A DNA stretch of 64,000 nt from assembly GCF_009711085.1 (NCBI RefSeq), contig NZ_WMKA01000008.1, positions 25,544 through 89,543 on the forward strand. The letters are read 5' to 3'. The notes under the pieces were generated by a model. The model was given only the letters and a program-made list of their open reading frames with translations. It was not told where the DNA came from and did not search any database. Shown in pieces: positions 1-64,000 of this stretch (position 1 is its first letter; each line of letters begins with the position of its first letter). Made by a program: the position numbers and the translations under genes. Source of the DNA: Cellulosimicrobium composti (GTDB lineage: Bacteria > Actinomycetota > Actinomycetes > Actinomycetales > Cellulomonadaceae).

Positions 1-3000
1 CCTGCGCCAGCTCGTCGGGCACCTCGTGGCCGACGCCGGTCGCGGCCTCGGCCCGCACCTGGCCCGCACGCGCGCCGAGGGCTACGCGCTCAACGTCAAC
101 CTCCTCGGCGAGGCGGTGCTCGGCGAGGCCGAGGCCGACGCGCGCCTCGAGCGCACGATCGCGCTCGTACGGCGGCCCGACGTGGACTACGTCTCGGTCA
201 AGGTGTCGTCCGTCGCGTCGCAGCTCGTGCCGTGGGACCTCGACGGGTCGTGCGCGCGCGTCGTCGAGCGCCTGCTGCCCCTGTACCGGGCGGCGCGCGA
301 CCACGGCGTCTTCCTCAACCTCGACATGGAGGAGTACAAGGACCTCGCGCTGACCACGGCCGTCTTCCGCGAGGTGCTCGCGCACGACGACCTGCGCGAC
401 CTCGAGGCCGGGATCGTGCTCCAGGCGTACCTGCCCGACGCGCTCGGGGCACTCGACGGGCTGACGCGCTTCGCGACCGAGCGCGTCGCCGCCGGGGGAG
501 CGCCGGTCAAGGTGCGGCTCGTCAAGGGCGCGAACCTCGCGATGGAGGCCGTCGAGGCCGAGCTGCACGGGTGGCCGCAGGCGCCGTACCCCAGCAAGCC
601 CGACGTCGACGCGAACTACGTGCGCCTGCTCGACCACGCGCTGCGCGCCCCGCGGACCGACGCCGTGCGCATCGGCGTCGCGAGCCACAACCTCTTCCAC
701 GTCGCGCTCGCCGTGCTCCTCGGCCGGGCCCGCGGCGTGAGCCACGCGCTCGACGTCGAGATGCTCCAGGGCATGGCCCCCGGCGAGGCGCGCGCCGTGC
801 GCGACGAGGTCGCGGCCGACCGCGTCGAGACCGGCCCGCACGCCGGGCGCGGCGGCCGCGTCGTGCTGTACACCCCGGTCGTGCGCGACGAGGACTTCGA
901 CGTCGCGATCTCCTACCTCGTGCGCCGCCTCGAGGAGAACGCCGCCGAGCAGAACTTCCTGCACGCCATGTTCGCGCCCGGCGGCGCCGCCCCGACCAGC
1001 CCGATGGACCGGCAGGAGGCCGCGTTCCGCGCGTCGGTGCGCCACGGGGTGCGCTGGACGGAGGCCGACGTCGCCCCGCGCCGCCGCCCCCGCACGCACG
1101 AGGAGCCGCCGGCCGACGGGTTCGCCAACGCACCCGACACCGACCCGGCGGTCGAGGAGTCGCGCGCGTGGGCGCGCCGCGTCACCGGTCCCGGCTTCGG
1201 GGACGAGCCCGTCCGCACGCCCGAGCTCACCACGACCGCCCAGGTGGACGACGCCGTCGCGACCGCCGTGCGCGCGACCGCCGCGTGGGCGCGGGTCGCC
1301 CCGGCCGCCCGCGCCGCCGCGCTGCGCGCCGTCGCCCGGCGGCTCGAGGCCGCGCGCACGGACCTCGTCGCCGCGATGGTGCACGAGCCGGGCAAGACCG
1401 TCGCCGAGGCCGATCCCGAGGTGAGCGAGGCCGTCGACTTCGCGCGGTACTACGCGCGGTCCGCCGAGGAGCTGGACCGCGTGCCCGGCGCGCGCTTCAC
1501 GCCCGACGGCGTCACGCTCGTCACGCCGCCGTGGAACTTCCCCGTCGCGATCCCCGTGGGCGGGGTCCTCGCGGCGCTCGCGGCCGGGTCGGCCGTGCTC
1601 GCGAAGCCCGCGCCGCCGACCCCGCGCTGCCTGGAGGTCGCCGTGGACGCGGTCCACGCGGGCCTGCGCGACGCCGTCGCGGCGGGACCGCAGGACTTCG
1701 CCGGGCTGGGCGCCGTCTCGGTGACGGACGTCGTGCAGTACGTCCGCGTGCCCGACGACGACCTCGGCACGCACCTCGTGACGCACGACGACGTCGCGCG
1801 CGTCGTGCTCACCGGCTCCATCGAGACCGCGCGCCTGTTCGCGCGGTGGCGACCGTCGCGCCCGGTGCTCGCCGAGACGTCGGGCAAGAACGCGCTCGTC
1901 GTCACGCCGTCGGCGGACCTCGACCTCGCGGTCGCGGACCTCGTGCGGTCGGCGTTCGGGCACGCGGGGCAGAAGTGCTCGGCGGCGTCGCTCGCGATCC
2001 TCGTCGGCTCGGCGGGGGACCCGCGGACCGAGACCGGGCGGCGCGTGCGGCGCCAGCTCGTGGACGCGGTGCGGTCGCTCGCCGTCGGGCCCGCGACCGA
2101 CGTCTCGACGACCGTGGGCCCGCTCACGGAGCCCGCGTCGGGCAAGCTGCTGCACGCGCTGACGACCCTGGAGCCGGGGGAGTCGTGGCTCGTGCGGCCG
2201 CGGCCGCTGGACGGCGGGCCGGACCTGGACGGCCGCCTGTGGACGCCCGGCCTCAAGGAGGGCGTCGCGCCCGGGTCGCCGTTCCACCTCACGGAGTACT
2301 TCGGCCCGGTGCTCGGGATCATGACGGCCGCGACCCTCGACGACGCGATCGCGCTCCAGAACGCCGTGCCGTTCGGCCTCACCGGCGGGATCCACAGCCT
2401 CGACGACGCCGAGGTCGCGCGGTGGCTCGACGCCGTCGAGGTCGGCAACGCCTACGTCAACCGGCACATCACCGGCGCGATCGTGCAGCGGCAGTCGTTC
2501 GGCGGCTGGAAGCAGTCGGTCGTCGGGCCCGGCGCCAAGGCGGGCGGACCGAACTACGTGGCGCAGCTCGGTCGCTGGACCGACGCGGAGGGTGACCCCG
2601 GCGTGGCCGACGCCGACGCGCCGCCCGCGCGCGAGACGTCGCCCGACGCGTGGCTCGCGTGGGCGTGCGCCGACGACGCCCGCTGGTGGGACCAGGAGTT
2701 CTCCGTGGAGCACGACCCCTCGGGCCTGCGCGCCGAGTCGAACGTGTTCCGCTACCGGCCCGTCGACCTCCTCACGGTGCGGGTCGGCGCGGACGCGCGG
2801 CCCGTCGAGGTCGAGCGCGTGCTGCACGCCGCGCGGACCGCGGGCGTGCCGGTCGTCGTCGTGCCCTCGACGGGCGACGGCGCCGTGAGCGACGAGGAGC
2901 TCGCGCGCCGGGTCGCGGGCGGCGCCGTGCGCGGGCGCGTGCGCGTCGTCGGCTCGGCGCCCGGGCTGCGCGAGGCCGCGGCCGAGCGCGTGGGCGACGT

Positions 3001-3112
3001 GACCGTCCTGGACCACCCCGTGGTCGCGAGCGGGCGGCGCGAGCTGCTCACCGTGCTGCGAGAGCAGGCCGTGAGCCGTACCCGGCACCGCTACGGCCAC
3101 GTGCGCGACTGA
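1..3112 (+). CDS. putA: PutA, bifunctional proline dehydrogenase / glutamate-semialdehyde dehydrogenase (5' end missing)
   Basis: The enzyme oxidises proline to pyrroline-5-carboxylate on FAD and then the semialdehyde to glutamate on NAD+. The frame is open from base 2, so the true start lies outside the window. The proline dehydrogenase part comes first: the stretch VKVRLVKGANLAMEAVEAEL and the following YPSK and DANYVRLLDHAL are typical of its barrel. The aldehyde dehydrogenase part follows: PPWNFPVAIP at about 1530, the catalytic cysteine in GHAGQKCSAAS (codon 1976-1978), HLTEYFGPVLGI, and VGNAYVNRHITGAIVQRQ with FGGWKQS. About 180 C-terminal residues after this are less conserved. No N-terminal DNA-binding domain can be judged because that end is absent. 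The next gene converges and its stop codon lies 2 bases away. Confidence 0.95.
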   Translation, partial: LRQLVGHLVADAGRGLGPHLARTRAEGYALNVNLLGEAVLGEAEADARLERTIALVRRPDVDYVSVKVSSVASQLVPWDLDGSCARVVERLLPLYRAARDHGVFLNLDMEEYKDLALTTAVFREVLAHDDLRDLEAGIVLQAYLPDALGALDGLTRFATERVAAGGAPVKVRLVKGANLAMEAVEAELHGWPQAPYPSKPDVDANYVRLLDHALRAPRTDAVRIGVASHNLFHVALAVLLGRARGVSHALDVEMLQGMAPGEARAVRDEVAADRVETGPHAGRGGRVVLYTPVVRDEDFDVAISYLVRRLEENAAEQNFLHAMFAPGGAAPTSPMDRQEAAFRASVRHGVRWTEADVAPRRRPRTHEEPPADGFANAPDTDPAVEESRAWARRVTGPGFGDEPVRTPELTTTAQVDDAVATAVRATAAWARVAPAARAAALRAVARRLEAARTDLVAAMVHEPGKTVAEADPEVSEAVDFARYYARSAEELDRVPGARFTPDGVTLVTPPWNFPVAIPVGGVLAALAAGSAVLAKPAPPTPRCLEVAVDAVHAGLRDAVAAGPQDFAGLGAVSVTDVVQYVRVPDDDLGTHLVTHDDVARVVLTGSIETARLFARWRPSRPVLAETSGKNALVVTPSADLDLAVADLVRSAFGHAGQKCSAASLAILVGSAGDPRTETGRRVRRQLVDAVRSLAVGPATDVSTTVGPLTEPASGKLLHALTTLEPGESWLVRPRPLDGGPDLDGRLWTPGLKEGVAPGSPFHLTEYFGPVLGIMTAATLDDAIALQNAVPFGLTGGIHSLDDAEVARWLDAVEVGNAYVNRHITGAIVQRQSFGGWKQSVVGPGAKAGGPNYVAQLGRWTDAEGDPGVADADAPPARETSPDAWLAWACADDARWWDQEFSVEHDPSGLRAESNVFRYRPVDLLTVRVGADARPVEVERVLHAARTAGVPVVVVPSTGDGAVSDEELARRVAGGAVRGRVRVVGSAPGLREAAAERVGDVTVLDHPVVASGRRELLTVLREQAVSRTRHRYGHVRD

Positions 3113-3114
3113 CG

Positions 3115-4314
3115 CTAGCCGGACACGCTCACGGACGCCGCGCCGCGGAACGCGCGCAGGCGCTCGGCCTGCGCCGCGACGGCGTCCGTCAGCGGCGCGC
3201 CCCACCCGGCCCACGGGTCGACGCGCACCGTGAGCCGGCGCCCCGACGTGCGCGGGCGCCACGTGCCGATGACCTCGCCGTCCGCGAGCACCGCCCCGGG
3301 ACGCCCGAGCACGCGCCACAGGTCCTTCGCGTGCGCGTCGTCCGGGACGAGCGTCGCGCGGTCGCGCAGCTGCAGCGCCAGGTCGTACGGGCCGACGAGC
3401 CGGACGACCGGCGCACCGTCGGCGCCCTGCGCGTCGCGCACGCGCTCCGCCGCTCCCGGGAGGCGCTCGGCGTCGTCGGCGAGGGCCCAGCGCTCCGCCG
3501 GCCGGTCCCCGCCCGCTGCCGCGTCCGGCACGTCGACGCGCACGGCGTCCTCGGGCCAGCGGGCGCGTACCTCCTTGACCGGCGCGTCGAGGAACGCCGC
3601 GACGTCCTGCACGCTCGCGGCCGGGAAGAACCGCAGGTAGCCCCGCACGACGTCGAGCCGCGGGACGGCCTCGTCCCCGAGCCGCCCGTACCGCGGCGGG
3701 TCGAGGCCGGGCACGCGGCGCAGCACGGGCGGGGACGTGCCGGGCTCGAGCTCGAGGCCCGCCTGGAGCGCCGCGAGCCGGAACGTCTGCTCGTAGCTGT
3801 GCGTCGCGCCGCACGGACGGCACCAGCGCAGGTGCGGCTCGGGCAGGCGCGCGGTGAGCCGCGTCGAGAGGTCACCCTTGACGGTCGGCTCGACGACGAT
3901 CTCGCGCTCCAGGTCCGTCTCCGTGCGCAGCGCGTCGAGCACGGCGATCCCCGCGGCGCGCAGCGGGCGGCTCGCGTCGAAGACGCGCTTGGCGGCGTCG
4001 GCCTCCGAGAAGGGGGCCGTCGCGACGGCGACCTCCGCCAGGTCGGCGCGGCGGTAGACGTGCGGCGCCCCGCGCAGCGACCACACGAGCGCCAGGTCGT
4101 CCGGGAGGCTGCCGGGCTCCACGGCGGGCGCACCGCGCAGGGCCAGCGCCCAGGCAGCACCGTCCGGTCCGGTGTCCTGCACGCCCAGGTCGAGGGCCGC
4201 GACGTCGGACGCCGACGCCGCGGACCCGGGCGCGCGGTCGAGCTCCTGGGCGAGCCAGCGTGCGGCGAGCACGTCCGCGCGCGACGCCGTGACGAGCGAC
4301 GAGGAGAGGCTCAT
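3115..4314 (-). CDS. Winged-helix DNA-binding protein, AlkZ/YcaQ-like (HTH_42, PF06224)
   Basis: This 399-residue protein fits the winged-helix family that includes the DNA glycosylases AlkZ and YcaQ. The C-terminal stretch with DDAHAKDLWRVLGRPGAVL, then ADGEVIGTWRPR and LTVRVDPW, is characteristic, and the length suits the family. Near the N-terminus it has LGVQDTGPDGAAWAL, the version common in actinobacterial members. That is not the Gln-x-Gln motif of characterised AlkZ, so glycosylase activity is uncertain. A TAGCCT -10 element lies 7 bases before the ATG, which suggests a leaderless mRNA. It converges with putA and lies just downstream of the LacI-type regulator on the same strand, with a hairpin between them. 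DNA repair is the best guess; a nucleoid or regulatory role is possible. Confidence 0.75.
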   Translation of the reverse strand: MSLSSSLVTASRADVLAARWLAQELDRAPGSAASASDVAALDLGVQDTGPDGAAWALALRGAPAVEPGSLPDDLALVWSLRGAPHVYRRADLAEVAVATAPFSEADAAKRVFDASRPLRAAGIAVLDALRTETDLEREIVVEPTVKGDLSTRLTARLPEPHLRWCRPCGATHSYEQTFRLAALQAGLELEPGTSPPVLRRVPGLDPPRYGRLGDEAVPRLDVVRGYLRFFPAASVQDVAAFLDAPVKEVRARWPEDAVRVDVPDAAAGGDRPAERWALADDAERLPGAAERVRDAQGADGAPVVRLVGPYDLALQLRDRATLVPDDAHAKDLWRVLGRPGAVLADGEVIGTWRPRTSGRRLTVRVDPWAGWGAPLTDAVAAQAERLRAFRGAASVSVSG

Positions 4315-4321
4315 GACCCCC

Positions 4322-4327
4322 AGGCTA
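4322..4327 (-). promoter_or_regulatory. -10 element (TAGCCT) of the AlkZ-like gene
   Basis: TAGCCT on the minus strand ends 7 bases before the ATG at 4314. This places transcription and translation starts at the same base, a leaderless start. No clear -35 was identified. Confidence 0.5.
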
Positions 4328-4332
4328 CGAGC

Positions 4333-4360
4333 GGCCTCCCACGCGCGCGGGTGGGAGGTC
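4333..4360 (-). terminator. Hairpin overlapping the cebR stop codon
   Basis: Arms 4333-4342 and 4351-4360 pair over 10 bp with one G-U wobble around an 8-base loop. The structure overlaps the TGA of the LacI-type gene (4359-4361), so it may end that transcript before the AlkZ-like gene. No U-tract follows, which is usual in this kind of genome. Confidence 0.5.
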
Positions 4361-5375
4361 AGACGGAGTCGCGCTCGACGAGCTCGGGCGCGAGCACCTG
4401 CGACGCGATCTCGTCCCCGCGCCCGGCGACGAGGTCGAGCAGCAGGTCGGTCGCGCCGCGCACCATCTCCACCATCGGGTTCTGGACCGTGGTGAGCGGA
4501 GGCGACGTCGTGGCCGCGTTCGCGAGGTTGTCGAACCCGACGACGGACACGTCGCCCGGCACGTCGCGCCCGTGGGCCGCGAGCACGCGCAGCGCGCCCT
4601 CGGCCATGAGGTCGGACGCCACGAACAGGCCGTCGAGGTCGGGGTGCGCGGCGAGGAGGCGCTCCATCGCGGCCGCGCCGCCCGCGACCGCGAAGTCGCC
4701 GATCTCGACCGCGTCGTCGGCGAGCCCCTCCTCGCGCAGCACCTCGCGCCAGCCCGCCAGGCGGTCCACGCCCGCCGTCATGTCCTGCGGGCCGGCGATC
4801 GTCGCGACGCGGCGCCGGCCCGCCGCGACGAGGCGACGCGCCGCGAGGCGACCGCCCTCGACGTTGTCCACGTCGACGTAGAGCAGGTCCGGCGTCGGGC
4901 GGAACGGCCGCCCCACGAAGACCGCCGGCAGGCGGGCCGCGAGCAGCGCCTCCTCGAGCTCGTCGTCACGGTGGTGCGACGCGACGATCGCGCCGTCGAC
5001 GTGCCCGCTGCTGAGGTACCGGACGATGCGGCCCGGCTGCTCGTCGGGCCGGGCGAAGAGCAGCACGAGCTGCAGGTCGGTGCCGCCCAGCGCCGCGCTG
5101 ACGCCGCGCATCGTGCCCGCGAGGAACGGGTCGGTAAGGATCCGCTCGTCCGGCTCGGGGACCACGAGGGCGATCGAGTCGGTGCGGCGTGTGACGAGCG
5201 AGCGGGCGGCGCGGTTGGGCGTGTAGCCGAGCTGGGCGACGGCGGCGTCGACCGCGGCCTGGGCCTCGGGCGACACGCGCAGACCGCCGTTGATGGCGCG
5301 CGACGCGGTCGAGCGCGAGACGCCCGCCGTCTGGGCCACCTCGTCCAGGGTCGGCGCGGAGCGCAGGCTGTTCAT
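4359..5375 (-). CDS. cebR: LacI-family repressor, probable cellobiose/beta-glucoside regulator CebR
   Basis: A 338-residue LacI-type repressor. The N-terminal helix-turn-helix reads TLDEVAQTAGVSRSTASRAI, followed by the hinge LGYTPNRAARSLVTRRT and a periplasmic-binding-protein-like sugar domain ending in SVVGFDNLANAATTSPPLTTV. It is the last gene on the strand that carries cebEFG and bglC, as expected for CebR, which in Streptomyces binds a 14-bp palindrome and is released by cellobiose. Three such boxes stand before cebE. I chose the ATG at 5375 because GATAAT ends 6 bases upstream, a leaderless arrangement; a GTG at 5423 would add 16 unusual residues. The effector is inferred from context and could be another beta-glucoside. 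Confidence 0.8.
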   Translation of the reverse strand: MNSLRSAPTLDEVAQTAGVSRSTASRAINGGLRVSPEAQAAVDAAVAQLGYTPNRAARSLVTRRTDSIALVVPEPDERILTDPFLAGTMRGVSAALGGTDLQLVLLFARPDEQPGRIVRYLSSGHVDGAIVASHHRDDELEEALLAARLPAVFVGRPFRPTPDLLYVDVDNVEGGRLAARRLVAAGRRRVATIAGPQDMTAGVDRLAGWREVLREEGLADDAVEIGDFAVAGGAAAMERLLAAHPDLDGLFVASDLMAEGALRVLAAHGRDVPGDVSVVGFDNLANAATTSPPLTTVQNPMVEMVRGATDLLLDLVAGRGDEIASQVLAPELVERDSV

Positions 5376-5381
5376 CAGACC

Positions 5382-5387
5382 ATTATC
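5382..5387 (-). promoter_or_regulatory. -10 element (GATAAT) of cebR
   Basis: GATAAT on the minus strand lies 6 bases before the ATG at 5375. It is one of the closest matches to consensus in the window. It suggests that cebR has its own leaderless transcript besides any read-through from bglC. Confidence 0.55.
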
Positions 5388-5441
5388 CCGCGCACGTGCG
5401 CCGGGCCGCACCGCCCCGCTCACCGTGTCCTCACCCCCGCC

Positions 5442-6995
5442 TCACTCCGCCACGGCGTCCGCGGCCGGAGCGGCGTCCGCGACCGGGGCGGGACGCGCCG
5501 GGACCGCGTTGTCGCGCGCGACCTGCGCATACCACGCGCCGCTCGCCTTGACCGTGCGCTCCTGCGTCTCGTAGTCGACGCGCACGATCCCGAACCGCTT
5601 CGTGTAGCCGAGGGCCCACTCGAAGTTGTCCAGGAGCGACCACGCGAAGTACCCCCGCACGTCCGCGCCCGCGTCGATCGCGTCGCGCGTGGCGCGCAGG
5701 TGCGCGTCGATGAACGCCAGACGGTCCTGGTCGTCGACCGAGCCGTCCGCCTCCACCCGGTCCGGGTAGGCCGCGCCGTTCTCGGTGATGTACATCGCGA
5801 CGCCGCGCGGCCCGGTGAAGTCCCGCTGGAGGCGGGTCAGCAGGCGCGTGAGCCCCTCCGGCTGCACCTCCCAGCCCATGTCCGTGAGGGGCAGGCCGCG
5901 CGAGTGGCCGTGCACGCCGTCCGCCGCGGGGTAGGGCGACGACGTCGCGCGCACCGGTGCCTCGGCGTCGGGCTCGTCGCGCACGCCCTCGGGGCGCGTG
6001 CCGCCGGCCGTGCCCGGCGTCTCGGCCTGGGGGTGCGCGGAGACGGCGCCGCCGTTGTAGTAGTTGACGCCCAGCGTGTCGATCGGGGTCGAGATGATCT
6101 CGAGGTCGCCGTCCTTGACGTGGTCGAGCAGACCGTACGGTGCGACGTCCTCGAGGACGTCCGCGGGGTACTCGCCGTGGAACACGGGGTCGAGGAAGAT
6201 CCGGTTGAACTGCCCGTCGATGCGGCGCGCCGCGTCGACGTCGGCCGGGTCCTGCGGGTCGACCGGGTCGGCGACCGTGAAGTTCAGGGTCAGGCCGAGG
6301 TTCGCCTCCGGCGCGCGCTCGCGCAGCGCCTGGACCGCGAGGCCGTGACCGAGCAGGAGGTGGTGCGCCGCCGCGAGGCCGTCCTCGCGCGACTGCCGGC
6401 CCGGGGCGTGGACGCCCGCGGTGTACCCGAGGAACGCGGAGCACCACGGCTCGTTGAGCGTGGTCCACACGCCGACGCGGTCGCCGAGCGCCTCGTGCAT
6501 CGTCACCGCGTACTCGGCGAAGAGGTACGCCGTGTCGCGAGACGTCCAGCCGCCCTTCTCCTCGAGCGCCTGCGGCAGGTCCCAGTGGTACAGCGTCAGC
6601 CAGGGCAGGACGTCGGCCTCGAGGAGCTCGTCCACGAGCCGGTCGTAGAACGCGAGACCTGCCGGGTTGGGCGCGCCGCCGTCGGGACGCACGCGCGCCC
6701 ACGACGTCGAGAACCGGTAGGCGCCGAGGTTCAGGTCGCGCAGGAGCGCCACGTCCTCGCGGTACCGGTGGTAGTGGTCGCACGCGACCATGCCGTCGTC
6801 CCCGTTCACGACGGCGCCCGGCACGCGCGCGAACGCGTCCCACACGGAGTCCCGACGGCCGTCGGTGTGCCCGGCGCCCTCGATCTGGAACGCGGCCGTC
6901 GCGGCGCCCCAGAGGAAGCCCTCGGGCATCTCGACGCGTCCGGTCGCGGTCGCCGGGTTCGGGGGGAGGGGCGCGGACGGGACGAAGCTGGTCAT
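5442..6995 (-). CDS. bglC: GH1 family beta-glucosidase, BglC-like
   Basis: A 517-residue glycoside hydrolase family 1 enzyme that splits cellobiose and related beta-glucosides. The acid/base glutamate is Glu182 in TLNEPW and the nucleophile is Glu405 in YITENGAAY. The N-terminal FLWGAATAAFQIEGA and the YFAWSLLDNFEWALGY region are family hallmarks. There is no signal peptide, so it should act on imported sugar in the cytoplasm. It is slightly long because of an insert around residues 322-368 and an Ala/Pro-rich tail. The ATG at 6995 has GGAGG 10 bases upstream; an upstream GTG would add 36 low-complexity residues. It follows cebG after 136 bases containing a strong hairpin. Confidence 0.93.
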   Translation of the reverse strand: MTSFVPSAPLPPNPATATGRVEMPEGFLWGAATAAFQIEGAGHTDGRRDSVWDAFARVPGAVVNGDDGMVACDHYHRYREDVALLRDLNLGAYRFSTSWARVRPDGGAPNPAGLAFYDRLVDELLEADVLPWLTLYHWDLPQALEEKGGWTSRDTAYLFAEYAVTMHEALGDRVGVWTTLNEPWCSAFLGYTAGVHAPGRQSREDGLAAAHHLLLGHGLAVQALRERAPEANLGLTLNFTVADPVDPQDPADVDAARRIDGQFNRIFLDPVFHGEYPADVLEDVAPYGLLDHVKDGDLEIISTPIDTLGVNYYNGGAVSAHPQAETPGTAGGTRPEGVRDEPDAEAPVRATSSPYPAADGVHGHSRGLPLTDMGWEVQPEGLTRLLTRLQRDFTGPRGVAMYITENGAAYPDRVEADGSVDDQDRLAFIDAHLRATRDAIDAGADVRGYFAWSLLDNFEWALGYTKRFGIVRVDYETQERTVKASGAWYAQVARDNAVPARPAPVADAAPAADAVAE

Positions 6996-7078
6996 GGTCG
7001 ATTGTCCTCCGAGAGGTCGGGGTGTGGCACGCGGACGGGCCGGTGGGGCCCGCCCCGCGGGACGGTCGGGGCACGGCG

Positions 7079-7110
7079 GGTCCGCGTGCCGGGGTGCCGG
7101 CACGCGGACC
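7079..7110 (-). promoter_or_regulatory. Hairpin between cebG and bglC
   Basis: Arms 7079-7092 and 7097-7110 form a perfect 14-bp stem with a 4-base loop. It begins about 22 bases after the cebG stop and ends about 84 bases before bglC. It could protect the upstream message or partly stop transcription into bglC. Confidence 0.65.
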
Positions 7111-7131
7111 GCCGCGCTGCGGCGCCGGGCG

Positions 7132-8052
7132 TCAGCCCTTGACGGCGCCCTGCATGATGCCCGCCACGAGCTGGCGGCCGGTGAAGATGAAGATGACGAT
7201 GAGCGGCAGCGTCACGAGGAAGATCCCCGCCATGACGAGCGAGTAGTCGACGAAGAAGTTCGCCTGGAGGGACCGCACGACGAGCGGCAGCGTCGGGTTG
7301 TTCTGGTTGAGCACGATGGACGGCCAGAAGAAGTTCGTCCACTGCTGCACGAACGTGAACAGGCCGAGCATCGCCGCGGCCGGGCGCGCCGCGGGCAGCG
7401 CGATCGACCAGAAGGTGCGGATCATCGACGCGCCGTCCACGCGGGCCGCCTCGATGAGCTCGTACGGCAGCGCCTCGCCGAGGTACTGCGTCATCCAGAA
7501 CACGCCGAACGCCGTGACGAGCGCGGGCACGATGACGGCCTGGAGCTTGCCGATCCACCCGAGGTCGGACATGAGGATGTACATCGGGATCACGCCGAGC
7601 TGCGTCGGCACCGCCATCGTCGCGATGACGAAGACGAGCAGCGGCCCGCGCCCGCGGAACCGGAGCTTCGCGAACGAGAAGCCCGCGAGCGTCGAGAAGA
7701 GCACGACCGACAGCGACGTGAGCACCGCGATGACGACCGAGTTCCAGGCGGCCTTCCAGAAGTTGATCGCCTCGGAGCCCATGACGTCGGCGAATCGGTC
7801 GAACAGAGTCGCGTCCGGCAGGAGCTGCGGCAATGCGCTGCGCGAGATCTCCTCCGGCGTGGACGACCCGAGGATCAGGGTGAAGTACAGGGGGAACACC
7901 GAGACCAGCAGGACGATCCCGAGGATCGTGTACGTGACCCAGCGCGGGCGGCGCTGCGTGCCGCCGACGTTCTTCCCGGCGCTGCGGCGTCGGGCGGCGG
8001 CGCGGGCCGCGCCCGGGCCGGCGGTCTGGGCGATGACGGGGACGGAGCTCAT
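7132..8052 (-). CDS. cebG: Sugar ABC transporter permease CebG (MalG type)
   Basis: A 306-residue inner-membrane permease of the CUT1 sugar importer class. It has a charged N-terminus, a first membrane helix (about TYTILGIVLLVSVFPLYFTL) and roughly five more. The EAA loop ELIEAARVDGASMIRTFWSI contacts the ATPase. The ATG overlaps the cebF stop by four bases (ATGA), so the two are translationally coupled. Together with CebF it would carry cellobiose or cello-oligosaccharides delivered by CebE. No ATPase gene is present in the operon. This fits CUT1 systems that use a shared ATPase such as MsiK encoded elsewhere. Confidence 0.92.
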   Translation of the reverse strand: MSSVPVIAQTAGPGAARAAARRRSAGKNVGGTQRRPRWVTYTILGIVLLVSVFPLYFTLILGSSTPEEISRSALPQLLPDATLFDRFADVMGSEAINFWKAAWNSVVIAVLTSLSVVLFSTLAGFSFAKLRFRGRGPLLVFVIATMAVPTQLGVIPMYILMSDLGWIGKLQAVIVPALVTAFGVFWMTQYLGEALPYELIEAARVDGASMIRTFWSIALPAARPAAAMLGLFTFVQQWTNFFWPSIVLNQNNPTLPLVVRSLQANFFVDYSLVMAGIFLVTLPLIVIFIFTGRQLVAGIMQGAVKG

Positions 8053-9173
8053 CGCTTCCTCCGGTCGGTCGTGCTGGCGGCGGTCGGGACGGACGCCTCG
8101 GTGCCCGCGGCGGCGCGCTGGGCGTTCATGGCGCCCTCGGCGCGCAGGCGCTTGCTCGCCTCGTGGCGGCGGCGCACCCAGCGCGGCGGCCTGGGCTGCG
8201 CGGTGGACGTGGCGATCCGCCGCGTGACGAGGAAGTTGACGATCCCGATGAGGATGATGAGGAGGAACAGCAGCCACGCGACGGCGGCGGCGCGGCCGAA
8301 GTTCTTCTGGTTGCCCCACGCGACGTCGTAGAGGTAGAGCACGGTCGTCATCCACTGGCGGTCCGCGCCGCCCAGGCCCTGCGCGTCGAACATGCGCGGC
8401 TCGTCGAAGATCTGCAGGCCGCCGATCGTCGACGTGATGACGACGAAGATGATCGTCGCGCGGATCTGCGGCACGGTGACGGAGAAGAACTGGCGCACGC
8501 GCCCGGCGCCGTCGATGATCGCGGCCTCATACAGCTCGCGCGGCACGGCCTGCATCGCGGCGAGGAAGATCAGGGCGTTGTAGCCGGTCCAGCGGAAGTT
8601 GACCATCGAGGCGATCGCGACGTGGCTCGCGAGCGCGTCGGCGTGCCAGCGGATCGGGTCGATGCCCACGAGGCCGAGCAGCTCGTTGATGAGCCCGTAC
8701 TGGTCGGCGAACAGGCGGCCGAAGATCATCGAGACCGCGACGGGAGCCACGACGTACGGCAGCAGGACGCCCATGCGCCAGAACGTCGCGGCGCGCAGGT
8801 TCTGGTCGAGCAGCGCGGCGATCGCGATCGCCGCGATCACCTGGGGCACCGAGGACAGCAGGAAGATCGAGACGGTGTTGCGCAGGGACTTCCAGAACGT
8901 GGGCTGCGCGAGCACGTCGGTGTAGTTCTGCAGGCCGACGAAGTCGCCCTGGCCGCCGAGCAGGTTCCAGTCGTAGACCGAGACCACGGCGGTGTACACG
9001 AGCGGGAAGAGGCCCGTGACCGCGAACAGGACGAAGAACGGCGAGATGTAGAGGTAGGGCGAGAGCTTGACGTCCCAGCGGCTGAGGCGCTGGGAGAAGC
9101 CGACGCGGCGCGGCGTGCGCGGGGTCGGCCCGCTGAGCCCGGGCGAGGGCTGGGTGGGCGTGAGGACGGCCAT
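8049..9173 (-). CDS. cebF: Sugar ABC transporter permease CebF (MalF type)
   Basis: A 374-residue permease with about six membrane helices, the first near residues 38-62 (YLYISPFFVLFAVTGLFPLV). The EAA loop ELYEAAIIDGAGRVRQFFSV lies near residue 220. The C-terminal tail is long, basic and Ala-rich. I chose the ATG at 9173, with AGGA about 8 bases upstream. A GTG at 9215 would add 14 residues and lacks a good site. The gene follows cebE after a 116-base gap holding a 17-bp hairpin, and its stop overlaps the cebG start. Confidence 0.92.
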   Translation of the reverse strand: MAVLTPTQPSPGLSGPTPRTPRRVGFSQRLSRWDVKLSPYLYISPFFVLFAVTGLFPLVYTAVVSVYDWNLLGGQGDFVGLQNYTDVLAQPTFWKSLRNTVSIFLLSSVPQVIAAIAIAALLDQNLRAATFWRMGVLLPYVVAPVAVSMIFGRLFADQYGLINELLGLVGIDPIRWHADALASHVAIASMVNFRWTGYNALIFLAAMQAVPRELYEAAIIDGAGRVRQFFSVTVPQIRATIIFVVITSTIGGLQIFDEPRMFDAQGLGGADRQWMTTVLYLYDVAWGNQKNFGRAAAVAWLLFLLIILIGIVNFLVTRRIATSTAQPRPPRWVRRRHEASKRLRAEGAMNAQRAAAGTEASVPTAASTTDRRKR

Positions 9174-9244
9174 GTGGGGTTCCTGGGCTGGTGTCTGGGT
9201 GGCTGCGGGTTCCACGGGAGCCGCGTCCGGCGTGCGGACGCGGG

Positions 9245-9284
9245 CGGGGCCGGGGCGGCAGGTGCTGCTGCCGCCCCGGCCCCG
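9245..9284 (-). promoter_or_regulatory. Perfect 17-bp hairpin between cebE and cebF
   Basis: Arms 9245-9261 and 9268-9284 are perfectly complementary over 17 bp with a 6-base loop. The structure starts 5 bases after the cebE stop. In binding-protein transporter operons such hairpins commonly keep binding-protein mRNA in excess, by protecting its 3' end or by attenuating the permease genes. Confidence 0.8.
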
Positions 9285-9289
9285 TCAGG

Positions 9290-10621
9290 TCACAGGCCCA
9301 GGTCCTGGAAGGACTGGAGCGTCTTCTGCCACGAGGACGCGGCGTCGTCCGTCTTCTCGACGTCCACGCGCTTGATGCCGTCCTGGACGGTCTGGTGGAT
9401 CGAGAAGTAGTTCGCGCCCTTGAACGGCGCGCCGTCGATCGCGAGCGCACGGTTGACGAAGATCTGGCCGACCGGGGCGTCGTTGAAGAAGTCGTTCGTG
9501 AACGACTGCACGGCGTCGGACTCCTGCGCCTCGAGCTGCGACGGGAACGTGCCCGCGTTCTCGAACGCCGTCGTCTGCTGCGCCGGGTCGGTCAGCCACG
9601 CGGCGAGCTCCTTGGCCGCCTCCGCGTTCGGGCCCGAGGCCGGGACCGTGAGGAACGAGCCGCCCCAGTTGAGGCCGCCGCCGGGGAAGACGTCCGCGAC
9701 GTTCCAGCCGGTGACGCCGCCCGAGCGCTCCTCGACCGGGCCGGTCATCCACGCGGGGCAGATCATCGTCGCGAAGCCGTCGTTCTGGAACGCGGCGTCC
9801 CAGTCGCCCGACCACTGCTCGAGGCCCGCGGAGAGGCCGTTCGTCGTCGACTGCTCGACGACCGTGTCGTAGATGTCGATGATCGGCTGGTTCGTCGCGA
9901 GGTCCTTGGGCGTGCCGTCGGACTCCTCGTAGGCGTTGTCGATCTGGTTGACCATGGCCTGCGAGATGGACATCGCCGAGTCGTACCAGGCGGAGTCGCT
10001 CGCGGCGACGAAGGTCGCGCCCGCGGCGAAGTAGTCGTCCCACGTGGCGTCCTCGCCACCGAGGAGCTCGGCCACGGCGGCGGGGTCGCTCGGCAGGCCC
10101 GCGGCCTCGAAGAGGTCCTGGCGGTAGCAGATCGCGCTCGGGCCGATGTCGGTGCCGTAGCCGATGACCTTGCCGTCGGTCGTCGTCGCCTGCTGGACCT
10201 TCCAGTCCACCCAGCGACCCTCGAGCTCGGGGTCGGTGAGGTCGGTGAACAGGTCGGGGTACTGCATGAGCTCGGGGAGCCAGTCGACCTCGATGGCCTC
10301 GATGTCGGCCAGGCCCTCGCCGCCGGCGGCGAGCTTGGTCGTGAGGTTGGTCCGCGCGTCCTCCGACTTCGCGGCCTTGGTCTGCTTGACGGTGACGTTC
10401 GGGTGCGACTCCGAGTACGCGGCCAGGAGCTCGTCCGAGTAGCCGAAGTCGTTGAACGTGGCGACCGTGAGCGTGATCTTCTCGTCGCCCGAGCCCGTCT
10501 CGGCGTCGTCCGAGCCGGACCCGCTCGAGCACGCGGTCAGGGTGAGGGTGATGGCCGCGAGGCCTGCGACGGCGGCGATCGCCTTGCGGGGCCGGCGGGT
10601 CGTACGGGTGCTGCTCAGCAC
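9290..10621 (-). CDS. cebE: Cellobiose-type sugar-binding lipoprotein CebE
   Basis: A 443-residue extracellular solute-binding protein (family 1). The signal peptide has a twin-Arg-like basic start, a hydrophobic core and the lipobox LTAC with Cys31, so the mature protein is lipid-anchored outside the membrane. The body matches CUT1 sugar binders: DIEAIEVDWLPEL, YGTDIGPSAICYRQDLFEAAG and the C-terminal AAKELAAWLTDPAQQ. The GTG at 10621 is preceded by AAGGGAG at ordinary spacing; upstream frames would break the signal peptide. It is the first gene of the cluster and lies directly behind CebR-like operators. Cellobiose as ligand is inferred from bglC, the operators and gene order. Confidence 0.92.
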   Translation of the reverse strand: MLSSTRTTRRPRKAIAAVAGLAAITLTLTACSSGSGSDDAETGSGDEKITLTVATFNDFGYSDELLAAYSESHPNVTVKQTKAAKSEDARTNLTTKLAAGGEGLADIEAIEVDWLPELMQYPDLFTDLTDPELEGRWVDWKVQQATTTDGKVIGYGTDIGPSAICYRQDLFEAAGLPSDPAAVAELLGGEDATWDDYFAAGATFVAASDSAWYDSAMSISQAMVNQIDNAYEESDGTPKDLATNQPIIDIYDTVVEQSTTNGLSAGLEQWSGDWDAAFQNDGFATMICPAWMTGPVEERSGGVTGWNVADVFPGGGLNWGGSFLTVPASGPNAEAAKELAAWLTDPAQQTTAFENAGTFPSQLEAQESDAVQSFTNDFFNDAPVGQIFVNRALAIDGAPFKGANYFSIHQTVQDGIKRVDVEKTDDAASSWQKTLQSFQDLGL

Positions 10622-10651
10622 GGTGACTCCCTTGTCGGTGGGGCGGGGTCG

Positions 10652-10665
10652 TGGCAGCGCTCCCA
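10652..10665. promoter_or_regulatory. CebR-like operator 1
   Basis: TGGCAGCGCTCCCA is a 14-bp near-palindrome that differs at one base from the Streptomyces CebR box TGGGAGCGCTCCCA. It lies about 30 bases before the cebE start. Confidence 0.8.
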
Positions 10666-10673
10666 CTCCTAAG

Positions 10674-10687
10674 TGGTAGCGCTTCCA
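10674..10687. promoter_or_regulatory. CebR-like operator 2
   Basis: TGGTAGCGCTTCCA keeps the AGCGCT core and the TGG/CCA ends. It sits just after the predicted transcription start of cebE, where a bound repressor would block the polymerase. Confidence 0.78.
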
Positions 10688-10699
10688 CACAACGGCCCG

Positions 10700-10729
10700 A
10701 TGGTGCGTTCCCCGGGGAATCCGTGTCAA
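10700..10729 (-). promoter_or_regulatory. cebE promoter (TTGACA, 18 bp, CACCAT)
   Basis: On the minus strand TTGACA (10729-10724) is followed after 18 bases by CACCAT (10705-10700). The start site would fall near 10693, just before operators 2 and 1. The -35 is a perfect match; the -10 is weak. Confidence 0.55.
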
Positions 10730-10754
10730 GCCGCAGGCCGTGAGGGGCGTGGTG

Positions 10755-10768
10755 TGGTCGCGCTCCCA
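10755..10768. promoter_or_regulatory. CebR-like operator 3 (upstream)
   Basis: TGGTCGCGCTCCCA is a weaker match. It lies upstream of the cebE -35 and about 88 bases from operator 2 (centre-to-centre 81). This spacing would allow looping between repressors. Confidence 0.55.
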
Positions 10769-10873
10769 CTCGGACGTTTCCGCAGGTCAGTGCGACGCGG
10801 GTCCCTACCGGCCGGTCGGTGTCCGGGGAAATCGTTACCGGTTCGAGACCGCCCCCGGAGCGTGGCTACCGGG

Positions 10874-11374
10874 TCAGCGCGCGAGCCACTCGCGCCCGGC
10901 GGACTCCTCGGCCGCGAGCGCGGTGCGCACCGCCTCGGCGGCGGCCTGCTCGATCGCGCTGCCGAACAACGGCACCGACGCCTTGACGTCGCCGTCGTAG
11001 CGCTGGACGGTCCCGTCGCCGTCGGGGGAGAGCGTCACGGTGCCCGTGAGGCGCACCGGGGCGCCGGTGATCTCGAGCGAGACCGTGCCGGCCCGCTCGC
11101 CGTCGCGCTCGGGCTCGTACGCCTCGGCCTGGCGGATCTCGAGCTGCCCGCCCACGAACGAGCGCACGTGCGCCGGGATCTGGTCCGTCGGCAGGGTGCG
11201 GCGCACCGTCACCGTGAAGCCCTCGACCGGCCCGCCCGTGACGTCGACCTGCTCGACGTGCGCGCCGGACCCGCCCGACCGGGCCGCGCGCCACCGGACG
11301 AACTCCTCGTCCGCGAGCATCGCGCCGACGGCGGGGACGGGGGCGGGATAGCGGAGCTCGACGCTCAGGTGCAC
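10874..11374 (-). CDS. DUF2505 domain protein
   Basis: A 166-residue soluble protein resembling the actinobacterial DUF2505 family, a START/SRPBCC-like fold of unknown function. It begins MHLSVELRYPAPVPAVGAML, has mixed beta content in the middle (FTVTVRRTLPTDQIPAHVRSFVGG) and ends with a helix-forming Ala/Glu stretch. The start is GTG with GAGGAGG 5 bases upstream. It stands alone between cebE and the pdtaS promoter. No catalytic residues are evident; a lipid- or hydrophobic-ligand-binding role is only suggested by the fold. Confidence 0.8.
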   Translation of the reverse strand: MHLSVELRYPAPVPAVGAMLADEEFVRWRAARSGGSGAHVEQVDVTGGPVEGFTVTVRRTLPTDQIPAHVRSFVGGQLEIRQAEAYEPERDGERAGTVSLEITGAPVRLTGTVTLSPDGDGTVQRYDGDVKASVPLFGSAIEQAAAEAVRTALAAEESAGREWLAR

Positions 11375-11496
11375 GGGACCTCCTCGGGCCCTCGCCGACC
11401 CTCACGGGGCCGGGCGACGGGTCGGTCGACGGTTCGGGCGACGGTTCGGGCGACCGCGTGCGGGCGCTGATGGGGACTCTACCGGTCCGACCCCTC

Positions 11497-11502
11497 TACG
11501 CT
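11497..11502 (+). promoter_or_regulatory. -10 element (TACGCT) of pdtaS
   Basis: TACGCT lies 7 bases before the GTG at 11510 and no ribosome-binding site is seen. A leaderless start is therefore likely, and this decides the start codon. Confidence 0.6.
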
Positions 11503-11509
11503 GGGGTCC

Positions 11510-13000
11510 GTGTCTGCCATGAGTGATCTCATCTCCCGCCACGCCGACCTCAGCCCGGCGGACAACGAGTGGTTGCACCTGCTCGTGGGGGACTGGCAGG
11601 TGATCTCCGACCTCGCGTTCGCCGACCTCGTGCTGTGGCTCCCCACGACGGACGGCAACTTCGTCGCCGTCTCGCAGTGTCGCCCGTCGACCGGTGCGAC
11701 CGTGCACTACGACGACATCGTCGGGTCGCTCGCGCCCGAGGGTCAGCGCCCCCAGCTCGAGCGCGCCCTCACCGAGGCGCGCTCGCAGCGCTCGCGCGAG
11801 CCGCGCTGGTTCGGCGCGTACGCGGTCCGTGAGGAGGCCATCCCCGTCGTGCACGACGGGCGGGCGATCGCGGTCGTCGCGCGGCAGACGAACCTCGGCA
11901 GCGGGCGCACGCCCAGCCGGCTCGAGCTCAACTACGTCGAGGCCGCGGACGACCTCATCGCGATGATCTCGCGTGGCGAGTTCCCGTTCCCCAACGCCGC
12001 GACGGGCCCGCGGCGCGGCGCCCCGCGCGTCGGCGACGGCCTCATCCGGCTCAACTCCGAGGGCGAGGTCCTCTACGCGAGCCCGAACGCGCTGAGCTGC
12101 TTCCACCGGCTCGGCGTCATCGGCCCGCTCGTCGGGCGCTCGCTCGCCGAGGTCACCGCGGACCTCATCGAGCACCAGACGCCGGTCGACGAGTCCCTCC
12201 CGCTCGTGGTCATGGGCCGCGCGCCGTGGCGCACCGAGATCGAGGCGCAGCGCGTCGCGCTCTCGCTGCGCGCGCTCCCGCTCACGGAGTCGGGCCAGCG
12301 CATCGGCGCGGTGCTGCTGTGCCGCGACGTGTCGGAGCTGCGTCGCCGCGAGCGCGAGCTCATCACCAAGGACGCGACGATCCGCGAGATCCACCACCGC
12401 GTGAAGAACAACCTGCAGACCGTCGCCGCGCTCCTGCGGCTCCAGGCCCGCCGCATGGACGTGCCCGAGGCGCGCGCCGCGCTCGAGGAGGCCATGCGAC
12501 GCGTCGCGACGATCGCGCTCGTCCACGAGAGCCTGTCGCAGACGCTCGACGAGGAGGTCGAGTTCGACGACATGGTGGGGCGCGCCCTGCGCCTCGCCGC
12601 CGACGTCGCGTCCGCCGACACGAGCGTCCGCACCGTCCGCACCGGCAGCTTCGGCCTCGTCCCCGCCGAGGACGCGACCCCGCTCGCGCTCATCCTCACC
12701 GAGCTCGTCACGAACGCCGTCGAGCACGGGCTCGCCAAGCAGGACGCGGGGACGGTCGAGGTCGCGGTCGAGCGCGACGGGTCCGCGCTGCGCGTCGTGG
12801 TCGCGGACGACGGCGTGGGCATGCCCGACGGCGACGTCGCCCGGGCGGGCAAGGCGGCCAAGAGCGGCCTCGGGACGCAGATCGTGCGGACGCTCGTGAC
12901 GAACGAGCTCGGCGGGACGATCGAGTGGTCGCCGCGGCCGGGCGGCGGCACGCAGGTCGTGCTCTCCCTCGTCCTGCGCGACGCGAACCGGCAGGGCTGA
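11510..13000 (+). CDS. pdtaS: PdtaS-type sensor histidine kinase
   Basis: A 496-residue soluble kinase. The N-terminal GAF-like region covers about residues 1-150, and a PAS domain about 170-285 (DGLIRLNSEGEVLYASPNAL to LLCRDVSELRRRE). The HisKA_2 helix carries the phosphorylated histidine in IREIHHRVKNNLQTVAALLR. The ATPase domain shows LILTELVTNAVEHGL, DDGVGMPDGD and SGLGTQIV. No membrane helices are present, matching mycobacterial PdtaS, which phosphorylates the RNA-binding ANTAR regulator PdtaR. No PdtaR gene is in the window. The GTG at 11510 is supported by the leaderless promoter; an ATG at 11519 is the alternative. The neighbouring whiB1 copies the M. tuberculosis gene order. Confidence 0.9.
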   Translation: MSAMSDLISRHADLSPADNEWLHLLVGDWQVISDLAFADLVLWLPTTDGNFVAVSQCRPSTGATVHYDDIVGSLAPEGQRPQLERALTEARSQRSREPRWFGAYAVREEAIPVVHDGRAIAVVARQTNLGSGRTPSRLELNYVEAADDLIAMISRGEFPFPNAATGPRRGAPRVGDGLIRLNSEGEVLYASPNALSCFHRLGVIGPLVGRSLAEVTADLIEHQTPVDESLPLVVMGRAPWRTEIEAQRVALSLRALPLTESGQRIGAVLLCRDVSELRRRERELITKDATIREIHHRVKNNLQTVAALLRLQARRMDVPEARAALEEAMRRVATIALVHESLSQTLDEEVEFDDMVGRALRLAADVASADTSVRTVRTGSFGLVPAEDATPLALILTELVTNAVEHGLAKQDAGTVEVAVERDGSALRVVVADDGVGMPDGDVARAGKAAKSGLGTQIVRTLVTNELGGTIEWSPRPGGGTQVVLSLVLRDANRQG

Positions 13001-13039
13001 CGGCCGTCCTGCGGGACGTGAGCCGGCGGGGCTGACGGC
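12970..13039 (+). repeat. 35-bp tandem duplication of the pdtaS 3' end
   Basis: Copy 1 (12970-13004) spans the last codons and stop of pdtaS. Copy 2 (13005-13039) follows directly with 31 of 35 identical bases, and still reads LRDVSRRG plus a stop codon against LRDANRQG. Confidence 0.85.
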
Positions 13040-13093
13040 GAAGGATGCGCGCGTCGGGGGACGGCGCTGCTGCACGTCGGCGCGGATGACGTG

Positions 13094-13114
13094 CCGGCCG
13101 GTCGCGCCGGCCGG
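13094..13114 (+). terminator. Candidate pdtaS terminator hairpin
   Basis: Arms 13094-13101 and 13107-13114 form an 8-bp G+C-only stem with a 5-base loop, about 95 bases after the pdtaS stop. No U-tract is present. Confidence 0.4.
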
Positions 13115-13210
13115 GCTGTCGTGCCGTCGGGGCTGCGGTGCACGTCGGCCGCAGACGCGCCGTCGCGTGGGCGGTGGTGCCGGGCCGCCGGCCGGGTGCG
13201 GGAACGACGA

Positions 13211-13240
13211 CGGGCCGCCACCCGCGAGGGTGACGGCCCG
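13211..13240 (-). terminator. whiB1 terminator hairpin (possibly bidirectional)
   Basis: Arms 13211-13223 and 13228-13240 pair over 13 positions with one mismatch and a 4-base loop. The hairpin lies 30 bases after the whiB1 stop, between the convergent pdtaS and whiB1 genes. The rest of 13041-13269 shows no coding potential. Confidence 0.7.
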
Positions 13241-13269
13241 TGGTCGACGTTCTCGACGCGGGGTGGGGC

Positions 13270-13518
13270 TCAGCCGGCGCGGCGCGCGCGGGCGGTGCGC
13301 CGCTTGAGCGCGCGGCGCTCGTCCTCGGACAGGCCTCCCCAGACGCCGGCGTCCTGGCCGGACTCGATGGCCCACTTCAGGCACGTGTCGACCACGTCGC
13401 AGCGGCGGCACACGGCCTTCGCCTCCTCGATCTGCAGGAGCGCGGGCCCCGTGTTGCCGATCGGGAAGAAGAGCTCGGGGTCTTCGTCGAGGCAGGCTGC
13501 GCGGTGGCGCCAGTCCAT
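13270..13518 (-). CDS. whiB1: WhiB1-type iron-sulfur transcription factor
   Basis: An 82-residue WhiB protein. Cys9, Cys37, Cys40 and Cys46 ligate a [4Fe-4S] cluster. The turn motif GVWGGLSEDER follows and the tail is basic (RRALKRRTARARRAG) for DNA contact. Length and residues fit WhiB1, the essential NO-responsive member that binds the primary sigma factor. The ATG at 13518 has AAGGAG 9 bases upstream. Its convergent partner is pdtaS, as with M. tuberculosis Rv3219/Rv3220c. The upstream 236 bases carry several inverted repeats that may be binding sites. Confidence 0.93.
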   Translation of the reverse strand: MDWRHRAACLDEDPELFFPIGNTGPALLQIEEAKAVCRRCDVVDTCLKWAIESGQDAGVWGGLSEDERRALKRRTARARRAG

Positions 13519-13630
13519 GATCGTCGTCTCCTTGGCAGAGGGGAGCCTGGTCGCGAGGTGATGACTCGTCGCGGGGCAGCCCGGCATGGGTCTGCCCGGA
13601 CCAAGGCTCGAGGCGGGGGTGATTGATGCT

Positions 13631-13654
13631 TGAACCAGGTTCACACCTCGTGAA
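13631..13654. promoter_or_regulatory. Overlapping inverted repeats upstream of whiB1
   Basis: TGAACCAGGTTCA (13631-13643) is a perfect 13-bp palindrome. It overlaps TTCAC-ACCTC-GTGAA (13640-13654), a 5-bp inverted repeat. They lie 110-135 bases before the whiB1 start. Repressor or CRP-like binding is possible but unassigned. Confidence 0.4.
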
Positions 13655-13709
13655 GCACAGCACAAGAGGTGACGAGAAAGTTTCCGCCGCATGAATCGTG
13701 AGGTCTTCG

Positions 13710-13723
13710 TCACACGGGTGTGA
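13710..13723. promoter_or_regulatory. Inverted repeat over the -35 of the 13755 gene
   Basis: TCACAC-GG-GTGTGA has perfect 6-bp arms and ends 17 bases before the -10 TACGCT. A protein bound here would cover the -35 region of the small membrane protein gene. Confidence 0.4.
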
Positions 13724-13740
13724 AGCCGCAGGTCGGCGCG

Positions 13741-13746
13741 TACGCT
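13741..13746 (+). promoter_or_regulatory. -10 element (TACGCT) of the small membrane protein gene
   Basis: The hexamer is identical to the one before pdtaS and lies 8 bases before the GTG at 13755, so the start is leaderless. Confidence 0.55.
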
Positions 13747-13754
13747 GGGTTCTC

Positions 13755-14210
13755 GTGCCCTCCCGCGACCGTTCCGCAGCATCGCCCGCACCGCGCCCGA
13801 CGCCGCCCCCCGGCGGCCCCTCGTCGCGGCCGGCCGCGCTCACGGCGCTCGTGGCGGGCGTCGGCGTCGAGATCGTCGCCCTCGTGGTGGGTGCCCTCGT
13901 CATCCTCGTCGAGCTCGTCCGTGGCGGGTCGCAGTCCGCGGGCGTGAGCGGGTTCCTCGTGGTCTTCGCGCTCGGTGTCGCGGCCGTGCTCGCCGCGAGC
14001 GTGCGCGGCCTGCTGCGGGGCCAGCGCTGGGCGCGCTCCCCGGTCGCGACCTGGCAGATCCTCCAGGGCGTCGTCGCCGTCTCGTCCCTGCAGGTCGGGG
14101 TGACGCCGTGGGTCGTCGCGGCCCTCGTGCTCGCGCTCGCGGTGCTCGTCCTGCTCATGCTGCGCCCCGTGGTCGAGGCGACGACGCGGGACGCGCGACC
14201 GGCTTCCTGA
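13755..14210 (+). CDS. Small multi-pass membrane protein, function unknown
   Basis: A 151-residue protein. The Pro/Ser-rich cytoplasmic start (PSRDRSAASPAPRPTPPPGG) is followed by about four hydrophobic segments: around ALVAGVGVEIVALVVGALVI, FLVVFALGVAAVLAASV, ILQGVVAVSSLQVG and VVAALVLALAVLVLLML. Similar small integral membrane proteins occur beside whiB1 in related actinobacteria, as far as I recall. The GTG start is set by the leaderless promoter. It converges on the long FtsK/SpoIIIE gene with 49 bases between. I do not recognise a domain. Confidence 0.75.
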   Translation: MPSRDRSAASPAPRPTPPPGGPSSRPAALTALVAGVGVEIVALVVGALVILVELVRGGSQSAGVSGFLVVFALGVAAVLAASVRGLLRGQRWARSPVATWQILQGVVAVSSLQVGVTPWVVAALVLALAVLVLLMLRPVVEATTRDARPAS

Positions 14211-14259
14211 GCCGCCGCGACACCTGAGCCCGACCGCTGCCGGGGTGCCGCCCCCGGCG

Positions 14260-17200
14260 TCACGGGACCGCGACCTGGACGGGCGCGAGACGCGCGCCGT
14301 CGACGAGCACGCCGCGGCCCGGACGTGGGCGCCCCGGCTCGGCGAGCCAGGCGAGGGAGTGCCCGAACACCTCGGAGCTGCCGCGCTCGCCCGGGGCCAG
14401 CACGACGCCGGTCCGGGCGCCCCGCAGGTCGGCGAGCGGCCCACGCAGCGCCGTCGCGGCGCTCGCGGTGGTCGCCGTCGCGACGAGCACGATCCCGTCC
14501 CGGGCCAGCGTCGCGAGACGGTCGGCCTCGAGGACGCACAGCTGGGCGAGCACGTCCAGGTCGTCGACCGCGACCACGCCGGGCGCAGCGCCGCCGCCGG
14601 TCGGGCCGTGAGTCGGGTCGCCGCCGCCGGACGGGGCGTGTGTCGGGTCGCCGGAAGGTCTGCGGGGCGGGTGGACGGGCGGGCCGGAGGCAGCGACGGC
14701 GTCGAGCAGCGCGGCGACCTCCGACGGGGTGAACCGCCGCGCCGTCGGCGTGCCGCGCGGCGCGAGCGCGGCGACCGCGCCGTCACGGGCGACGACGCCC
14801 CGCAGCGCACCGGCGCGCGCGACCTGCTGGACCACGAGCCGCAGCGCGCTCGTGCGACCGCTGCCCGGCGGGCCGACCACGAGCGCTCCGCGCGACACGT
14901 CGAGCGACAGGGTGCGGGCGTCGTCCCCGCCGAGCCCGACCAGCACCCGCAATCCTTCCGCGCTCGCGGGGCCCGCGCGGCGGTCGTCGGGAGGGCCTGC
15001 GCCCGGGCCGGGTCCCACGCTCGACCCCGGCTGCGGCGGCCGGGCGGGGTCCAGGTGCAGGTGCGGGTCGGAGCGGTCGAGGTCGGACGCGTCGACGCGG
15101 TCGGGGAGCCGCGCGAGGCGCATCACGCCCGGCCACCCGCCGGTGACGCGTACCGTGCCCGGCTCTTCGCCGCTCTCACGCACCTGCGCACGGAGGTGCG
15201 CTCGCCCGCCGGGTCGCGCGTCGGCGTCGGCGTCGGGGGTCGGGCGCACGGGCGGGTCCGTCTCCGGGCCCGGTTCGGCGGCCCGCGGCAGCGCGACCTG
15301 GCACAGCAGCGGGTCGTCCGGCCCGAGCCAGACCGCGCGGCCGGCAGGACCCCCCTGCCCGGCGAGCGCGCTCGGGACGCCGAGCGACACGTCGTCGTGG
15401 CGGTCGCGCGACGCGAGGACCACGCGCACGCCGACGTGGGCCGCGAGCCCGCCGACCGTCGGCCCGCTCCCCGCCAGCGCGACCGCGGTGGTGCCCTCGG
15501 CGAGGACGTCGGCGAGCAGGTCGGCGCCCGCGCCACCGGCCACGTCCGCGAGCGCGGCCCGGACCGCCTCGACGTCGTCGACGACGAGGAGCCTCCGCGC
15601 CCCGGTGCCGGCAGGGCCGGACGATTGCCCGTCGTGGTGAGCGGTGGCGCCTGGCGGCTGCCCGCGGTCGGGACCGGCGAGGCCGGGCGGCCGTCCCTGG
15701 GCGTCGTCGTGACCAACGAGGCCGGGCGGCCGTCCCTGGGCGTCGTCGTGACCGGCGAGGAGCCGCAGGAGCCGGACGAGCCGGCGCACGTCGCCGCGGC
15801 CCACGACCGTGCCCGTCCCGGGGTGTGACGAGAGGTCGGCGAACGCCCCGACGGCGTGGACCGCCCATCCGCGCTCGAGCGCCGCCCACGCCGCGGTACG
15901 CAGCGCGCTCGTGCGGCCCGACCGGGCGCGGCCGAGCACCGCGAGGTGCCCGTCGGTCGGGTCCCACCGGAGCACCGCGCGGCGTTGCTGCGCGGGCACG
16001 TCGCCGAGCGCGAGAGGCAGCCCCGCAGGGTCGCTCGCGCCGGACCTGTCAGCACCGTCCTGCCCGACGGCGGAACCGCTCGGCCCGACCTCGGCGCGCT
16101 CGAGCTCGTCCGCACCGACGTGCGTCGGCAGTGGAGGGAGCCAGGGTGGCGGCGGCGTGCGCGCGCCGCGGCGCGCGGCGACCTCGCGCGCCGCGTCCAC
16201 GAGACGTGCGAGCGCATCGCCAGCCGTCGCGTCGCCCGCCGTCGCGTCGCCCGACGGAGGGCCGGCCGACCGGTCACCCACGGTCAGGTCTCCCGACGGG
16301 ACCGCGCGGCGACCGGTCGGACCGCCGCCCGACAGGCTCGGCGTCGCGCTGCGGGGGACGTGCCACGGCGGTGCGAGCCGCGCCCCGGGCGCCGCGGCGG
16401 GCGTCTCGCCGCTCGCGCGGGCGCACTGCACGGCGAGGGGAGGCTCCGCGCCGCGGCGCAGGACGAGGCGCCCGGGCGCCCACGCCGGGACGAGTGCGGC
16501 GTGCGGACACTCGACGACGTCCCGGGAGTCGGCGACGTCGACCACCCGCAGGGCGAGTCGCAGCGTGATGTTGGCGCGCACGTCCGCGCTCACGGCTCCT
16601 GCCGGCCGCTGCGTCGCGAGCACGAGGTGCACCCCGAGCGCGCGCCCCTGAGCGGCGACGCGCAGCAGACCGGGGAGGAGCTCGGGCAGGTCGTCGGCGA
16701 GCGCGCGGAACTCGTCGACGACCACGACGAGCCGGGGCAGCCGACCGCGCGGCAGGTCGTCGACGCTCGTCGCCCCGGCCGCCGTGAGGACGCGCTCGCG
16801 GCGGTGGAGCTCGGCGCGCAGACCGTCGAGCGCGCGGCGGGCCAGGCCGGGGTCGAGGTCGGTCACCTGGCCCACGACGTGCGGGAGGCGGCCGCACGCC
16901 CCGAAGCTCGTGCCGCCCTTGAAGTCGACGAGCGCGAACGTCACCTCGTCGGGGGAGCGCCCGAGCGCGAGCCCCAGGACGAGGGTCTGCAGCAGCTCCG
17001 ACTTCCCGGCGCCCGTCGTCCCGGCGACGAGCACGTGCGGGCCGTCCTCGACGAGGTCGACCGTCACGGCTTGTCCGTCCGCGTCGACGCCGAGGACGGT
17101 GCGGAGGCCGCGCCGGTCGCGGCGCGGCGCGTCGTCCCAGCGCGCGCCGACCCATCCCGCGAGGTCGTGGCGCGCCCGGGGCGCGCCGAGCAGGTGGCCG

Positions 17201-19086
17201 AGCGCGACGTCGGGCGGCAACGACGGGGCGGTCGGGTCCGCGGGGTCGGCCCCGCCCGACGGCGTCCCGCCCAGGCGGCCGAGGTGGGCCGCGGCGGCGA
17301 GGCGGCGCGCGAGCGCCTCGGCCCACGCCGTGCCCGCCGCGACGTGCTCGCGCTCTGTCCGGGCGCCGTCGGGGCCGACGAGGACCGCGGCAGCGCCGGT
17401 GACGTCCAGCACGGTCCGACACCACGCGGGGACGTGCGCGGCGTCCTCGACGACGAGGAGGACGTCCGTCCCCGCGGCGCGCAGTCGCTCCCACGCGGTC
17501 GCGAGCTCGCCGGGCGGCGCGTGCCCGTCGACGACGAGGACCCCGGGTGCGCGGGACGGTGCCGTCCCGTCGGCGACCGGGACCCGGGGCGCGTCGGACG
17601 GTGCGGGGCTCGCGACGGCGCTCGCCGCCCGCGCGACGGCGGTCGCGGGGCTCCCCGGCACGACGTCGGCGAGGTCGGCGACGGCCGACGCACCGGGCAG
17701 CCACCGGCACCACGCCCAGTCCGCCGCGGCGGGTGGCGGGTGCCGCACGGTGAGCGCGGCGCCCGCGGCCAGGTGCTCGGCCAGCACGGCGCGCGCGGCG
17801 CCGAGCGCCCGCGGCCGGGGCCCGACGACCGCGAGGCACCCGTCCGGGAGGCGGGGAGGTACCGGGCCGGCCGGTGCGTCGCCACCGGCCGGGTCTCCGG
17901 CCACCGGCCCGACCGCGCCCACGCCCGACGGCCCACCGGCCGAGCCGCCGGGAGCCCTCCCGGTGGAACGGCCGGGGTCCCGGCGGGGCCCGAGCGCACC
18001 ACCCACGGCGGGTGCGAGCCGCGCGACGGCGGCCCACGTCAGCACGTCGGCGGGCCGGGGAAGCAGCGGGTCGAGGTGCGCCGCCACTGGTGCGTCGGCG
18101 ACCCCGGGACGTGCGCCCCCGCCGGGCTCGGCCACGACGAGGGCGCCCTGGCGAGCGGCGGCGCGGCGCCGTCGCGCCTCGACCAGCGCGGGCACCACGA
18201 GCGCGAGCGGCCCGACCAGCGCGAGCAGCGCGTACAGCGGCTGACGGAAGGCTGCCGCGAGGGCGAGCGACGCGGCGACCGGCGCGAGCGCGGTCGTGAG
18301 GTGCGCGGCGCCCGGACGGCCCGGGCTCGTGCCGCCGGTCGTCGGCAGGGCCGGTCCGGTGCGCGGTCCGTGCGCGAGCCCGGGGCGCGGGCGCAGGGCG
18401 TAGACGCCGCGCGGGGCGACGAGCGCGTGACCCGGGCGCCACGCCGTCGTGCGCCACCGCGGGACCACGCGGCCCGCCCGGACGGAGCGCGCGAGGAGCG
18501 TCCCGGCGTCGTCGGGGACACGACGCGTGCCCCGCGGCGCCCGGACGCGGACCCGGGTCCCGCGGCGACGGGCGCGCCAGCGGACGTCGAGTCCGTCGAG
18601 CGCGACGCGGCCGCGCGCGCTCGTCAGCGCGACGACGCGCCCGGCGTCCGCGCCGCCCACGACCGCGAGGTGCAGCGGGGCGGCGAGGACCTCGTCGGCG
18701 CGTGCGGGGTCGTCGGCGCCGTGCGCCCCCGCCGCTCCCGGCTCCGCGCCGGACGACCGCCGGCCGACGCCGGACGGCTCCCGGGCGGTCGACGGCCCAC
18801 CCCGGACGGCGAGCGTCGCGCCGGGGAGCAGGGGGCGGGTGCCGCACCGCTGGTCGTCGTCGACGGCGACGCCGTCCACCACCAGAGGCGCCGTGCGGAG
18901 CTCGGGACGGCACGCGAGGCGCGCGAGCGCGGCGCGCGCGTCGCCCAGGCGGGCACCGGCGTCGAGCAGGACGTCGGTGCCGGGGTGGACGGTCACGCGC
19001 AGCGCGCCGGGCGCAGCGACCGGCGTGACGGAGGGCGGCGGTCCGGCGGGGTGGGCGGACGCGGCGGGTGGCAGGACGAGCGGCAC
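14260..19086 (-). CDS. EccC/EssC-like FtsK/SpoIIIE ATPase with three ATPase modules
   Basis: A 1608-residue protein with the layout of type VII secretion ATPases. The N-terminal region (about 1-230) holds FHA-like beta-rich segments. Two membrane helices lie near 262-305 ([35 protein letters not shown]). The first ATPase has Walker A GTTGAGKS near residue 688 and Walker B LVVVVDEF. The second has GRARSGRTS near 1050 and LLVVDD. The third has GPPGSGRTS near 1404 and VAVDDLD. Long Gly/Pro/Asp-rich linkers contain duplicated segments. No WXG100 substrate, EccB, EccD or mycosin gene lies nearby, so it is an orphan here. The start is GTG at 19086 with no evident Shine-Dalgarno sequence. DNA translocation is the alternative role, but the FHA-like front and three modules favour secretion. 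Confidence 0.85.
15679..15756 (-). repeat. 39-bp in-frame tandem repeat in the EccC-like gene
   Basis: Units 15679-15717 and 15718-15756 differ only at their last three bases. They encode two copies of a 13-residue segment ([12 protein letters not shown] plus one residue) in the linker between the second Walker A and Walker B. Confidence 0.9.
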
Positions 19087-19204
19087 CGCGCGATCGTGCC
19101 CGGCGTACGCCGCCCCGCTCCACGCACGAGCGCGCCCCTGTGGACGGGTGATCCGTCCACAGGGGCGCGCGTCGAGAGTGGGCCGGTGGTGTCCCGTCGT
19201 CCGG

Positions 19205-21763
19205 TCAGTCCACGGCGAGCGCCGCGACCGGCGAGGTGCGGGCCGCCGTCCGGCCCGGCACGACCGACGCCACGAGCCCCGCGACGAGCGCCACGACGAG
19301 CACGAGGGCCACGTCCCGCCACGGCACCGCGAGCGACACGTCGCCCATGATGCTCAGCGCGGTCGCCGCGCCGGCCCAGCCGTACAGCACCCCGAGCGCG
19401 ATCCCGAGGACGGCGCCGACGCCCGCGATGAGCATGCCCTCGATCGCGAGCATCCACCGCAGCTGCGCCCGGCTCAGGCCGATCGCGCGCAGCGTCGCGG
19501 ACTCGCGCCGCCGCTCGATGACCGACAGCGACAGCGTGTTCGCCACGCCGATGAGCGCGATGACGACCGCGACCGCGAGGAGCCCGACGATGACGCCGAG
19601 GATCGTGTCGATCACGCTCTCCATGAGCGCGCGCTCGACGGCCGCGCCCGCGACCTCGACCGGGACGTCCACGTCGACGATCGCGTCCTGGATGGCCGGG
19701 ACGGCCTGCGTCGGGTCGGCCGACTCGTCGAGACCGACCCACAGGCGCGACGTGACCGCACCCGGGTCGAGCGCCCGCGCGTCGTCCGTCGCGAGGAGCC
19801 ACGACCACCCGACCGCCCCGGTCCGCGCCACGACGTCGAGCGTCGCGCCGTCCGGCCCCGTGAGCTCGAGCCGCTCGCCGTCGGCGATGCCCCACGACTC
19901 GGCCTCCTGCTCGGACAGCATGAGCGTGCCCTCGGCCAGGGGCGCGAGCGACTCAGGAGTGCGGACGACCTCGCGCGCCTGCTCGGGGTCGACGCCGTGG
20001 ACCGTGAGCTGGGTGCCGTCCGGCAGCGTCGCCTCCGCCGCGACGAGCTCGACGACGCGCGCGACGCCCTCGCTCCCGGAGACGGCACGCACGGCCTCGC
20101 CCGGGACGGCCTCGCCCGAGGACCCGTAGAGGTCGGTCGCGACGAGGACGTCCACCGGGTACTGCTCGTCGAGCGCGGTGTCGAGCGACGTGCGGGCGCT
20201 CGCGGCACCGGTCGACATCATCGCGACGAGCGTCACGCCGATGAGCAGCGCGGTGCTCGTCGCGGTCGTGCGCCGCGGGTTGCGCAGCGTGTTCGCGGTG
20301 GCGAGGCGCGCCGTCGACCCGGTGCCCGCGAGCAGGCGGCCGACGAGGGACACGACGCCGGGGAGCCAGAACACGGCACCGACGAGCACGCCGACGAACG
20401 ACAGGGCGCCGCCCGCGACGCCGGCGAGCAGACCGATCTCGGGGTTCCCGGTGGTGCCGAGCCAGATGCCTCCGCCGAGGACGGCCAGGCCGGCGACCGT
20501 CAGCAGGCTCGCGACGACGAGGCGCGCGCGGCCGCCGCCACGGGCGAGGCTCGGCGCGTCGGCCGGGCGCAGCGCCTCGAGCGGGGCGACGCGCGTCGCG
20601 GCGCGGGCCGGGGCGAACGACGCCACGACGGTCACGACCGTGCCGACGAGCAGCGGGACGAGCACGACGACGGGGGTCACGGCGATGGTCGCCGGGATCG
20701 GGACGCCCAGGTCCGCGCCGCGGGCCACGAGGAGCGCGACCTGCGTGAGCAGAGCACCGAGCAGGATGCCGCCCACCGAGGACACGACGCCGAGGATCGT
20801 CGCCTCGGTCAGCACGGAGCGCGCGAGCTGCGACCGGTTCGCGCCCACGGCGCGCAGGAGGGCGAGCGTGCGCGTGCGCTGCGCGACGAGCACCTGGAAC
20901 GTGTTCGTGATGACGAGCGCGGCGACGAGCAGGGCCACCGCGGCGAAGCCGAGGATCACGTAGGTGAAGACGTCCTGGTCGCCGGTCATCTTGCGCGCCT
21001 GCTCCTGCGCGTGCTCGTCCGGGGTCACGGCCTTGGCCTCGTCCGGGGACGCGGCCACGAGCGCGGCGCGCACGGTCTCGAGGTCCGTGCCGGGCGCGAG
21101 GCCGACCATGGCCGCCGAGTAGGTGCGTGCGGGCTCGTCGGGCATCGACTGCGCGGCCTCCCACGCGGCGACGTCCTCGGCCGTCACGACGACGGCGCCG
21201 CCCATCTGGGCGTACGCGCCGTACGGGTCGGCGGTCGTGCCGACGACGCTCAGCTCGTCGCGGACCTCCTCGTACGCGCCGCCGTCGGGCGCGGAGCCGT
21301 CCCACACGTTGCGCGAGCTCGTGACGGCGTCGCCGATCCCGACGCCCAGGCGCTCGGCCACGGCCTCCGGGAGCGCGACCTGCCCGGTCGCGGTCGGCAT
21401 CGAGCCCTCGACGACCTCGAGGGCCTGGAAGCGGGGGTCGGACGGCGCGGGGACGCCGAGCTGGAACACGCGCTTCGAGCCGTGGGACAGGTCGAGGTAG
21501 GTGAACTGCACCGCGTCGACCGCGTCCACGCCCGGGACGGAGCGCAGGGCGTCGACGTCGTCGGCGGTCAGGTCGGCCGGCGCGGACACGACGAGGTCCG
21601 CGCTCGCGAACTGCGCCGCGATGGAGTCGTTCGTGGTCCGGGTCATGACGTCGCCCGCGATGAGCGTCGCCGTGACGAACGCCGTCCCGATGACGATCGC
21701 GACGCCGGCCGCGACGAGGCGGCCGATGCTGCGGCGCATCTGCGCCAGGGTGAGGCGGAGCAT
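19205..21763 (-). CDS. ABC transporter permease, double FtsX-domain (MacB-like)
   Basis: An 852-residue membrane protein. An N-terminal helix ([20 protein letters not shown]) and a large extracellular domain precede three helices of a first FtsX domain ([20 protein letters not shown] to [20 protein letters not shown]). The same arrangement then repeats, ending with [20 protein letters not shown]. This matches the actinobacterial lipoprotein-release/efflux permeases that pair with a MacB-type ATPase. Its ATG shares one base with the stop of the ATPase gene (TGATG), so the two are coupled. Substrate is unknown; antimicrobial peptides, lipoproteins or lipids are possibilities. Confidence 0.9.
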
Positions 21764-22572
21764 CAGGCGCGCACCGCCTGCGGCACGTCGGCGCCGGGAG
21801 CCTCCAGCGTGCGCAGGGCGTCGAGCCCCGCGAGCACCGACTCGGGCGTCGGGTCGGTGATGTCGCCCGCGATCCGCCCGTCGGCGATGAGCACGACGCG
21901 GTCCGCGTACGCCGCGGCCGTCGGGTCGTGCGTGACCATGATGATGGTGCGGCCGAGCTCGCGGACCGAGCGGCGCAGGAAGCTCAGCACCTCGGCGCCC
22001 GACCGCGAGTCGAGGTTGCCGGTGGGCTCGTCCGCGAACACGACCTCGGGCCCGGCGATGAGGGCGCGCGCGATCGCGACGCGCTGCTGCTGCCCGCCGG
22101 ACAGCTCGCTCGGGCGGTGGGCGAGGCGCGCCTCGAGGCCCAGCGTGCGCACGAGCGTGTCGAGCCACGCGCGGTCGACCTTGCCGCCCGCGAGCTCGAC
22201 GGGGAGCGTGATGTTCTGCTCGGCCGTGAACATGGGCAGGAGGTTGAACGACTGGAACACGAAGCCCACGCGGTCGCGGCGCAGCTGCGTGAGCGCGTTG
22301 TCGTTCAGGCCGGTGACCTCGGTGTCGCCGATGAAGGCGTGGCCGCTCGTCGCCGTGTCGAGGCCCGCGAGCAGGTGCATGAGCGTCGACTTGCCCGAGC
22401 CGGACGGGCCCATGATGGCCGTGAAGTGACCGCGCTCGAAGTCGACGTCGACGCCGTCGAGCGCGTGGACCGCCGCCTCGCCCTTGCCGTAGGTCTTGCG
22501 CAGCGAGCGGGCCCGCACCGCGGGCGGGCCGGCGGGGGCCGGGTCGGTGGGTCGGTACACGGTGGTGTCCAC
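21763..22572 (-). CDS. ABC transporter ATP-binding protein (MacB/LolD-like)
   Basis: A 269-residue ATPase: Walker [11 protein letters not shown]-loop FQSFNLLP, signature [15 protein letters not shown], Walker [14 protein letters not shown] and switch THDP. The [10 protein letters not shown] wording is typical of the MacB/LolD/FtsE group that works with FtsX-type permeases, which is what follows. The start is GTG with AGGAGA 5 bases upstream. It is the first gene of a two-gene operon. A TAGCGT element about 80 bases upstream may be its promoter. The two-component system just beyond could regulate it, but no operator is recognised. Confidence 0.93.
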
Positions 22573-22650
22573 GTCGTCTCCTGGGGCGTCGTCGTCGGTC
22601 GTGCGGCGCGCCCGACCTGCGGTCGAGGGCGTGCGCCGGGATCGTGGACG

Positions 22651-22656
22651 ACGCTA
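22651..22656 (-). promoter_or_regulatory. Candidate -10 (TAGCGT) for the ABC transporter operon
   Basis: It would give a leader of about 70 bases before the GTG at 22572. No convincing -35 accompanies it. Confidence 0.3.
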
Positions 22657-22766
22657 CGGAGCGGGGGCGGTCCGCCGCGTCCGGCGACGGTCGGGTCCTG
22701 CGCGCGGGGCGGGTCATCCCGTGGTCGTAGACGCGTCCCGCGCCGGGCGGACGGCGCCCCACCCAG

Positions 22767-22812
22767 GGCGGACGCGCGGACGGCGCCCCTCCTGGCGGCG
22801 GACGCGCGGACG
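22767..22812. repeat. 16-bp exact direct repeat in the intergenic region
   Basis: The 16-mer at 22767-22782 recurs at 22797-22812 (period 30). A partial third copy lies to the left, near 22745. The rest of 22573-22868 holds no gene, only a candidate promoter and a terminator. Confidence 0.7.
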
Positions 22813-22843
22813 CCCCGCGGGTCGCGGTGACCGGCGGGGCGTC
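22809..22843 (-). terminator. Hairpin after the NarL-type regulator gene
   Basis: Arms 22809-22818 and 22834-22843 pair perfectly over 10 bp. The 15-base loop can itself form GGTC/GACC. It lies 25 bases past the stop of the response regulator. Confidence 0.6.
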
Positions 22844-22868
22844 GGGGGGTCGCGGAGGCGCGCTCGGA

Positions 22869-23600
22869 TCAGCCGCCGGGGCGCACGAGCCCCGTCTCGT
22901 ACGCGGTGACGACCGCCTGGACGCGGTCGCGCGCGCCGAGCTTGGCGAGGATGCGCCCGACGTGCGTCTTGACCGTCGCCTCCGCGACGAAGAGGTCGCT
23001 CGCGATCTCGGTGTTGGAGCGACCGCGCGCCATGAGCACGAGCACCTCGCGCTCGCGCTCGGTGAGGCCCTCCACGGCCGCGTGCGCGGGCGAGTCCTCG
23101 ACCTGCTCGGCGGGCAGTGCCGTGACGAGGTGCTCGAGCAGGCGGCGCGTCGACGACGGCGCGATCACCGCGTCCCCGCGGTGCACCGTGCGGATCGCGG
23201 CGAGCATCTCCTCGGGCGGGGCGTCCTTGAGCAGGAAGCCGCTCGCGCCGGAGCGGATGGCCTCGAGCACGTACTCGTCGAGGTCGAACGTGGTGAGGAC
23301 GATGACCTTGGGCGCGTGGCCGCCGTCGGCCGCCGCCGCGGTGAGCCGCGCGGTCGTCTGCAGCCCGTCGAGGTGGGGCATGCGCACGTCCATGAGCACG
23401 ACGTCGACGGGGTGGTCGGCGAGCAGGCGCAGCGCCTGCAGCCCGTCCCCGGCCTCGACCGCGACGGTGAGGTCCGGCTGCGAGTCGATGACCATGCGGA
23501 AGCCCGCGCGCACGAGCTGCTGGTCGTCGACGAGCGCGATGCGCACGGGGTCGTGGGTCTCCGGGGCGTACGCCCCGTCGGGGAGGACGGCGTCGGTCAT
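22869..23600 (-). CDS. NarL/LuxR-family response regulator
   Basis: A 243-residue regulator. The receiver domain has the acidic pair in ALVDDQQLV, phospho-acceptor Asp71 in VLMDVRMPHLDG and the conserved Lys in GFLLKDAP. The C-terminal LuxR helix-turn-helix reads LTEREREVLVLMARGRSNTE, followed by VKTHVGRILAKLGARDRVQ. The ATG has AGGACA 4 bases upstream. It follows its kinase after 57 bases on the same strand. The adjacent MacB-like transporter is a plausible target by position only. Confidence 0.93.
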   Translation of the reverse strand: MTDAVLPDGAYAPETHDPVRIALVDDQQLVRAGFRMVIDSQPDLTVAVEAGDGLQALRLLADHPVDVVLMDVRMPHLDGLQTTARLTAAAADGGHAPKVIVLTTFDLDEYVLEAIRSGASGFLLKDAPPEEMLAAIRTVHRGDAVIAPSSTRRLLEHLVTALPAEQVEDSPAHAAVEGLTEREREVLVLMARGRSNTEIASDLFVAEATVKTHVGRILAKLGARDRVQAVVTAYETGLVRPGG

Positions 23601-23657
23601 GGTGTCCTGTCGGTCGGTCGGGGCCGGGGTCCGGTCGCGGGGAGGTGCGGTGGCGCG

Positions 23658-25163
23658 TCAGGCGGGCGTCGGGGGCGGGGGTGGCGGCGGGACCGCCGCG
23701 CCGGGCGGGCGCGCGGGGCCCATCCTGCCCGACGGCGCGGGCGCGGGCAGGACGGCCGTCGTGGCCGCCGGGCCGGACACGGCTGCCGGGCCGGGCGCGG
23801 CACCCGGGGCGGGCGGGACGGGGAGGCGCAGGTGCACGCGGAAACCGCCGCCCGGCCGCGGGCCGACCTGGACCGTGCCGCCGAAGAGCGCGGCGCGCTC
23901 GCGCATCCCGAGCACGCCGTAGCCACCGGGCCGCGCGTCCGTGTCGGCCGCGGTCGAGGCGCCGCGCCCGTCGTCCTCGACCTCGAGGTCGAGCGTCGTG
24001 GCGCCCCAGCGCACGACGACCGTGACCTCCGGGTCGGGGCCCGCGTGCTTGAGCACGTTCGTCAGGGCCTCCTGGCACACGCGGTATACCGTGAGCCCCG
24101 CGCCGGGCGGGAGCTGCCGCGCGTCGCCCACGCGGACGAAGGACACGCGCAGGCCGCTGTCCCGGACCTGCGCGACGAGGGACTCGAGGTCCGCGGTGTC
24201 GGGCTGCGGCGCGCGCTCGAGCGCCGCCGTCGCGCCGCTCGCCGGCCCGGACGCGGGCGGGCCGTAGGGCGAGCCGGCGCTCTCCCTCGGCGCGGTGCCG
24301 CGGCCGGCGGGCAGCGCGAGCGTGCCGCCCGGGCCGACGGCGGGAGCCGGGCCGGGGACCCGCGGCGCCTCGGACCGCAGCACGCCCAGCAGGCGTCGCA
24401 TGTCGGCGAGTGCCGTGCGCCCGGTCTCGGACACGGTCGTCAGCGCGCGGGCCGCGGCGTCGTGGTCGTGCGCGGCGGCGTACCGGCCGCCGTCGGCCTG
24501 GGCGATGATGACGGAGAGCGAGTGCGCGACGATGTCGTGCATCTCGCGCGCGATGCGTGCGCGCTCGGCGGCCGTCGCGATCCGCGCCTGCTGGTCGCGC
24601 TCGACCTCGAGCCGCTCCGCGCGGTCGACGAGCGCGGCGATCGTCTCGCGGCGCGAGCGCCGCACGAGTCCGAACGCCCAGACGGCGAGGAACGTCATGC
24701 CGCCGAACGCGGACGTGAAGAACACCATCATGGCGAGGTCGGCGAGGCGGCCCGAGAGGAGGCCTAGCGCGACGCCCAGCACGACGGCGCCGGCGAGCGA
24801 GGACGCGATCGCGGTGCGGTGCGCCCAGCGCGGCCCGTACACCGTGACGGAGTAGAGCGCGACGAGCACGGCGAAGTCCGCGGGGAAGATGAGGAGGTAG
24901 CCCGCGAGCAGGTGCGCGAGCGCGACCGCGTACACCGTGATCGCCGACGCGAGCGGCCGCGACCGCCGCCACGGCAGGGGGAGGAGGAGCAGGACGGCCC
25001 AGAACGCCGCCCACCCGCCGTGCGTCGCGTAGCCGCTCGCCCCGGACGCCGAGAACGCCGCGGACGCCGGGACGAACACCACGGCGAGGACGAGCGTGAC
25101 GGTGAGGTCCACACCGAACCGGTGCTGGTCGGACCACTGCCCGAGCCGCTCGTACCATCCCAT
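23658..25163 (-). CDS. DesK/NarX-type membrane sensor histidine kinase
   Basis: A 501-residue kinase. The N-terminal part (about 15-170) has five or six membrane helices with very short loops, so the signal is probably within or at the membrane. The HisKA_3 helix carries the histidine in REMHDIVAHSLSVIIAQAD. The ATPase domain shows VCQEALTNVLKHA, EDDGRG and GYGVLGMRERAALFGG. Two Gly/Pro-rich inserts, one between the domains and one C-terminal, make it longer than usual. The ATG at 25163 lies 7 bases after TAGGCT, a leaderless start. The gene diverges from the OmpR-type system across 105 bases. Confidence 0.92.
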   Translation of the reverse strand: MGWYERLGQWSDQHRFGVDLTVTLVLAVVFVPASAAFSASGASGYATHGGWAAFWAVLLLLPLPWRRSRPLASAITVYAVALAHLLAGYLLIFPADFAVLVALYSVTVYGPRWAHRTAIASSLAGAVVLGVALGLLSGRLADLAMMVFFTSAFGGMTFLAVWAFGLVRRSRRETIAALVDRAERLEVERDQQARIATAAERARIAREMHDIVAHSLSVIIAQADGGRYAAAHDHDAAARALTTVSETGRTALADMRRLLGVLRSEAPRVPGPAPAVGPGGTLALPAGRGTAPRESAGSPYGPPASGPASGATAALERAPQPDTADLESLVAQVRDSGLRVSFVRVGDARQLPPGAGLTVYRVCQEALTNVLKHAGPDPEVTVVVRWGATTLDLEVEDDGRGASTAADTDARPGGYGVLGMRERAALFGGTVQVGPRPGGGFRVHLRLPVPPAPGAAPGPAAVSGPAATTAVLPAPAPSGRMGPARPPGAAVPPPPPPPTPA

Positions 25164-25170
25164 GCGCTCC

Positions 25171-25176
25171 AGCCTA
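25171..25176 (-). promoter_or_regulatory. -10 element (TAGGCT) of the DesK-type kinase
   Basis: Minus-strand TAGGCT lies 7 bases before the ATG at 25163, a leaderless layout. It shares a 105-base divergent region with the next promoter. Confidence 0.6.
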
Positions 25177-25256
25177 GGCAGAGGGTGCGCGCGGGGCGTC
25201 CGACCAGGGTCGCAGAGTTCACGCGACACGATGGGACCGAAGTCGTACTGATGCCC

Positions 25257-25262
25257 TAGCAT
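25257..25262 (+). promoter_or_regulatory. -10 element (TAGCAT) of the OmpR-type regulator
   Basis: TAGCAT ends 6 bases before the ATG at 25269, which points to a leaderless start. Confidence 0.6.
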
Positions 25263-25268
25263 GAGCGA

Positions 25269-25952
25269 ATGACCCACGTACTGCTAGCGGAGGACGACCC
25301 GGCGATTGCCGAACCTTTGGCGCGCGCACTGACACGTGAGGGTTATAACGTCGTCGTCCAAGGAACAGGTCAAGGGGCGATCGACTCGGCCGGCGGCGCC
25401 GACATCGTCGTGCTCGACCTGGGCCTCCCGGACATGGACGGCCTCGACGTCGCCCGCGAGATCCGGCACAAGGGCCTCACCACCCCGGTGCTCGTCCTCA
25501 CCGCGCGCGCCGACGAGGTGGACCTCGTCGTGGGCCTCGACGCGGGCGCGGACGACTACGTGACGAAGCCGTTCCGGCTCGCCGAGCTGCTCGCGCGCGT
25601 CCGGGCGCTCCTGCGGCGCTCGCACGGGGAGCAGGTCGACGAGGAGGAGCTCGCCGCGCAGGACGTGCGCATCGACGTCTCCGCGCACCGGGCGTTCCAG
25701 GGCGACCGCGAGCTGCACCTGACCACCAAGGAGTTCGAGCTCCTGCGCGTGCTCGTCGCGAGCGCGGGGTCGGTCGTCGTGCGCGACGCCCTGATGCGCG
25801 ACGTGTGGGGGTCGGAGCCCGTCGGGTCGACGAAGACGCTGGACATGCACGTGTCGTGGCTGCGCCGCAAGCTCGGCGACGACGCGAACGCGCCGCGCTA
25901 CATCTCGACCGTCCGCGGTCTCGGCTTCCGCTTCGAGACCGGCGAGAGCTGA
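25269..25952 (+). CDS. OmpR/PhoB-family response regulator
   Basis: A 227-residue regulator. The receiver has LLAEDDPAI, phospho-acceptor Asp50 in VVLDLGLPDMDG and Lys100 in DDYVTKPF. The C-terminal winged helix shows LTTKEFELLRVLV and TLDMHVSWLRRKLGDD with VRGLGFRF. Start is the leaderless ATG. The partner kinase follows after 43 bases in the same direction. The first codons use a less GC-rich set than the rest. Target genes are not identifiable from the sequence. Confidence 0.94.
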   Translation: MTHVLLAEDDPAIAEPLARALTREGYNVVVQGTGQGAIDSAGGADIVVLDLGLPDMDGLDVAREIRHKGLTTPVLVLTARADEVDLVVGLDAGADDYVTKPFRLAELLARVRALLRRSHGEQVDEEELAAQDVRIDVSAHRAFQGDRELHLTTKEFELLRVLVASAGSVVVRDALMRDVWGSEPVGSTKTLDMHVSWLRRKLGDDANAPRYISTVRGLGFRFETGES

Positions 25953-25995
25953 CCGACACCCACCGGGGACGAGGACACGGGGAGCGAGGGGAAGC

Positions 25996-27324
25996 GTGCG
26001 GCGTCGGATGCTGCAGGCGACGGTGGCGGCCGTGGCCGTCGCGGTCATCCTCCTGGGCTTCCCGCTCGCCTTCTACGGGGCGCGGTTCGTGCTCCAGGGC
26101 GAGGTCGACGACGTCACGTCGCGCGTCGAGCGCCTCTCGCGCTCGATCGACGCGCGCCTCGCCGCGGGGGACGACATCCCGGACTACGTCATCGAGGACG
26201 CGGTCCAGCCCCGCGCGAGCGACCCGCCCGCCCAGGTCTACGTCACCCTGCCCGACGGCACCGTCCTCACCGCCGGTGAGGAGATCACGGGCCGGGGGAT
26301 CGAACAGCCGGTCCACTCCGAGTCCGGCGCGCTCGTCACGCTCACCGTCTCCTACTGGGACGCCTACCTGCGGGCCGCGCAGGTCGTGCTGCTCGTCGTC
26401 GCGGCGGCCGTCGTCGCGTTCGCCGCGGGCATCGGGATGGCGGTGTGGCAGGCCAACCGCATCTCCGCGCCCCTCGTGTACCTCGCGGCGTCCGCGGAGC
26501 AGCTCGGCTCGGGACAGGTGCGCCCACGGCTCGAGCCGTCCGGCGTCGAGGAGATCGACCTCGTCGCCGCCGAGCTGGCGCGCAGCTCGGACCGGCTCGC
26601 GGGACGCCTCGCGGCCGAGCGCCAGTTCGCGGCCGACGCCTCGCACCAGCTCCGCACGCCGCTCACCGCGCTGAGCATGCGGCTCGAGGAGATCTCCCTC
26701 GCGTCCGACGACCCGGACGTGCAGGAGGAGGCGCGGATCTCGCTCGAGCAGGTCGAGCGGCTCGTCGGGGTCGTCGACGACCTCCTCGCCTCCTCGCGCC
26801 GCGCGCAGGGCGGCACGACGGAGGCCGTGAACCTCCTCGACGTCGTGCACCAGCAGGAGGAGGAGTGGGTGCCGACGTTCGAGAAGGCCGGGCGCCGGCT
26901 CGTCGTCGACGTGCCCGCGGAGTACCAGGTGCTCGCGACTCCCGGCGCGCTCGCGCAGGTGCTGGCCACGCTCATCGAGAACTCGCTCAAGCACGGCGGC
27001 GGCACGACGACGGTCCGCGCGCGGCCGTCGGGCACGAGCGGCGCGATCGTCACCGAGGTCTCCGACGAGGGCGACGGCGTCCCCGACGACCTCGCGCCCC
27101 GCATCTTCGAGCGCGAGGTCACGTCCGGGGCCGGCACGGGCCTCGGCCTCGCCCTCGCGCGCGACCTCGCGGCGTCCGACGGCGGCCGGCTCGAGCTCGC
27201 GCAGCGCCGCCCCGCGGTGTTCGCACTGTTCCTCGCGGGCGTCCCGCGCCGCCTCGACCCGCGCGTGGTGCTCCCCGCGGGCACGGTGGTGGCGTCCGGT
27301 CGCCGGCGTCGTCGCCGCGGCTGA
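25996..27324 (+). CDS. Two-component sensor histidine kinase (HAMP, HisKA, HATPase)
   Basis: A 442-residue kinase. There are two membrane helices (VAAVAVAVILLGFPLAFYGA; VVLLVVAAAVVAFAAGIGMA) around an extracellular loop of about 90 residues. A HAMP-like linker follows (ISAPLVYLAASAEQLGSG). The phosphorylated histidine is in DASHQLRTPLTAL. The ATPase domain has TLIENSLKHGG, DEGDGVP and GTGLGLALARDLA. The start is GTG with GAGGGGAA upstream. The basic RRRRRR tail is unusual. It pairs with the OmpR-type regulator just before it. Confidence 0.93.
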   Translation: MRRRMLQATVAAVAVAVILLGFPLAFYGARFVLQGEVDDVTSRVERLSRSIDARLAAGDDIPDYVIEDAVQPRASDPPAQVYVTLPDGTVLTAGEEITGRGIEQPVHSESGALVTLTVSYWDAYLRAAQVVLLVVAAAVVAFAAGIGMAVWQANRISAPLVYLAASAEQLGSGQVRPRLEPSGVEEIDLVAAELARSSDRLAGRLAAERQFAADASHQLRTPLTALSMRLEEISLASDDPDVQEEARISLEQVERLVGVVDDLLASSRRAQGGTTEAVNLLDVVHQQEEEWVPTFEKAGRRLVVDVPAEYQVLATPGALAQVLATLIENSLKHGGGTTTVRARPSGTSGAIVTEVSDEGDGVPDDLAPRIFEREVTSGAGTGLGLALARDLAASDGGRLELAQRRPAVFALFLAGVPRRLDPRVVLPAGTVVASGRRRRRRG

Positions 27325-27420
27325 GGCGCGCGCTCCCCGCTCACCGGGCTCCCGATCACGGGTCCCTGCTCGCCGGCGGGCCGGTGCTGCCCGGCCCCCT
27401 GACCGGGCTCGGGTGCCGGA

Positions 27421-27933
27421 TCAGGCGCCGGGCGTCGTGGCGGGCTCGGGCGTCCGGTCGCCCGTGAAGACGAGGCGGCGGTAGGCCAGGTAGCGGAACG
27501 CGGTGCCGAGCGCGAGACCCACGACGTTCGCGGACACGTTCTTGGCGAGCGGCGACGTGAGACCGAGCGCGTAGGTGGAGATGGCGAGGCACCCGACGGC
27601 GATGAGCATGCCCCCCACGTTGACCACGACGAACGCGGCGAGCTCGCGGCCGCGCGTAGCCGTGCGTCGCGCGGAGAAGGTCCAGTACCGGTTGCCCACC
27701 CAGGCGACGAGCGTCGCGACCGCGACCGACAGGACCTTGGCCGTGAGGGGCTTGTGCCCGAGGACCTCGCCCGGGCCGAAGCTCAGCAGGTTGAACAGCC
27801 CGAGGTCGACGACGTAGGCGACCGCGCCGACGGACCCGAACTTCGCGAGCTCGCGCACCCGGGCGAGCACGCGCTCGCGGCGCGGCGCGGGTGCCGCGAG
27901 GGCCTCCGTCCGCCGGTCCAGGTCGCTCGTCAT
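27421..27933 (-). CDS. GtrA-family membrane protein
   Basis: A 170-residue protein with four membrane helices. GtrA-type features are KFGSVGAVAYVVDLGLFNLL, VATLVAWVGNRYWTF and ALGTAFRYLAYRRLVF. GtrA proteins are thought to help flip polyprenyl-phosphate-linked sugars. It diverges from purK, an arrangement also known in mycobacteria. It may serve the polysaccharide locus that begins 2.5 kb downstream, or the glycosyltransferase at 33719. The ATG lies 6 bases after TAGCCT. Confidence 0.9.
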   Translation of the reverse strand: MTSDLDRRTEALAAPAPRRERVLARVRELAKFGSVGAVAYVVDLGLFNLLSFGPGEVLGHKPLTAKVLSVAVATLVAWVGNRYWTFSARRTATRGRELAAFVVVNVGGMLIAVGCLAISTYALGLTSPLAKNVSANVVGLALGTAFRYLAYRRLVFTGDRTPEPATTPGA

Positions 27934-27939
27934 CCCTCG

Positions 27940-27945
27940 AGGCTA
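27940..27945 (-). promoter_or_regulatory. -10 element (TAGCCT) of gtrA
   Basis: It lies 6 bases before the ATG at 27933; leaderless start. Confidence 0.5.
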
Positions 27946-28033
27946 CCGGGCGTCCCGCGGCCGTACCCCGGCGGGCGCCGGGACGCGGGCGTCCGACGAG
28001 CGGGCGGCGCGCGGGCGCGCGGCGCCCAGGCAC

Positions 28034-28039
28034 TAGGGT
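28034..28039 (+). promoter_or_regulatory. -10 element (TAGGGT) of purK
   Basis: It lies 8 bases before the GTG at 28048, which favours that codon over the GTG at 28042. Confidence 0.5.
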
Positions 28040-28047
28040 GGGTGCAC

Positions 28048-29289
28048 GTGGCAGCCCCAGTGATCGCCGTGGTCGGCGGAGGACAGCTCGCACGCATGAT
28101 GGCCCCCGCGGCCGGCGAGCTCGGTGTGCACCTGCGCGTGCTCGTCGAGGCCGCGGACTCGTCCGCCGCCCAGGTCGTGGTCGACGCGCCCGTGGGCGCC
28201 GCATCCGACGAGGCAGCGGTCCGCGCCCTCATCGCCCCGGCCGACGGCGCGCCTGCGGCCGTCCTCACGTTCGAGCACGAGCACGTCCCGAACGCGCTGC
28301 TCACCGACCTCCTCGAGCACGGGACGCCCGTGCGGCCCGGCCCGGACGCGCTCGTGCACGCGCAGGACAAGATCGTCATGCGGCGCCGGCTCACCGAGCT
28401 GGGCGTGCCGTGCCCGCGCTGGGCCGCGCTCCCCACGGACCCGGCGGACGCCCGGACCGCGCTGACCGGCTTCCTCGCCGAGGTCGGTGGCGAGGCCGTC
28501 GTGAAGACGGCGCGCGGCGGTTACGACGGCAAGGGCGTGCGCGTCGTGTCGCTCGCCGCGGGCGGGCCCGAGCAGGTCGCGGAGTGGATCGAGGCGGCGG
28601 CCACGGGCGGCCCCGAGCTGCTCGTCGAGGAGAAGGTGCCGTTCACGCGCGAGCTCGCGGTGCTCGTCGCGCGGCGACCGAGCGGCGGCGCCGAGGGCCG
28701 CGGCGAGGTGCGCACGTGGCCCGTCGTGGAGTCGATCCAGCGCGACGGCGTCTGCGCCGAGGTGATCGCGCCCGCTCCCGGCCTCACCGACGCCGAGGCG
28801 GAGCGCGCGCGCGACGCCGCCGTGCGGATCGCGGAGGGCCTCGGGGTGACCGGCGTGCTCGCGGTCGAGATGTTCGAGGTCGCGGGCGAGGACGGTCCGC
28901 GCGTGCTCGTCAACGAGCTCGCGATGCGCCCGCACAACTCGGGGCACTGGACCATCGACGGCGCGGTGACGAGCCAGTTCGAGCAGCACCTGCGCGCCGT
29001 CCTCGACCTCCCGCTCGGGGACACCGCCCCGACCGCGCGGTGGACGGTCATGGCGAACGTCCTCGGCTCGACGCTCGACGAGCTGACCGACGCGCTGCCC
29101 GCGGTGCTCGCCGCGTACCCTGACGCGAAGGTCAACCTGTACGGCAAGGGCGTGCGCCCCGGGCGCAAGCTCGGCCACGTGAACGTGAGCGGCGACGACC
29201 TGGACGAGGTCCGGCGTCGGGCGCTCGCCGCGGCCGCCGTCCTGCGGGGCGAGGACCCCGAGGGCACCCCGAACGAGGAGCGAGCATGA
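28048..29289 (+). CDS. purK: PurK, N5-carboxyaminoimidazole ribonucleotide synthase
   Basis: A 413-residue ATP-grasp enzyme that carboxylates AIR with bicarbonate and ATP in purine synthesis. The N-terminal [20 protein letters not shown] binds nucleotide. The ATP-grasp core shows [37 protein letters not shown] and [19 protein letters not shown]. The start was chosen from the leaderless promoter. The stop overlaps the purE start (ATGA), so the two enzymes of this step are made together. Confidence 0.95.
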
Positions 29290-29822
29290 GCGAGAACCCT
29301 GTCGTCGGCATCGTCATGGGGTCGGACTCCGACTGGCCCGTCATGGAGGCGGCGGCCGACGCGCTCGCCGAGTTCGGCGTCCCCGTCGAGGTCGACGTCG
29401 TGTCCGCGCACCGCATGCCCGTCGAGATGATCGACTACGGCCGGACGGCCGCCGAGCGTGGCCTGCGCGTGATCGTCGCCGGCGCCGGGGGAGCGGCCCA
29501 CCTGCCGGGCATGCTCGCGGCCGTCACGCCCCTGCCCGTCATCGGGGTCCCCGTGCCGCTGCGCCACCTCGACGGCATGGACTCGCTCCTGTCGATCGTG
29601 CAGATGCCCGCGGGCGTGCCCGTCGCGACGGTCTCCGTCGGCGGGGCGCGCAACGCGGGTCTGCTCGCCGCGCGCATCCTCGCGGCCGGCACGGACGACG
29701 ACGCCGCGCGCCTGCGGGACAAGATGGTCGCCTTCCAGGCGGACCTGGGCGACCAGGCCCGCGCGAAGGGTGCACGCCTGCGCGCGTCGCGGTCAGAGGA
29801 GCCACGCACCGCGCGGTCCTGA
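29286..29822 (+). CDS. purE: PurE, N5-CAIR mutase
   Basis: A 178-residue class I PurE. The substrate loop GSDSDWPVM (residues 12-20) and the catalytic-histidine segment [11 protein letters not shown] are present, as is [11 protein letters not shown]. It turns N5-CAIR into CAIR and normally forms octamers. It is coupled to purK by a 4-base overlap. The C-terminal tail ([17 protein letters not shown]) is extended. Composition changes to less GC-rich DNA just after it. Confidence 0.96.
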
Positions 29823-29857
29823 CGCGCCGAAACCTGCAAAGGATGGGCGGCAGACGA

Positions 29858-29863
29858 CATACT
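29858..29863 (+). promoter_or_regulatory. -10 element (CATACT) of the lipoprotein gene
   Basis: It lies 6 bases before the ATG at 29870; leaderless start is likely. Confidence 0.45.
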
Positions 29864-29869
29864 TCGGTC

Positions 29870-30427
29870 ATGAGGAAGCATCCGCCCCGTCCGATTCACG
29901 TCGTTGCTGTGATGTCGACGCTTCTCGTGCTCGGAGGCTGCGCGGCCGGGAGAGCCGCACAGGTGGAGACTCCTGGCGCGACAGCCTCCGTTCGGTCGGT
30001 GGAAGGCTCGACGACGGTCCTCGAGCCCCTGGAGGCGGAACAGGTTTCGAGCGACGACCCTGTGTACGGCGCGGCAGTCGAAGCGGCGCTCGCCCGTGCG
30101 ATCGGCGACCAGCAGACGCCGTATGCGCTGCGCTCGGACTCGATCGACGAACTCGTGCTCGTGACCTGGGGCAGTTCGACGTGCCCCGAGGTCCCTCGTT
30201 CCGGTCGGTGGCTCGAGGCGGACCCGCCCTACACGGCAAGGTTCCTCGTCGAGTTCTCGTCGTCGACGTTCCAGGACACGTCACCGGACGAGGCATTCGT
30301 CCACGCGTGCACCGACGACCTCAGCCCCGGTGTCTTTCGGGTGGCCGTCGGTGACGTGCCAGCAGGACTCCTCCGGGTGGAGTTCCAAGAGGTGCGACGT
30401 GTGGGTGGCGTCGACGTTCCGGGCTAG
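29870..30427 (+). CDS. Small lipoprotein, function unknown
   Basis: A 185-residue protein. A basic start (MRKHPPRP), a hydrophobic stretch and the lipobox LGGC with Cys24 mark it as a lipid-anchored extracellular protein. The mature part has two further cysteines (in SSTCPEVP and VHACTDD), which could form a disulfide. I recognise no domain. It stands between purE and two LCP genes, at the edge of the polysaccharide locus, and converges with the second LCP gene. Its codon use is less GC-biased than purE. Confidence 0.75.
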   Translation: MRKHPPRPIHVVAVMSTLLVLGGCAAGRAAQVETPGATASVRSVEGSTTVLEPLEAEQVSSDDPVYGAAVEAALARAIGDQQTPYALRSDSIDELVLVTWGSSTCPEVPRSGRWLEADPPYTARFLVEFSSSTFQDTSPDEAFVHACTDDLSPGVFRVAVGDVPAGLLRVEFQEVRRVGGVDVPG

Positions 30428-30456
30428 CTCCTGTCGCGGCAGTCGGTGGTAGCCAA

Positions 30457-31905
30457 CTACTGAGGCAAGCCGCCGACTTGGCCTGGTGGGAGCTTTCCAT
30501 CCCGGACGTCGACCCAGAACTGGCCGACGGTGTCGGGGTCCAGCTGCACGGTCGACCCCACGTTGCCGCCCGGGCGGTAGTCGGGGTTCGAGATCGGCGG
30601 TGTGCCCGTGATGCCGTCGGGACCGTTCGCCTTGCGGAACGCGAGCGCGAGCTTGCCCAGGTCGATGATGCCGGTGCTCTGGTCGACCGTGAGGGATCCG
30701 AGACCCGAGTCCAGCAGCGAGACCTGGTCGCCCGGGCGGAACAGGATGCTCGGGTTCGCCGCCTTCGAGCTGATGGCGCCGATCACCTGGCGCTGGCGCT
30801 CGGCGCGTCCGATGTCACCCTTCGGGTCGGAGTAGCGCATTCGCGAGAACGCGAGCGCGGTGTGGCCGTCGGCGACGTGGCACCCGGCCGTCCAGACGAG
30901 CTCGCTCCTCGGGTCGTTCACGTCGTAGTCGAGGCACAGCTCGACGCCGCCGACGGCGTCGACGATGCCCTCGACCCCGCCGAACCCGACCTCGACGTAG
31001 TGGTCGACCGTGAGGCCGGTGAGCTGCTCGACGGTCTGCACGAGCAGCGGCGGGCCGCCCCACGAGTAGGCCGAGTTGAGCTTGCTCGCGCCGTTGCCGG
31101 GGATCTCCGCGTACGTGTCGCGGGGGAGGCTGATGAGCGCGACCGGGCCGCTCGGCGGGGCGTGCAGGATCATGATCGTGTCCGTGCGCGCGCCCTCGGT
31201 GCCGTCCTCGCTGATGCCCTCGCCGCGCGCGTCCGAGCCGGCGAGGAGGTAGGTGTTCCCGGGTGTGCCGGGCGCGCCGGAGAGGGCCTCGACGTGCTGG
31301 ATCTTGCCGTTCGCCCAGATGAGCAGGCCCACCGGCCAGGCGAGGAGCGCGACGATCACGACGCAGGCGACGAGCCCGACCACGCGGCCCTTGCGGACGC
31401 GGAAGCCGCCCCCGCCGGTCCGCGGTGCGGCCGGGCCCGACGGCGGTCGACCGCCCCGGTCTCCCGGCCCGCCCGTGCGTGGGCGCGGGGACGCGCTCGG
31501 GCGGCTCCGCGGCGACGTCGGCACGGCCTGGGCGCCCGCGCGAGGCGCGGACGAGACGCGCGGGGGAGTCGACGCTGCTTGTCCGGGCTGGCGCGCCGGA
31601 GCGACGGACGGGGGGAGGCCCGACGCCGCCGAGCTCGTTCGCGCGCGCGGGCTGCGGGCGGGAGGCGCGGGCGGGGGCGTGCCCTTGCGCGCCGGGGTCA
31701 CGGGGATCTCGCGCGACGACTGGCGCTTGATGCGCGGCTCGAGCCGCACGGCGTCGTCGGGGGCGGAGGGACGGGGTCGCGCCTGGGCGCGTCCGCTGTT
31801 GCCCACCGCGATCGCGTCGTCGACCGACGACGGCCGCGGGGCGCGGCCGCCCTGCGGCGTGAAGCTGGGAGGGAGCGACCGGGGGTCGCGCGACGGGTCG
31901 GTCAT
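30457..31905 (-). CDS. LCP (LytR-CpsA-Psr) family protein 1
   Basis: A 482-residue membrane-anchored enzyme of the family that transfers polyprenyl-linked glycans onto peptidoglycan. About 170 cytoplasmic residues rich in Pro, Arg and Ser precede one helix (VVGLVACVVIVALLAWPVGL). The LCP domain shows LLAGSDARGEG, TDTIMILHAP, the arginine motif SLPRDTYAEIPG, KLNSAYSWGG and the late RERQ-type segment GRAERQRQVIGAI. It starts 4 bases after the stop of the other LCP gene on the same strand. Both lie at the head of the polysaccharide locus, which supports a role in its attachment. Confidence 0.93.
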   Translation of the reverse strand: MTDPSRDPRSLPPSFTPQGGRAPRPSSVDDAIAVGNSGRAQARPRPSAPDDAVRLEPRIKRQSSREIPVTPARKGTPPPAPPARSPRARTSSAASGLPPSVAPARQPGQAASTPPRVSSAPRAGAQAVPTSPRSRPSASPRPRTGGPGDRGGRPPSGPAAPRTGGGGFRVRKGRVVGLVACVVIVALLAWPVGLLIWANGKIQHVEALSGAPGTPGNTYLLAGSDARGEGISEDGTEGARTDTIMILHAPPSGPVALISLPRDTYAEIPGNGASKLNSAYSWGGPPLLVQTVEQLTGLTVDHYVEVGFGGVEGIVDAVGGVELCLDYDVNDPRSELVWTAGCHVADGHTALAFSRMRYSDPKGDIGRAERQRQVIGAISSKAANPSILFRPGDQVSLLDSGLGSLTVDQSTGIIDLGKLALAFRKANGPDGITGTPPISNPDYRPGGNVGSTVQLDPDTVGQFWVDVRDGKLPPGQVGGLPQ

Positions 31906-31909
31906 GGCG

Positions 31910-33202
31910 TCACCCGCACTGCGCGGTCTCGTCGGCGGCGGAGAACGCCTCCTTGCCGGCTTCCTTCGTCTGCACCGGGGCGGGCTCCGAGGACGCGTCG
32001 TCCGGCGGCACGTCTGCGCTCTCCCCGGCCTGTGACGGCGGCTCCGTGGCCTCGACCGCGCCGTCGGGTCCGCCAGTCTCGTCGGCGGCGGGTGCGGGCG
32101 CGACGATCGGCTCGTCGGCGCGCACCTTCGCCCACAGCTCGTCGGCCTCTGACGTCCAGACGACCTTCGCGTCGGGGTCCTGCGGGTCCGGCGCGTTCGG
32201 AACGGTCATGAAGGTGATGTTGCCACTGGTCGCGCCCTTGAGGCTGAAGGCGAGCCCGGCGAGGCTCGGGATCGACGAGAGGTTGTCGCTCATGGTGAGC
32301 GACTTGGTGCCCGCGTCGACGAACCCGTAGATCTGACCGAGGTCCGAGAGCACGTTCTTCGAGAGAACCTGGTTCACCGTCGCGGCGAGGAGCTGTTGCT
32401 GACGGCTGATGCGGCTGAGGTCCGACCCGTCGCCCACGCCGTAGCGGGCCCGCGCGAACCCGAGCGCCTGGGCGCCGTCCAGCGTCTGCCAGCCCGCGGC
32501 GAGCTGGAGGTCCGCCTTGGGCGAGTCGATCGCCTCCGGGATGCAGATGGGGACGCCCCCGATCGCCGTGACCATGTTCTGGAAACCGGCGAAGTCGACC
32601 ACGACGAAGCCGTCGACGAACACGTCGGTGAGGCTCTCGACCGTCTGCACCGTGCACGCGGCGGCGGAGTCGACGTCGCCGCCGACGGTCGCGCCGTTCG
32701 CGAACGCCGCGTTGAAGCGCGTGTTCGCGGGTGCGGTCGTCTTGCCGCTCGTCGTGTTGCAGGCCGGGACGTCGACGCGCGAGTCCCGCGGGATCGAGAC
32801 CATCTCGACGCGCGAGCGGTCCGCGGAGACGTGCACGAGGATCGTCGTGTCCGATCGCATGCCCTCGACGCCCTCGACCTCGTGGCCGTTCTCGCCCCCG
32901 CGTTCGTCCGAGCCCATCACAAGGATGTTGAGCGGCTTGCCGGCGTTGGGGTCGTCGGGGTCGGGCGTCGACGGCGCAGGACGGTCCTCGACCAGGTCGA
33001 GAGCGCTCGAACCCGAGATGTTCCCCACGATGTTCGACACCGCGGCCGCGCCGCCCACCGCGCCGAACGCGAGCACCGCGGTCGCGACGAGGCCGGCCGT
33101 CCTGGCTGCGCCGTGCGTACGGAGAGCCCGCGCGTGCGACGGCCCGCGCGACTGCCGGTCGGCAGCCGCGGTGCGAGCCTGGGCACGGGAACGGGACGTC
33201 AC
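31910..33202 (-). CDS. LCP (LytR-CpsA-Psr) family protein 2
   Basis: A 430-residue relative of the downstream gene with a short cytoplasmic start. One helix (TAGLVATAVLAFGAVGGAAA) precedes the LCP domain: ILVMGSDERGGENG, SDTTILVHVSADR, the arginine motif SIPRDSRVDVP and SRISRQQQLLAATV. An acidic, Pro/Ala-rich C-terminal tail follows. The GTG at 33202 lies 8 bases after TATGCT, so it is leaderless; a TTG six bases upstream is less likely. It is probably the first gene of a two-gene operon. The tandem pair suggests two acceptors or two polymers. Confidence 0.92.
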   Translation of the reverse strand: MTSRSRAQARTAAADRQSRGPSHARALRTHGAARTAGLVATAVLAFGAVGGAAAVSNIVGNISGSSALDLVEDRPAPSTPDPDDPNAGKPLNILVMGSDERGGENGHEVEGVEGMRSDTTILVHVSADRSRVEMVSIPRDSRVDVPACNTTSGKTTAPANTRFNAAFANGATVGGDVDSAAACTVQTVESLTDVFVDGFVVVDFAGFQNMVTAIGGVPICIPEAIDSPKADLQLAAGWQTLDGAQALGFARARYGVGDGSDLSRISRQQQLLAATVNQVLSKNVLSDLGQIYGFVDAGTKSLTMSDNLSSIPSLAGLAFSLKGATSGNITFMTVPNAPDPQDPDAKVVWTSEADELWAKVRADEPIVAPAPAADETGGPDGAVEATEPPSQAGESADVPPDDASSEPAPVQTKEAGKEAFSAADETAQCG

Positions 33203-33210
33203 GGGCAACG

Positions 33211-33216
33211 AGCATA
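33211..33216 (-). promoter_or_regulatory. -10 element (TATGCT) of the LCP operon
   Basis: It lies 8 bases before the GTG at 33202 and sets that start. Confidence 0.55.
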
Positions 33217-33277
33217 AGCGGCGTGTGCGATGCCACGGCGCGGGGGGCGGGCTCGGCGCGTGGAGGAGTTGTGGAAC

Positions 33278-33706
33278 CTAGAGTTCGCGGGGGGCCGCGG
33301 TCCGACGGCTGCGCTCGTCGTCCCCGAGGACGGGCCCTGGCTCTGCATTCTCGAGCTGGACGGCGGAGTCGTCCACGCGCTCGAGCCGGGCCTCGGCGAG
33401 GCTCAGCTCGCGGGTCAGGACCGTGATCTTGCGCTCAAGCTGGTTGGCCCGACGGTGGCTCGTCGCGATGAAGCTGACGAACGCGATCACCAGGGCGTAC
33501 AACAGGAGGTCGGTACCGCGACCCACGTCGAGCAGGTTGGCGACGAAGGTCAGTGCCTCGGGGAACAAGATCGCGAGGACGGCGGCGATGACGAACCCGA
33601 CGAGGAGCAGCCGGCGGATCGCCTGGTGGCGTGCGTTGGTGGTCGACCGGGTGAGCAGCACGGTCACCACCACGACCGCGGCGACGAGGATGACCTGGAT
33701 GAGCAT
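33278..33706 (-). CDS. DUF2304 membrane protein
   Basis: A 142-residue protein with about three membrane helices (VILVAAVVVVTVLLT; LLLVGFVIAAVLAIL; LLLYALVIAFVSFIA). A coiled-coil-like charged tail (RANQLERKITVLTRELSLAE) follows. DUF2304 proteins commonly follow a DPM1-like glycosyltransferase. Here it starts 12 bases after one, so it may anchor or assist that enzyme. It has AGGAT near the ATG. Confidence 0.85.
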   Translation of the reverse strand: MLIQVILVAAVVVVTVLLTRSTTNARHQAIRRLLLVGFVIAAVLAILFPEALTFVANLLDVGRGTDLLLYALVIAFVSFIATSHRRANQLERKITVLTRELSLAEARLERVDDSAVQLENAEPGPVLGDDERSRRTAAPREL

Positions 33707-33718
33707 GACCGATCCCTG

Positions 33719-34435
33719 CTACTTGAAGACGAGGTCGACGAGGATGTTGACGGAGTTCCAGAGCGACTGGCCCTTGCCCTTGGAGTAGTCCGTGTAGAGC
33801 ACGTGAACCGGGTGCTCGCGCCACGGGAGGCGCGTCCGGCCGAGCTGGAGGACGATCTCGCTCGCGTGCGCCATGCGGTCCTGCGTGAGGTCGACCTTCC
33901 GTGCGGCGTCCACGCGGATGACCCGGAGGCCGTTGTGCGCGTCGGTGAGACGCAGACCCGTGCTCTGGTTCGTGAACCACACCGCCGTCCGGAGCACGAG
34001 CCGCTTGAGGAGCCCGGGCTTGGTGCGGTCGTCGAGGAAGCGCGAGCCGAAGACGACAGCGAGGTCGTCGGAGCGGGCCAGCTCCACCATGGCGACGGCG
34101 TCCTCGACCTGGTGCTGACCGTCCGCGTCGAACGTCACGAGGTAGCGCGCGCCCTCCTGGTCGCGCGCGTACTCGATGCCCGTCTGGAGCGCTGCCCCCT
34201 GGCCAAGGTTCACCGCGTGACGGACCACGATGGCGCCCGCCTCGCGTGCCCGTGCCGCGGAGTCGTCCGTGCTGCCGTCGTCCACGCAGACGACGTTCGG
34301 AAAGGTCTTGCGCGCCTCGGCGACGACGCCGCCGACGACCGCGTCCTCGTTGTAGAGCGGGATGACGAGCCACACGTCGTCGGTGACGGTGCGAGTGGGC
34401 GCGCGACCGTCCGTCGCCGCGTCCGAAAAGTCCAT
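33719..34435 (-). CDS. Family 2 glycosyltransferase, polyprenyl-phosphate sugar type
   Basis: A 238-residue GT2 enzyme. The fold begins VWLVIPLYNEDAVVGGVV and contains VDDGSTDDSAARAREAG, AVNLGQGAALQTGIEYA and the metal-binding DAD in VTFDADGQHQ. Length and motifs match enzymes that load a sugar onto polyprenyl phosphate. A DUF2304 partner follows. An AAGAAT element lies 6 bases before the ATG. The sugar is not predictable; the product could feed the transferases of this locus together with a GtrA-type flippase. Confidence 0.88.
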   Translation of the reverse strand: MDFSDAATDGRAPTRTVTDDVWLVIPLYNEDAVVGGVVAEARKTFPNVVCVDDGSTDDSAARAREAGAIVVRHAVNLGQGAALQTGIEYARDQEGARYLVTFDADGQHQVEDAVAMVELARSDDLAVVFGSRFLDDRTKPGLLKRLVLRTAVWFTNQSTGLRLTDAHNGLRVIRVDAARKVDLTQDRMAHASEIVLQLGRTRLPWREHPVHVLYTDYSKGKGQSLWNSVNILVDLVFK

Positions 34436-34441
34436 GCCCTC

Positions 34442-34447
34442 ATTCTT
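34442..34447 (-). promoter_or_regulatory. Candidate -10 (AAGAAT) of the GT2/DUF2304 operon
   Basis: It lies 6 bases before the ATG at 34435. The match is weak at the first position. Confidence 0.35.
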
Positions 34448-34530
34448 GCAGCATCCGGAGCGAGGTCGGGACGAAGGTCTGTCGTCCCGCGCCGACCGCG
34501 TCGGTAGGCTGGCCGACGCGGCGCCGCGGT

Positions 34531-34536
34531 TAGAGT
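34531..34536 (+). promoter_or_regulatory. Candidate -10 (TAGAGT) of the acetyltransferase operon
   Basis: It gives a leader of about 35 bases before the ATG at 34579, which has a GAGGAG ribosome site. It drives the three-gene sugar-nucleotide operon. Confidence 0.45.
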
Positions 34537-34578
34537 GAGCCCGCCCACTGCTGTCGAGAGCGAGGAGCTCTTCCCATC

Positions 34579-35175
34579 ATGAGTGTGCGCATCGCACCCA
34601 GCGCCGATGTCGCCGAGAATGCCGCGATCGGCGACGGCAGCCAGATCTGGCACCTCGCCCAGGTGCGTGAGGGGGTGTCGATGGGGGAGTCGTGCGTCGT
34701 AGGACGGGGCGCCTACATCGGCACCGGCGTGCAGATGGGCCGGAACTGCAAGGTGCAGAACTACGCCCTCGTGTACGAGCCGGCGACGCTCGCGGACGGC
34801 GTCTTCATCGGGCCCGCCGTGGTGCTGACCAACGACACGTACCCGCGCGCGGTCAACCCCGACGGGTCGCTGAAGAGCGCGGACGACTGGCACGCCGTCG
34901 GCGTGACGATCGGCGAGGGGGCCGCGATCGGAGCTCGCGCCGTGTGCGTCGCCCCCGTGACGATCGGCGCCTGGGCGACCGTGGCCGCCGGCGCCGTCGT
35001 CACCAAGGACGTCCCGGACCACGCCATCGTCGTCGGGGTTCCCGCGCGGCGCGTCGGCTGGGTCGGGCGAGCGGGCCGACCGCTGGAGCAGGACGGCGAG
35101 CACTGGGTCTGCCCGGTGACAGGGGTTCGCTACGAAGAGCACGACGAGACCATCAGAGAGGTTGCGGCCGAATGA
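34579..35175 (+). CDS. WbpD-like UDP-3-amino-sugar N-acetyltransferase
   Basis: A 198-residue left-handed beta-helix acetyltransferase with hexapeptide repeats (for example IGDGSQIWHLAQVREG, GRNCKVQNYALVYE and GAAIGARAVCVAPVTIGAWA). The segment GVFIGPAVVLTNDTYPRAVN is characteristic of the WbpD/WlbB group, which acetylates the 3-amino group of UDP-GlcNAc3NA. It is followed by an aminotransferase and an oxidoreductase, the two enzymes that make that amino sugar, with a 4-base overlap (ATGA). Another 3-amino-sugar substrate cannot be excluded. Confidence 0.88.
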   Translation: MSVRIAPSADVAENAAIGDGSQIWHLAQVREGVSMGESCVVGRGAYIGTGVQMGRNCKVQNYALVYEPATLADGVFIGPAVVLTNDTYPRAVNPDGSLKSADDWHAVGVTIGEGAAIGARAVCVAPVTIGAWATVAAGAVVTKDVPDHAIVVGVPARRVGWVGRAGRPLEQDGEHWVCPVTGVRYEEHDETIREVAAE

Positions 35176-36272
35176 GCCAGACACTGATCCCCGCGGCGAA
35201 GCCGATCGTCGGGGACGACGAGCGAGCGGCCGTGGACCGCGTGCTGCGCAGCGGGATGATCGCCCAGGGCCCGGAGGTCGCCGCCTTCGAGCAGGAGTTC
35301 GCCGACGTGCTCGTCGGCGGGCGCACGTGCGTCGCCGTCAACTCCGGGACCTCCGGGCTCCACCTGGGCCTCCTCGCCGCGGGCATCGGCCCCGGCGACG
35401 AGGTCATCGTCCCGTCGTTCACGTTCGCGGCGACCGCGAACTCGGTCGCGCTGACCGGTGCGACGCCGGTGTTCGCGGACATCGAGCCGGACCACTTCTG
35501 CCTGTCGCCCGACGCGGTGCGCGCCGCGATCACCGAGCGCACCAAGGCGATCATGCCGGTGCACCTCTACGGGCACCCCGCCGACATGACGGCTCTCGGC
35601 GCGGTCGCGGACGAGCACGGGCTGCTGCTGTTCGAGGACGCGGCCCAGGCGCACGGCGCGACGCTGGCAGGACGCCCCGTCGGTTCGTTCGGCTCGTTCG
35701 CGATGTTCAGCCTCTATCCCACGAAGAACATGACCTCGGGGGAGGGCGGCATGGTGTCGTGCGCGACGGACGAGATCGCGCGCAACGTCCGCCTCCTGCG
35801 CAACCAGGGCATGGAGCGCCAGTACGCGAACGAGCTCGTCGGGTTCAACGCACGGATGACCGACGTCCACGCGGCGATCGGGCGGGTCCAGCTCACGAAG
35901 GTCCAGGGCTGGACGGCTGATCGCCAGCGCAACGCGGCGTTCCTCTCGGAGAACCTCGAAGGCGTCGTCACGCCGCCGGTCGCTGACGGCGCGGTGCACG
36001 TCTACCACCAGTACACGATCCGGGTCGCCGACGACCGCGACCGGGTGGTGACGGCGCTCCGCGAGGAGCACGGCGTCGGATCGGGCGTCTACTACCCGAT
36101 CCCGAACCACCGCCTCGAGAGCCTCAAGCACTTCGCACCCGACCTCGACCTCCCCGAGACGGAGATCGCCGCTCAGCAGGTGATCTCGCTCCCGGTGCAC
36201 CCCTCGCTCACGCAGGAGGACCTCGACCGCATCGTCACCGCGGTCAACACCGTCGTGAAGGCTGGTGCGTGA
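35172..36272 (+). CDS. DegT/DnrJ/EryC1/StrS aminotransferase (WbpE-like)
   Basis: A 366-residue PLP enzyme that aminates a keto sugar nucleotide. It shows AVNSGTSGLHLGLLAAGIGP, DEVIVPSFTFAATANSV, LFEDAAQAHGA and the PLP-binding lysine in SLYPTKNMTSGEGG. The C-terminal half contains HVYHQYTIRV and GVYYPIPNHRL, common in WbpE-type enzymes. The start ATG overlaps the acetyltransferase stop. Its stop shares a base with the next start. The predicted step is amination at C3 of a UDP-3-keto-GlcNAc(A). Confidence 0.93.
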   Translation: MSQTLIPAAKPIVGDDERAAVDRVLRSGMIAQGPEVAAFEQEFADVLVGGRTCVAVNSGTSGLHLGLLAAGIGPGDEVIVPSFTFAATANSVALTGATPVFADIEPDHFCLSPDAVRAAITERTKAIMPVHLYGHPADMTALGAVADEHGLLLFEDAAQAHGATLAGRPVGSFGSFAMFSLYPTKNMTSGEGGMVSCATDEIARNVRLLRNQGMERQYANELVGFNARMTDVHAAIGRVQLTKVQGWTADRQRNAAFLSENLEGVVTPPVADGAVHVYHQYTIRVADDRDRVVTALREEHGVGSGVYYPIPNHRLESLKHFAPDLDLPETEIAAQQVISLPVHPSLTQEDLDRIVTAVNTVVKAGA

Positions 36273-37258
36273 TGGCAGACCTGCGTGCGGGCCTCATCGG
36301 GCTCGGAGCCATGGGCCGGCACCACGCCCGGGTGCTCCGCGAGATCGACGGTGTCGACCTCGTGGCCGTCGCCGACCCGGGCGGTGACCCCTACGGCGTG
36401 GCCGGCGACCTCGACGTCCTCCCGGACGTCCAGGGACTGATCGACAGCGGCATCCAGATGGCGGTCGTCGCCGTCCCGACGGTCTTCCACGAGGAGGTGG
36501 CGCTCGCTCTCGCCGCCACCGGGGTCCACACCCTCGTCGAGAAGCCTATCGCGGCGACGAGCGAGGCCGGACGCAAGGTGGTCGACGCGTTCGCGGCCGC
36601 CGGCCTCGTCGGTGCCGTTGGGCACATCGAGCGGTTCAACCCGGCGCTCCAGGAGCTGCGGCGCCGGATGGAGGCCGGTGAGCTGGGCGAGGTCTACCAG
36701 ATCGCTACGCGACGCCAGGGACCCTTCCCGTCACGCATCGCCGACGTGGGCGTGGTGAAGGACCTCGGCACGCACGACATCGACCTCACCGCGTGGGTCG
36801 CCCAGAGCCACTACCGCTCGGTCGCGGCGCAAACCACGCACCGCAGCGGTCGTCCGCACGAGGACATGGTGACGGCCATCGGGCGTCTCGAGAACGGCGT
36901 CGTGACCAACCATGTCGTCAACTGGCTCTCGCCGATGAAGGAGCGCGTCACCATCGTCACGGGTGAGCGCGGTGCGTTCGTCGCCGACACGGGGACCGCC
37001 GACCTGACGTTCTACGCCAACGGCGTCATCCCCACGGAGTGGGAGGCCGTCTCCGCTTTCCGGGGCGTCTCGGAGGGAGACGTCACCCGCTACGCCTTCG
37101 CCAAGCGGGAGCCGCTGCGCGTGGAGCACGAGGCGTTCCGGGACGCGGTGCTCGGCCTCCGCCAGGATGTCGTGACCATGGAGGAGGGCCTTCGGACCCT
37201 CGAGGTCGCCGAGGCCGTGCTCGAGTCGTCGCGGACGGGATCGACGATCTCCCTCTGA
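36272..37258 (+). CDS. Gfo/Idh/MocA oxidoreductase, probable UDP-GlcNAc(A) 3-dehydrogenase
   Basis: A 328-residue NAD(P)-dependent sugar dehydrogenase. The Rossmann fold begins AGLIGLGAMGRHHARVLREI, the catalytic-lysine motif is LVEKPIAAT, and GHIERFNPALQEL recurs in UDP-GlcNAc 3-dehydrogenases. DLGTHDIDL carries the conserved His/Asp pair. It would oxidise C3 to give the keto sugar used by the aminotransferase just before it. The ATG at 36272 shares its first base with the previous stop; an overlapping GTG at 36269 is the alternative. The step is inferred from neighbours because the family is broad. Confidence 0.85.
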   Translation: MADLRAGLIGLGAMGRHHARVLREIDGVDLVAVADPGGDPYGVAGDLDVLPDVQGLIDSGIQMAVVAVPTVFHEEVALALAATGVHTLVEKPIAATSEAGRKVVDAFAAAGLVGAVGHIERFNPALQELRRRMEAGELGEVYQIATRRQGPFPSRIADVGVVKDLGTHDIDLTAWVAQSHYRSVAAQTTHRSGRPHEDMVTAIGRLENGVVTNHVVNWLSPMKERVTIVTGERGAFVADTGTADLTFYANGVIPTEWEAVSAFRGVSEGDVTRYAFAKREPLRVEHEAFRDAVLGLRQDVVTMEEGLRTLEVAEAVLESSRTGSTISL

Positions 37259-37297
37259 GCGCTGGCGCCCCGCCATGCGGAGTTCCTCCTGTGACCG

Positions 37298-37303
37298 TAC
37301 GGT
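37298..37303 (+). promoter_or_regulatory. Candidate -10 (TACGGT) of the amidase gene
   Basis: It would place the start site near 37310, about 40 bases before the ATG, which has a GGGAGG ribosome site. Confidence 0.4.
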
Positions 37304-37350
37304 GTCGAGAGCGTGCCCAAGGCACACATCTCGATCGCAGGGGAGGAACG

Positions 37351-40116
37351 ATGCGGGCTCGACGCCGGCTCGGAAAGTCACTTCGAATCGTCGTGGCGGG
37401 CGCCGCCGCGCTCGCGCTACCTCTCACGGTCGCGATCGCCGCGCCCGCCACGTCGGAGCCCGTCGGCAAGACCCTCCAGCCCGACGGCGGCAGCGAGGGG
37501 ATCGAGTCCGAGGTCGCGGAGCTCACGGTGGACCAGGGCCCCGAGACGCTCGGCACGCAGGCCGCTCCGGACGACCCCTTCGAGCAGGCTGGTGTCCCCG
37601 AGAGCGCCGGGACCGTCGTCGCGACCTCGGGACAGACGTCCGGCCTCGCCGTGGTGGGCGTCACGTGGGCGCACGGCACCGCGCCGGAGGGGGCCAGCGT
37701 CGTCATGCGGTCGCGCACGGCGGACGCTTGGTCGGAGTGGGCACTCCTCGAGCAGGAGGACGTCGTCTCGGAGGACCCGGGTGCCGACGACCTCGGGTCG
37801 GCGGCGACGGAGGTTCGTGACGGGACCGAGCCGGCCTTCGTCGGCGCGGTCGACGAGGTCGAGGTCGCGGTCCGCGGCGCGGGCGAGGCGCTGCCGCAGG
37901 ACATCCGGCTCGTCGTGATCGAGCCGGGCGAGGCCGACGCCGAACCCACGGTCGCGAACGCCAGCTTCGTCGGGGACCCGGACGCCGTGCCGGCGCCCGC
38001 GATCGTCGACGAGTCCGCGTCCGGGGTCTCGACGGGGACGCCGGACGCCTTCACGACGGCCGCGGTGGCGCGTCCGGCGATCAACACCCGGGCGCAGTGG
38101 GGCGCCGACGAGTCGATCATGACGTGGACCCCCCAGGTCGGGCGCGTCAACGGTGCCGTCGTCCATCACACCGCTGGTTCCAACAACTACACCGCAGCCC
38201 AGGTCCCCTCGATCATCCGGGGCATCTACACCTACCATGCGCAGTCCCGCGGCTGGGGCGACATCGGCTACAACTTCCTCGTCGACAAGTTCGGCCGCAT
38301 CTGGGAAGGGCGCGCAGGCGGGGTCGAGCGGGCCATCGTGGGCGCGCACGCGGCGGGGGTCAACTCGCACACGTTCGGGCTGTCGCTCATGGGCAACTAC
38401 GACCAGGCCTCGGTCCCCGCGGCCGCCATGGACGCGATGTCGCGTCTCCTCGCGTGGAAGCTCTCGCTCCACGGCGTCCGGGCGAACGGGACGGCGAGCA
38501 TCGACGGCCGGACGCTGCCCGCAGTCGTCGGGCATCGAGACGTCGGCCAGACCGCGTGTCCCGGGGCCAACCTGTACGCGCGGCTCGGTGAGCTGCGCTC
38601 GCGCGCCGCCAACCTCCAGCCGAGCCCGCTTCGCGGACCGCTTGTACGCGACCTCACGGGCGATGGCTTCCCTGAGCTCCTCGCTGAGAATGGAGGCGTC
38701 GTCTCGCTGGTCACAGCTGGCCGCACGTGGTCGGCGTCCACGAGGTACGGGCCTGGCTGGAATGACGGGAGGGTCTTCTCACCCGGCGATTTCGACGGCA
38801 ACGGCCGTGGCGACCTCATGCTGATCGACCGCACGGGGCGACTGTACTTCTATGGGTCGAGCGGCTCCGGCTGGCAGCCCCGACGATTCATCGGATCCGG
38901 CTGGAGCGTGATGGACGCGGTCGTCGGGGGTCACGACTGGGACGGGGACGGCCGTCCCGACCTGCTGGCGCGCCGTAGCAGCGACGGGTCCCTATGGCTC
39001 TACTCCAACAGTGGCGCGGGTGGCTTCCGAGGTTCACGGCAGATCGGCTGGGCGTGGCAGCAGATGTCCGCGATCACCTTGATGGGCGACCTGAGTGATG
39101 GCCGACCGTCGCTCGTGGCCCAGCAACCTGACGGTCGGCTCGTGACGTACGTCGGTGACGGGCGGGGGAATTTCGCGGTGAGCCGGCCTCAAGGAACCGG
39201 GTGGAACACGATGACGTCGGTCCTGGGGCCCGGTGACGCGACCGGAGACGGCGCGTTCGACCTCGTCGCTCGCGACGGCGCCGGGCGGCTCCTGCTGTAC
39301 CCCGGCAACGGTGACGGATCCTTCCGTAGCCCCGTCCAGATCGGCCAGGACTGGCAACAGTTTTCCACGGTTTTGGTGACGCGGAGCGGGGAGACCGTCG
39401 AGTTCTACCCGGTGTCCCGGAGCGGGGTGCTTCACCGCTACCCATACGTCCGCAGCGGGCAGTTGACGAGCTCGTTCTCGACATCGGTGCGCGCGGCACG
39501 CGGTTCGGACGTCATTGTGCCGGGCGACTGGGACGGTGACGGTCGGCCGGACCTCGTCGTGCGCGACCGAGCGGGGAGCCTTTTTCTGCACCGGGGTACA
39601 GGAACGGGGACCTTCAGCAGCACCGGCAACCAGATCGGTCGCGGATGGGAGGGCATGCGTGACATCGTGGGTGCACCGAGCTTCGGTGCTGACGGTGAGC
39701 CCGGCATCCTCGCGCTCGAGGCCTCCACTGGCCGGATCTGGCTGTACCCCGGAACGGCGCACGGTGCCTTTAAGTCGCGAGTGCTTATCGGGAGCGGCGC
39801 CACCCGTGCAGACATGATCGTGAGCGTCGGGACGTGGACCGGAGGGAGCCACGACCTCGTGACCCGGGAAGGTGGCGACCTGATCCTGCGCAAGGGGAAC
39901 GGGGCTGGTCAGCTCGGGCCCGCCCAGCAGATCGGGTGGGGCTGGGGCGGTGCATCCGCAATTGTCGGAGTGGGCGACGCGACGTCCGACGGCGTGCCTG
40001 ACCTCGTCTTCGTCGACGCCGGCGGATCGGTCCGTCTCTACCCGGGCAACGGCAAGGGTGGATTCCTTGCGGCCCGGCCGTTCGGCCAGGTGTCGTCGGG
40101 AGCAGTGGTGTTCTGA
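37351..40116 (+). CDS. Secreted N-acetylmuramoyl-L-alanine amidase with FG-GAP repeat tail
   Basis: A 921-residue exported protein. A signal peptide (basic start, then VVAGAAALALPLTVAIA) and an acidic linker to about residue 240 precede the catalytic domain. The amidase_2/PGRP domain (about 240-410) has zinc-site segments VVHHTAGSNNYTAAQ and VVGHRDVGQTACPGANLY plus GDIGYNFLVDKFGRIWEGR. From about 430 to the end there are some nine FG-GAP-like repeats. Ca-binding motifs such as GDWDGDGRPDL and a recurring I-G-x-G-W-x-x-M signature suggest a beta-propeller. It should cut the bond between muramic acid and the stem peptide outside the cell. It converges with a SpoIID gene carrying the same tail. 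GC content falls at the start of the repeat region. Confidence 0.92.
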   Translation: MRARRRLGKSLRIVVAGAAALALPLTVAIAAPATSEPVGKTLQPDGGSEGIESEVAELTVDQGPETLGTQAAPDDPFEQAGVPESAGTVVATSGQTSGLAVVGVTWAHGTAPEGASVVMRSRTADAWSEWALLEQEDVVSEDPGADDLGSAATEVRDGTEPAFVGAVDEVEVAVRGAGEALPQDIRLVVIEPGEADAEPTVANASFVGDPDAVPAPAIVDESASGVSTGTPDAFTTAAVARPAINTRAQWGADESIMTWTPQVGRVNGAVVHHTAGSNNYTAAQVPSIIRGIYTYHAQSRGWGDIGYNFLVDKFGRIWEGRAGGVERAIVGAHAAGVNSHTFGLSLMGNYDQASVPAAAMDAMSRLLAWKLSLHGVRANGTASIDGRTLPAVVGHRDVGQTACPGANLYARLGELRSRAANLQPSPLRGPLVRDLTGDGFPELLAENGGVVSLVTAGRTWSASTRYGPGWNDGRVFSPGDFDGNGRGDLMLIDRTGRLYFYGSSGSGWQPRRFIGSGWSVMDAVVGGHDWDGDGRPDLLARRSSDGSLWLYSNSGAGGFRGSRQIGWAWQQMSAITLMGDLSDGRPSLVAQQPDGRLVTYVGDGRGNFAVSRPQGTGWNTMTSVLGPGDATGDGAFDLVARDGAGRLLLYPGNGDGSFRSPVQIGQDWQQFSTVLVTRSGETVEFYPVSRSGVLHRYPYVRSGQLTSSFSTSVRAARGSDVIVPGDWDGDGRPDLVVRDRAGSLFLHRGTGTGTFSSTGNQIGRGWEGMRDIVGAPSFGADGEPGILALEASTGRIWLYPGTAHGAFKSRVLIGSGATRADMIVSVGTWTGGSHDLVTREGGDLILRKGNGAGQLGPAQQIGWGWGGASAIVGVGDATSDGVPDLVFVDAGGSVRLYPGNGKGGFLAARPFGQVSSGAVVF

Positions 40117-40171
40117 GTCGGGAGCCTGCTGTCCCAGGACCGCGGGACTCGGCTGCTTTCTTTCCCAGTAG

Positions 40172-42184
40172 TCAGACGAGGCGCTCCACCGAAGTCCAGC
40201 CCGGACCAATGGCAGTGCGGCGCGGGAAACTTGTCCCTGACCACGCGTAGAGGTAGAGCGTTCCACCGGGATCGGCTGCGACCAGATCCGGTCGTCCATC
40301 GCCGTCGAGGTCCTCCGTCGTGGAGACGAGGCGCATCGGCGACCACCCCTGGCCGATCGGCGTCGCCGCGAAGCCCCCTTTGCCGTTGCCCCGGTAGAGG
40401 AACAAGGTCCCCGCCGCGTCCGTCGCGAGGAAGTCGGAATGACCGTCGTCGTTCCAGTCGCCTCCGCCGACCACGTTCGTCATGGAGCCCCAACCTGGGC
40501 CGACACGGACCTTCGAGCCGAAGCCTCCGCGACCGTTGCCCGCGTAGAGCCACATCGTGCCCATGTTGTCGACGGCCAAGATGTCGGAGTCCCCGTCGCC
40601 GTCGACATCTCCGGGCGCGACGACGGTCGTCATCGAACCCCAGCCCGGGCCTACGGCCACACGCGGTCCGAACCGACCTGCGCCGTTGATCGGGTACCGC
40701 CACATCCGGCCTGCGGCGTCGACCGCGAGGACGTCGACGCGCCCATTCCCGGTAAGGTCGTTGGCACGTACGGCTATGCGCATCGCCTGCCAGCCCTCGC
40801 CAACCTGCGTGACCCTACCGAAGGTTCCGGCACCCGTACCCTCGTAGTGGTCGAGCGCGCCGTCGTCCTTCTGGACGAGAAGATCCGGTCGACCGTCCGT
40901 GCTGAAGTCGGTGTCCAGGCGTGTCGAGCCCGTGATCTTCCACCAGTCGCTCCGAAGCCCCAGCGCGGACCGGATGCCGGCACCCGTCGTGGTCTGCTGA
41001 CCCTGCGTACCGGTCACCGTCACGCTCTCGACGCGGCCGCCCCACTCCCCATTGGCGGTTCGGGTACGAACCTCGATGCTCCGAATCTGGCCGATCCCTG
41101 GGAACGCGGCGGCGAACTGGGAGACCGAAACGGAGACGCTCCACGAATGGACCGGATTGCCGACTGCGTCCCAGGGATCTGCCCTCGCCACCAGGTACGG
41201 TTGGCTCCCCGTCTTCGTCCAGCCGCCGTTGGACGAGCTGAACTGCGTGAACGCCGGTGCGCCCCCGTATGTCCGAATCTGCCCGGCCGTCTCGCGGATC
41301 GCCGTGTCGGTGCGCGCGGCCTCGTGGACTGTGACGACCGAGCCACTCCCGTTTAGGGTCCGGTAGCCGCGATAGACCTGGCACTGCGTCGTGTCGCACG
41401 TGTCCCACGCACGCGAACCTGCGGCCCGTCGGTCGAACGAGGCGTAGGTGCGTGCAGCGACAGCCTGTGCGCGCAGGGCGTCGTAGGGCCAGCTGGACGG
41501 TGACTCGGCGGGGACGACAGAACGGAGATAGCTCTCCATCGAGACCTGGTTCACCGAGCGCAAGCCCGGGGAGGAACCGTCGGCGACAGCCCGGATCAAG
41601 CCTCGGTACTCTCGTCGTGTCCCGTCAGGGACGACGAGCTGGACTGTATCTCCGGGGGTCGCGAAATCGAGGTGCGTGGTCCGCAGGGTGGACCAGCGAA
41701 CCCAGCTGCCCGCGGAGAGGCCGTCGACATGGAGGTCGGCTCCCGAGCGGACGACGCGCCACTGCGTGACCGTACGTCCTGCGAACTGGGGGGTTCGCAC
41801 CGTCCCGGCCGCGTCCCTCACGGTCATCCCCGGGACGGCGACGACTCGCACGTCGTTGTCCGTGTCAGCGGAGACGAGTGCCCGGATCGGGGAGTCGCGC
41901 TGGCCGGTGTGCGCGGTGCCCGGGTAGTAGAAGTCGAGGATCGCCCTATACCCCACACCCTGCGTCGCCGCCCCGCGCGCACCGTACTGCGAGAGCCCGA
42001 TCCCGTGCCCGTAACCGTGGCCGGCGATCGTTACGGTCCCGGACGGCGGTAGGTTCACGCGCTCGGCCGTCACGATCGACGCCTGGGCCGGGGCGCCACC
42101 CAGCAGGGCGAGCACGAGCCCGAGCCCTGCGACCACCGCCGCCCCATGTCGCTGCTGCGACCCTCGCAGCCATGTCCACGTCAT
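40172..42184 (-). CDS. Secreted SpoIID/LytB-domain protein with FG-GAP repeat tail
   Basis: A 670-residue exported protein. A signal peptide (VVAGLGLVLALLGGAPAQA) is followed by the GHGYGHGIGLSQYGARGAA motif near residue 55 and the SpoIID core (SMESYLRSVVPAESPSSW, then ALRAQAVAARTYA) near 225. Glu in VPAES matches the catalytic glutamate of SpoIID, a lytic transglycosylase acting on peptide-free glycan strands. From about 420 five FG-GAP repeats follow (GDVDGDGDSDILAVD; VGPGWGSMTTVV; VGPGWGSMTNVV), as in the convergent amidase. The ATG at 42184 has GAGGTGG upstream. Only 55 bases separate the two stop codons. Confidence 0.9.
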   Translation of the reverse strand: MTWTWLRGSQQRHGAAVVAGLGLVLALLGGAPAQASIVTAERVNLPPSGTVTIAGHGYGHGIGLSQYGARGAATQGVGYRAILDFYYPGTAHTGQRDSPIRALVSADTDNDVRVVAVPGMTVRDAAGTVRTPQFAGRTVTQWRVVRSGADLHVDGLSAGSWVRWSTLRTTHLDFATPGDTVQLVVPDGTRREYRGLIRAVADGSSPGLRSVNQVSMESYLRSVVPAESPSSWPYDALRAQAVAARTYASFDRRAAGSRAWDTCDTTQCQVYRGYRTLNGSGSVVTVHEAARTDTAIRETAGQIRTYGGAPAFTQFSSSNGGWTKTGSQPYLVARADPWDAVGNPVHSWSVSVSVSQFAAAFPGIGQIRSIEVRTRTANGEWGGRVESVTVTGTQGQQTTTGAGIRSALGLRSDWWKITGSTRLDTDFSTDGRPDLLVQKDDGALDHYEGTGAGTFGRVTQVGEGWQAMRIAVRANDLTGNGRVDVLAVDAAGRMWRYPINGAGRFGPRVAVGPGWGSMTTVVAPGDVDGDGDSDILAVDNMGTMWLYAGNGRGGFGSKVRVGPGWGSMTNVVGGGDWNDDGHSDFLATDAAGTLFLYRGNGKGGFAATPIGQGWSPMRLVSTTEDLDGDGRPDLVAADPGGTLYLYAWSGTSFPRRTAIGPGWTSVERLV

Positions 42185-42385
42185 CGTGCCACCTCGTTCC
42201 TTGCGTACGATTCCCCTCCAGGCTAGAGCGTGTCTTCCGCTTTGCGAGAGAGGTGTCCTCGGGAGCATGGGGTGCCCTGTGACGTCTCGGATCCGGCTCC
42301 TCGGAGAGCGGAACGTTCTGTAACGGTTCGGTACACCAAGCTCGCAGACGGGGGACTGGCGGTGATCCGCGCTCCGCGTGCCAGG

Positions 42386-42391
42386 TAGTGT
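42386..42391 (+). promoter_or_regulatory. Candidate -10 (TAGTGT) of the six-gene glycosyltransferase operon
   Basis: It would give a leader of about 90 bases before the ATG at 42491. The -35 region is weak. Confidence 0.4.
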
Positions 42392-42490
42392 TCTCTCGGT
42401 CGTGCGGAGCGTTCGCGTGTCTTGCGAGGCGTCCCGGCGTCCGCGGAGCGGACGCGAGGGTCGCACGGGGCTCATGCGATAGGAAGGTGG

Positions 42491-43672
42491 ATGACGCCGA
42501 TGGGTCGAGTGACCTTGGCGACGAGGATCTACGCACCCGAACCGGCCGCCGCGGCGTTCCGGCTTCGCGCGCTGGCGACAGCGCTGGTGAACGAGGGTCT
42601 GAGCGTCACGGTGCTTACGTCGCGCGCGCCCCTGCGCGGCGGTGAACGTGGAGAGCACTCTTCCGGCGTCGACGTCCGACGCTTTCCCGTCCTTCGCGAC
42701 CGTACCGGGAGCGTCCGAGGCTACGTGCCGTACCTCAGCTTCGACATACCGCTGTTCTTCCGGATGCTAGTCGCTCCCCGCCCAGACGTTGTCGTGGTGG
42801 AGCCGCCCCCGACGACCGGCCTCGCCGTGCGCCTCGCCTGCGCGATCCGGCGCGTCCCGTACGTGTACTACGCGGCGGACATCTGGTCCGACGCGTCGGC
42901 CGCGCTCGCGCCCCGGTTCGTGGTTCGCGCACTCCGCGCGCTCGAGTCGTGGGTGATGCGGGGCGCGGCGTCCGTGATCGCTGTGACCGACGGGGTAGCG
43001 GAGCGCGCGAAAGAACTGGGAGCTCGTGGCGTCCGACTCGTCCGCAACGGGATCGACACGGCGGTATTCACGCCCGCCGGCTCCGCGCACCCCAACGCTC
43101 CAACGGCACCGTACGTCGTCTACGCCGGGACCATGTCGCAGTGGCAAGGGGCCGAGGTGTTCGTCAGAGCGATGGCGCTCGTGCGCGAGAAGGTGCCCGA
43201 CGCGGTCCTGGTGTATCTCGGTCAGGGAGCATCCTGGCAGACGATCGAACGCGAGGCCCGGAAGCTCCCTGACGGTGGGCGATGCGTGCGCATGCTGCCT
43301 CCTGTTCCTCCGGCTGAGGCGTCCGCGTGGCTTCGTGGAGCGCGGGCCGCCCTGGTCAGCATGAGACCGGGCGCCGGATACGACATGGCGTTCCCCACGA
43401 AGATCCTCGCCGGCCTGGCGTCCGGCGCACCTGTGCTCTACGCCGGCTCGGGCGTCGCACGAACTGTGGTGGCGCAGCAAGGGCTCGGCCGCACCGCCGA
43501 CTGGGACGACGAGAGCGTCGCGGCCGAAATGGTCACGATGCTCGAGAAGGCTCTCGACGGGGAGGAGCGCCGCCAGCTCGCTCGATGGGTCGACGCCAAC
43601 GCGTCGTGGACCGCGCGTGCGAGCGAGGCTGCGAAGATCATCCGTGGGGCATTGCCGGAAGGAGCCCGATGA
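42491..43672 (+). CDS. Family 4 glycosyltransferase (WbuB-like)
   Basis: A 393-residue GT4 enzyme. The N-terminal domain has APEPAAAAFRLRALATALVN, typical of WbuB-like amino-sugar transferases. A hydrophobic patch (YVPYLSFDIPLFFRMLV) may touch the membrane. The C-terminal domain has VRNGIDTAVFTP, YAGTMSQWQGAEVFVRAM and the region around MAFPTKILAGLASGAPVLYA in place of the usual E-x7-E. The ATG at 42491 has AGGAAGG closely upstream; an ATG at 42500 is possible. It is the first gene of an operon whose six genes each overlap the next by 4 bases. Confidence 0.87.
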   Translation: MTPMGRVTLATRIYAPEPAAAAFRLRALATALVNEGLSVTVLTSRAPLRGGERGEHSSGVDVRRFPVLRDRTGSVRGYVPYLSFDIPLFFRMLVAPRPDVVVVEPPPTTGLAVRLACAIRRVPYVYYAADIWSDASAALAPRFVVRALRALESWVMRGAASVIAVTDGVAERAKELGARGVRLVRNGIDTAVFTPAGSAHPNAPTAPYVVYAGTMSQWQGAEVFVRAMALVREKVPDAVLVYLGQGASWQTIEREARKLPDGGRCVRMLPPVPPAEASAWLRGARAALVSMRPGAGYDMAFPTKILAGLASGAPVLYAGSGVARTVVAQQGLGRTADWDDESVAAEMVTMLEKALDGEERRQLARWVDANASWTARASEAAKIIRGALPEGAR

Positions 43673-45447
43673 AGATCATCGTCGACCGGATCCGAGCGCT
43701 TCTTCCCTATCTCCCCCCAGGGGCACGAGCGTTCTTGGTGTGGCATGCGATCGTGTCCAGCCTCCTGGCGCTCGTCGACGTCGTGGCGCTCGGCTTGCTC
43801 GCCGCGGTGGTGAGCGTCATGGCGACAGGAGGCGAAGGGCAGGTCCCGTTGATTGGGACGGTCGATTCGTCGCAGTACCCGTGGATCATCGTCGTTCTCG
43901 TGGCGCTGATCTTGCTGAAGTCGGCTGCCAACATCGCGCTCCAGTGGTTCGCCACGCGCAGGTTCGCGCATTTCGAGCTCGAGATTGGGGACCAGCTCTT
44001 CGCGTCGTATATGCGGGCGCCTTGGCTCGACCGCCTCAAGCGGACGACGTCGGAACTCGTGCGGCTGTCGGACGTGGGTATCGCGAACACAATCGCCGGT
44101 TTTCTCCTCCCCGTGCTGATGCTGCCGTCGCTCGTTGTGACTTTCGTGGCGCTCGTTGCGGTCCTTCTGCTTGCCCAACCCGTTACCGCGCTCGTCACGC
44201 TGTGCTATCTCGGTGGAATCGGAGCAATTCTCTACTTCTGGGTGGCGCGCAAGTCCCTGCAGGCAGGGCGTGTCAACCGGGACTACTCGATGCGCGTTGC
44301 GGGCCTAATGACTGAAATGGTCGGGGCGCTGAAGGAGATCACCCTCCGCGACAAGTTCGGCGAGGTCGCCTCTGTCATCCGGGAGAACCGTCAGCGTTCG
44401 ACTCATGCGCGCGCCAACATCTCGTTCCTGGGTGCCGTACCCAGATTCGTAATCGACTCAGCGCTCGTGGGCGGGTTCCTCCTGGTCGGCGCTGTGAGCT
44501 ACCTCGTCTCAGGGGCAGAAGGCGCGATCAGCGCGGTCGCCCTGTTCGCAGTCGCGGGGTTCCGCATGGTGCCGTCGTTGACCGGCTTTCAGGGTGTCGT
44601 GACGACGGCCACGTCGAACGCCGCCCACGTCTCCGCGGTGCTGGCGGATATCGAGATGGCGAAGACTTACACAGCACGTGCCGAGGAACTCGGGAAACAC
44701 ACCCTTCCCGACGACGCGGAGCGAATCGCCTTCCGAGGGGTGACCTTCAATTACCCTGATCGGTCGGAGGCCGCGGTGCGGGATGTGAACCTGAGCATCG
44801 AGCTCGGCTCATCCGTTGCGCTCGTCGGTGCCTCCGGGTCCGGCAAGAGCACCCTGGTCGATCTCATGCTGGGACTGATCGTGCCGCAGAGAGGATCTAT
44901 CCGCGTCGGGGACGCGCTGCTCGGAGACGTGCTCGGTGCATGGCGCAGGCGTGTGGGCTACGTGCCTCAAGACGTCGCCATCTTCGACGGCACCGTGGCT
45001 CAGAACGTCGCGCTCACGTGGGACGAGGAGATCGACAAGGACAAGGTTCGGGAGGCCCTCAGGCGGGCGCAGCTGCTCGACGCGGTGCTGGCGCGGCCCG
45101 GCGGGCTAGAGTCACGGGTCGGAGAACGCGGGCTCGCCCTCTCAGGCGGTCAGAGGCAGCGCCTGGGGATCGCGCGCGCACTGTTTGCTGATCCGCTGGT
45201 GCTCGTCATGGACGAGGCCACGAGTGCGCTCGACACCAAGACGGAGTCCGACGTGACGGCAGCGCTGCGTGCGCTGCACGGCGAGGTGACGCTTGTCTCT
45301 GTGGCGCACCGTCTGGCGACGATCCGTCATGCGGATCAGGTCTGTTTCATGAGCGACGGAAAACTCGTCGCGACCGGCTCGTTCGACGAGCTCGTCCGGG
45401 ACGTGCCGGAGTTCGCGGTGCAGGCAACTCTGGCGGGCCTGGCATGA
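43669..45447 (+). CDS. ABC-type lipid-linked oligosaccharide flippase, PglK-like
   Basis: A 592-residue fused permease-ATPase half transporter. Six membrane helices fill about residues 20-330 (for example VWHAIVSSLLALVDVVALGL and IIVVLVALILLKSAANIAL). The ATPase has Walker A GASGSGKST, signature LSGGQRQRLGIARALF, Walker B VLVMDEATSALD and the histidine in SVAHRLATI. Its place among glycosyltransferases suggests the PglK role, flipping undecaprenyl-diphosphate oligosaccharides. No Wzx or Wzy gene is seen. Start and stop overlap neighbours (ATGA at both ends). The DNA is less GC-rich than the flanks. Confidence 0.88.
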   Translation: MKIIVDRIRALLPYLPPGARAFLVWHAIVSSLLALVDVVALGLLAAVVSVMATGGEGQVPLIGTVDSSQYPWIIVVLVALILLKSAANIALQWFATRRFAHFELEIGDQLFASYMRAPWLDRLKRTTSELVRLSDVGIANTIAGFLLPVLMLPSLVVTFVALVAVLLLAQPVTALVTLCYLGGIGAILYFWVARKSLQAGRVNRDYSMRVAGLMTEMVGALKEITLRDKFGEVASVIRENRQRSTHARANISFLGAVPRFVIDSALVGGFLLVGAVSYLVSGAEGAISAVALFAVAGFRMVPSLTGFQGVVTTATSNAAHVSAVLADIEMAKTYTARAEELGKHTLPDDAERIAFRGVTFNYPDRSEAAVRDVNLSIELGSSVALVGASGSGKSTLVDLMLGLIVPQRGSIRVGDALLGDVLGAWRRRVGYVPQDVAIFDGTVAQNVALTWDEEIDKDKVREALRRAQLLDAVLARPGGLESRVGERGLALSGGQRQRLGIARALFADPLVLVMDEATSALDTKTESDVTAALRALHGEVTLVSVAHRLATIRHADQVCFMSDGKLVATGSFDELVRDVPEFAVQATLAGLA

Positions 45448-46541
45448 GCGGGCCGACCGTAGACGTGGTCATCGCGGTGCACGACTCTGCGCGCCCCCTG
45501 CGCCGCGCGATCGACTCAGTTCTCGACGGAGCGCCGTCTGGTGTTCGGGTGATCGTCGTCCGCCACGGGCTGCCGGCGGAGTCGTTCGGTGACCTCCGCG
45601 ACGCCTACGAGGCGTCACTCGTGACATGGATCGACTTTGCGGACGGAGTCCGCAGCGCGGCGGGGCCGTTCACGGCCGGTGTCCAGGCGGCGACCGCGGA
45701 GTACGTGGGTCTCCTCGGCTCGGACGATCGCTTCGAGGTTGGCGCGTTAGCTCGCATGGTGGGGCGTGTCGCGACGGACCGTCCTGACGTCCTGGTCTAT
45801 CCGATGCGATACGACGACGGCCCCCCGTTGGCCAACCCGCTGAGCCGCTGGCGGCGCGAGCGCCGCCTGGACCCCGTGCGTGACCGCCTCGCCTATCGGA
45901 CCGCCCCTCTGGCGCTGTTCAGGAGGACGCTCGTGGACGATCTCGGGCTGCGGTTCACGCCGGGCGTCGCTACGGGTGAAGATGCGGAATTCTCGGCGAG
46001 GTTGTGGTTCGCCGACGTCCGCATCGACTTTCACCCGCGCGACCCGGGCTACGTGATCATGGCCGACGCCGGTACCCGTGTCACGATGACGGCGCGACCT
46101 TTTCGCCAGGACCTCGAGGCGTACCGCGGTCTCTTCGACTCGGACTGGATCCGTGGACTGGGGCCGCGAGAGCGCCACGCGTTCGTCGTCAAGACGGTCA
46201 GGGTCCACGTCTTGGGTGCCTTGCTTGCTCGAGCGTCCGGCGAGGCGTTCTCGGCGGACGACGTCGCTGCCGCTCGGGAGCTCGCGCAGATGGGCGTCCA
46301 GCTCGCTCCGCGGATGCTCGACCCGTTCTCTCGTGCGGATCGCGCGGTGCTGGACGTTCTGCTGGACGAGTCGACCGGACCTGACCGCATCCGGGCGGTC
46401 GGCGCCGAGCGCGGACGCGCGTCCCGTGTCGCCCGGTGGACGCCTCGGGCACCGTGGCGGATCTTCGATCGCGAAGGGACCCTGCGCCGTCTCGTACGCT
46501 ACGTGACCTGGCCGGGGCGGAGGCAGGGGACCACGACGTGA
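45444..46541 (+). CDS. Family 2 glycosyltransferase A (paralogue of the 52382 gene)
   Basis: A 365-residue GT2 enzyme. It begins VDVVIAVHDSARPLRRAIDS and has the acidic motif in YVGLLGSDDRFEVGAL. AYRTAPLALFRRTLVDDLGL and TGEDAEFSARLWF follow, where ED is the likely catalytic acid. The C-terminal HVLGALLARASGEAF segment has a match in the 52382 gene, so the two are paralogues. Sugar specificity is not predictable. It is coupled to both neighbours by 4-base overlaps. Confidence 0.83.
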   Translation: MSGPTVDVVIAVHDSARPLRRAIDSVLDGAPSGVRVIVVRHGLPAESFGDLRDAYEASLVTWIDFADGVRSAAGPFTAGVQAATAEYVGLLGSDDRFEVGALARMVGRVATDRPDVLVYPMRYDDGPPLANPLSRWRRERRLDPVRDRLAYRTAPLALFRRTLVDDLGLRFTPGVATGEDAEFSARLWFADVRIDFHPRDPGYVIMADAGTRVTMTARPFRQDLEAYRGLFDSDWIRGLGPRERHAFVVKTVRVHVLGALLARASGEAFSADDVAAARELAQMGVQLAPRMLDPFSRADRAVLDVLLDESTGPDRIRAVGAERGRASRVARWTPRAPWRIFDREGTLRRLVRYVTWPGRRQGTTT

Positions 46542-47788
46542 CGCGCTCCCGCCTCGTCCTCCTCACGAACGAGTACCCCTTCGCTCGTGGCGACGCAGCC
46601 TTCCTTGAGACGGAGGTGCCGCACCTCGCCTCCGCTTTCGACGACGTCGTGGTCTTCAACTACCCGCAACCCGGGGACGAGGAACTTGTCGCGATGCCGC
46701 CCGGCGTCAGGTACGGCGGCTCGGTCAAAGGCGGCAGTCGCCGACGTGCCCTGGGGCACCTGGCCGTGCCCTCGGTGGCGTCCCGCCTGCTCGGTATGCT
46801 CGTCCGCGAGTGGCGTGCCGGGCGCCTTCGGGGAAGGTGGCGGACCGAGACGATGGCGGCGCTGGCCAGCATCAAGCGCGGTCGAGACGCACGACTCCGG
46901 GCCGCGCTCCGCGAGCCGGGTTGGCGTACGACGGTCTACGCATACTGGGCTGCTGGGGCGGGGCTGGCGGTCGCGGGGCTGCCGAGATCGTCCGGACCGG
47001 TCGCGCTCCGGCTCCACCGGTACGACCTCTACGAGGAGGAGCAGAGGTCCGGTCAGCCTCTGCGGGCGAGCTTGATGAACCGGGCGGACGTCGTCCTAGC
47101 CATCTCCGAACATGGGCGCGACTACTTGCTGGAGCACTACCCTGAGCACGTTGACAGCTCGTGGATCGAGCTTTCTCGTTTGGGGACAGCGGACCACGGC
47201 GTGCAGCCGCAGCGGGTGGCCGGTGGGCCGCTCGTCGTCGTCTCGTGTTCGTCCCTCACGCCGGTGAAGCGCACGACGTTGATCCTGGACGCTGTCCATG
47301 CCCTGAGCCGGTCGCGCCCGGTTCGGTGGGTGCATCTCGGTGGCGGACCGCTCGAGCACGATCTCCGTGAGCGTGCGAGTGCGGTCGCCGATGCCGGGCT
47401 CGAGGTCGAATTGCGGGGCCAGATGAGCCACGACGAGGTGATCGACTTCTTCCGCAGCACCTCTGTTGACGTGTTCGTGAACGCGAGCGCGAGCGAAGGC
47501 GTCCCGGTGAGCATCATGGAGGCGCTCTCGTTCGACGTCCCCGTGGTCGCCACCGACGTCGGCGGTACTGGTGAGATCGTTGGCGAGGCGCACGCTTCTG
47601 GCATCCTGGTCGCCGCAGACGTCGAACCCAGCGAACTCGCGGCGTCGATCGAGCGGGCGTTCCTTGAACGTGAGCGGTTCGCGCCGCGCGAGACGTGGAG
47701 GCGTCTGAGCGACGCCGACGAGAACGGTCGGCGCACGGCGCAAGTCGTCGCGCACCTCACACCTCGACGGAAAGGTCAAGCCACGTGA
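46538..47788 (+). CDS. Family 4 glycosyltransferase
   Basis: A 416-residue GT4 enzyme. The N-terminus LVLLTNEYPFARGDAAFLET resembles transferases of exopolysaccharide clusters. The C-terminal half has SCSSLTPVKRTTLILDAV, WVHLGGGPLEHDLRERA, GQMSHDEVIDFF and the donor-binding ASEGVPVSIMEALSFDVPVV. The start is GTG in a GTGA overlap with the previous stop. No membrane segment is evident. Confidence 0.87.
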   Translation: MTRSRLVLLTNEYPFARGDAAFLETEVPHLASAFDDVVVFNYPQPGDEELVAMPPGVRYGGSVKGGSRRRALGHLAVPSVASRLLGMLVREWRAGRLRGRWRTETMAALASIKRGRDARLRAALREPGWRTTVYAYWAAGAGLAVAGLPRSSGPVALRLHRYDLYEEEQRSGQPLRASLMNRADVVLAISEHGRDYLLEHYPEHVDSSWIELSRLGTADHGVQPQRVAGGPLVVVSCSSLTPVKRTTLILDAVHALSRSRPVRWVHLGGGPLEHDLRERASAVADAGLEVELRGQMSHDEVIDFFRSTSVDVFVNASASEGVPVSIMEALSFDVPVVATDVGGTGEIVGEAHASGILVAADVEPSELAASIERAFLERERFAPRETWRRLSDADENGRRTAQVVAHLTPRRKGQAT

Positions 47789-48921
47789 GCGGATCGCCGC
47801 GTCCCTCTCTGCTCATCATCTCGTTTTCCCGCCTCGCGTCAGACGCACGCGTCCTGAAGCAGATCAAGCGGTTCGCGGGGATCTATGACGTGACGACGTG
47901 CGGCTACGGTCCACGGCCTGACCCGCGGGTAGAGCACGTCCGGATCGAGGACGAGCACTGGCGCACCCACCACGGTCGCTACATCACCCTGCGTACATAT
48001 CCCCTCGCCCACCGGCTCACGCCCAAGGCGGTTGAGGCGCGGGCGAAGCTGCGCGGTCGCCGGTTCGACCTCGCGATCGCAAACGACCCCGACACCATTC
48101 CGCTTGCGTTCTCCTTCGTCCCGCAGCGGCGTGTGCTCGCAGACCTCCACGAGTACTCGCCCCGGCTCCACGAAGACGACGATGTGTGGCGTAGCCGGAT
48201 CGGGCCCTACTACGCGTGGCTGTGCCGGCGGTACGGCACTCGTGCCGGCGCGGCCACCACGGTATCTCAGGGGCTCGCGGACGAGTACCAGCGCGAGATC
48301 GGGCTCCGTTGCGAAGTCGTGACGAACGCAGCTCCGTTCGCTGATCTCCGGCCGGGACCGGTCGGAGATCGGATCAGACTCGTACACAGCGGAGCGTGCC
48401 TGCGCAACCGGCAGCTCATGCTCTTGCTGGACGCTGTCGAACTGAGCTCCGCCCCGGTGTCCTTGGACCTGTACCTCGTGCCCAACGATCCGGGTTACCT
48501 CGACGAGCTCCGCAGCCGCGCGGGGGCCCTTCCGCACGTTCGCGTGAACGATGCCGTCCCGTACGCGGAACTCGTGCCGCTGCTCAACGGTTTCGACGTG
48601 GGAGTCCACCTCCTGCCACCAGTGAACTTCAACAACGCGTGGGCATTGCCCAACAAGTTCTTCGATTATGTCCAGGCCCGGCTGGGGTTGCTCGTCGGAC
48701 CATCGCCAGAGATGGCTTCGGTGACCACGCAGAGAGGGCTGGGACTCGTCGCGCAGGGCTTCACGGCTGAGGATCTCGCAGCACAGATTGATCGGCTGAC
48801 GCCGGAGACGGTCGCGTCGTTCAAGGCTGCCAGCGACCGAGCGGCGCGACCCCTCGCGGCGGACGCTCAGGTCGACGTGTGGGAGCGTACACTTGCCAGC
48901 TTGCTGGAGTCGGGCGCATGA
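47785..48921 (+). CDS. Glycosyltransferase (GT4-like), first of a tandem pair
   Basis: A 378-residue protein. It begins SLLIISFSRLASDARVLKQI and shares long blocks with the next gene: ADLHEYSPRLH, RIRLVHSGACL, WALPNKFFDYVQARL and VGPSPEMASV. The last blocks resemble the donor-binding half of GT4 enzymes, although the E-x7-E motif is not obvious. GTGA overlap at the start and ATGA at the end. The sugar and linkage are unknown. Confidence 0.8.
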   Translation: MSGSPRPSLLIISFSRLASDARVLKQIKRFAGIYDVTTCGYGPRPDPRVEHVRIEDEHWRTHHGRYITLRTYPLAHRLTPKAVEARAKLRGRRFDLAIANDPDTIPLAFSFVPQRRVLADLHEYSPRLHEDDDVWRSRIGPYYAWLCRRYGTRAGAATTVSQGLADEYQREIGLRCEVVTNAAPFADLRPGPVGDRIRLVHSGACLRNRQLMLLLDAVELSSAPVSLDLYLVPNDPGYLDELRSRAGALPHVRVNDAVPYAELVPLLNGFDVGVHLLPPVNFNNAWALPNKFFDYVQARLGLLVGPSPEMASVTTQRGLGLVAQGFTAEDLAAQIDRLTPETVASFKAASDRAARPLAADAQVDVWERTLASLLESGA

Positions 48922-50066
48922 GCCGTCCATCCGTGCTGATCATCTCGTTCTCGCGCATCGCGAGCGACGCGAGGGTGCTCAAGCAGGTCCGTCTCCTGAG
49001 TGAGAAGTTCGACGTGAGAACCTGCGGTCACGGCCCGCGGCCCGAGGGTGTGTCGGAGCACGTCGAGATTCCGGAGGAGTGCCAAGCCTGGGTGAAGGAC
49101 GCGCGGTGGCTGCTCCTCCGGCAGTACAAGCGGGTCTACTGGACGAACGCGGCTGTCCGTGAGGCGCGAGCAAGGCTGACGGGACGCTGCTTCGACGTCG
49201 TGCTGGCAAACGATGTCGAGGCGGTCCCGCTCGCCCTCGCGCTCCGCCCACGCGGTGGGGTGCATGCCGACCTCCACGAGTACGCGCCAGGGATGCACTC
49301 CGAACTGCCTCGTTGGAGATGGTTCGTGGCCCCGTACTACCGTTGGTTGTGCCGGACGTACGTGACCCGGGCCAGCTCGACGACCACCGTGGGGCCCATG
49401 ATCGCTGCAAGGTACGCGCAGGAGTTCGGGATCGATGCCGGGGTAGTTCTCAATGCGACCCCCTTCGTCGACCTCGCGGTGGGGGAAGTCGGTCGTCCGA
49501 TCCGACTGGTCCACAGCGGGAACGCGATGGTCTCGCGCGGCCTGATGTCGGTCGTCCAGGCGGTCGAGGCATCGACGGCCGACGTAACGTTGGACCTTTA
49601 CCTGATGCCCAACGAGCCGGAGCACCTCGCCGAACTGAAGAGGCGGGTAGCCGGCTCGGAGCGGGTGCGCGTGCTCGATCCCGTCCCTTACGCGCAACTT
49701 GTTGAGAGGCTCAACGAGTACGATGTGGGAATCCACGTCCTGCCGTCGATCAACGAGAACAACCGGTGGGCCCTGCCGAACAAGCTGTTTGACTACGTCC
49801 AGGCGCGACTCGCCGTGCTCGTGGGACCTTCACCTGAGATGGCCGCGATCGTCCGGGAGCGCGGCCTGGGCGCGGTCACCGAGGGTTTCACAGCGCAGGA
49901 CCTGACGACGGTCCTCGACGGGCTGGCATCGGACGAGGTCATGGAGTGGAAGCGGTCGTCCGCCTCTGCCGCGCGCGACCTCTCGGCAGAGGCAGCGACG
50001 GCCCCGTGGCTCACTGCAATCCAACGCATCGCGGCCTCAGCCGAGACGGCTGACGACGTGCGGTAA
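48918..50066 (+). CDS. Glycosyltransferase (GT4-like), second of a tandem pair
   Basis: A 382-residue paralogue of the preceding protein. Matching blocks are SVLIISFSRIASDARVLKQV, ADLHEYAPGMH, RLVHSGNAMVSRGL, WALPNKLFDYVQARL and VGPSPEMAAIV. It is the last gene of the six-gene operon. A convergent epimerase gene lies 102 bases on, and no clean terminator is visible between them. By eye roughly half of the aligned residues agree, so the duplication is old enough for different specificities. Confidence 0.8.
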   Translation: MSRPSVLIISFSRIASDARVLKQVRLLSEKFDVRTCGHGPRPEGVSEHVEIPEECQAWVKDARWLLLRQYKRVYWTNAAVREARARLTGRCFDVVLANDVEAVPLALALRPRGGVHADLHEYAPGMHSELPRWRWFVAPYYRWLCRTYVTRASSTTTVGPMIAARYAQEFGIDAGVVLNATPFVDLAVGEVGRPIRLVHSGNAMVSRGLMSVVQAVEASTADVTLDLYLMPNEPEHLAELKRRVAGSERVRVLDPVPYAQLVERLNEYDVGIHVLPSINENNRWALPNKLFDYVQARLAVLVGPSPEMAAIVRERGLGAVTEGFTAQDLTTVLDGLASDEVMEWKRSSASAARDLSAEAATAPWLTAIQRIAASAETADDVR

Positions 50067-50168
50067 AGGACCGCCGTTGGCCCGCTGTCCGCGGGGCGTA
50101 AGCCTGCCGCGTGGGGCCTCCGCAGTTGCACCTCAAGCGCTGGGATCGCGGGCCGGCCGCCGATCGCT

Positions 50169-51233
50169 TCACGCGCGCGCCTCGAGCGTCTTGATTACGC
50201 GGTGCGCGGCGTTGCCGTCGCCGTAGGGAGCGGTGTCGGTAGGTCGGGGAGCGGGCCGGCGGACGGCCGCGGAGATCTCGTCCGCGGTGTCGGCAAGGAC
50301 GTTCCAGCCCAGGTCCACCGTCTCGACCCACTCGGTCTCGGTGCGGACGGTCGTGCACGGGACCCGAAGGAGGAACGCCTCCTTCTGGAGACCACCCGAG
50401 TCCGTCACCACCCCGGCGCTCGCGAGCACGGCGGCGACGAGGTCGGGATAGGCGAGCGGAGCGTGCACCCGCAGCGAACCCTGTTCGAGGGCGACGCCGT
50501 GGACAGCGGCCTTGGCGACCACGCGAGGGTGCGCCAGGAGGACCACAGGGCGGTCCAGCGTCGAGAGGGCTGCGGCGATCGTGCCGAGCCGCTGCGGGTC
50601 GTCGGTGTTCTCGGCGCGGTGGAGCGTCGCCACGTAGTACCCGCCGCGCTCGAGGGAGAGCTCCGTCAGGAGGCCGACAGGTTGCTCTGCGACCGTGTCG
50701 CGCACCTGGAACAGGACGTCCGTCATCACGTCGCCCACGAGGACCGACCGCTCGGCGAGACCCTCGGCCGCGAGGTGGCCCATGGCGACGTCGGTGGGCG
50801 CGAGGCACAGGTCCGCGGCGTGGTCGGTGAGGACCCGGTTGTGCTCCTCGGGCATGCGCCGGTTGAACGACCTCAGGCCCGCCTCGAGGTGGGCGAGGCG
50901 GAAGTGCAGCTTCACCGCGGCGACGGCGGCCGCGAGGGTCGAGTTGGTGTCGCCGTAGGCGAGGACCCAGTCCGGACGGTGCTCCTCGAGCACCCCGTCG
51001 AGCGCCCCCAGGATGGCGCCCGTCTGGACGCCGTGGCTTCCGGACCCCACTCCGAGGTGGACGTCCGGGTCGGGGATCTCGAGATCCTGGAAGAACACGT
51101 CGGACAGCATCGGATCGTAGTGCTGGCCGGTGTGCACGATGACGTGCTCGACGCCTGCCGCGGACGCGGCGCGGGCGATCGGGGCGAGCTTGACGAACTG
51201 GGGACGGGCGCCGACGACACTGAGGAGCTTCAC
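50169..51233 (-). CDS. wecB: UDP-N-acetylglucosamine 2-epimerase (non-hydrolysing; WecB/WbpI type)
   Basis: A 354-residue GT-B-fold epimerase. It shows SVVGARPQFVKLAPI, HTGQHYDPMLSDVFF, GDTNSTLAAAVAA, HLEAGLRSFNRRMPEEHNR, LHRAENTDD and TDSGGLQKEAFLLRVPC. It converts UDP-GlcNAc to UDP-ManNAc or, as WbpI, UDP-GlcNAc3NAcA to the manno form; the sequence alone does not decide. The GTG at 51233 lies 8 bases after TAGCAT, a leaderless start. It diverges from a GT4 gene across only 42 bases. GC content returns to the high background here. Confidence 0.93.
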   Translation of the reverse strand: MKLLSVVGARPQFVKLAPIARAASAAGVEHVIVHTGQHYDPMLSDVFFQDLEIPDPDVHLGVGSGSHGVQTGAILGALDGVLEEHRPDWVLAYGDTNSTLAAAVAAVKLHFRLAHLEAGLRSFNRRMPEEHNRVLTDHAADLCLAPTDVAMGHLAAEGLAERSVLVGDVMTDVLFQVRDTVAEQPVGLLTELSLERGGYYVATLHRAENTDDPQRLGTIAAALSTLDRPVVLLAHPRVVAKAAVHGVALEQGSLRVHAPLAYPDLVAAVLASAGVVTDSGGLQKEAFLLRVPCTTVRTETEWVETVDLGWNVLADTADEISAAVRRPAPRPTDTAPYGDGNAAHRVIKTLEARA

Positions 51234-51241
51234 GGGCGACG

Positions 51242-51247
51242 ATGCTA
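51242..51247 (-). promoter_or_regulatory. -10 element (TAGCAT) of wecB
   Basis: It lies 8 bases before the GTG at 51233, a leaderless layout. It faces away from the promoter at 51262. Confidence 0.55.
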
Positions 51248-51261
51248 TCCGGTCGCCCTGG

Positions 51262-51267
51262 TAGCGT
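51262..51267 (+). promoter_or_regulatory. -10 element (TAGCGT) of the second glycosyltransferase operon
   Basis: It lies 8 bases before the ATG at 51276. With the opposing element at 51242 it makes two leaderless genes start 42 bases apart. Confidence 0.5.
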
Positions 51268-51275
51268 CCTCCGTG

Positions 51276-52385
51276 ATGAAGATCGTCGCCGTGACCACGT
51301 GGTACCCGACCGGGTTGAGCCCGTCGCTCGGTCCGTTCGTCGAGAAGGACGTCGAGGTGCTCTCGCGGGACCACGAGGTCGAGGTCGTCCACCTCGTGCC
51401 GCCGTCTCTCCACGACGGGGAGTCCGTGGTCGAGCGGGGTGGTGTTCGCGTTCACCGGGTGGTCATGTCGACCCAGAGGCCCGACCATGTAGCGCGCGCG
51501 GCGCGTGAGCTGCGTCCCCTCCTTCGTGAGGCGGACCTCGTCCACACGATGGCCTTCTCCGCGCTCCTTCCCTTCGCGCTCGGTCGCCCCGATGCGCCCT
51601 GGGTCCACACCGAGCACTGGTCGGGCCTGACGAACCCGGGCACGTTGCCGGCGGTCTGGCAGGTCGCCCTGCCGGTGCTGCGACCCCTGCTCGCGCGACC
51701 CGACGTCGTCACCGCGGTGTGCGAGTACCTTGCGCGCCCGATCCGCGACGTCCGGTCGGGCAGGACCGCCATCGTCCCGTGCATCGTGCCGAGCCCGACG
51801 TCCCTCGCGCCACGTCCCGAACGGGGCGAGGTGCTGCGCCTGGCTGCCGTCGGCGGTCTCATCGACAGGAAGGACCCGGTCCTGGCGGTCGAGACGGTGG
51901 CGGCGCTCCGGGAGCGGGACGTCGTGGCGGAGCTCACGTGGGTCGGTTCCGGACCGTTGAGGGACCGTGTCCTCGGGCGGGCGAACGAGCTGGGGGTCGC
52001 CAACCGGGTCCACCTGCCCGGCGTGCAAGACGCGACGGGCGTCTCTGACGTCCTCGCGGGTGCCGACATGTTCTTCCTGCCCACGCGTGCCGACAACTTC
52101 TGCGTCTCCGCCGCGGAGGCTCTGGTGCACGGACGTCCCGTCGTCGTCGGGGCGACCGGCGGCCAGGGCGAGTACATCCGTTCCGAGGTGGGCAGCCTCG
52201 TGGACGTCCAGGACGCCGGAGCGTACGCGGACGCCATCGTCGCGACGGATGCTCGGACCCGGTCGCTCGACGCCGCAGAGATCGCTGCCACCATCGGGGA
52301 CCGGTTCAGCCCCGAGTCGGTGCAGCAGGGTTACGCCGACGCCTACCGGGACGCTGCGGGCGCCCGGCGAGAGGCGGGCAGGTGA
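51276..52385 (+). CDS. Family 4 glycosyltransferase
   Basis: A 369-residue GT4 enzyme. N-terminal TTWYPTGLSPSLGPFVEKDV, acceptor-side HTEHWSGLTNPG, then AVGGLIDRKDPVLAVETVAA, WVGSGPLRDRVLGRA, HLPGVQD and the donor-binding ADNFCVSAAEALVHGRPVVV. The ATG at 51276 fits the leaderless promoter; a GTG one codon earlier is possible. Its stop overlaps the next start (GTGA). The fold resembles galactosyl/glucosyl transferases of exopolysaccharide loci. Confidence 0.87.
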   Translation: MKIVAVTTWYPTGLSPSLGPFVEKDVEVLSRDHEVEVVHLVPPSLHDGESVVERGGVRVHRVVMSTQRPDHVARAARELRPLLREADLVHTMAFSALLPFALGRPDAPWVHTEHWSGLTNPGTLPAVWQVALPVLRPLLARPDVVTAVCEYLARPIRDVRSGRTAIVPCIVPSPTSLAPRPERGEVLRLAAVGGLIDRKDPVLAVETVAALRERDVVAELTWVGSGPLRDRVLGRANELGVANRVHLPGVQDATGVSDVLAGADMFFLPTRADNFCVSAAEALVHGRPVVVGATGGQGEYIRSEVGSLVDVQDAGAYADAIVATDARTRSLDAAEIAATIGDRFSPESVQQGYADAYRDAAGARREAGR

Positions 52386-53467
52386 CACCTCGGGAGGTCG
52401 ACGTCGTGGTGGCCGTCCACGACCCTCGTCGTCCGGTGGCCCGCGCGGTCGCCTCGGTGCTCGCGCAGGACGGCGTGCACGCACGGGTCACGGTCGTGTG
52501 CCACAACACCGATCCCGCCGTGATCGTCGAGGCGCTCGGGGCTGTGCATGCGGCGGGCGGCGACGACCGGGTACGGACGCTCGAGTTGCGCGACGGCGTG
52601 CCAAGTCCTGCCGGGCCGTTCAATCTCGGGCTCGACCGCGCCGAGGCGCCCTTCGTGAGCATCATGGGATCCGACGACTGGCTCGAGCGCGGCGCGCTTG
52701 CGTCCTGGCTGGAGGTCGCGCGGGGTACGGGCGCGGAGGTGGTGATCCCGCGCCTCGCGCACGCGAACGGAGCGCGGGTCCCGACGCCGGCGGCGCGACC
52801 CGGTCGTGTCCGGGACCTCGACCTCGTCGAGGACCGTCTCTCCTACCGGAGCGCTCCGCTCGGGCTTGTGCGACGTGAGACGGTCGACCGGCTCGGGCTC
52901 CGCATGCGCGAAGGTCTGCGCGTGGGCGAGGACGTCGCCTTCGCGACCGCGCTGTGGGCCGGCGCGAAGGTCGCGTTCGACCGGCGGGGCCCGGCCTACG
53001 TCATCGGTGACGACGCTGTCGAGCGTGTGACGTACACCCCGCGTCCGATCGCCGAGGAGCTGGCCTTCGTCCTCGACCTCGTCGCCCTGCCGTGGTTCAC
53101 CGCCCTTCCACCGGCCGCCCGTCGGGCGATCGCCGTCAAGGTCGTGCGCATCCACGTCTTCGGAGCGGTTTTCCATCGGCAGAAGCGCGAGCTGTGGACG
53201 AGCGAGGAACGTCGTGACCTGAGCGCGGTCGTCCACGCGCTCGACGCCGCCGCGCCGCACTACGATCGGGTTCTCTCGCTCGCCGACCGAAAGCTCCTCG
53301 ACCTCACGCGCTCGCGCACCGGGACGGCCGATGCGCTGATCGCGGCGTCGGTCAGGAGGCGGCACCACGGACGCCCGGCGACCGTCCTCACGCGCGACCT
53401 GTCGCGTCTCCTCGCGCGCGAGGCCCCAGTGCGCTTCATGGCTGCGTCGTTTCTGACGACGCGTTGA
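52382..53467 (+). CDS. Family 2 glycosyltransferase B (paralogue of the 45444 gene)
   Basis: A 361-residue GT2 enzyme. It begins VDVVVAVHDPRRPVARAVAS, with SIMGSDDWLERGALASW, SYRSAPLGLVRRETVDRLGL and GEDVAFATALWAGA at positions matching the 45444 protein. The shared VKVVRIHVFGAVF tail segment supports common descent. It is coupled to the GT4 gene before it by a GTGA overlap. A separate promoter for the next gene lies just after its stop. Confidence 0.83.
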   Translation: MTPREVDVVVAVHDPRRPVARAVASVLAQDGVHARVTVVCHNTDPAVIVEALGAVHAAGGDDRVRTLELRDGVPSPAGPFNLGLDRAEAPFVSIMGSDDWLERGALASWLEVARGTGAEVVIPRLAHANGARVPTPAARPGRVRDLDLVEDRLSYRSAPLGLVRRETVDRLGLRMREGLRVGEDVAFATALWAGAKVAFDRRGPAYVIGDDAVERVTYTPRPIAEELAFVLDLVALPWFTALPPAARRAIAVKVVRIHVFGAVFHRQKRELWTSEERRDLSAVVHALDAAAPHYDRVLSLADRKLLDLTRSRTGTADALIAASVRRRHHGRPATVLTRDLSRLLAREAPVRFMAASFLTTR

Positions 53468-53474
53468 GCACGCC

Positions 53475-53480
53475 TATTGT
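53475..53480 (+). promoter_or_regulatory. Candidate -10 (TATTGT) of the dehydrogenase gene
   Basis: It would give a leader of about 37 bases before the ATG at 53524, which has GAGGA upstream. Confidence 0.4.
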
Positions 53481-53523
53481 TCTCTCGGACCACCATCCTG
53501 CCGACGCACCTCTGAGGACCACC

Positions 53524-54822
53524 ATGCGCATCGCCGTCATCGCCCTGGGCAAGATCGGGCTTCCCCTTGCTGTCCAGTTCGCCGACCAAGGGCACGACGT
53601 CGTGGGCGTCGACGTCAACCCTGCCGTCGTCGACAAGGTCAACTCCGGGGTGGAGCCGTTCCCCGGCGAGGCGCATCTTCAGGACAAGCTCACCGAGCTC
53701 GTGCCGGCGGGGCGGCTGCGGGCGACGACCGACTACGGCGACGCGGTCCCCGGCGCCGACGCCGTCGTGCTGGTGGTCCCGTTGTTCGTCGACGAGGAGA
53801 CGGCGCAACCGGACTTCGGGTGGATGGACGCCGCGACGCGGTCGCTCGCCGAGCACCTGACCCCGGGGACCCTCGTGTCCTACGAGACGACTCTTCCGGT
53901 CGGGACCACGCGCAAGCGGTGGAAGCCGCTCCTCGAGGAGGTCTCCGGCCTCCGCGAGGGTGAGGACTTCCACCTCGTCTTCTCCCCGGAACGCGTGCTG
54001 ACGGGACGGGTGTTCGCCGACCTGCGCCGTTACCCGAAGCTCGTCGGCGGTCTCTCCGAGGCCGGCGCCCAGCGGGCCCGCGAGTTCTACGAGGCGGTGC
54101 TCACGTTCGACGAGCGGGCCGACCTCGCCCGCCCGAACGGCGTGTGGGACCTGGGCTCGGCCGAGGCGGCGGAGCTCGCCAAGCTCGCGGAGACCACCTA
54201 CCGGGACGTCAACATCGGCCTCGCCAACCAGTTCGCCCTGTTCGCCGACGAGCACGCGATCGACGTCTACTCCGTCATCGAGGCGTGCAACTCGCAGCCC
54301 TACAGCCACATCCACCGCCCGGGGATCGCGGTGGGGGGTCACTGCATCCCCGTCTACCCGCGGCTCTACCTCTCGGTGGACCCGAAGGCCTCCATCGTCC
54401 GCGAGGCCCGATCCGTGAACGCGGCGATGCCCGAGCGTGTGGTCGAGCGCGCGGCCGAGGTCCTCGGCGACCTCTCCGGGCTGCGCGCCGTGGTCCTCGG
54501 CGCCGCGTACCGCGGTGGGGTCAAGGAGACGGCGTTCTCGGGCGTCTTCGCGACCGTCCAGGCACTCGAGAAGCGCGGTGCGACCGTCGTCGTCCACGAC
54601 CCGCTGTACTCCGACGAGGAGCTGCGTTCGCTGGGCCTCGAGCCGTACGCGTACGGCGAGGCCGCCGACCTTGCGGTGGTCCAGACGGACCACGCCGAGT
54701 ACGCGGAACTCGCTCCGGAGCGGATCCCGGGCGTCCGCCTCGTCGTCGACGGCCGCCGCGTCACCGACGCCGCCCGGTGGTCGGGTACGCCGCGCATCGT
54801 GCTCGGTGGCGGGACGGCGTGA
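53524..54822 (+). CDS. Nucleotide-sugar 6-dehydrogenase (WbpA/WecC type)
   Basis: A 432-residue NAD+-dependent enzyme that oxidises C6 of a UDP-sugar to a carboxylate. The Rossmann fold begins MRIAVIALGKIGLPLAVQFA. Central residues are in TLPVGTTRKRW, FSPERVLTGR and AELAKLAETTYRDVNIGLAN, and the catalytic cysteine is in GGHCIPVYPRLYLS. The last motif is closer to UDP-ManNAc/UDP-GlcNAc dehydrogenases than to UDP-glucose dehydrogenase. Either UDP-ManNAcA (with the epimerase) or UDP-GlcNAcA (start of the WbpA-B-E-D route) fits. The ATG at 53524 has a ribosome site; a TTG at 53464 would add 20 unlikely residues. Confidence 0.92.
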   Translation: MRIAVIALGKIGLPLAVQFADQGHDVVGVDVNPAVVDKVNSGVEPFPGEAHLQDKLTELVPAGRLRATTDYGDAVPGADAVVLVVPLFVDEETAQPDFGWMDAATRSLAEHLTPGTLVSYETTLPVGTTRKRWKPLLEEVSGLREGEDFHLVFSPERVLTGRVFADLRRYPKLVGGLSEAGAQRAREFYEAVLTFDERADLARPNGVWDLGSAEAAELAKLAETTYRDVNIGLANQFALFADEHAIDVYSVIEACNSQPYSHIHRPGIAVGGHCIPVYPRLYLSVDPKASIVREARSVNAAMPERVVERAAEVLGDLSGLRAVVLGAAYRGGVKETAFSGVFATVQALEKRGATVVVHDPLYSDEELRSLGLEPYAYGEAADLAVVQTDHAEYAELAPERIPGVRLVVDGRRVTDAARWSGTPRIVLGGGTA

Positions 54823-55784
54823 CCGCACCGGACGGTTCCGCGGCGCGGGTCGTCGCCGTCGTCGTCGCGTACGCGCGCCGAGACCTGCTCGTCGAGGCGC
54901 TCGACGCGCTCGCCGAGCAGACCCGTCAGGTCGACGCGGTGCTCGTCGTCGACAACGCGTCGCCCGACGACTCGGCGGTCGTGGCGTCGACGCACCGGGT
55001 GCAGCCGACCGTGCTCGAGCTCGCGCGCAACACGGGCGGCGCGGGGGGCTTCGCCGTCGGCATCGCGCACGCCGTCGACGCGATGGGCGCGGACCTCGTC
55101 TGGCTCATGGACGACGACACGATCCCGCGACCCGAGGCGCTGCACGAGCTCCTCGCGGCGCGGGACGACTACGACGGACCGGTCGCGATCCTCGGGAGCC
55201 GGGTCGTCTGGACGGACGGGCGCGAGCATCCGATGAACACGCCGCGCCGACGCCCCGGCGCGTCGGGTCACGCGATGCGCTCGGCGGCGTCCGTCGCGGC
55301 GATGCCGGTGCGGTCGTCGTCGTTCGTGTCCATGCTCGTCGACGCCCGAGCGGTCCGGTACCACGGGCTGCCGATCGCGGACTATTTCATCTGGAACGAC
55401 GACTTCGAGTACTCGGCCAGGCTGCTGCGGACTGGGACCGGGCTGCACGTCCCGCGCAGCGTCGTCGAGCACCGGACGAAGTCCTTCGGCGCGTCCGACG
55501 CCGACCCGGGGCCACGCTTCTATTACGAGGTGCGCAACAAGATCTGGATGCTCACGCGGTCGTCGTCGCTCTCCGCGTCCGAGCGCGTCCTGTATGCGGG
55601 CGCGAGCGCGCGTCGATGGGTCCGGACCGCCGGGCGATCCGAGGATCGGCGGGCGCTGCTCAGGGCCGGTGCACGAGGCCTGCGCGACGGCTTGTTCCGG
55701 AGCCCCCGGTCGAACGTGACGTCGCTAGCCGGACTCGGCCCCGTCAGCGGCTCGGTGGAGCGACTGGAACGGTCCGCGCGGTGA
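54819..55784 (+). CDS. Family 2 glycosyltransferase, GlfT1-like
   Basis: A 321-residue GT2 enzyme. VVVAYARRDLLVEALDALAE, LVVDNASPDDSAVV, LARNTGGAGGFAVGIAHAVD and LMDDDTIPRPEAL follow the pattern of actinobacterial galactofuranosyl (GlfT1) or rhamnosyl transferases. FIWNDDFEYSARLLRTG carries the likely catalytic acid. It starts in a GTGA overlap with the dehydrogenase stop. Nearby glf and a GlfT2-like gene make a galactan-starting role attractive, but WbbL-type rhamnosyl transfer is the alternative. Confidence 0.78.
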   Translation: MTAPDGSAARVVAVVVAYARRDLLVEALDALAEQTRQVDAVLVVDNASPDDSAVVASTHRVQPTVLELARNTGGAGGFAVGIAHAVDAMGADLVWLMDDDTIPRPEALHELLAARDDYDGPVAILGSRVVWTDGREHPMNTPRRRPGASGHAMRSAASVAAMPVRSSSFVSMLVDARAVRYHGLPIADYFIWNDDFEYSARLLRTGTGLHVPRSVVEHRTKSFGASDADPGPRFYYEVRNKIWMLTRSSSLSASERVLYAGASARRWVRTAGRSEDRRALLRAGARGLRDGLFRSPRSNVTSLAGLGPVSGSVERLERSAR

Positions 55785-56668
55785 CAGGGACGCCGTTCTC
55801 CGTCCTGCTCCCGTACTACCGCAACGACGACCCCGCGCACCTGCGAAGGTCCTTTCTCTCAGTGACGGCCGATCAGACACGCACGCCGGACGAGGTCGTG
55901 CTGGTCGAGGACGGTCCGACCGGTCACGAGCTCGACGCGACGGTGCGCGGACTGCTGGAGGGGTCCGTCGTCCCGGTCCAGCACGTGCGCCTCGAGACGA
56001 ACGTCGGGCTCGCCCGCGCCCTGGAGGAAGGGCTGGCCCGCTGTCGACACGAGATCGTCGCCAGGCAGGACGCGGACGACGTCTCTCGCCCGGGGCGCTT
56101 CGCCCGGCAGCTTCCGCTTCTCGAGCAGGGTTTCGACCTCGTCGGTAGTGCGATCGAGGAGCTCGACGACCGGCGTGCCGGAGAAGGGCTCGTCCGTGTG
56201 CCACCGACGACGCAGGCCGACATCGAGCGGCGGGCGCGCTTCGCGTCTCCCTTCAACCACCCGACCGTGGTCTTCCGTCGGACCGCGGTCCGGGAGGCCG
56301 GTGGATATCAGCACCTCGATCTTCTCGAGGACTACTGGCTGTTCGCTCGTATGATCGCCCGCGGCGCCCGCGTGGCGAACGTCCCGGAACCGCTCGTGCT
56401 CTACCGGGTCGATGCCGGCGCGTATCGTCGCCGTGGAGGTCGAAGGCTGCTCCGCTCGGAGATCGAGCTGCAGAGCCGCATGCACCGCATCGGATTCACC
56501 ACGCGTGCGCAGCACGTCCGCAACGTGGTCCTTCGCGGCGGCTATCGTGTCCTGGGCGAACCGGTCCGGCGCGCCCTCTATCGGTCCTGGGTCCGGCTCG
56601 CGACCCGCCGAGCGCCCCTGGGGCCTGCCCGGCACGCGAACCACCAGGCGAAGACCCGTGATGAGTGA
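55781..56668 (+). CDS. Family 2 glycosyltransferase
   Basis: A 295-residue GT2 enzyme. It has FSVLLPYYRNDDPAHLRRSF, VLVEDGPTGHELD, NVGLARALEEGLARCRHEIV, the metal motif ARQDADDVSRPGRFARQL and HLDLLEDYWLFARMI. The pattern resembles capsule and teichuronic-type transferases. GTGA overlap with the previous gene. The basic C-terminal tail (ATRRAPLGPARHANHQ) could lie at the membrane surface. The donor is unknown. Confidence 0.85.
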   Translation: MTGTPFSVLLPYYRNDDPAHLRRSFLSVTADQTRTPDEVVLVEDGPTGHELDATVRGLLEGSVVPVQHVRLETNVGLARALEEGLARCRHEIVARQDADDVSRPGRFARQLPLLEQGFDLVGSAIEELDDRRAGEGLVRVPPTTQADIERRARFASPFNHPTVVFRRTAVREAGGYQHLDLLEDYWLFARMIARGARVANVPEPLVLYRVDAGAYRRRGGRRLLRSEIELQSRMHRIGFTTRAQHVRNVVLRGGYRVLGEPVRRALYRSWVRLATRRAPLGPARHANHQAKTRDE

Positions 56669-56683
56669 GGAAACGAGGCGTCG

Positions 56684-58666
56684 GTGAGCTGGTGGTCCGT
56701 CCTGGACGAGCTCGGGTGGGCGCTCGCCTTCCTCTTCGGACCAGGCCTCGCCGTCGGTGCCGCGCTGGGCCTGCGCCGCGCCTGGCTCCTGGCTGCTGCC
56801 CCCGCCGTGAGTGTGGCAACGCTCGGTGGCGGGGCGATCGCGCTCGAGCTCGTCGGGGTCCCGTGGGGACGTCTCGGCGCCGTCGCCGTCACCGTGGTCG
56901 TCGTCCTATGCGTCCTCGGGCTCCGTCGTCTTTTCGGCTCCCGGTGGCCATCCGACTCCGCTACCCCGCCCTCCGGCATCTGGACGCTCGTCGGCCTCGC
57001 GGTCTCCGTCCCGCTCGCGGCCCTGCCCATCAAGCGAGGGATGGTCGACCCAGGCATGCCGGCTCAGACGTGGGACACGCCGTTCCATGTCAACGCGGTG
57101 CGCTGGATCCTCGAGAACGGAGACGGGTCGACGCTCCACCTCGGCGCGGTCTCGACCAACCCGCAGATCGAGCGCTTCTACCCGGCGGGCTGGCACGACG
57201 TCGTTGCGCTGGTCGTCGGTGACTCGATCCCCGCGGCGATCAACGTCACCGCCATCGTCGTGGCCGCGGTCGTGTGGCCTCTCGGCCTCGCGTGCCTCGC
57301 TGGCGCGATCGTGCCGGCGAGCCGCCTGGCGCCCGTCGTCGCGATGTGCGTCGGCGGCGCGTTCGTCGCCTTCCCCGCCCGCATGCAGTCCGTCGGGACG
57401 CTCTGGCCCAACGCGCTCGCGTTCGCCATGCTCCCCGTCGCGCTCGCTCTGACCGTCCGGCTGACCGGGATGCGGCGTGCCGCGCTGCCGGGAGCAGATG
57501 CCGGGAGCCGACCCGTCGTCCTGCTCGCGCTCGTCGCGGTGCTCGGGGGTATCGGTGTCTGTCACCCCAACGGTGTCCTGGCCTACGTCGTCCTGAGCGC
57601 CCCGCTGTGGGGCGCCGCATGGTGGCGTGCCGCCCGCGACTACCGGACGGCGTCGGTCGCGGTGCGATCCGTGGTGGTCGCGATCCCGGTCGCGGTCCTC
57701 GTGGTCGGATCGGTGCTCGCGTTCTCCCCGCTCGTCCGTTCCGTGTCCGCGTACGAACGGGAGCATCTCCAGGGCCGCGGCAGCGCCGTGGTCAGCGTTC
57801 TCACGGACGCCCAGCAGGCGGGCATGATCTACGGCAACTCGGACAGGGCGTGGTGGCTCCTCGTGCTCGTCGCAGCCGGGGTGCTGACGGCCCTGCTGCT
57901 CCGTCGTGGTCGATGGCTGCTCGTGAGCCTGGCTCTGGTGACCGGCATGTACACCCTGACCGTCGCCCCGATGCCGGCGCTCCAGTGGATCGTGGGGCCG
58001 TGGTACTCGGACCCGCTGCGCATCGGCGCTCTCGGTGTGGTCGCGATGGCACCCCTGGCCGCGCTCGGTGTCGTCGGCGTCGGCGAGACTGCCCGCCGGG
58101 CCGTGGGCGCGCGCGGAGGGGGAGGGGCCCGGCGCGCGGCGGTCATGGCCGACGTCGTCACGGCGGGAGTGCTCGTCGTCGCGGTCGTCGGCAGCGGCTG
58201 GCTGCGCGCCGACGGTCGGCAGTGGATGTACGACCTCTATTACGCTGACCCCGAGGGCCGTTGGGGGCTGGTGACCGAGGACGAGCTCGCGATGATCGAA
58301 CGACTTGGCGACGAACTGCCCGAGGACGCGGTCGTGCTCGGTTCGCCTTTCACCGGCGCCCCGTTCGTGTACGGGATGACTGGTCGCGAGGTGGTGTTCC
58401 CCCACATCACGGGCACGTGGGGGCCGGACGAGAGGCTGATCGCGACCGATCTCGATCGGCGGTGGGACGCGGACGAGGTCTGCGCGGCGATGGAACGCGT
58501 CGGGGTGACCCACCTCTACGTCGACTCTCGTCCCTACTGGCCGGAGAACGAGAACCAGGTGCTCTACGAGGCCTTGCTCGACGAGCCCGACGAGCTACCG
58601 CTCGGCCTCGAGCTCGTGGACGAGGGCGGCTCGGCGCGCGTGTACGCGATCACCTCATGTGAGTAG
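56684..58666 (+). CDS. Polytopic membrane protein, DUF6541-like
   Basis: A 660-residue protein with about 13 hydrophobic helices and a soluble C-terminal domain of about 150 residues. After helix pair 4 an extracellular loop contains TPFHVNAVRWILENGDGST and RFYPAGWHDVVALV, in the manner of GT-C glycosyltransferases. DUF6541 proteins sit in actinobacterial cell-wall glycan loci and are suspected membrane glycosyltransferases; activity is not shown by the sequence. The tail has EDAVVLGSPFTGAPFVYGMTG, as in related proteins. The start is GTG with GAGGCG upstream, 15 bases after the previous stop. Confidence 0.82.
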   Translation: MSWWSVLDELGWALAFLFGPGLAVGAALGLRRAWLLAAAPAVSVATLGGGAIALELVGVPWGRLGAVAVTVVVVLCVLGLRRLFGSRWPSDSATPPSGIWTLVGLAVSVPLAALPIKRGMVDPGMPAQTWDTPFHVNAVRWILENGDGSTLHLGAVSTNPQIERFYPAGWHDVVALVVGDSIPAAINVTAIVVAAVVWPLGLACLAGAIVPASRLAPVVAMCVGGAFVAFPARMQSVGTLWPNALAFAMLPVALALTVRLTGMRRAALPGADAGSRPVVLLALVAVLGGIGVCHPNGVLAYVVLSAPLWGAAWWRAARDYRTASVAVRSVVVAIPVAVLVVGSVLAFSPLVRSVSAYEREHLQGRGSAVVSVLTDAQQAGMIYGNSDRAWWLLVLVAAGVLTALLLRRGRWLLVSLALVTGMYTLTVAPMPALQWIVGPWYSDPLRIGALGVVAMAPLAALGVVGVGETARRAVGARGGGGARRAAVMADVVTAGVLVVAVVGSGWLRADGRQWMYDLYYADPEGRWGLVTEDELAMIERLGDELPEDAVVLGSPFTGAPFVYGMTGREVVFPHITGTWGPDERLIATDLDRRWDADEVCAAMERVGVTHLYVDSRPYWPENENQVLYEALLDEPDELPLGLELVDEGGSARVYAITSCE

Positions 58667-58743
58667 CCGTCCCCGCCCGTGAACGTTCGGTGTTGACCCC
58701 GTCGCCGGAGCCCGCGACGACGGTCCCGGACCTGCCGGTCACG

Positions 58744-58749
58744 TAGGCT
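58744..58749 (+). promoter_or_regulatory. Candidate -10 (TAGGCT) of the glf operon
   Basis: It gives a start site near 58757 and a leader of about 25 bases with AAGGAG before the GTG at 58782. Confidence 0.5.
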
Positions 58750-58781
58750 GTCCCGGCCAGCGTGCTTACTAAGGAGATTGA

Positions 58782-61959
<3,178 letters not shown>

Positions 61960-61963
<4 letters not shown>

Positions 61964-62814
61964 CCACGGGGGCACCGCTCGTCGCCCCAGGACAAGGTCG
62001 CGGGCTTCTCGACGTCCTGGACCGCCGGTTCCTCCTCCGGCTCATCGTCCGGAAGGAGCTCCGGGTCCGCTACCGCGGATCCGTGCTCGGGATGGCCTGG
62101 TCGTACGTCAAGCCGGCGACGCAGTTCGCCGTCTTCTTTGTGGCGATGGGGCTTTTTCTCCGGCTCGGTGACCAGATCGAGGACTACGCGGTCTACCTCT
62201 TCTCGGGCATCGTCGTCATCAACTTCTTCGGCGAGGGCTTCGGCAACGCGACCCGCTCGATCGTGTGGAACGCGCCGTTGGTCCGAAAGATCTACCTGCC
62301 GCGCGAGCTCTTCCCCGTGGCGTCGATCTATGTTTCGGCGGTCCACTTCTTCCCCCAGCTAGTGGTCCTCCTCGTCGGGACCGTGATCGCCGGCTGGAGG
62401 CCCAGCGCCGCCGAGTTGGCCGCCGGCGTGCTGGGGCTCGTGATCATCGCGACGCTCGCCCTCGGGCTCGGGCTCCTCGCGGGGGCGATCAACGTCTTCT
62501 ACCGCGACGCCGAGAACTTCGTCGACCTCATCGTCATGGTCGCGACCTGGGCGTCTCCCATCCTCTACAGCTGGGAGATGGTCCGGGACACCCTTCCAGG
62601 GTGGCTCTTCACCGTCTACCAGCTCAACCCCATCACGGCTGCGGTCGAGCTCTTCCACTACTGCTTCTGGTTCCCTGCCACGTCCCGGACCGCCGAGATG
62701 CCGCCGAACCTGTGGATGTGGGGATTCGTGGGCCTCGGAATCTCCGTCGCGGTCGTGTTCCTCGGCCAGTCCGCCTTCCGGCGCCTCGAGGGGCGCTTCG
62801 CGCAGGAGCTGTGA
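61960..62814 (+). CDS. wzm: Polysaccharide ABC exporter permease (Wzm type)
   Basis: A 284-residue ABC-2 permease. After LIVRKELRVRYRGSVLGMAW, typical of Wzm/TagG, there are about six membrane helices (for example FAVFFVAMGLFLRLG and LGLVIIATLALGLGLLAGAI), with AINVFYRDAENFVDLIVM between. It would export the lipid-linked galactan made by the preceding enzymes. GTGA overlap with glfT2, and its stop shares a base with the ATPase start. Confidence 0.92.
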
Positions 62815-63536
62815 TGACGACGTCCATCGAGATCTCTCACGTCCAGAAGCGGTTCACGCTGCGACACAACCGCTCCCTCAAGGAGCTCGCCGTCGCGCTG
62901 GTGCGCGGAAAGGACCTGTCCGACACGTTCCTGGCGCTCGACGACGTGTCACTGACCGTCCAGGAGGGCGAGACGGTCGCCCTGCTCGGGTTCAACGGCT
63001 CAGGAAAGTCGACGCTTCTCAAGCTCATCTCCGGCGTCCTGCAGCCGGACTCCGGGACGATCGGCACCCGTGGCCGGGTCGCGGGGCTCATCGAGGTCGG
63101 CGCGGGCTTTCACCCGGACCTCACGGGTCGCGAGAACGTGCTGCTCAACGGTGCGATCCTCGGCATGTCCGAGAAGCAGGTCCAGCAGCGCTTCGACGAC
63201 ATCGTGGCCTTCAGCGAGATCGAGAAGTTCATCGACACCGAGGTGAAGTTCTACTCGTCCGGGATGTTCCTGCGCCTGGCGTTCGCGGTCGCGGTGCACT
63301 CCGACCCGGAAGTCTTCCTCATCGACGAGATCCTGGCCGTCGGGGACGAACCTTTCCAGCGTAAGTGCCTCGACCGCGTGCGCCAGCTGCGTGACGAGGG
63401 GCGGACGCTCGTGATCGTCAGCCACGACCTCGACATGGTGGCCGACCTGTGCGACCGCGGTGTCCTGCTCGAGAAGGGTGTCGTCATCGCGGACGGCGAG
63501 TCGCACTCCGTCGTCGAGAAGATGCGCCAGGGCTGA
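62814..63536 (+). CDS. wzt: Polysaccharide ABC exporter ATPase (Wzt type)
   Basis: A 240-residue ATPase. Walker A GFNGSGKST, GLIEVGAGFHPDLTGRENVL and ILGMSEKQVQQRFDDIVAFS, typical of Wzt/TagH. The signature region is KFYSSGMFLRLAFAVAV, Walker B VFLIDEILAVGDEPF, switch SHDLDMV. There is no C-terminal carbohydrate-binding domain, so substrate choice would not depend on chain-end recognition, as in the mycobacterial galactan exporter. The ATG at 62814 follows AGGAG. A bidirectional terminator follows the stop. Confidence 0.93.
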   Translation: MTTSIEISHVQKRFTLRHNRSLKELAVALVRGKDLSDTFLALDDVSLTVQEGETVALLGFNGSGKSTLLKLISGVLQPDSGTIGTRGRVAGLIEVGAGFHPDLTGRENVLLNGAILGMSEKQVQQRFDDIVAFSEIEKFIDTEVKFYSSGMFLRLAFAVAVHSDPEVFLIDEILAVGDEPFQRKCLDRVRQLRDEGRTLVIVSHDLDMVADLCDRGVLLEKGVVIADGESHSVVEKMRQG

Positions 63537-63570
63537 CGCGCCGTGACGCGCTCTGAGCGATAGTCCGGTG

Positions 63571-63599
63571 GTGGCGCGCACCCCGGAGGTGCGCGCCGC
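63571..63599. terminator. Bidirectional terminator hairpin
   Basis: Arms 63573-63582 and 63588-63597 pair perfectly over 10 bp with a 5-base loop. A wobble and a G-C pair extend the stem to 63571/63599. It lies between the convergent wzt and the next gene. Confidence 0.75.
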
Positions 63600-63604
63600 T
63601 GGCG

Positions 63605-64000
63605 TCACCAGACCGTGACGCGCTCGGCGGCGACGAGCCGGGAGAGCGCCTCCGCGTCCGCGGCGAGCGCGTGTGCCCGGCCGCAGGAGAGCTGGACGAC
63701 CGACCCGTCGTCGGCCAGGACGCCGAGCACCGCGCGGAGCGCCTCCTCGAGGGTGGTCCCGCCCCGTGCCAGGACGCGGGCGCCCGGGGTCGCACCCTCC
63801 GGGGGCACGGACCCCAGGACGAGGTCGGCGTGCAAGGCGACGATCCCCGCGGCGGTCTCGAGCGCGGCCGTCCCGCGGCCCGGCTCCGGAGACCAGCCGA
63901 CTTGATCCCCGTACGTCATGACGGCGGACGCGGCGTCGACGGCGCCCGCCGGGAGGTCGCCGTCGTAGCGCCGTGCCAGCGCGGGCAGGGAGATGGCCAC
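63605..64000 (-). CDS. Probable TIGR03089 family protein (C-terminal part only)
   Basis: An open frame of 131 residues runs off the right end, so the start is missing; the GTG at 64000 is probably internal. The part seen is soluble, Ala-rich, and ends LSRLVAAERVTVW. Features such as RYDGDLPAGAVDAA, GDQVGWSP and ADLVLGSVPP resemble TIGR03089, a small actinobacterial family related to the front of AMP-binding enzymes. Its position beside LCP and galactan genes matches the setting I recall for the mycobacterial member (Rv3268). Function is unknown. Confidence 0.5.
   Translation of the reverse strand: MAISLPALARRYDGDLPAGAVDAASAVMTYGDQVGWSPEPGRGTAALETAAGIVALHADLVLGSVPPEGATPGARVLARGGTTLEEALRAVLGVLADDGSVVQLSCGRAHALAADAEALSRLVAAERVTVW

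Follow-up and report, generated by a model that had tools for sequence, protein, structure and literature searches.

Why should two different wall enzymes, encoded end to end in a bacterium that does not form spores, carry the same kind of tail? The question is raised by a 64,000-nucleotide stretch of Cellulosimicrobium composti DNA (hereafter the window), in which an Amidase_2/PGRP protein of 921 aa (37351..40116, + strand, from ORF and Pfam data) and a SpoIID/LytB-domain protein of 670 aa (40172..42184, − strand, from ORF and profile data) are encoded by convergent genes. The positions, orientation and stop-to-stop spacing reported in an earlier note on this DNA are correct according to the ORF coordinates: 55 bp (40117..40171) separate the two stop codons, and no terminator-like site was found in this gap. 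By eye, both N-termini resemble signal peptides, and we infer that both proteins are secreted. The pair sits within a glycopolymer locus with an LCP (LytR-CpsA-Psr) protein (30457..31905, − strand), glycosyltransferases and an exporter. The sugar genes of the locus include a WbpD-like, acetyltransferase-like gene (34579..35175, + strand; assigned by eye rather than by a Pfam scan, with relatives found), a UDP-sugar dehydrogenase (53464..54822, + strand) and, assigned by family, a WbpE-like DegT aminotransferase (35172..36272, + strand) and a WbpB-like GFO/IDH oxidoreductase (36269..37258, + strand). The reading that we favour, with a probability of about 0.6, is that the gene pair encodes a two-enzyme wall-cutting module whose members share a lectin-like anchor that holds both at one wall ligand. 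The propeller pockets of both tails would grip the glycopolymer made at the locus, the amidase would remove stem peptides from the glycan strands, and the SpoIID head would next act as a lytic transglycosylase on the strand thus exposed, or else stimulate the amidase, as is reported for LytB. Over evolution the anchor family may shift, with amidase and SpoIID keeping, or being re-set to, a common one. Amidase and SpoIID probably trim the bacterial cell wall in succession.

By profile and alignment, the amidase head is a member of the Amidase_2/PGRP family with the catalytic residues checked, and its activity is predicted. Its domain (PF01510; aa 265-405, 38143..38565, + strand) is detected by Pfam at 1.1e-19, with 71.6 bits versus a cut-off of 26; the profile matches solved PGRPs at an E of 4.9e-34, and structural comparison of the head with 4z8i gives a Z of 17.9. 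The columns of H272, H273, H395 and C403, which we take from PGRPs to be the zinc ligands, are invariant in 11/11 sequences, as are the corresponding columns in 17/17 aligned heads. The other head belongs to the SpoIID/LytB family and has the checked catalytic glutamate; its activity, too, is predicted. The SpoIID domain spans aa 207-306 (Pfam, 3.8e-26; PF08486, 92 bits versus a cut-off of 23), TIGR02669 scores 193.9 bits against a curated cut-off of 83.3, and a profile of the head matches solved SpoIIDs at an E of 7.7e-40. Within the core (approximately aa 207-420, 40925..41566, − strand, delimited by profiles and alignments), E227 falls, by alignment to solved SpoIIDs, at the position of the catalytic glutamate, E101 of C. 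difficile SpoIID. It is invariant in 16/16 aligned SpoIID heads, and the corresponding column likewise in 14/14; these alignments were used in place of a regular expression for the catalytic glutamate, which performed poorly. The order of segments is unusual. In solved SpoIIDs the core is followed by a G-x-G-H-G segment, whereas in the window protein the corresponding G-Y-G-H-G segment (approximately aa 50-103, 41876..42037, − strand) is N-terminal, a circular permutation. Thus, by alignment, the window SpoIID is a circular variant of the SpoIID/LytB family rather than its canonical form. A regular expression applied to 124 SpoIIDs classed 68 as having the reversed order and none as having the usual one, with 56 unclassed. 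With this C-terminal segment relocated to the N-terminus by the permutation, the C-terminus is left free for a tail. A tentative alternative is that this head modifies the amidase and is not itself an enzyme, as reported for LytB, which the available part of the source lists as non-hydrolysing for peptidoglycan and its reference titles present as a modifier protein that resembles the major autolysin and stimulates amidases. Consistent with this alternative, the head is permuted and its 132.9 bits with the sporulation SpoIID equivalog TIGR02870 are under the cut-off of 234.75, whereas the invariant position of the catalytic glutamate and a surrounding motif resembling GVVxxEMP/S argue for an enzyme.

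Judged from their sequences, the tails of amidase and SpoIID are homologous GW-type FG-GAP propellers. That of the amidase (38656..40113, + strand, by Pfam and alignment) is about twice as long as that of SpoIID (aa 432-670, 40175..40891, − strand); we read the former as two propellers, and the latter was modelled as one small propeller. The earlier estimate of about nine and five repeats was close, with eight and five FG-GAP_3 stretches by Pfam and nine and six places when G-x-G-W elements were sought permissively. An alignment of the two over 247 aa gives 34% (E 1e-33; 235 bits by phmmer). In the comparison that the earlier note asked for, the tails resemble one another more than they do an unrelated FG-GAP protein (L130, the single control), which the SpoIID tail did not match at an E of 10. 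Generic FG-GAP similarity as the source of the likeness was rejected on this sole control. Two other wall proteins carrying the same propeller (L093) score 175 and 159 bits. The AlphaFold model of the SpoIID tail (pLDDT 78.8, pTM 0.52) has its closest structural neighbours in a small symmetric propeller and UmbA4 (5c2m, Z 18.5; UmbA4 with its polymer, Z 16.6); whole-model Foldseek alignments were set aside owing to poor rmsd. UmbA4 is a lectin whose structure is bound to a teichuronic-acid wall polymer, the nearest solved sequence to the SpoIID tail is an umbrella-toxin protein (8w20, 2.6e-15), and the pocket tryptophan of AAL2 aligns with the G-x-G-W element of the tails. In sequence and model, the SpoIID tail is a propeller of the UmbA/PVL-type FG-GAP fold with the pocket tryptophan, for which sugar binding is predicted.

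The earlier suggestion that the two genes belong together holds among relatives, where an amidase is present in the same region (≤20 kb) for 75 of the 116 SpoIID regions and for 40 of the 53 in which the SpoIID is tailed. SpoIID is tailless in 62/116 family regions, and no copy of the u2 tail was found elsewhere in the tailless SpoIIDs. A tailed SpoIID occurs in 53 genomes of the family. In 48 of these the amidase has a tail of the matching tail family, in three it has another tail, and in two (G135 and G081) no amidase was found, so that the matching count refers to 51 genomes. Six tail families are matched between amidase and SpoIID. When the pairing was shuffled, the mean number of matches was 13.5 over all genomes and 25.5 within genera, and none of 20,000 shuffles reached 48 in either scheme. 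The three unmatched genomes (G088, G129 and G146) combine an FG-GAP SpoIID with LGFP or CWB2 amidases. As far as family sequences tell, the common tail is a rule (48/51 genomes), and the tail family of the amidase nearly always follows that of SpoIID across the family genomes, even where the tail family differs.

Shared descent accounts for much of this matching. On the SpoIID head tree, built from tailed SpoIIDs, the tail families are clades and require just five changes in all, the minimum possible, and most matched pairs therefore share descent. The fusion L116 was left out of tail clustering and trees, and alignments A1 and A2 do not include L080, which is near-identical to L079. Inheritance could then be the whole account: each tail family would have arisen once on a linked amidase-SpoIID cassette that was inherited or transferred whole, and likeness of the two tails would be unneeded. 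The FG-GAP tails, without recent copying, agree with such a history: the tail of the own-genome partner is the closest one in 0/12 pairs (0.7 expected), which rules out the expectation that FG-GAP tails of one genome are mutually closest and speaks against the most straightforward form of the module reading. The anticipated conflict between the two head trees over u3 was not significant on the SpoIID side, which does not reject agreement (p-AU 0.22). We nevertheless consider inheritance alone unlikely, given recent identity at the DNA level between amidase and SpoIID tails in several genera: 100% in L109 (630 nt) and L120 (624 nt), 99.7% in L115 (621 nt), 99.5% in L218 (1285 nt) and 95.4% in L124 (609 nt), in each case spanning little beyond the tail itself. 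In DUF4214 pairs the own-genome partner is closest in 8/14 (0.7 expected) and in ChW pairs in 4/4 (2.0 expected); u3 (1/4) and CWB2 (1/5) are both near chance. In one genome (G034), moreover, the ChW tail of SpoIID occurs on two amidases of different head ancestry, and a single clade of ChW amidase heads was rejected in a test performed after the tree was seen (p-AU 3e-7).

A different objection is that the tail serves as a genome-wide anchor for many secreted wall proteins, which amidase and SpoIID merely share with no joint action. Other bearers do occur: a CAP protein and a PG_binding_1 protein also carry the propeller in L093, an Rv2525c-like protein bears the u8 tail of SpoIID in L089 and L094, and a third protein has the ChW tail in L111 and the DUF4214 tail in L124. 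In the window genome, by contrast, one Amidase_2, one SpoIID and 12 FG-GAP_3 matches were found, all within the two ORFs discussed here, and the amidase-head profile retained solely the window amidase out of 28 candidates scored, in a type of search that can overlook members (the amidases of G065, G129 and G088, present in fetched regions, were missed). Across the genus, FG-GAP_3 matches are confined to the amidase and SpoIID ORFs, or to SpoIID alone, in 10 of the 12 genomes with matches. The two genes are also neighbours, and five ORFs fuse an amidase head with a SpoIID head, which makes a shared anchor with no joint action improbable; a general anchor and a joint module can both hold. It is very unlikely that the pair serves to attack competitors, with the propellers attaching to their walls in the manner of umbrella-toxin lectins. 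Although that family binds wall polymers of other species and includes the solved protein closest in sequence to the tail, the genes lie close to the LCP protein in a locus for the cell's own glycopolymer, and unrelated wall-anchor families (CWB2, ChW, LGFP) are used likewise.

Returning to the two-enzyme module, its tail family could be expected to go with one sugar pathway. This was not the case, as the WbpB-like gene accompanies two families: its orthologue is present in 10/13 matched FG-GAP genomes and 5/5 CWB2 genomes, versus 2/29 with DUF4214, u3 or ChW (1/19 DUF4214, 1/8 u3), in one u8 genome and in 2/14 tailless or SpoIID-free genomes (u8 and the three unmatched genomes were left out of the Fisher test). 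The sugar-gene trio lies within 20 kb in 5/5 CWB2 regions and in 6/17 FG-GAP regions, some of which are short. A broader proposal, which we regard as speculative and more probably wrong than right, is that Actinobacteria keep an amidase-SpoIID module whose two members are obliged to share one kind of wall anchor. A change of the surface glycopolymer would bring a new anchor to one of the genes, and gene conversion would transfer it to the partner gene. The wall polymer could then be read off from the anchor family, and a cell's own hydrolases would use the same kind of lectin as attacking rivals. If anchors are copied between the two genes, the wall polymer to which an autolysin is directed could be deduced from sequence, and autolysin targeting would be tied to the variable wall glycans recognised by umbrella toxins.

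To our knowledge, the role of SpoIID-family proteins in bacteria without spores is mostly an open question. Here, neighbouring genes, fused ORFs and matching anchors connect the SpoIID of a non-spore-former with an amidase, so that the two-step model can be tested directly. According to the available part of PMC6934232, the SpoIID family is represented in all phyla, and SpoIID requires denuded glycan. Like the window pair, the SpoIIP/SpoIID engulfment enzymes of spore formers combine an amidase with a SpoIID that has the conserved glutamate, but their amidase is of another family and SpoIID is permuted here. SpoIIP and SpoIIM are reported, in the source portion available, to be restricted to Firmicutes, and the solved SpoIIDs matched here have no lectin tail, unlike the window SpoIID. 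The UmbA lectins found in umbrella toxins of Streptomyces, and the lectins PVL/AAL2, have a homologous propeller with the pocket tryptophan conserved, as in the tails; here the propeller is on wall enzymes, not on toxin particles, and its ligand is presumably the cell's own polymer. In Clostridioides difficile, several wall proteins share one polymer-binding anchor, CWB2; that is a single anchor family, in contrast to the matched pair with exchangeable families described here. The earlier note knew of no description of such a module. A pair with this tail was not found in a literature search covering titles and the starts of abstracts, mostly outside subscription journals; for the pairing as such the statement needs correcting, because B. 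subtilis LytB/LytC (CwbA/CwlB) are, in the source portions available, kindred neighbours in a vegetative cell. By analogy of gene arrangement, LytB/LytC beside teichoic-acid genes is the closest known system. In lytA-lytB-lytC a SpoIID-family protein adjoins an amidase, and the LCP protein TagU/LytR and wall-polymer genes are listed nearby in the accessible part of the record, as at the window locus. LytB and LytC presumably share wall-binding repeats, a likeness to the shared tails here. The amidase is Amidase_2 here and, according to the same partial record, Amidase_3 in LytC. The window pair further differs in its C-terminal tails, its permuted SpoIID and its anchor, which is an FG-GAP propeller here and belongs to other families in relatives, such as CWB2 in some Cellulomonas.

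The amidase gene (37351-40116, plus strand) and the SpoIID gene (40172-42184, minus strand) are convergent, with 55 bp between their ends, and in both products a Pfam-recognized head is followed by a tail with FG-GAP_3 repeats. In NCBIfam the second product is a SpoIID/LytB domain protein, scoring below the sporulation equivalog cut-off. Genome searches recovered one Amidase_2, one SpoIID and 12 FG-GAP_3 matches in this genome, none outside the two ORFs, and an amidase-head profile retained the window amidase as the sole one of 28 scored candidates; genome searches may overlook members, the Amidase_2 search having skipped the amidases of three genomes (G065, G129, G088). The pair with a common FG-GAP tail described in the earlier note is real and more extensive than noted.

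By gene content, the surroundings are a wall-glycopolymer locus. An acetyltransferase-like gene, a DegT aminotransferase and a GFO/IDH oxidoreductase lie, in that order, 5' of the amidase. Domain search identifies an LCP protein at 30457-31905, with a possible second LCP-like ORF seen by eye at 31910-33208. Between 42.4 and 62.8 kb are glycosyltransferases, an ABC exporter, a UDP-sugar dehydrogenase, a UDP-galactopyranose mutase, a GlfT2-like protein and an ABC-2 permease. In S. griseus, enzymes of the aminotransferase, oxidoreductase, acetyltransferase and dehydrogenase kinds are assigned to the synthesis of UDP-ManNAc3NAcA (PMC13274773). The window genes match these kinds by family alone (the acetyltransferase by eye), and 34579-37258 together with the dehydrogenase at 53464-54822 perhaps encode a diacetamido-uronic acid pathway. 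The mutase and the GlfT2-like galactofuranosyltransferase (58782-61963) may allow the locus to make a galactofuran too.

Over 247 aa the amidase tail aligns with the SpoIID tail at 34% (E 1e-33), bearing out the proposed shared tail. Among solved sequences, the SpoIID tail is closest to 8w20, a 'Secreted esterase' from the Umb1 umbrella toxin particle (2.6e-15), and the profile also matches the GlcNAc lectin AAL2 (4.4e-12), whose pocket Trp aligns with the G-x-G-W of the earlier note. The AAL2 sugar pocket is reported to be built with Gly-Gly-Trp (PMC4483166), and the UmbA4 propeller pockets to bind a ManNAc3NAcA/GalNAc polymer linked to wall teichoic acid (PMC13274773). In the AlphaFold model of SpoIID (16 sequences, pLDDT 78.8, pTM 0.52), residues 432-670 superpose on 5c2m (Z 18.5, rmsd 3.2, 204 aligned), and residues ~421-670 additionally match polymer-bound UmbA4 (Z 16.6, rmsd 4.3) and GlcNAc-bound PVL (Z 12.5, rmsd 4.7). 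The structure 5c2m is a five-bladed propeller built on tachylectin-2; the five GW repeats and the length of the SpoIID tail agree with it. The model of the amidase (11 sequences, pLDDT 72.0) shows a head of PGRP type (Z 17.9) and matches propellers at ~436-702, with like strands continuing to 921, and in our reading its tail would form two propellers.

The core of the window-family SpoIID head (profile positions 214-425) aligns with the middle of 4rwr, 5i1t and 5txu, and the G-Y-G-H-G segment (52-103) with their C-termini. By these alignments the window head, with this segment at 41876-42037, is circularly permuted. A regular expression places the segment first in 68 of 124 SpoIIDs and last in none, with 56 unclassed, and every classable SpoIID (68/124) has the permuted head. 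Our search of open-licence papers found none on circular permutation in SpoIID.

Among 200 surveyed Cellulomonadaceae genomes, 116 have a SpoIID match and 153 an Amidase_2 match. Regions of up to 20 kb around one SpoIID each were taken for 115 genomes, the window serving for its own. Amidase and SpoIID share a region (≤20 kb) in 75 of 116 (40/53 with a tailed SpoIID, 34/62 with a tailless one, plus one fusion), and stop-to-stop ORFs have a median gap of ~1 kb. The 62 regions with a tailless SpoIID (e.g. L147, L148, L153) represent a second SpoIID set, near which amidases mostly bear u2 or u5 tails, neither found on SpoIID. C-terminal tails were grouped by phmmer into clusters, five of which take Pfam names (DUF4214, FG-GAP_3, CWB2, ChW, LGFP) and four of which are nameless (u2, u3, u5, u8). 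Of the tailed regions, 40 contain an amidase; in 37 of these both genes carry the same tail family, and in three the families differ. Among the other 13 tailed genomes, searching by profile recovered an amidase from 11, always with a matching tail (11/11; eight on the SpoIID contig 10-22 kb away, three on other contigs of broken assemblies); it found none in G135 and G081, which stand outside the resulting total of 48 matched genomes in 51. A second, CWB2-tailed amidase is present in five genomes. When amidase tail types were shuffled, the mean number of matches was 13.5 over the whole set and 25.5 for shuffles confined to genera, and 48 was reached in 0/20,000 shuffles either way. All 14 genus-by-tail cells are fully matched except FG-GAP in the genus of the window (7/10).

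The bulk of this matching is shared descent, because 5 changes of tail family, the minimum possible, suffice for the SpoIID head tree; the amidase head tree takes 10. Three results exceed shared descent, namely, near-identical tail DNA, the ChW amidases of genome G034 and two-head fusions. The tail DNA of the two genes is 95-100% identical over ~600 nt in four genomes, and in Blastococcus the two tails are 99.5% identical over 1285 nt. The identity tracts begin close to where the tail starts; three run exactly to the stop, that of L109 continues 21 nt beyond it and that of L124 finishes 22 nt before it. In G034, two amidases of differing head ancestry bear the ChW tail of SpoIID (71% and 86% identical to it), and a single clade of ChW amidases, a grouping chosen after the tree was seen, is rejected (p-AU 3e-7). 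Two results point the other way: the disagreement between head trees for u3 falls short of significance for SpoIID (p-AU 0.22), and in the FG-GAP class, that of the window, the own-genome tail is closest in 0/12. Recent tail copying has occurred in DUF4214 and LGFP, is suggested for ChW and is absent for FG-GAP. This uneven distribution lowers the odds of our most far-reaching reading, namely, that the pair must share an anchor, that upon a change of polymer the anchor is replaced on one gene and copied to the other, and that the anchor is thereby a polymer tag; we give it a probability of about 0.3.

Amidase and permuted SpoIID heads are joined in five ORFs: L116 (6798-10252; Cellulomonadaceae, CWB2 between the heads, ORF cut by the contig end), L196 (6661-9600; Aeromicrobium MAG), L197 (8390-11902; Terrabacter) and L213 (8672-11908; Terracoccus), closely related hosts and both with an FG-GAP propeller at the end, and L231 (8762-11812; Geodermatophilaceae MAG). 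By eye, the L231 amidase seemingly lacks the third zinc-ligand Cys. A wider set came from a single scan of named genomes (79 loci retained, many regions ending at contig ends). An amidase lies within ~10 kb in 17 of the 79, comprising four fusions and 13 separate pairs, four of which match genomes already in the family survey. Tails match in 12 of the 13, ten directly and two (L243, L249) only via one common tail model; the SpoIID of L206 is tailless, and in L243 the SpoIID head is divided between two ORFs.

Several wall proteins of a genome may use the tail as their house anchor, since it is carried by Rv2525c-like glycoside hydrolases adjoining SpoIID and bearing its u8 tail (L089, 10822-13737; L094, 10309-12816) and, as an FG-GAP propeller, by a CAP and a PG_binding_1 protein in L093. 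FG-GAP_3 matches occur in 12 of 17 genomes of the window genus, in 10 of them confined to both ORFs or to SpoIID alone. A WbpB-like orthologue is present in 10/13 matched FG-GAP genomes (window counted) and 5/5 CWB2 genomes, versus 1/19 DUF4214, 1/8 u3 and 0/2 ChW genomes (Fisher p 1e-7, uncorrected for descent); within genera, p is 0.0005 in g20 and 0.07 in g8. The gene is also found in the sole u8 genome with an amidase and in 2/14 tailless or SpoIID-free genomes, and is absent from all three tail-unmatched genomes. This distribution over tail families supports the idea that anchor and polymer are linked, without a one-to-one code.

Our search of open-licence papers found none on this amidase-SpoIID pair in actinobacteria. 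In B. subtilis, the SpoIID-family protein LytB is listed as non-hydrolytic on peptidoglycan, and reference titles in the same source describe it as a modifier resembling the major autolysin and as stimulating amidases (PMC10653849); lytC, lytB, lytA and tagU are listed between the tua genes and mnaA/gtaB (PMC8753576). The reported substrate of SpoIID is glycan that SpoIIP has bared, and its main catalytic residue in C. difficile is reported to be E101; a passage on SpoIID/LytB architectures notes their variety across phyla and does not name the arrangement of the window (PMC6934232). Across the family, amidase and SpoIID form a module whose anchors match, and in some genomes the anchor has been copied from one gene to the other. 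As to function, which we infer, we think that the module works like LytB/LytC and SpoIIP/SpoIID, from which its amidase family, the topology of its SpoIID and its anchor set it apart.
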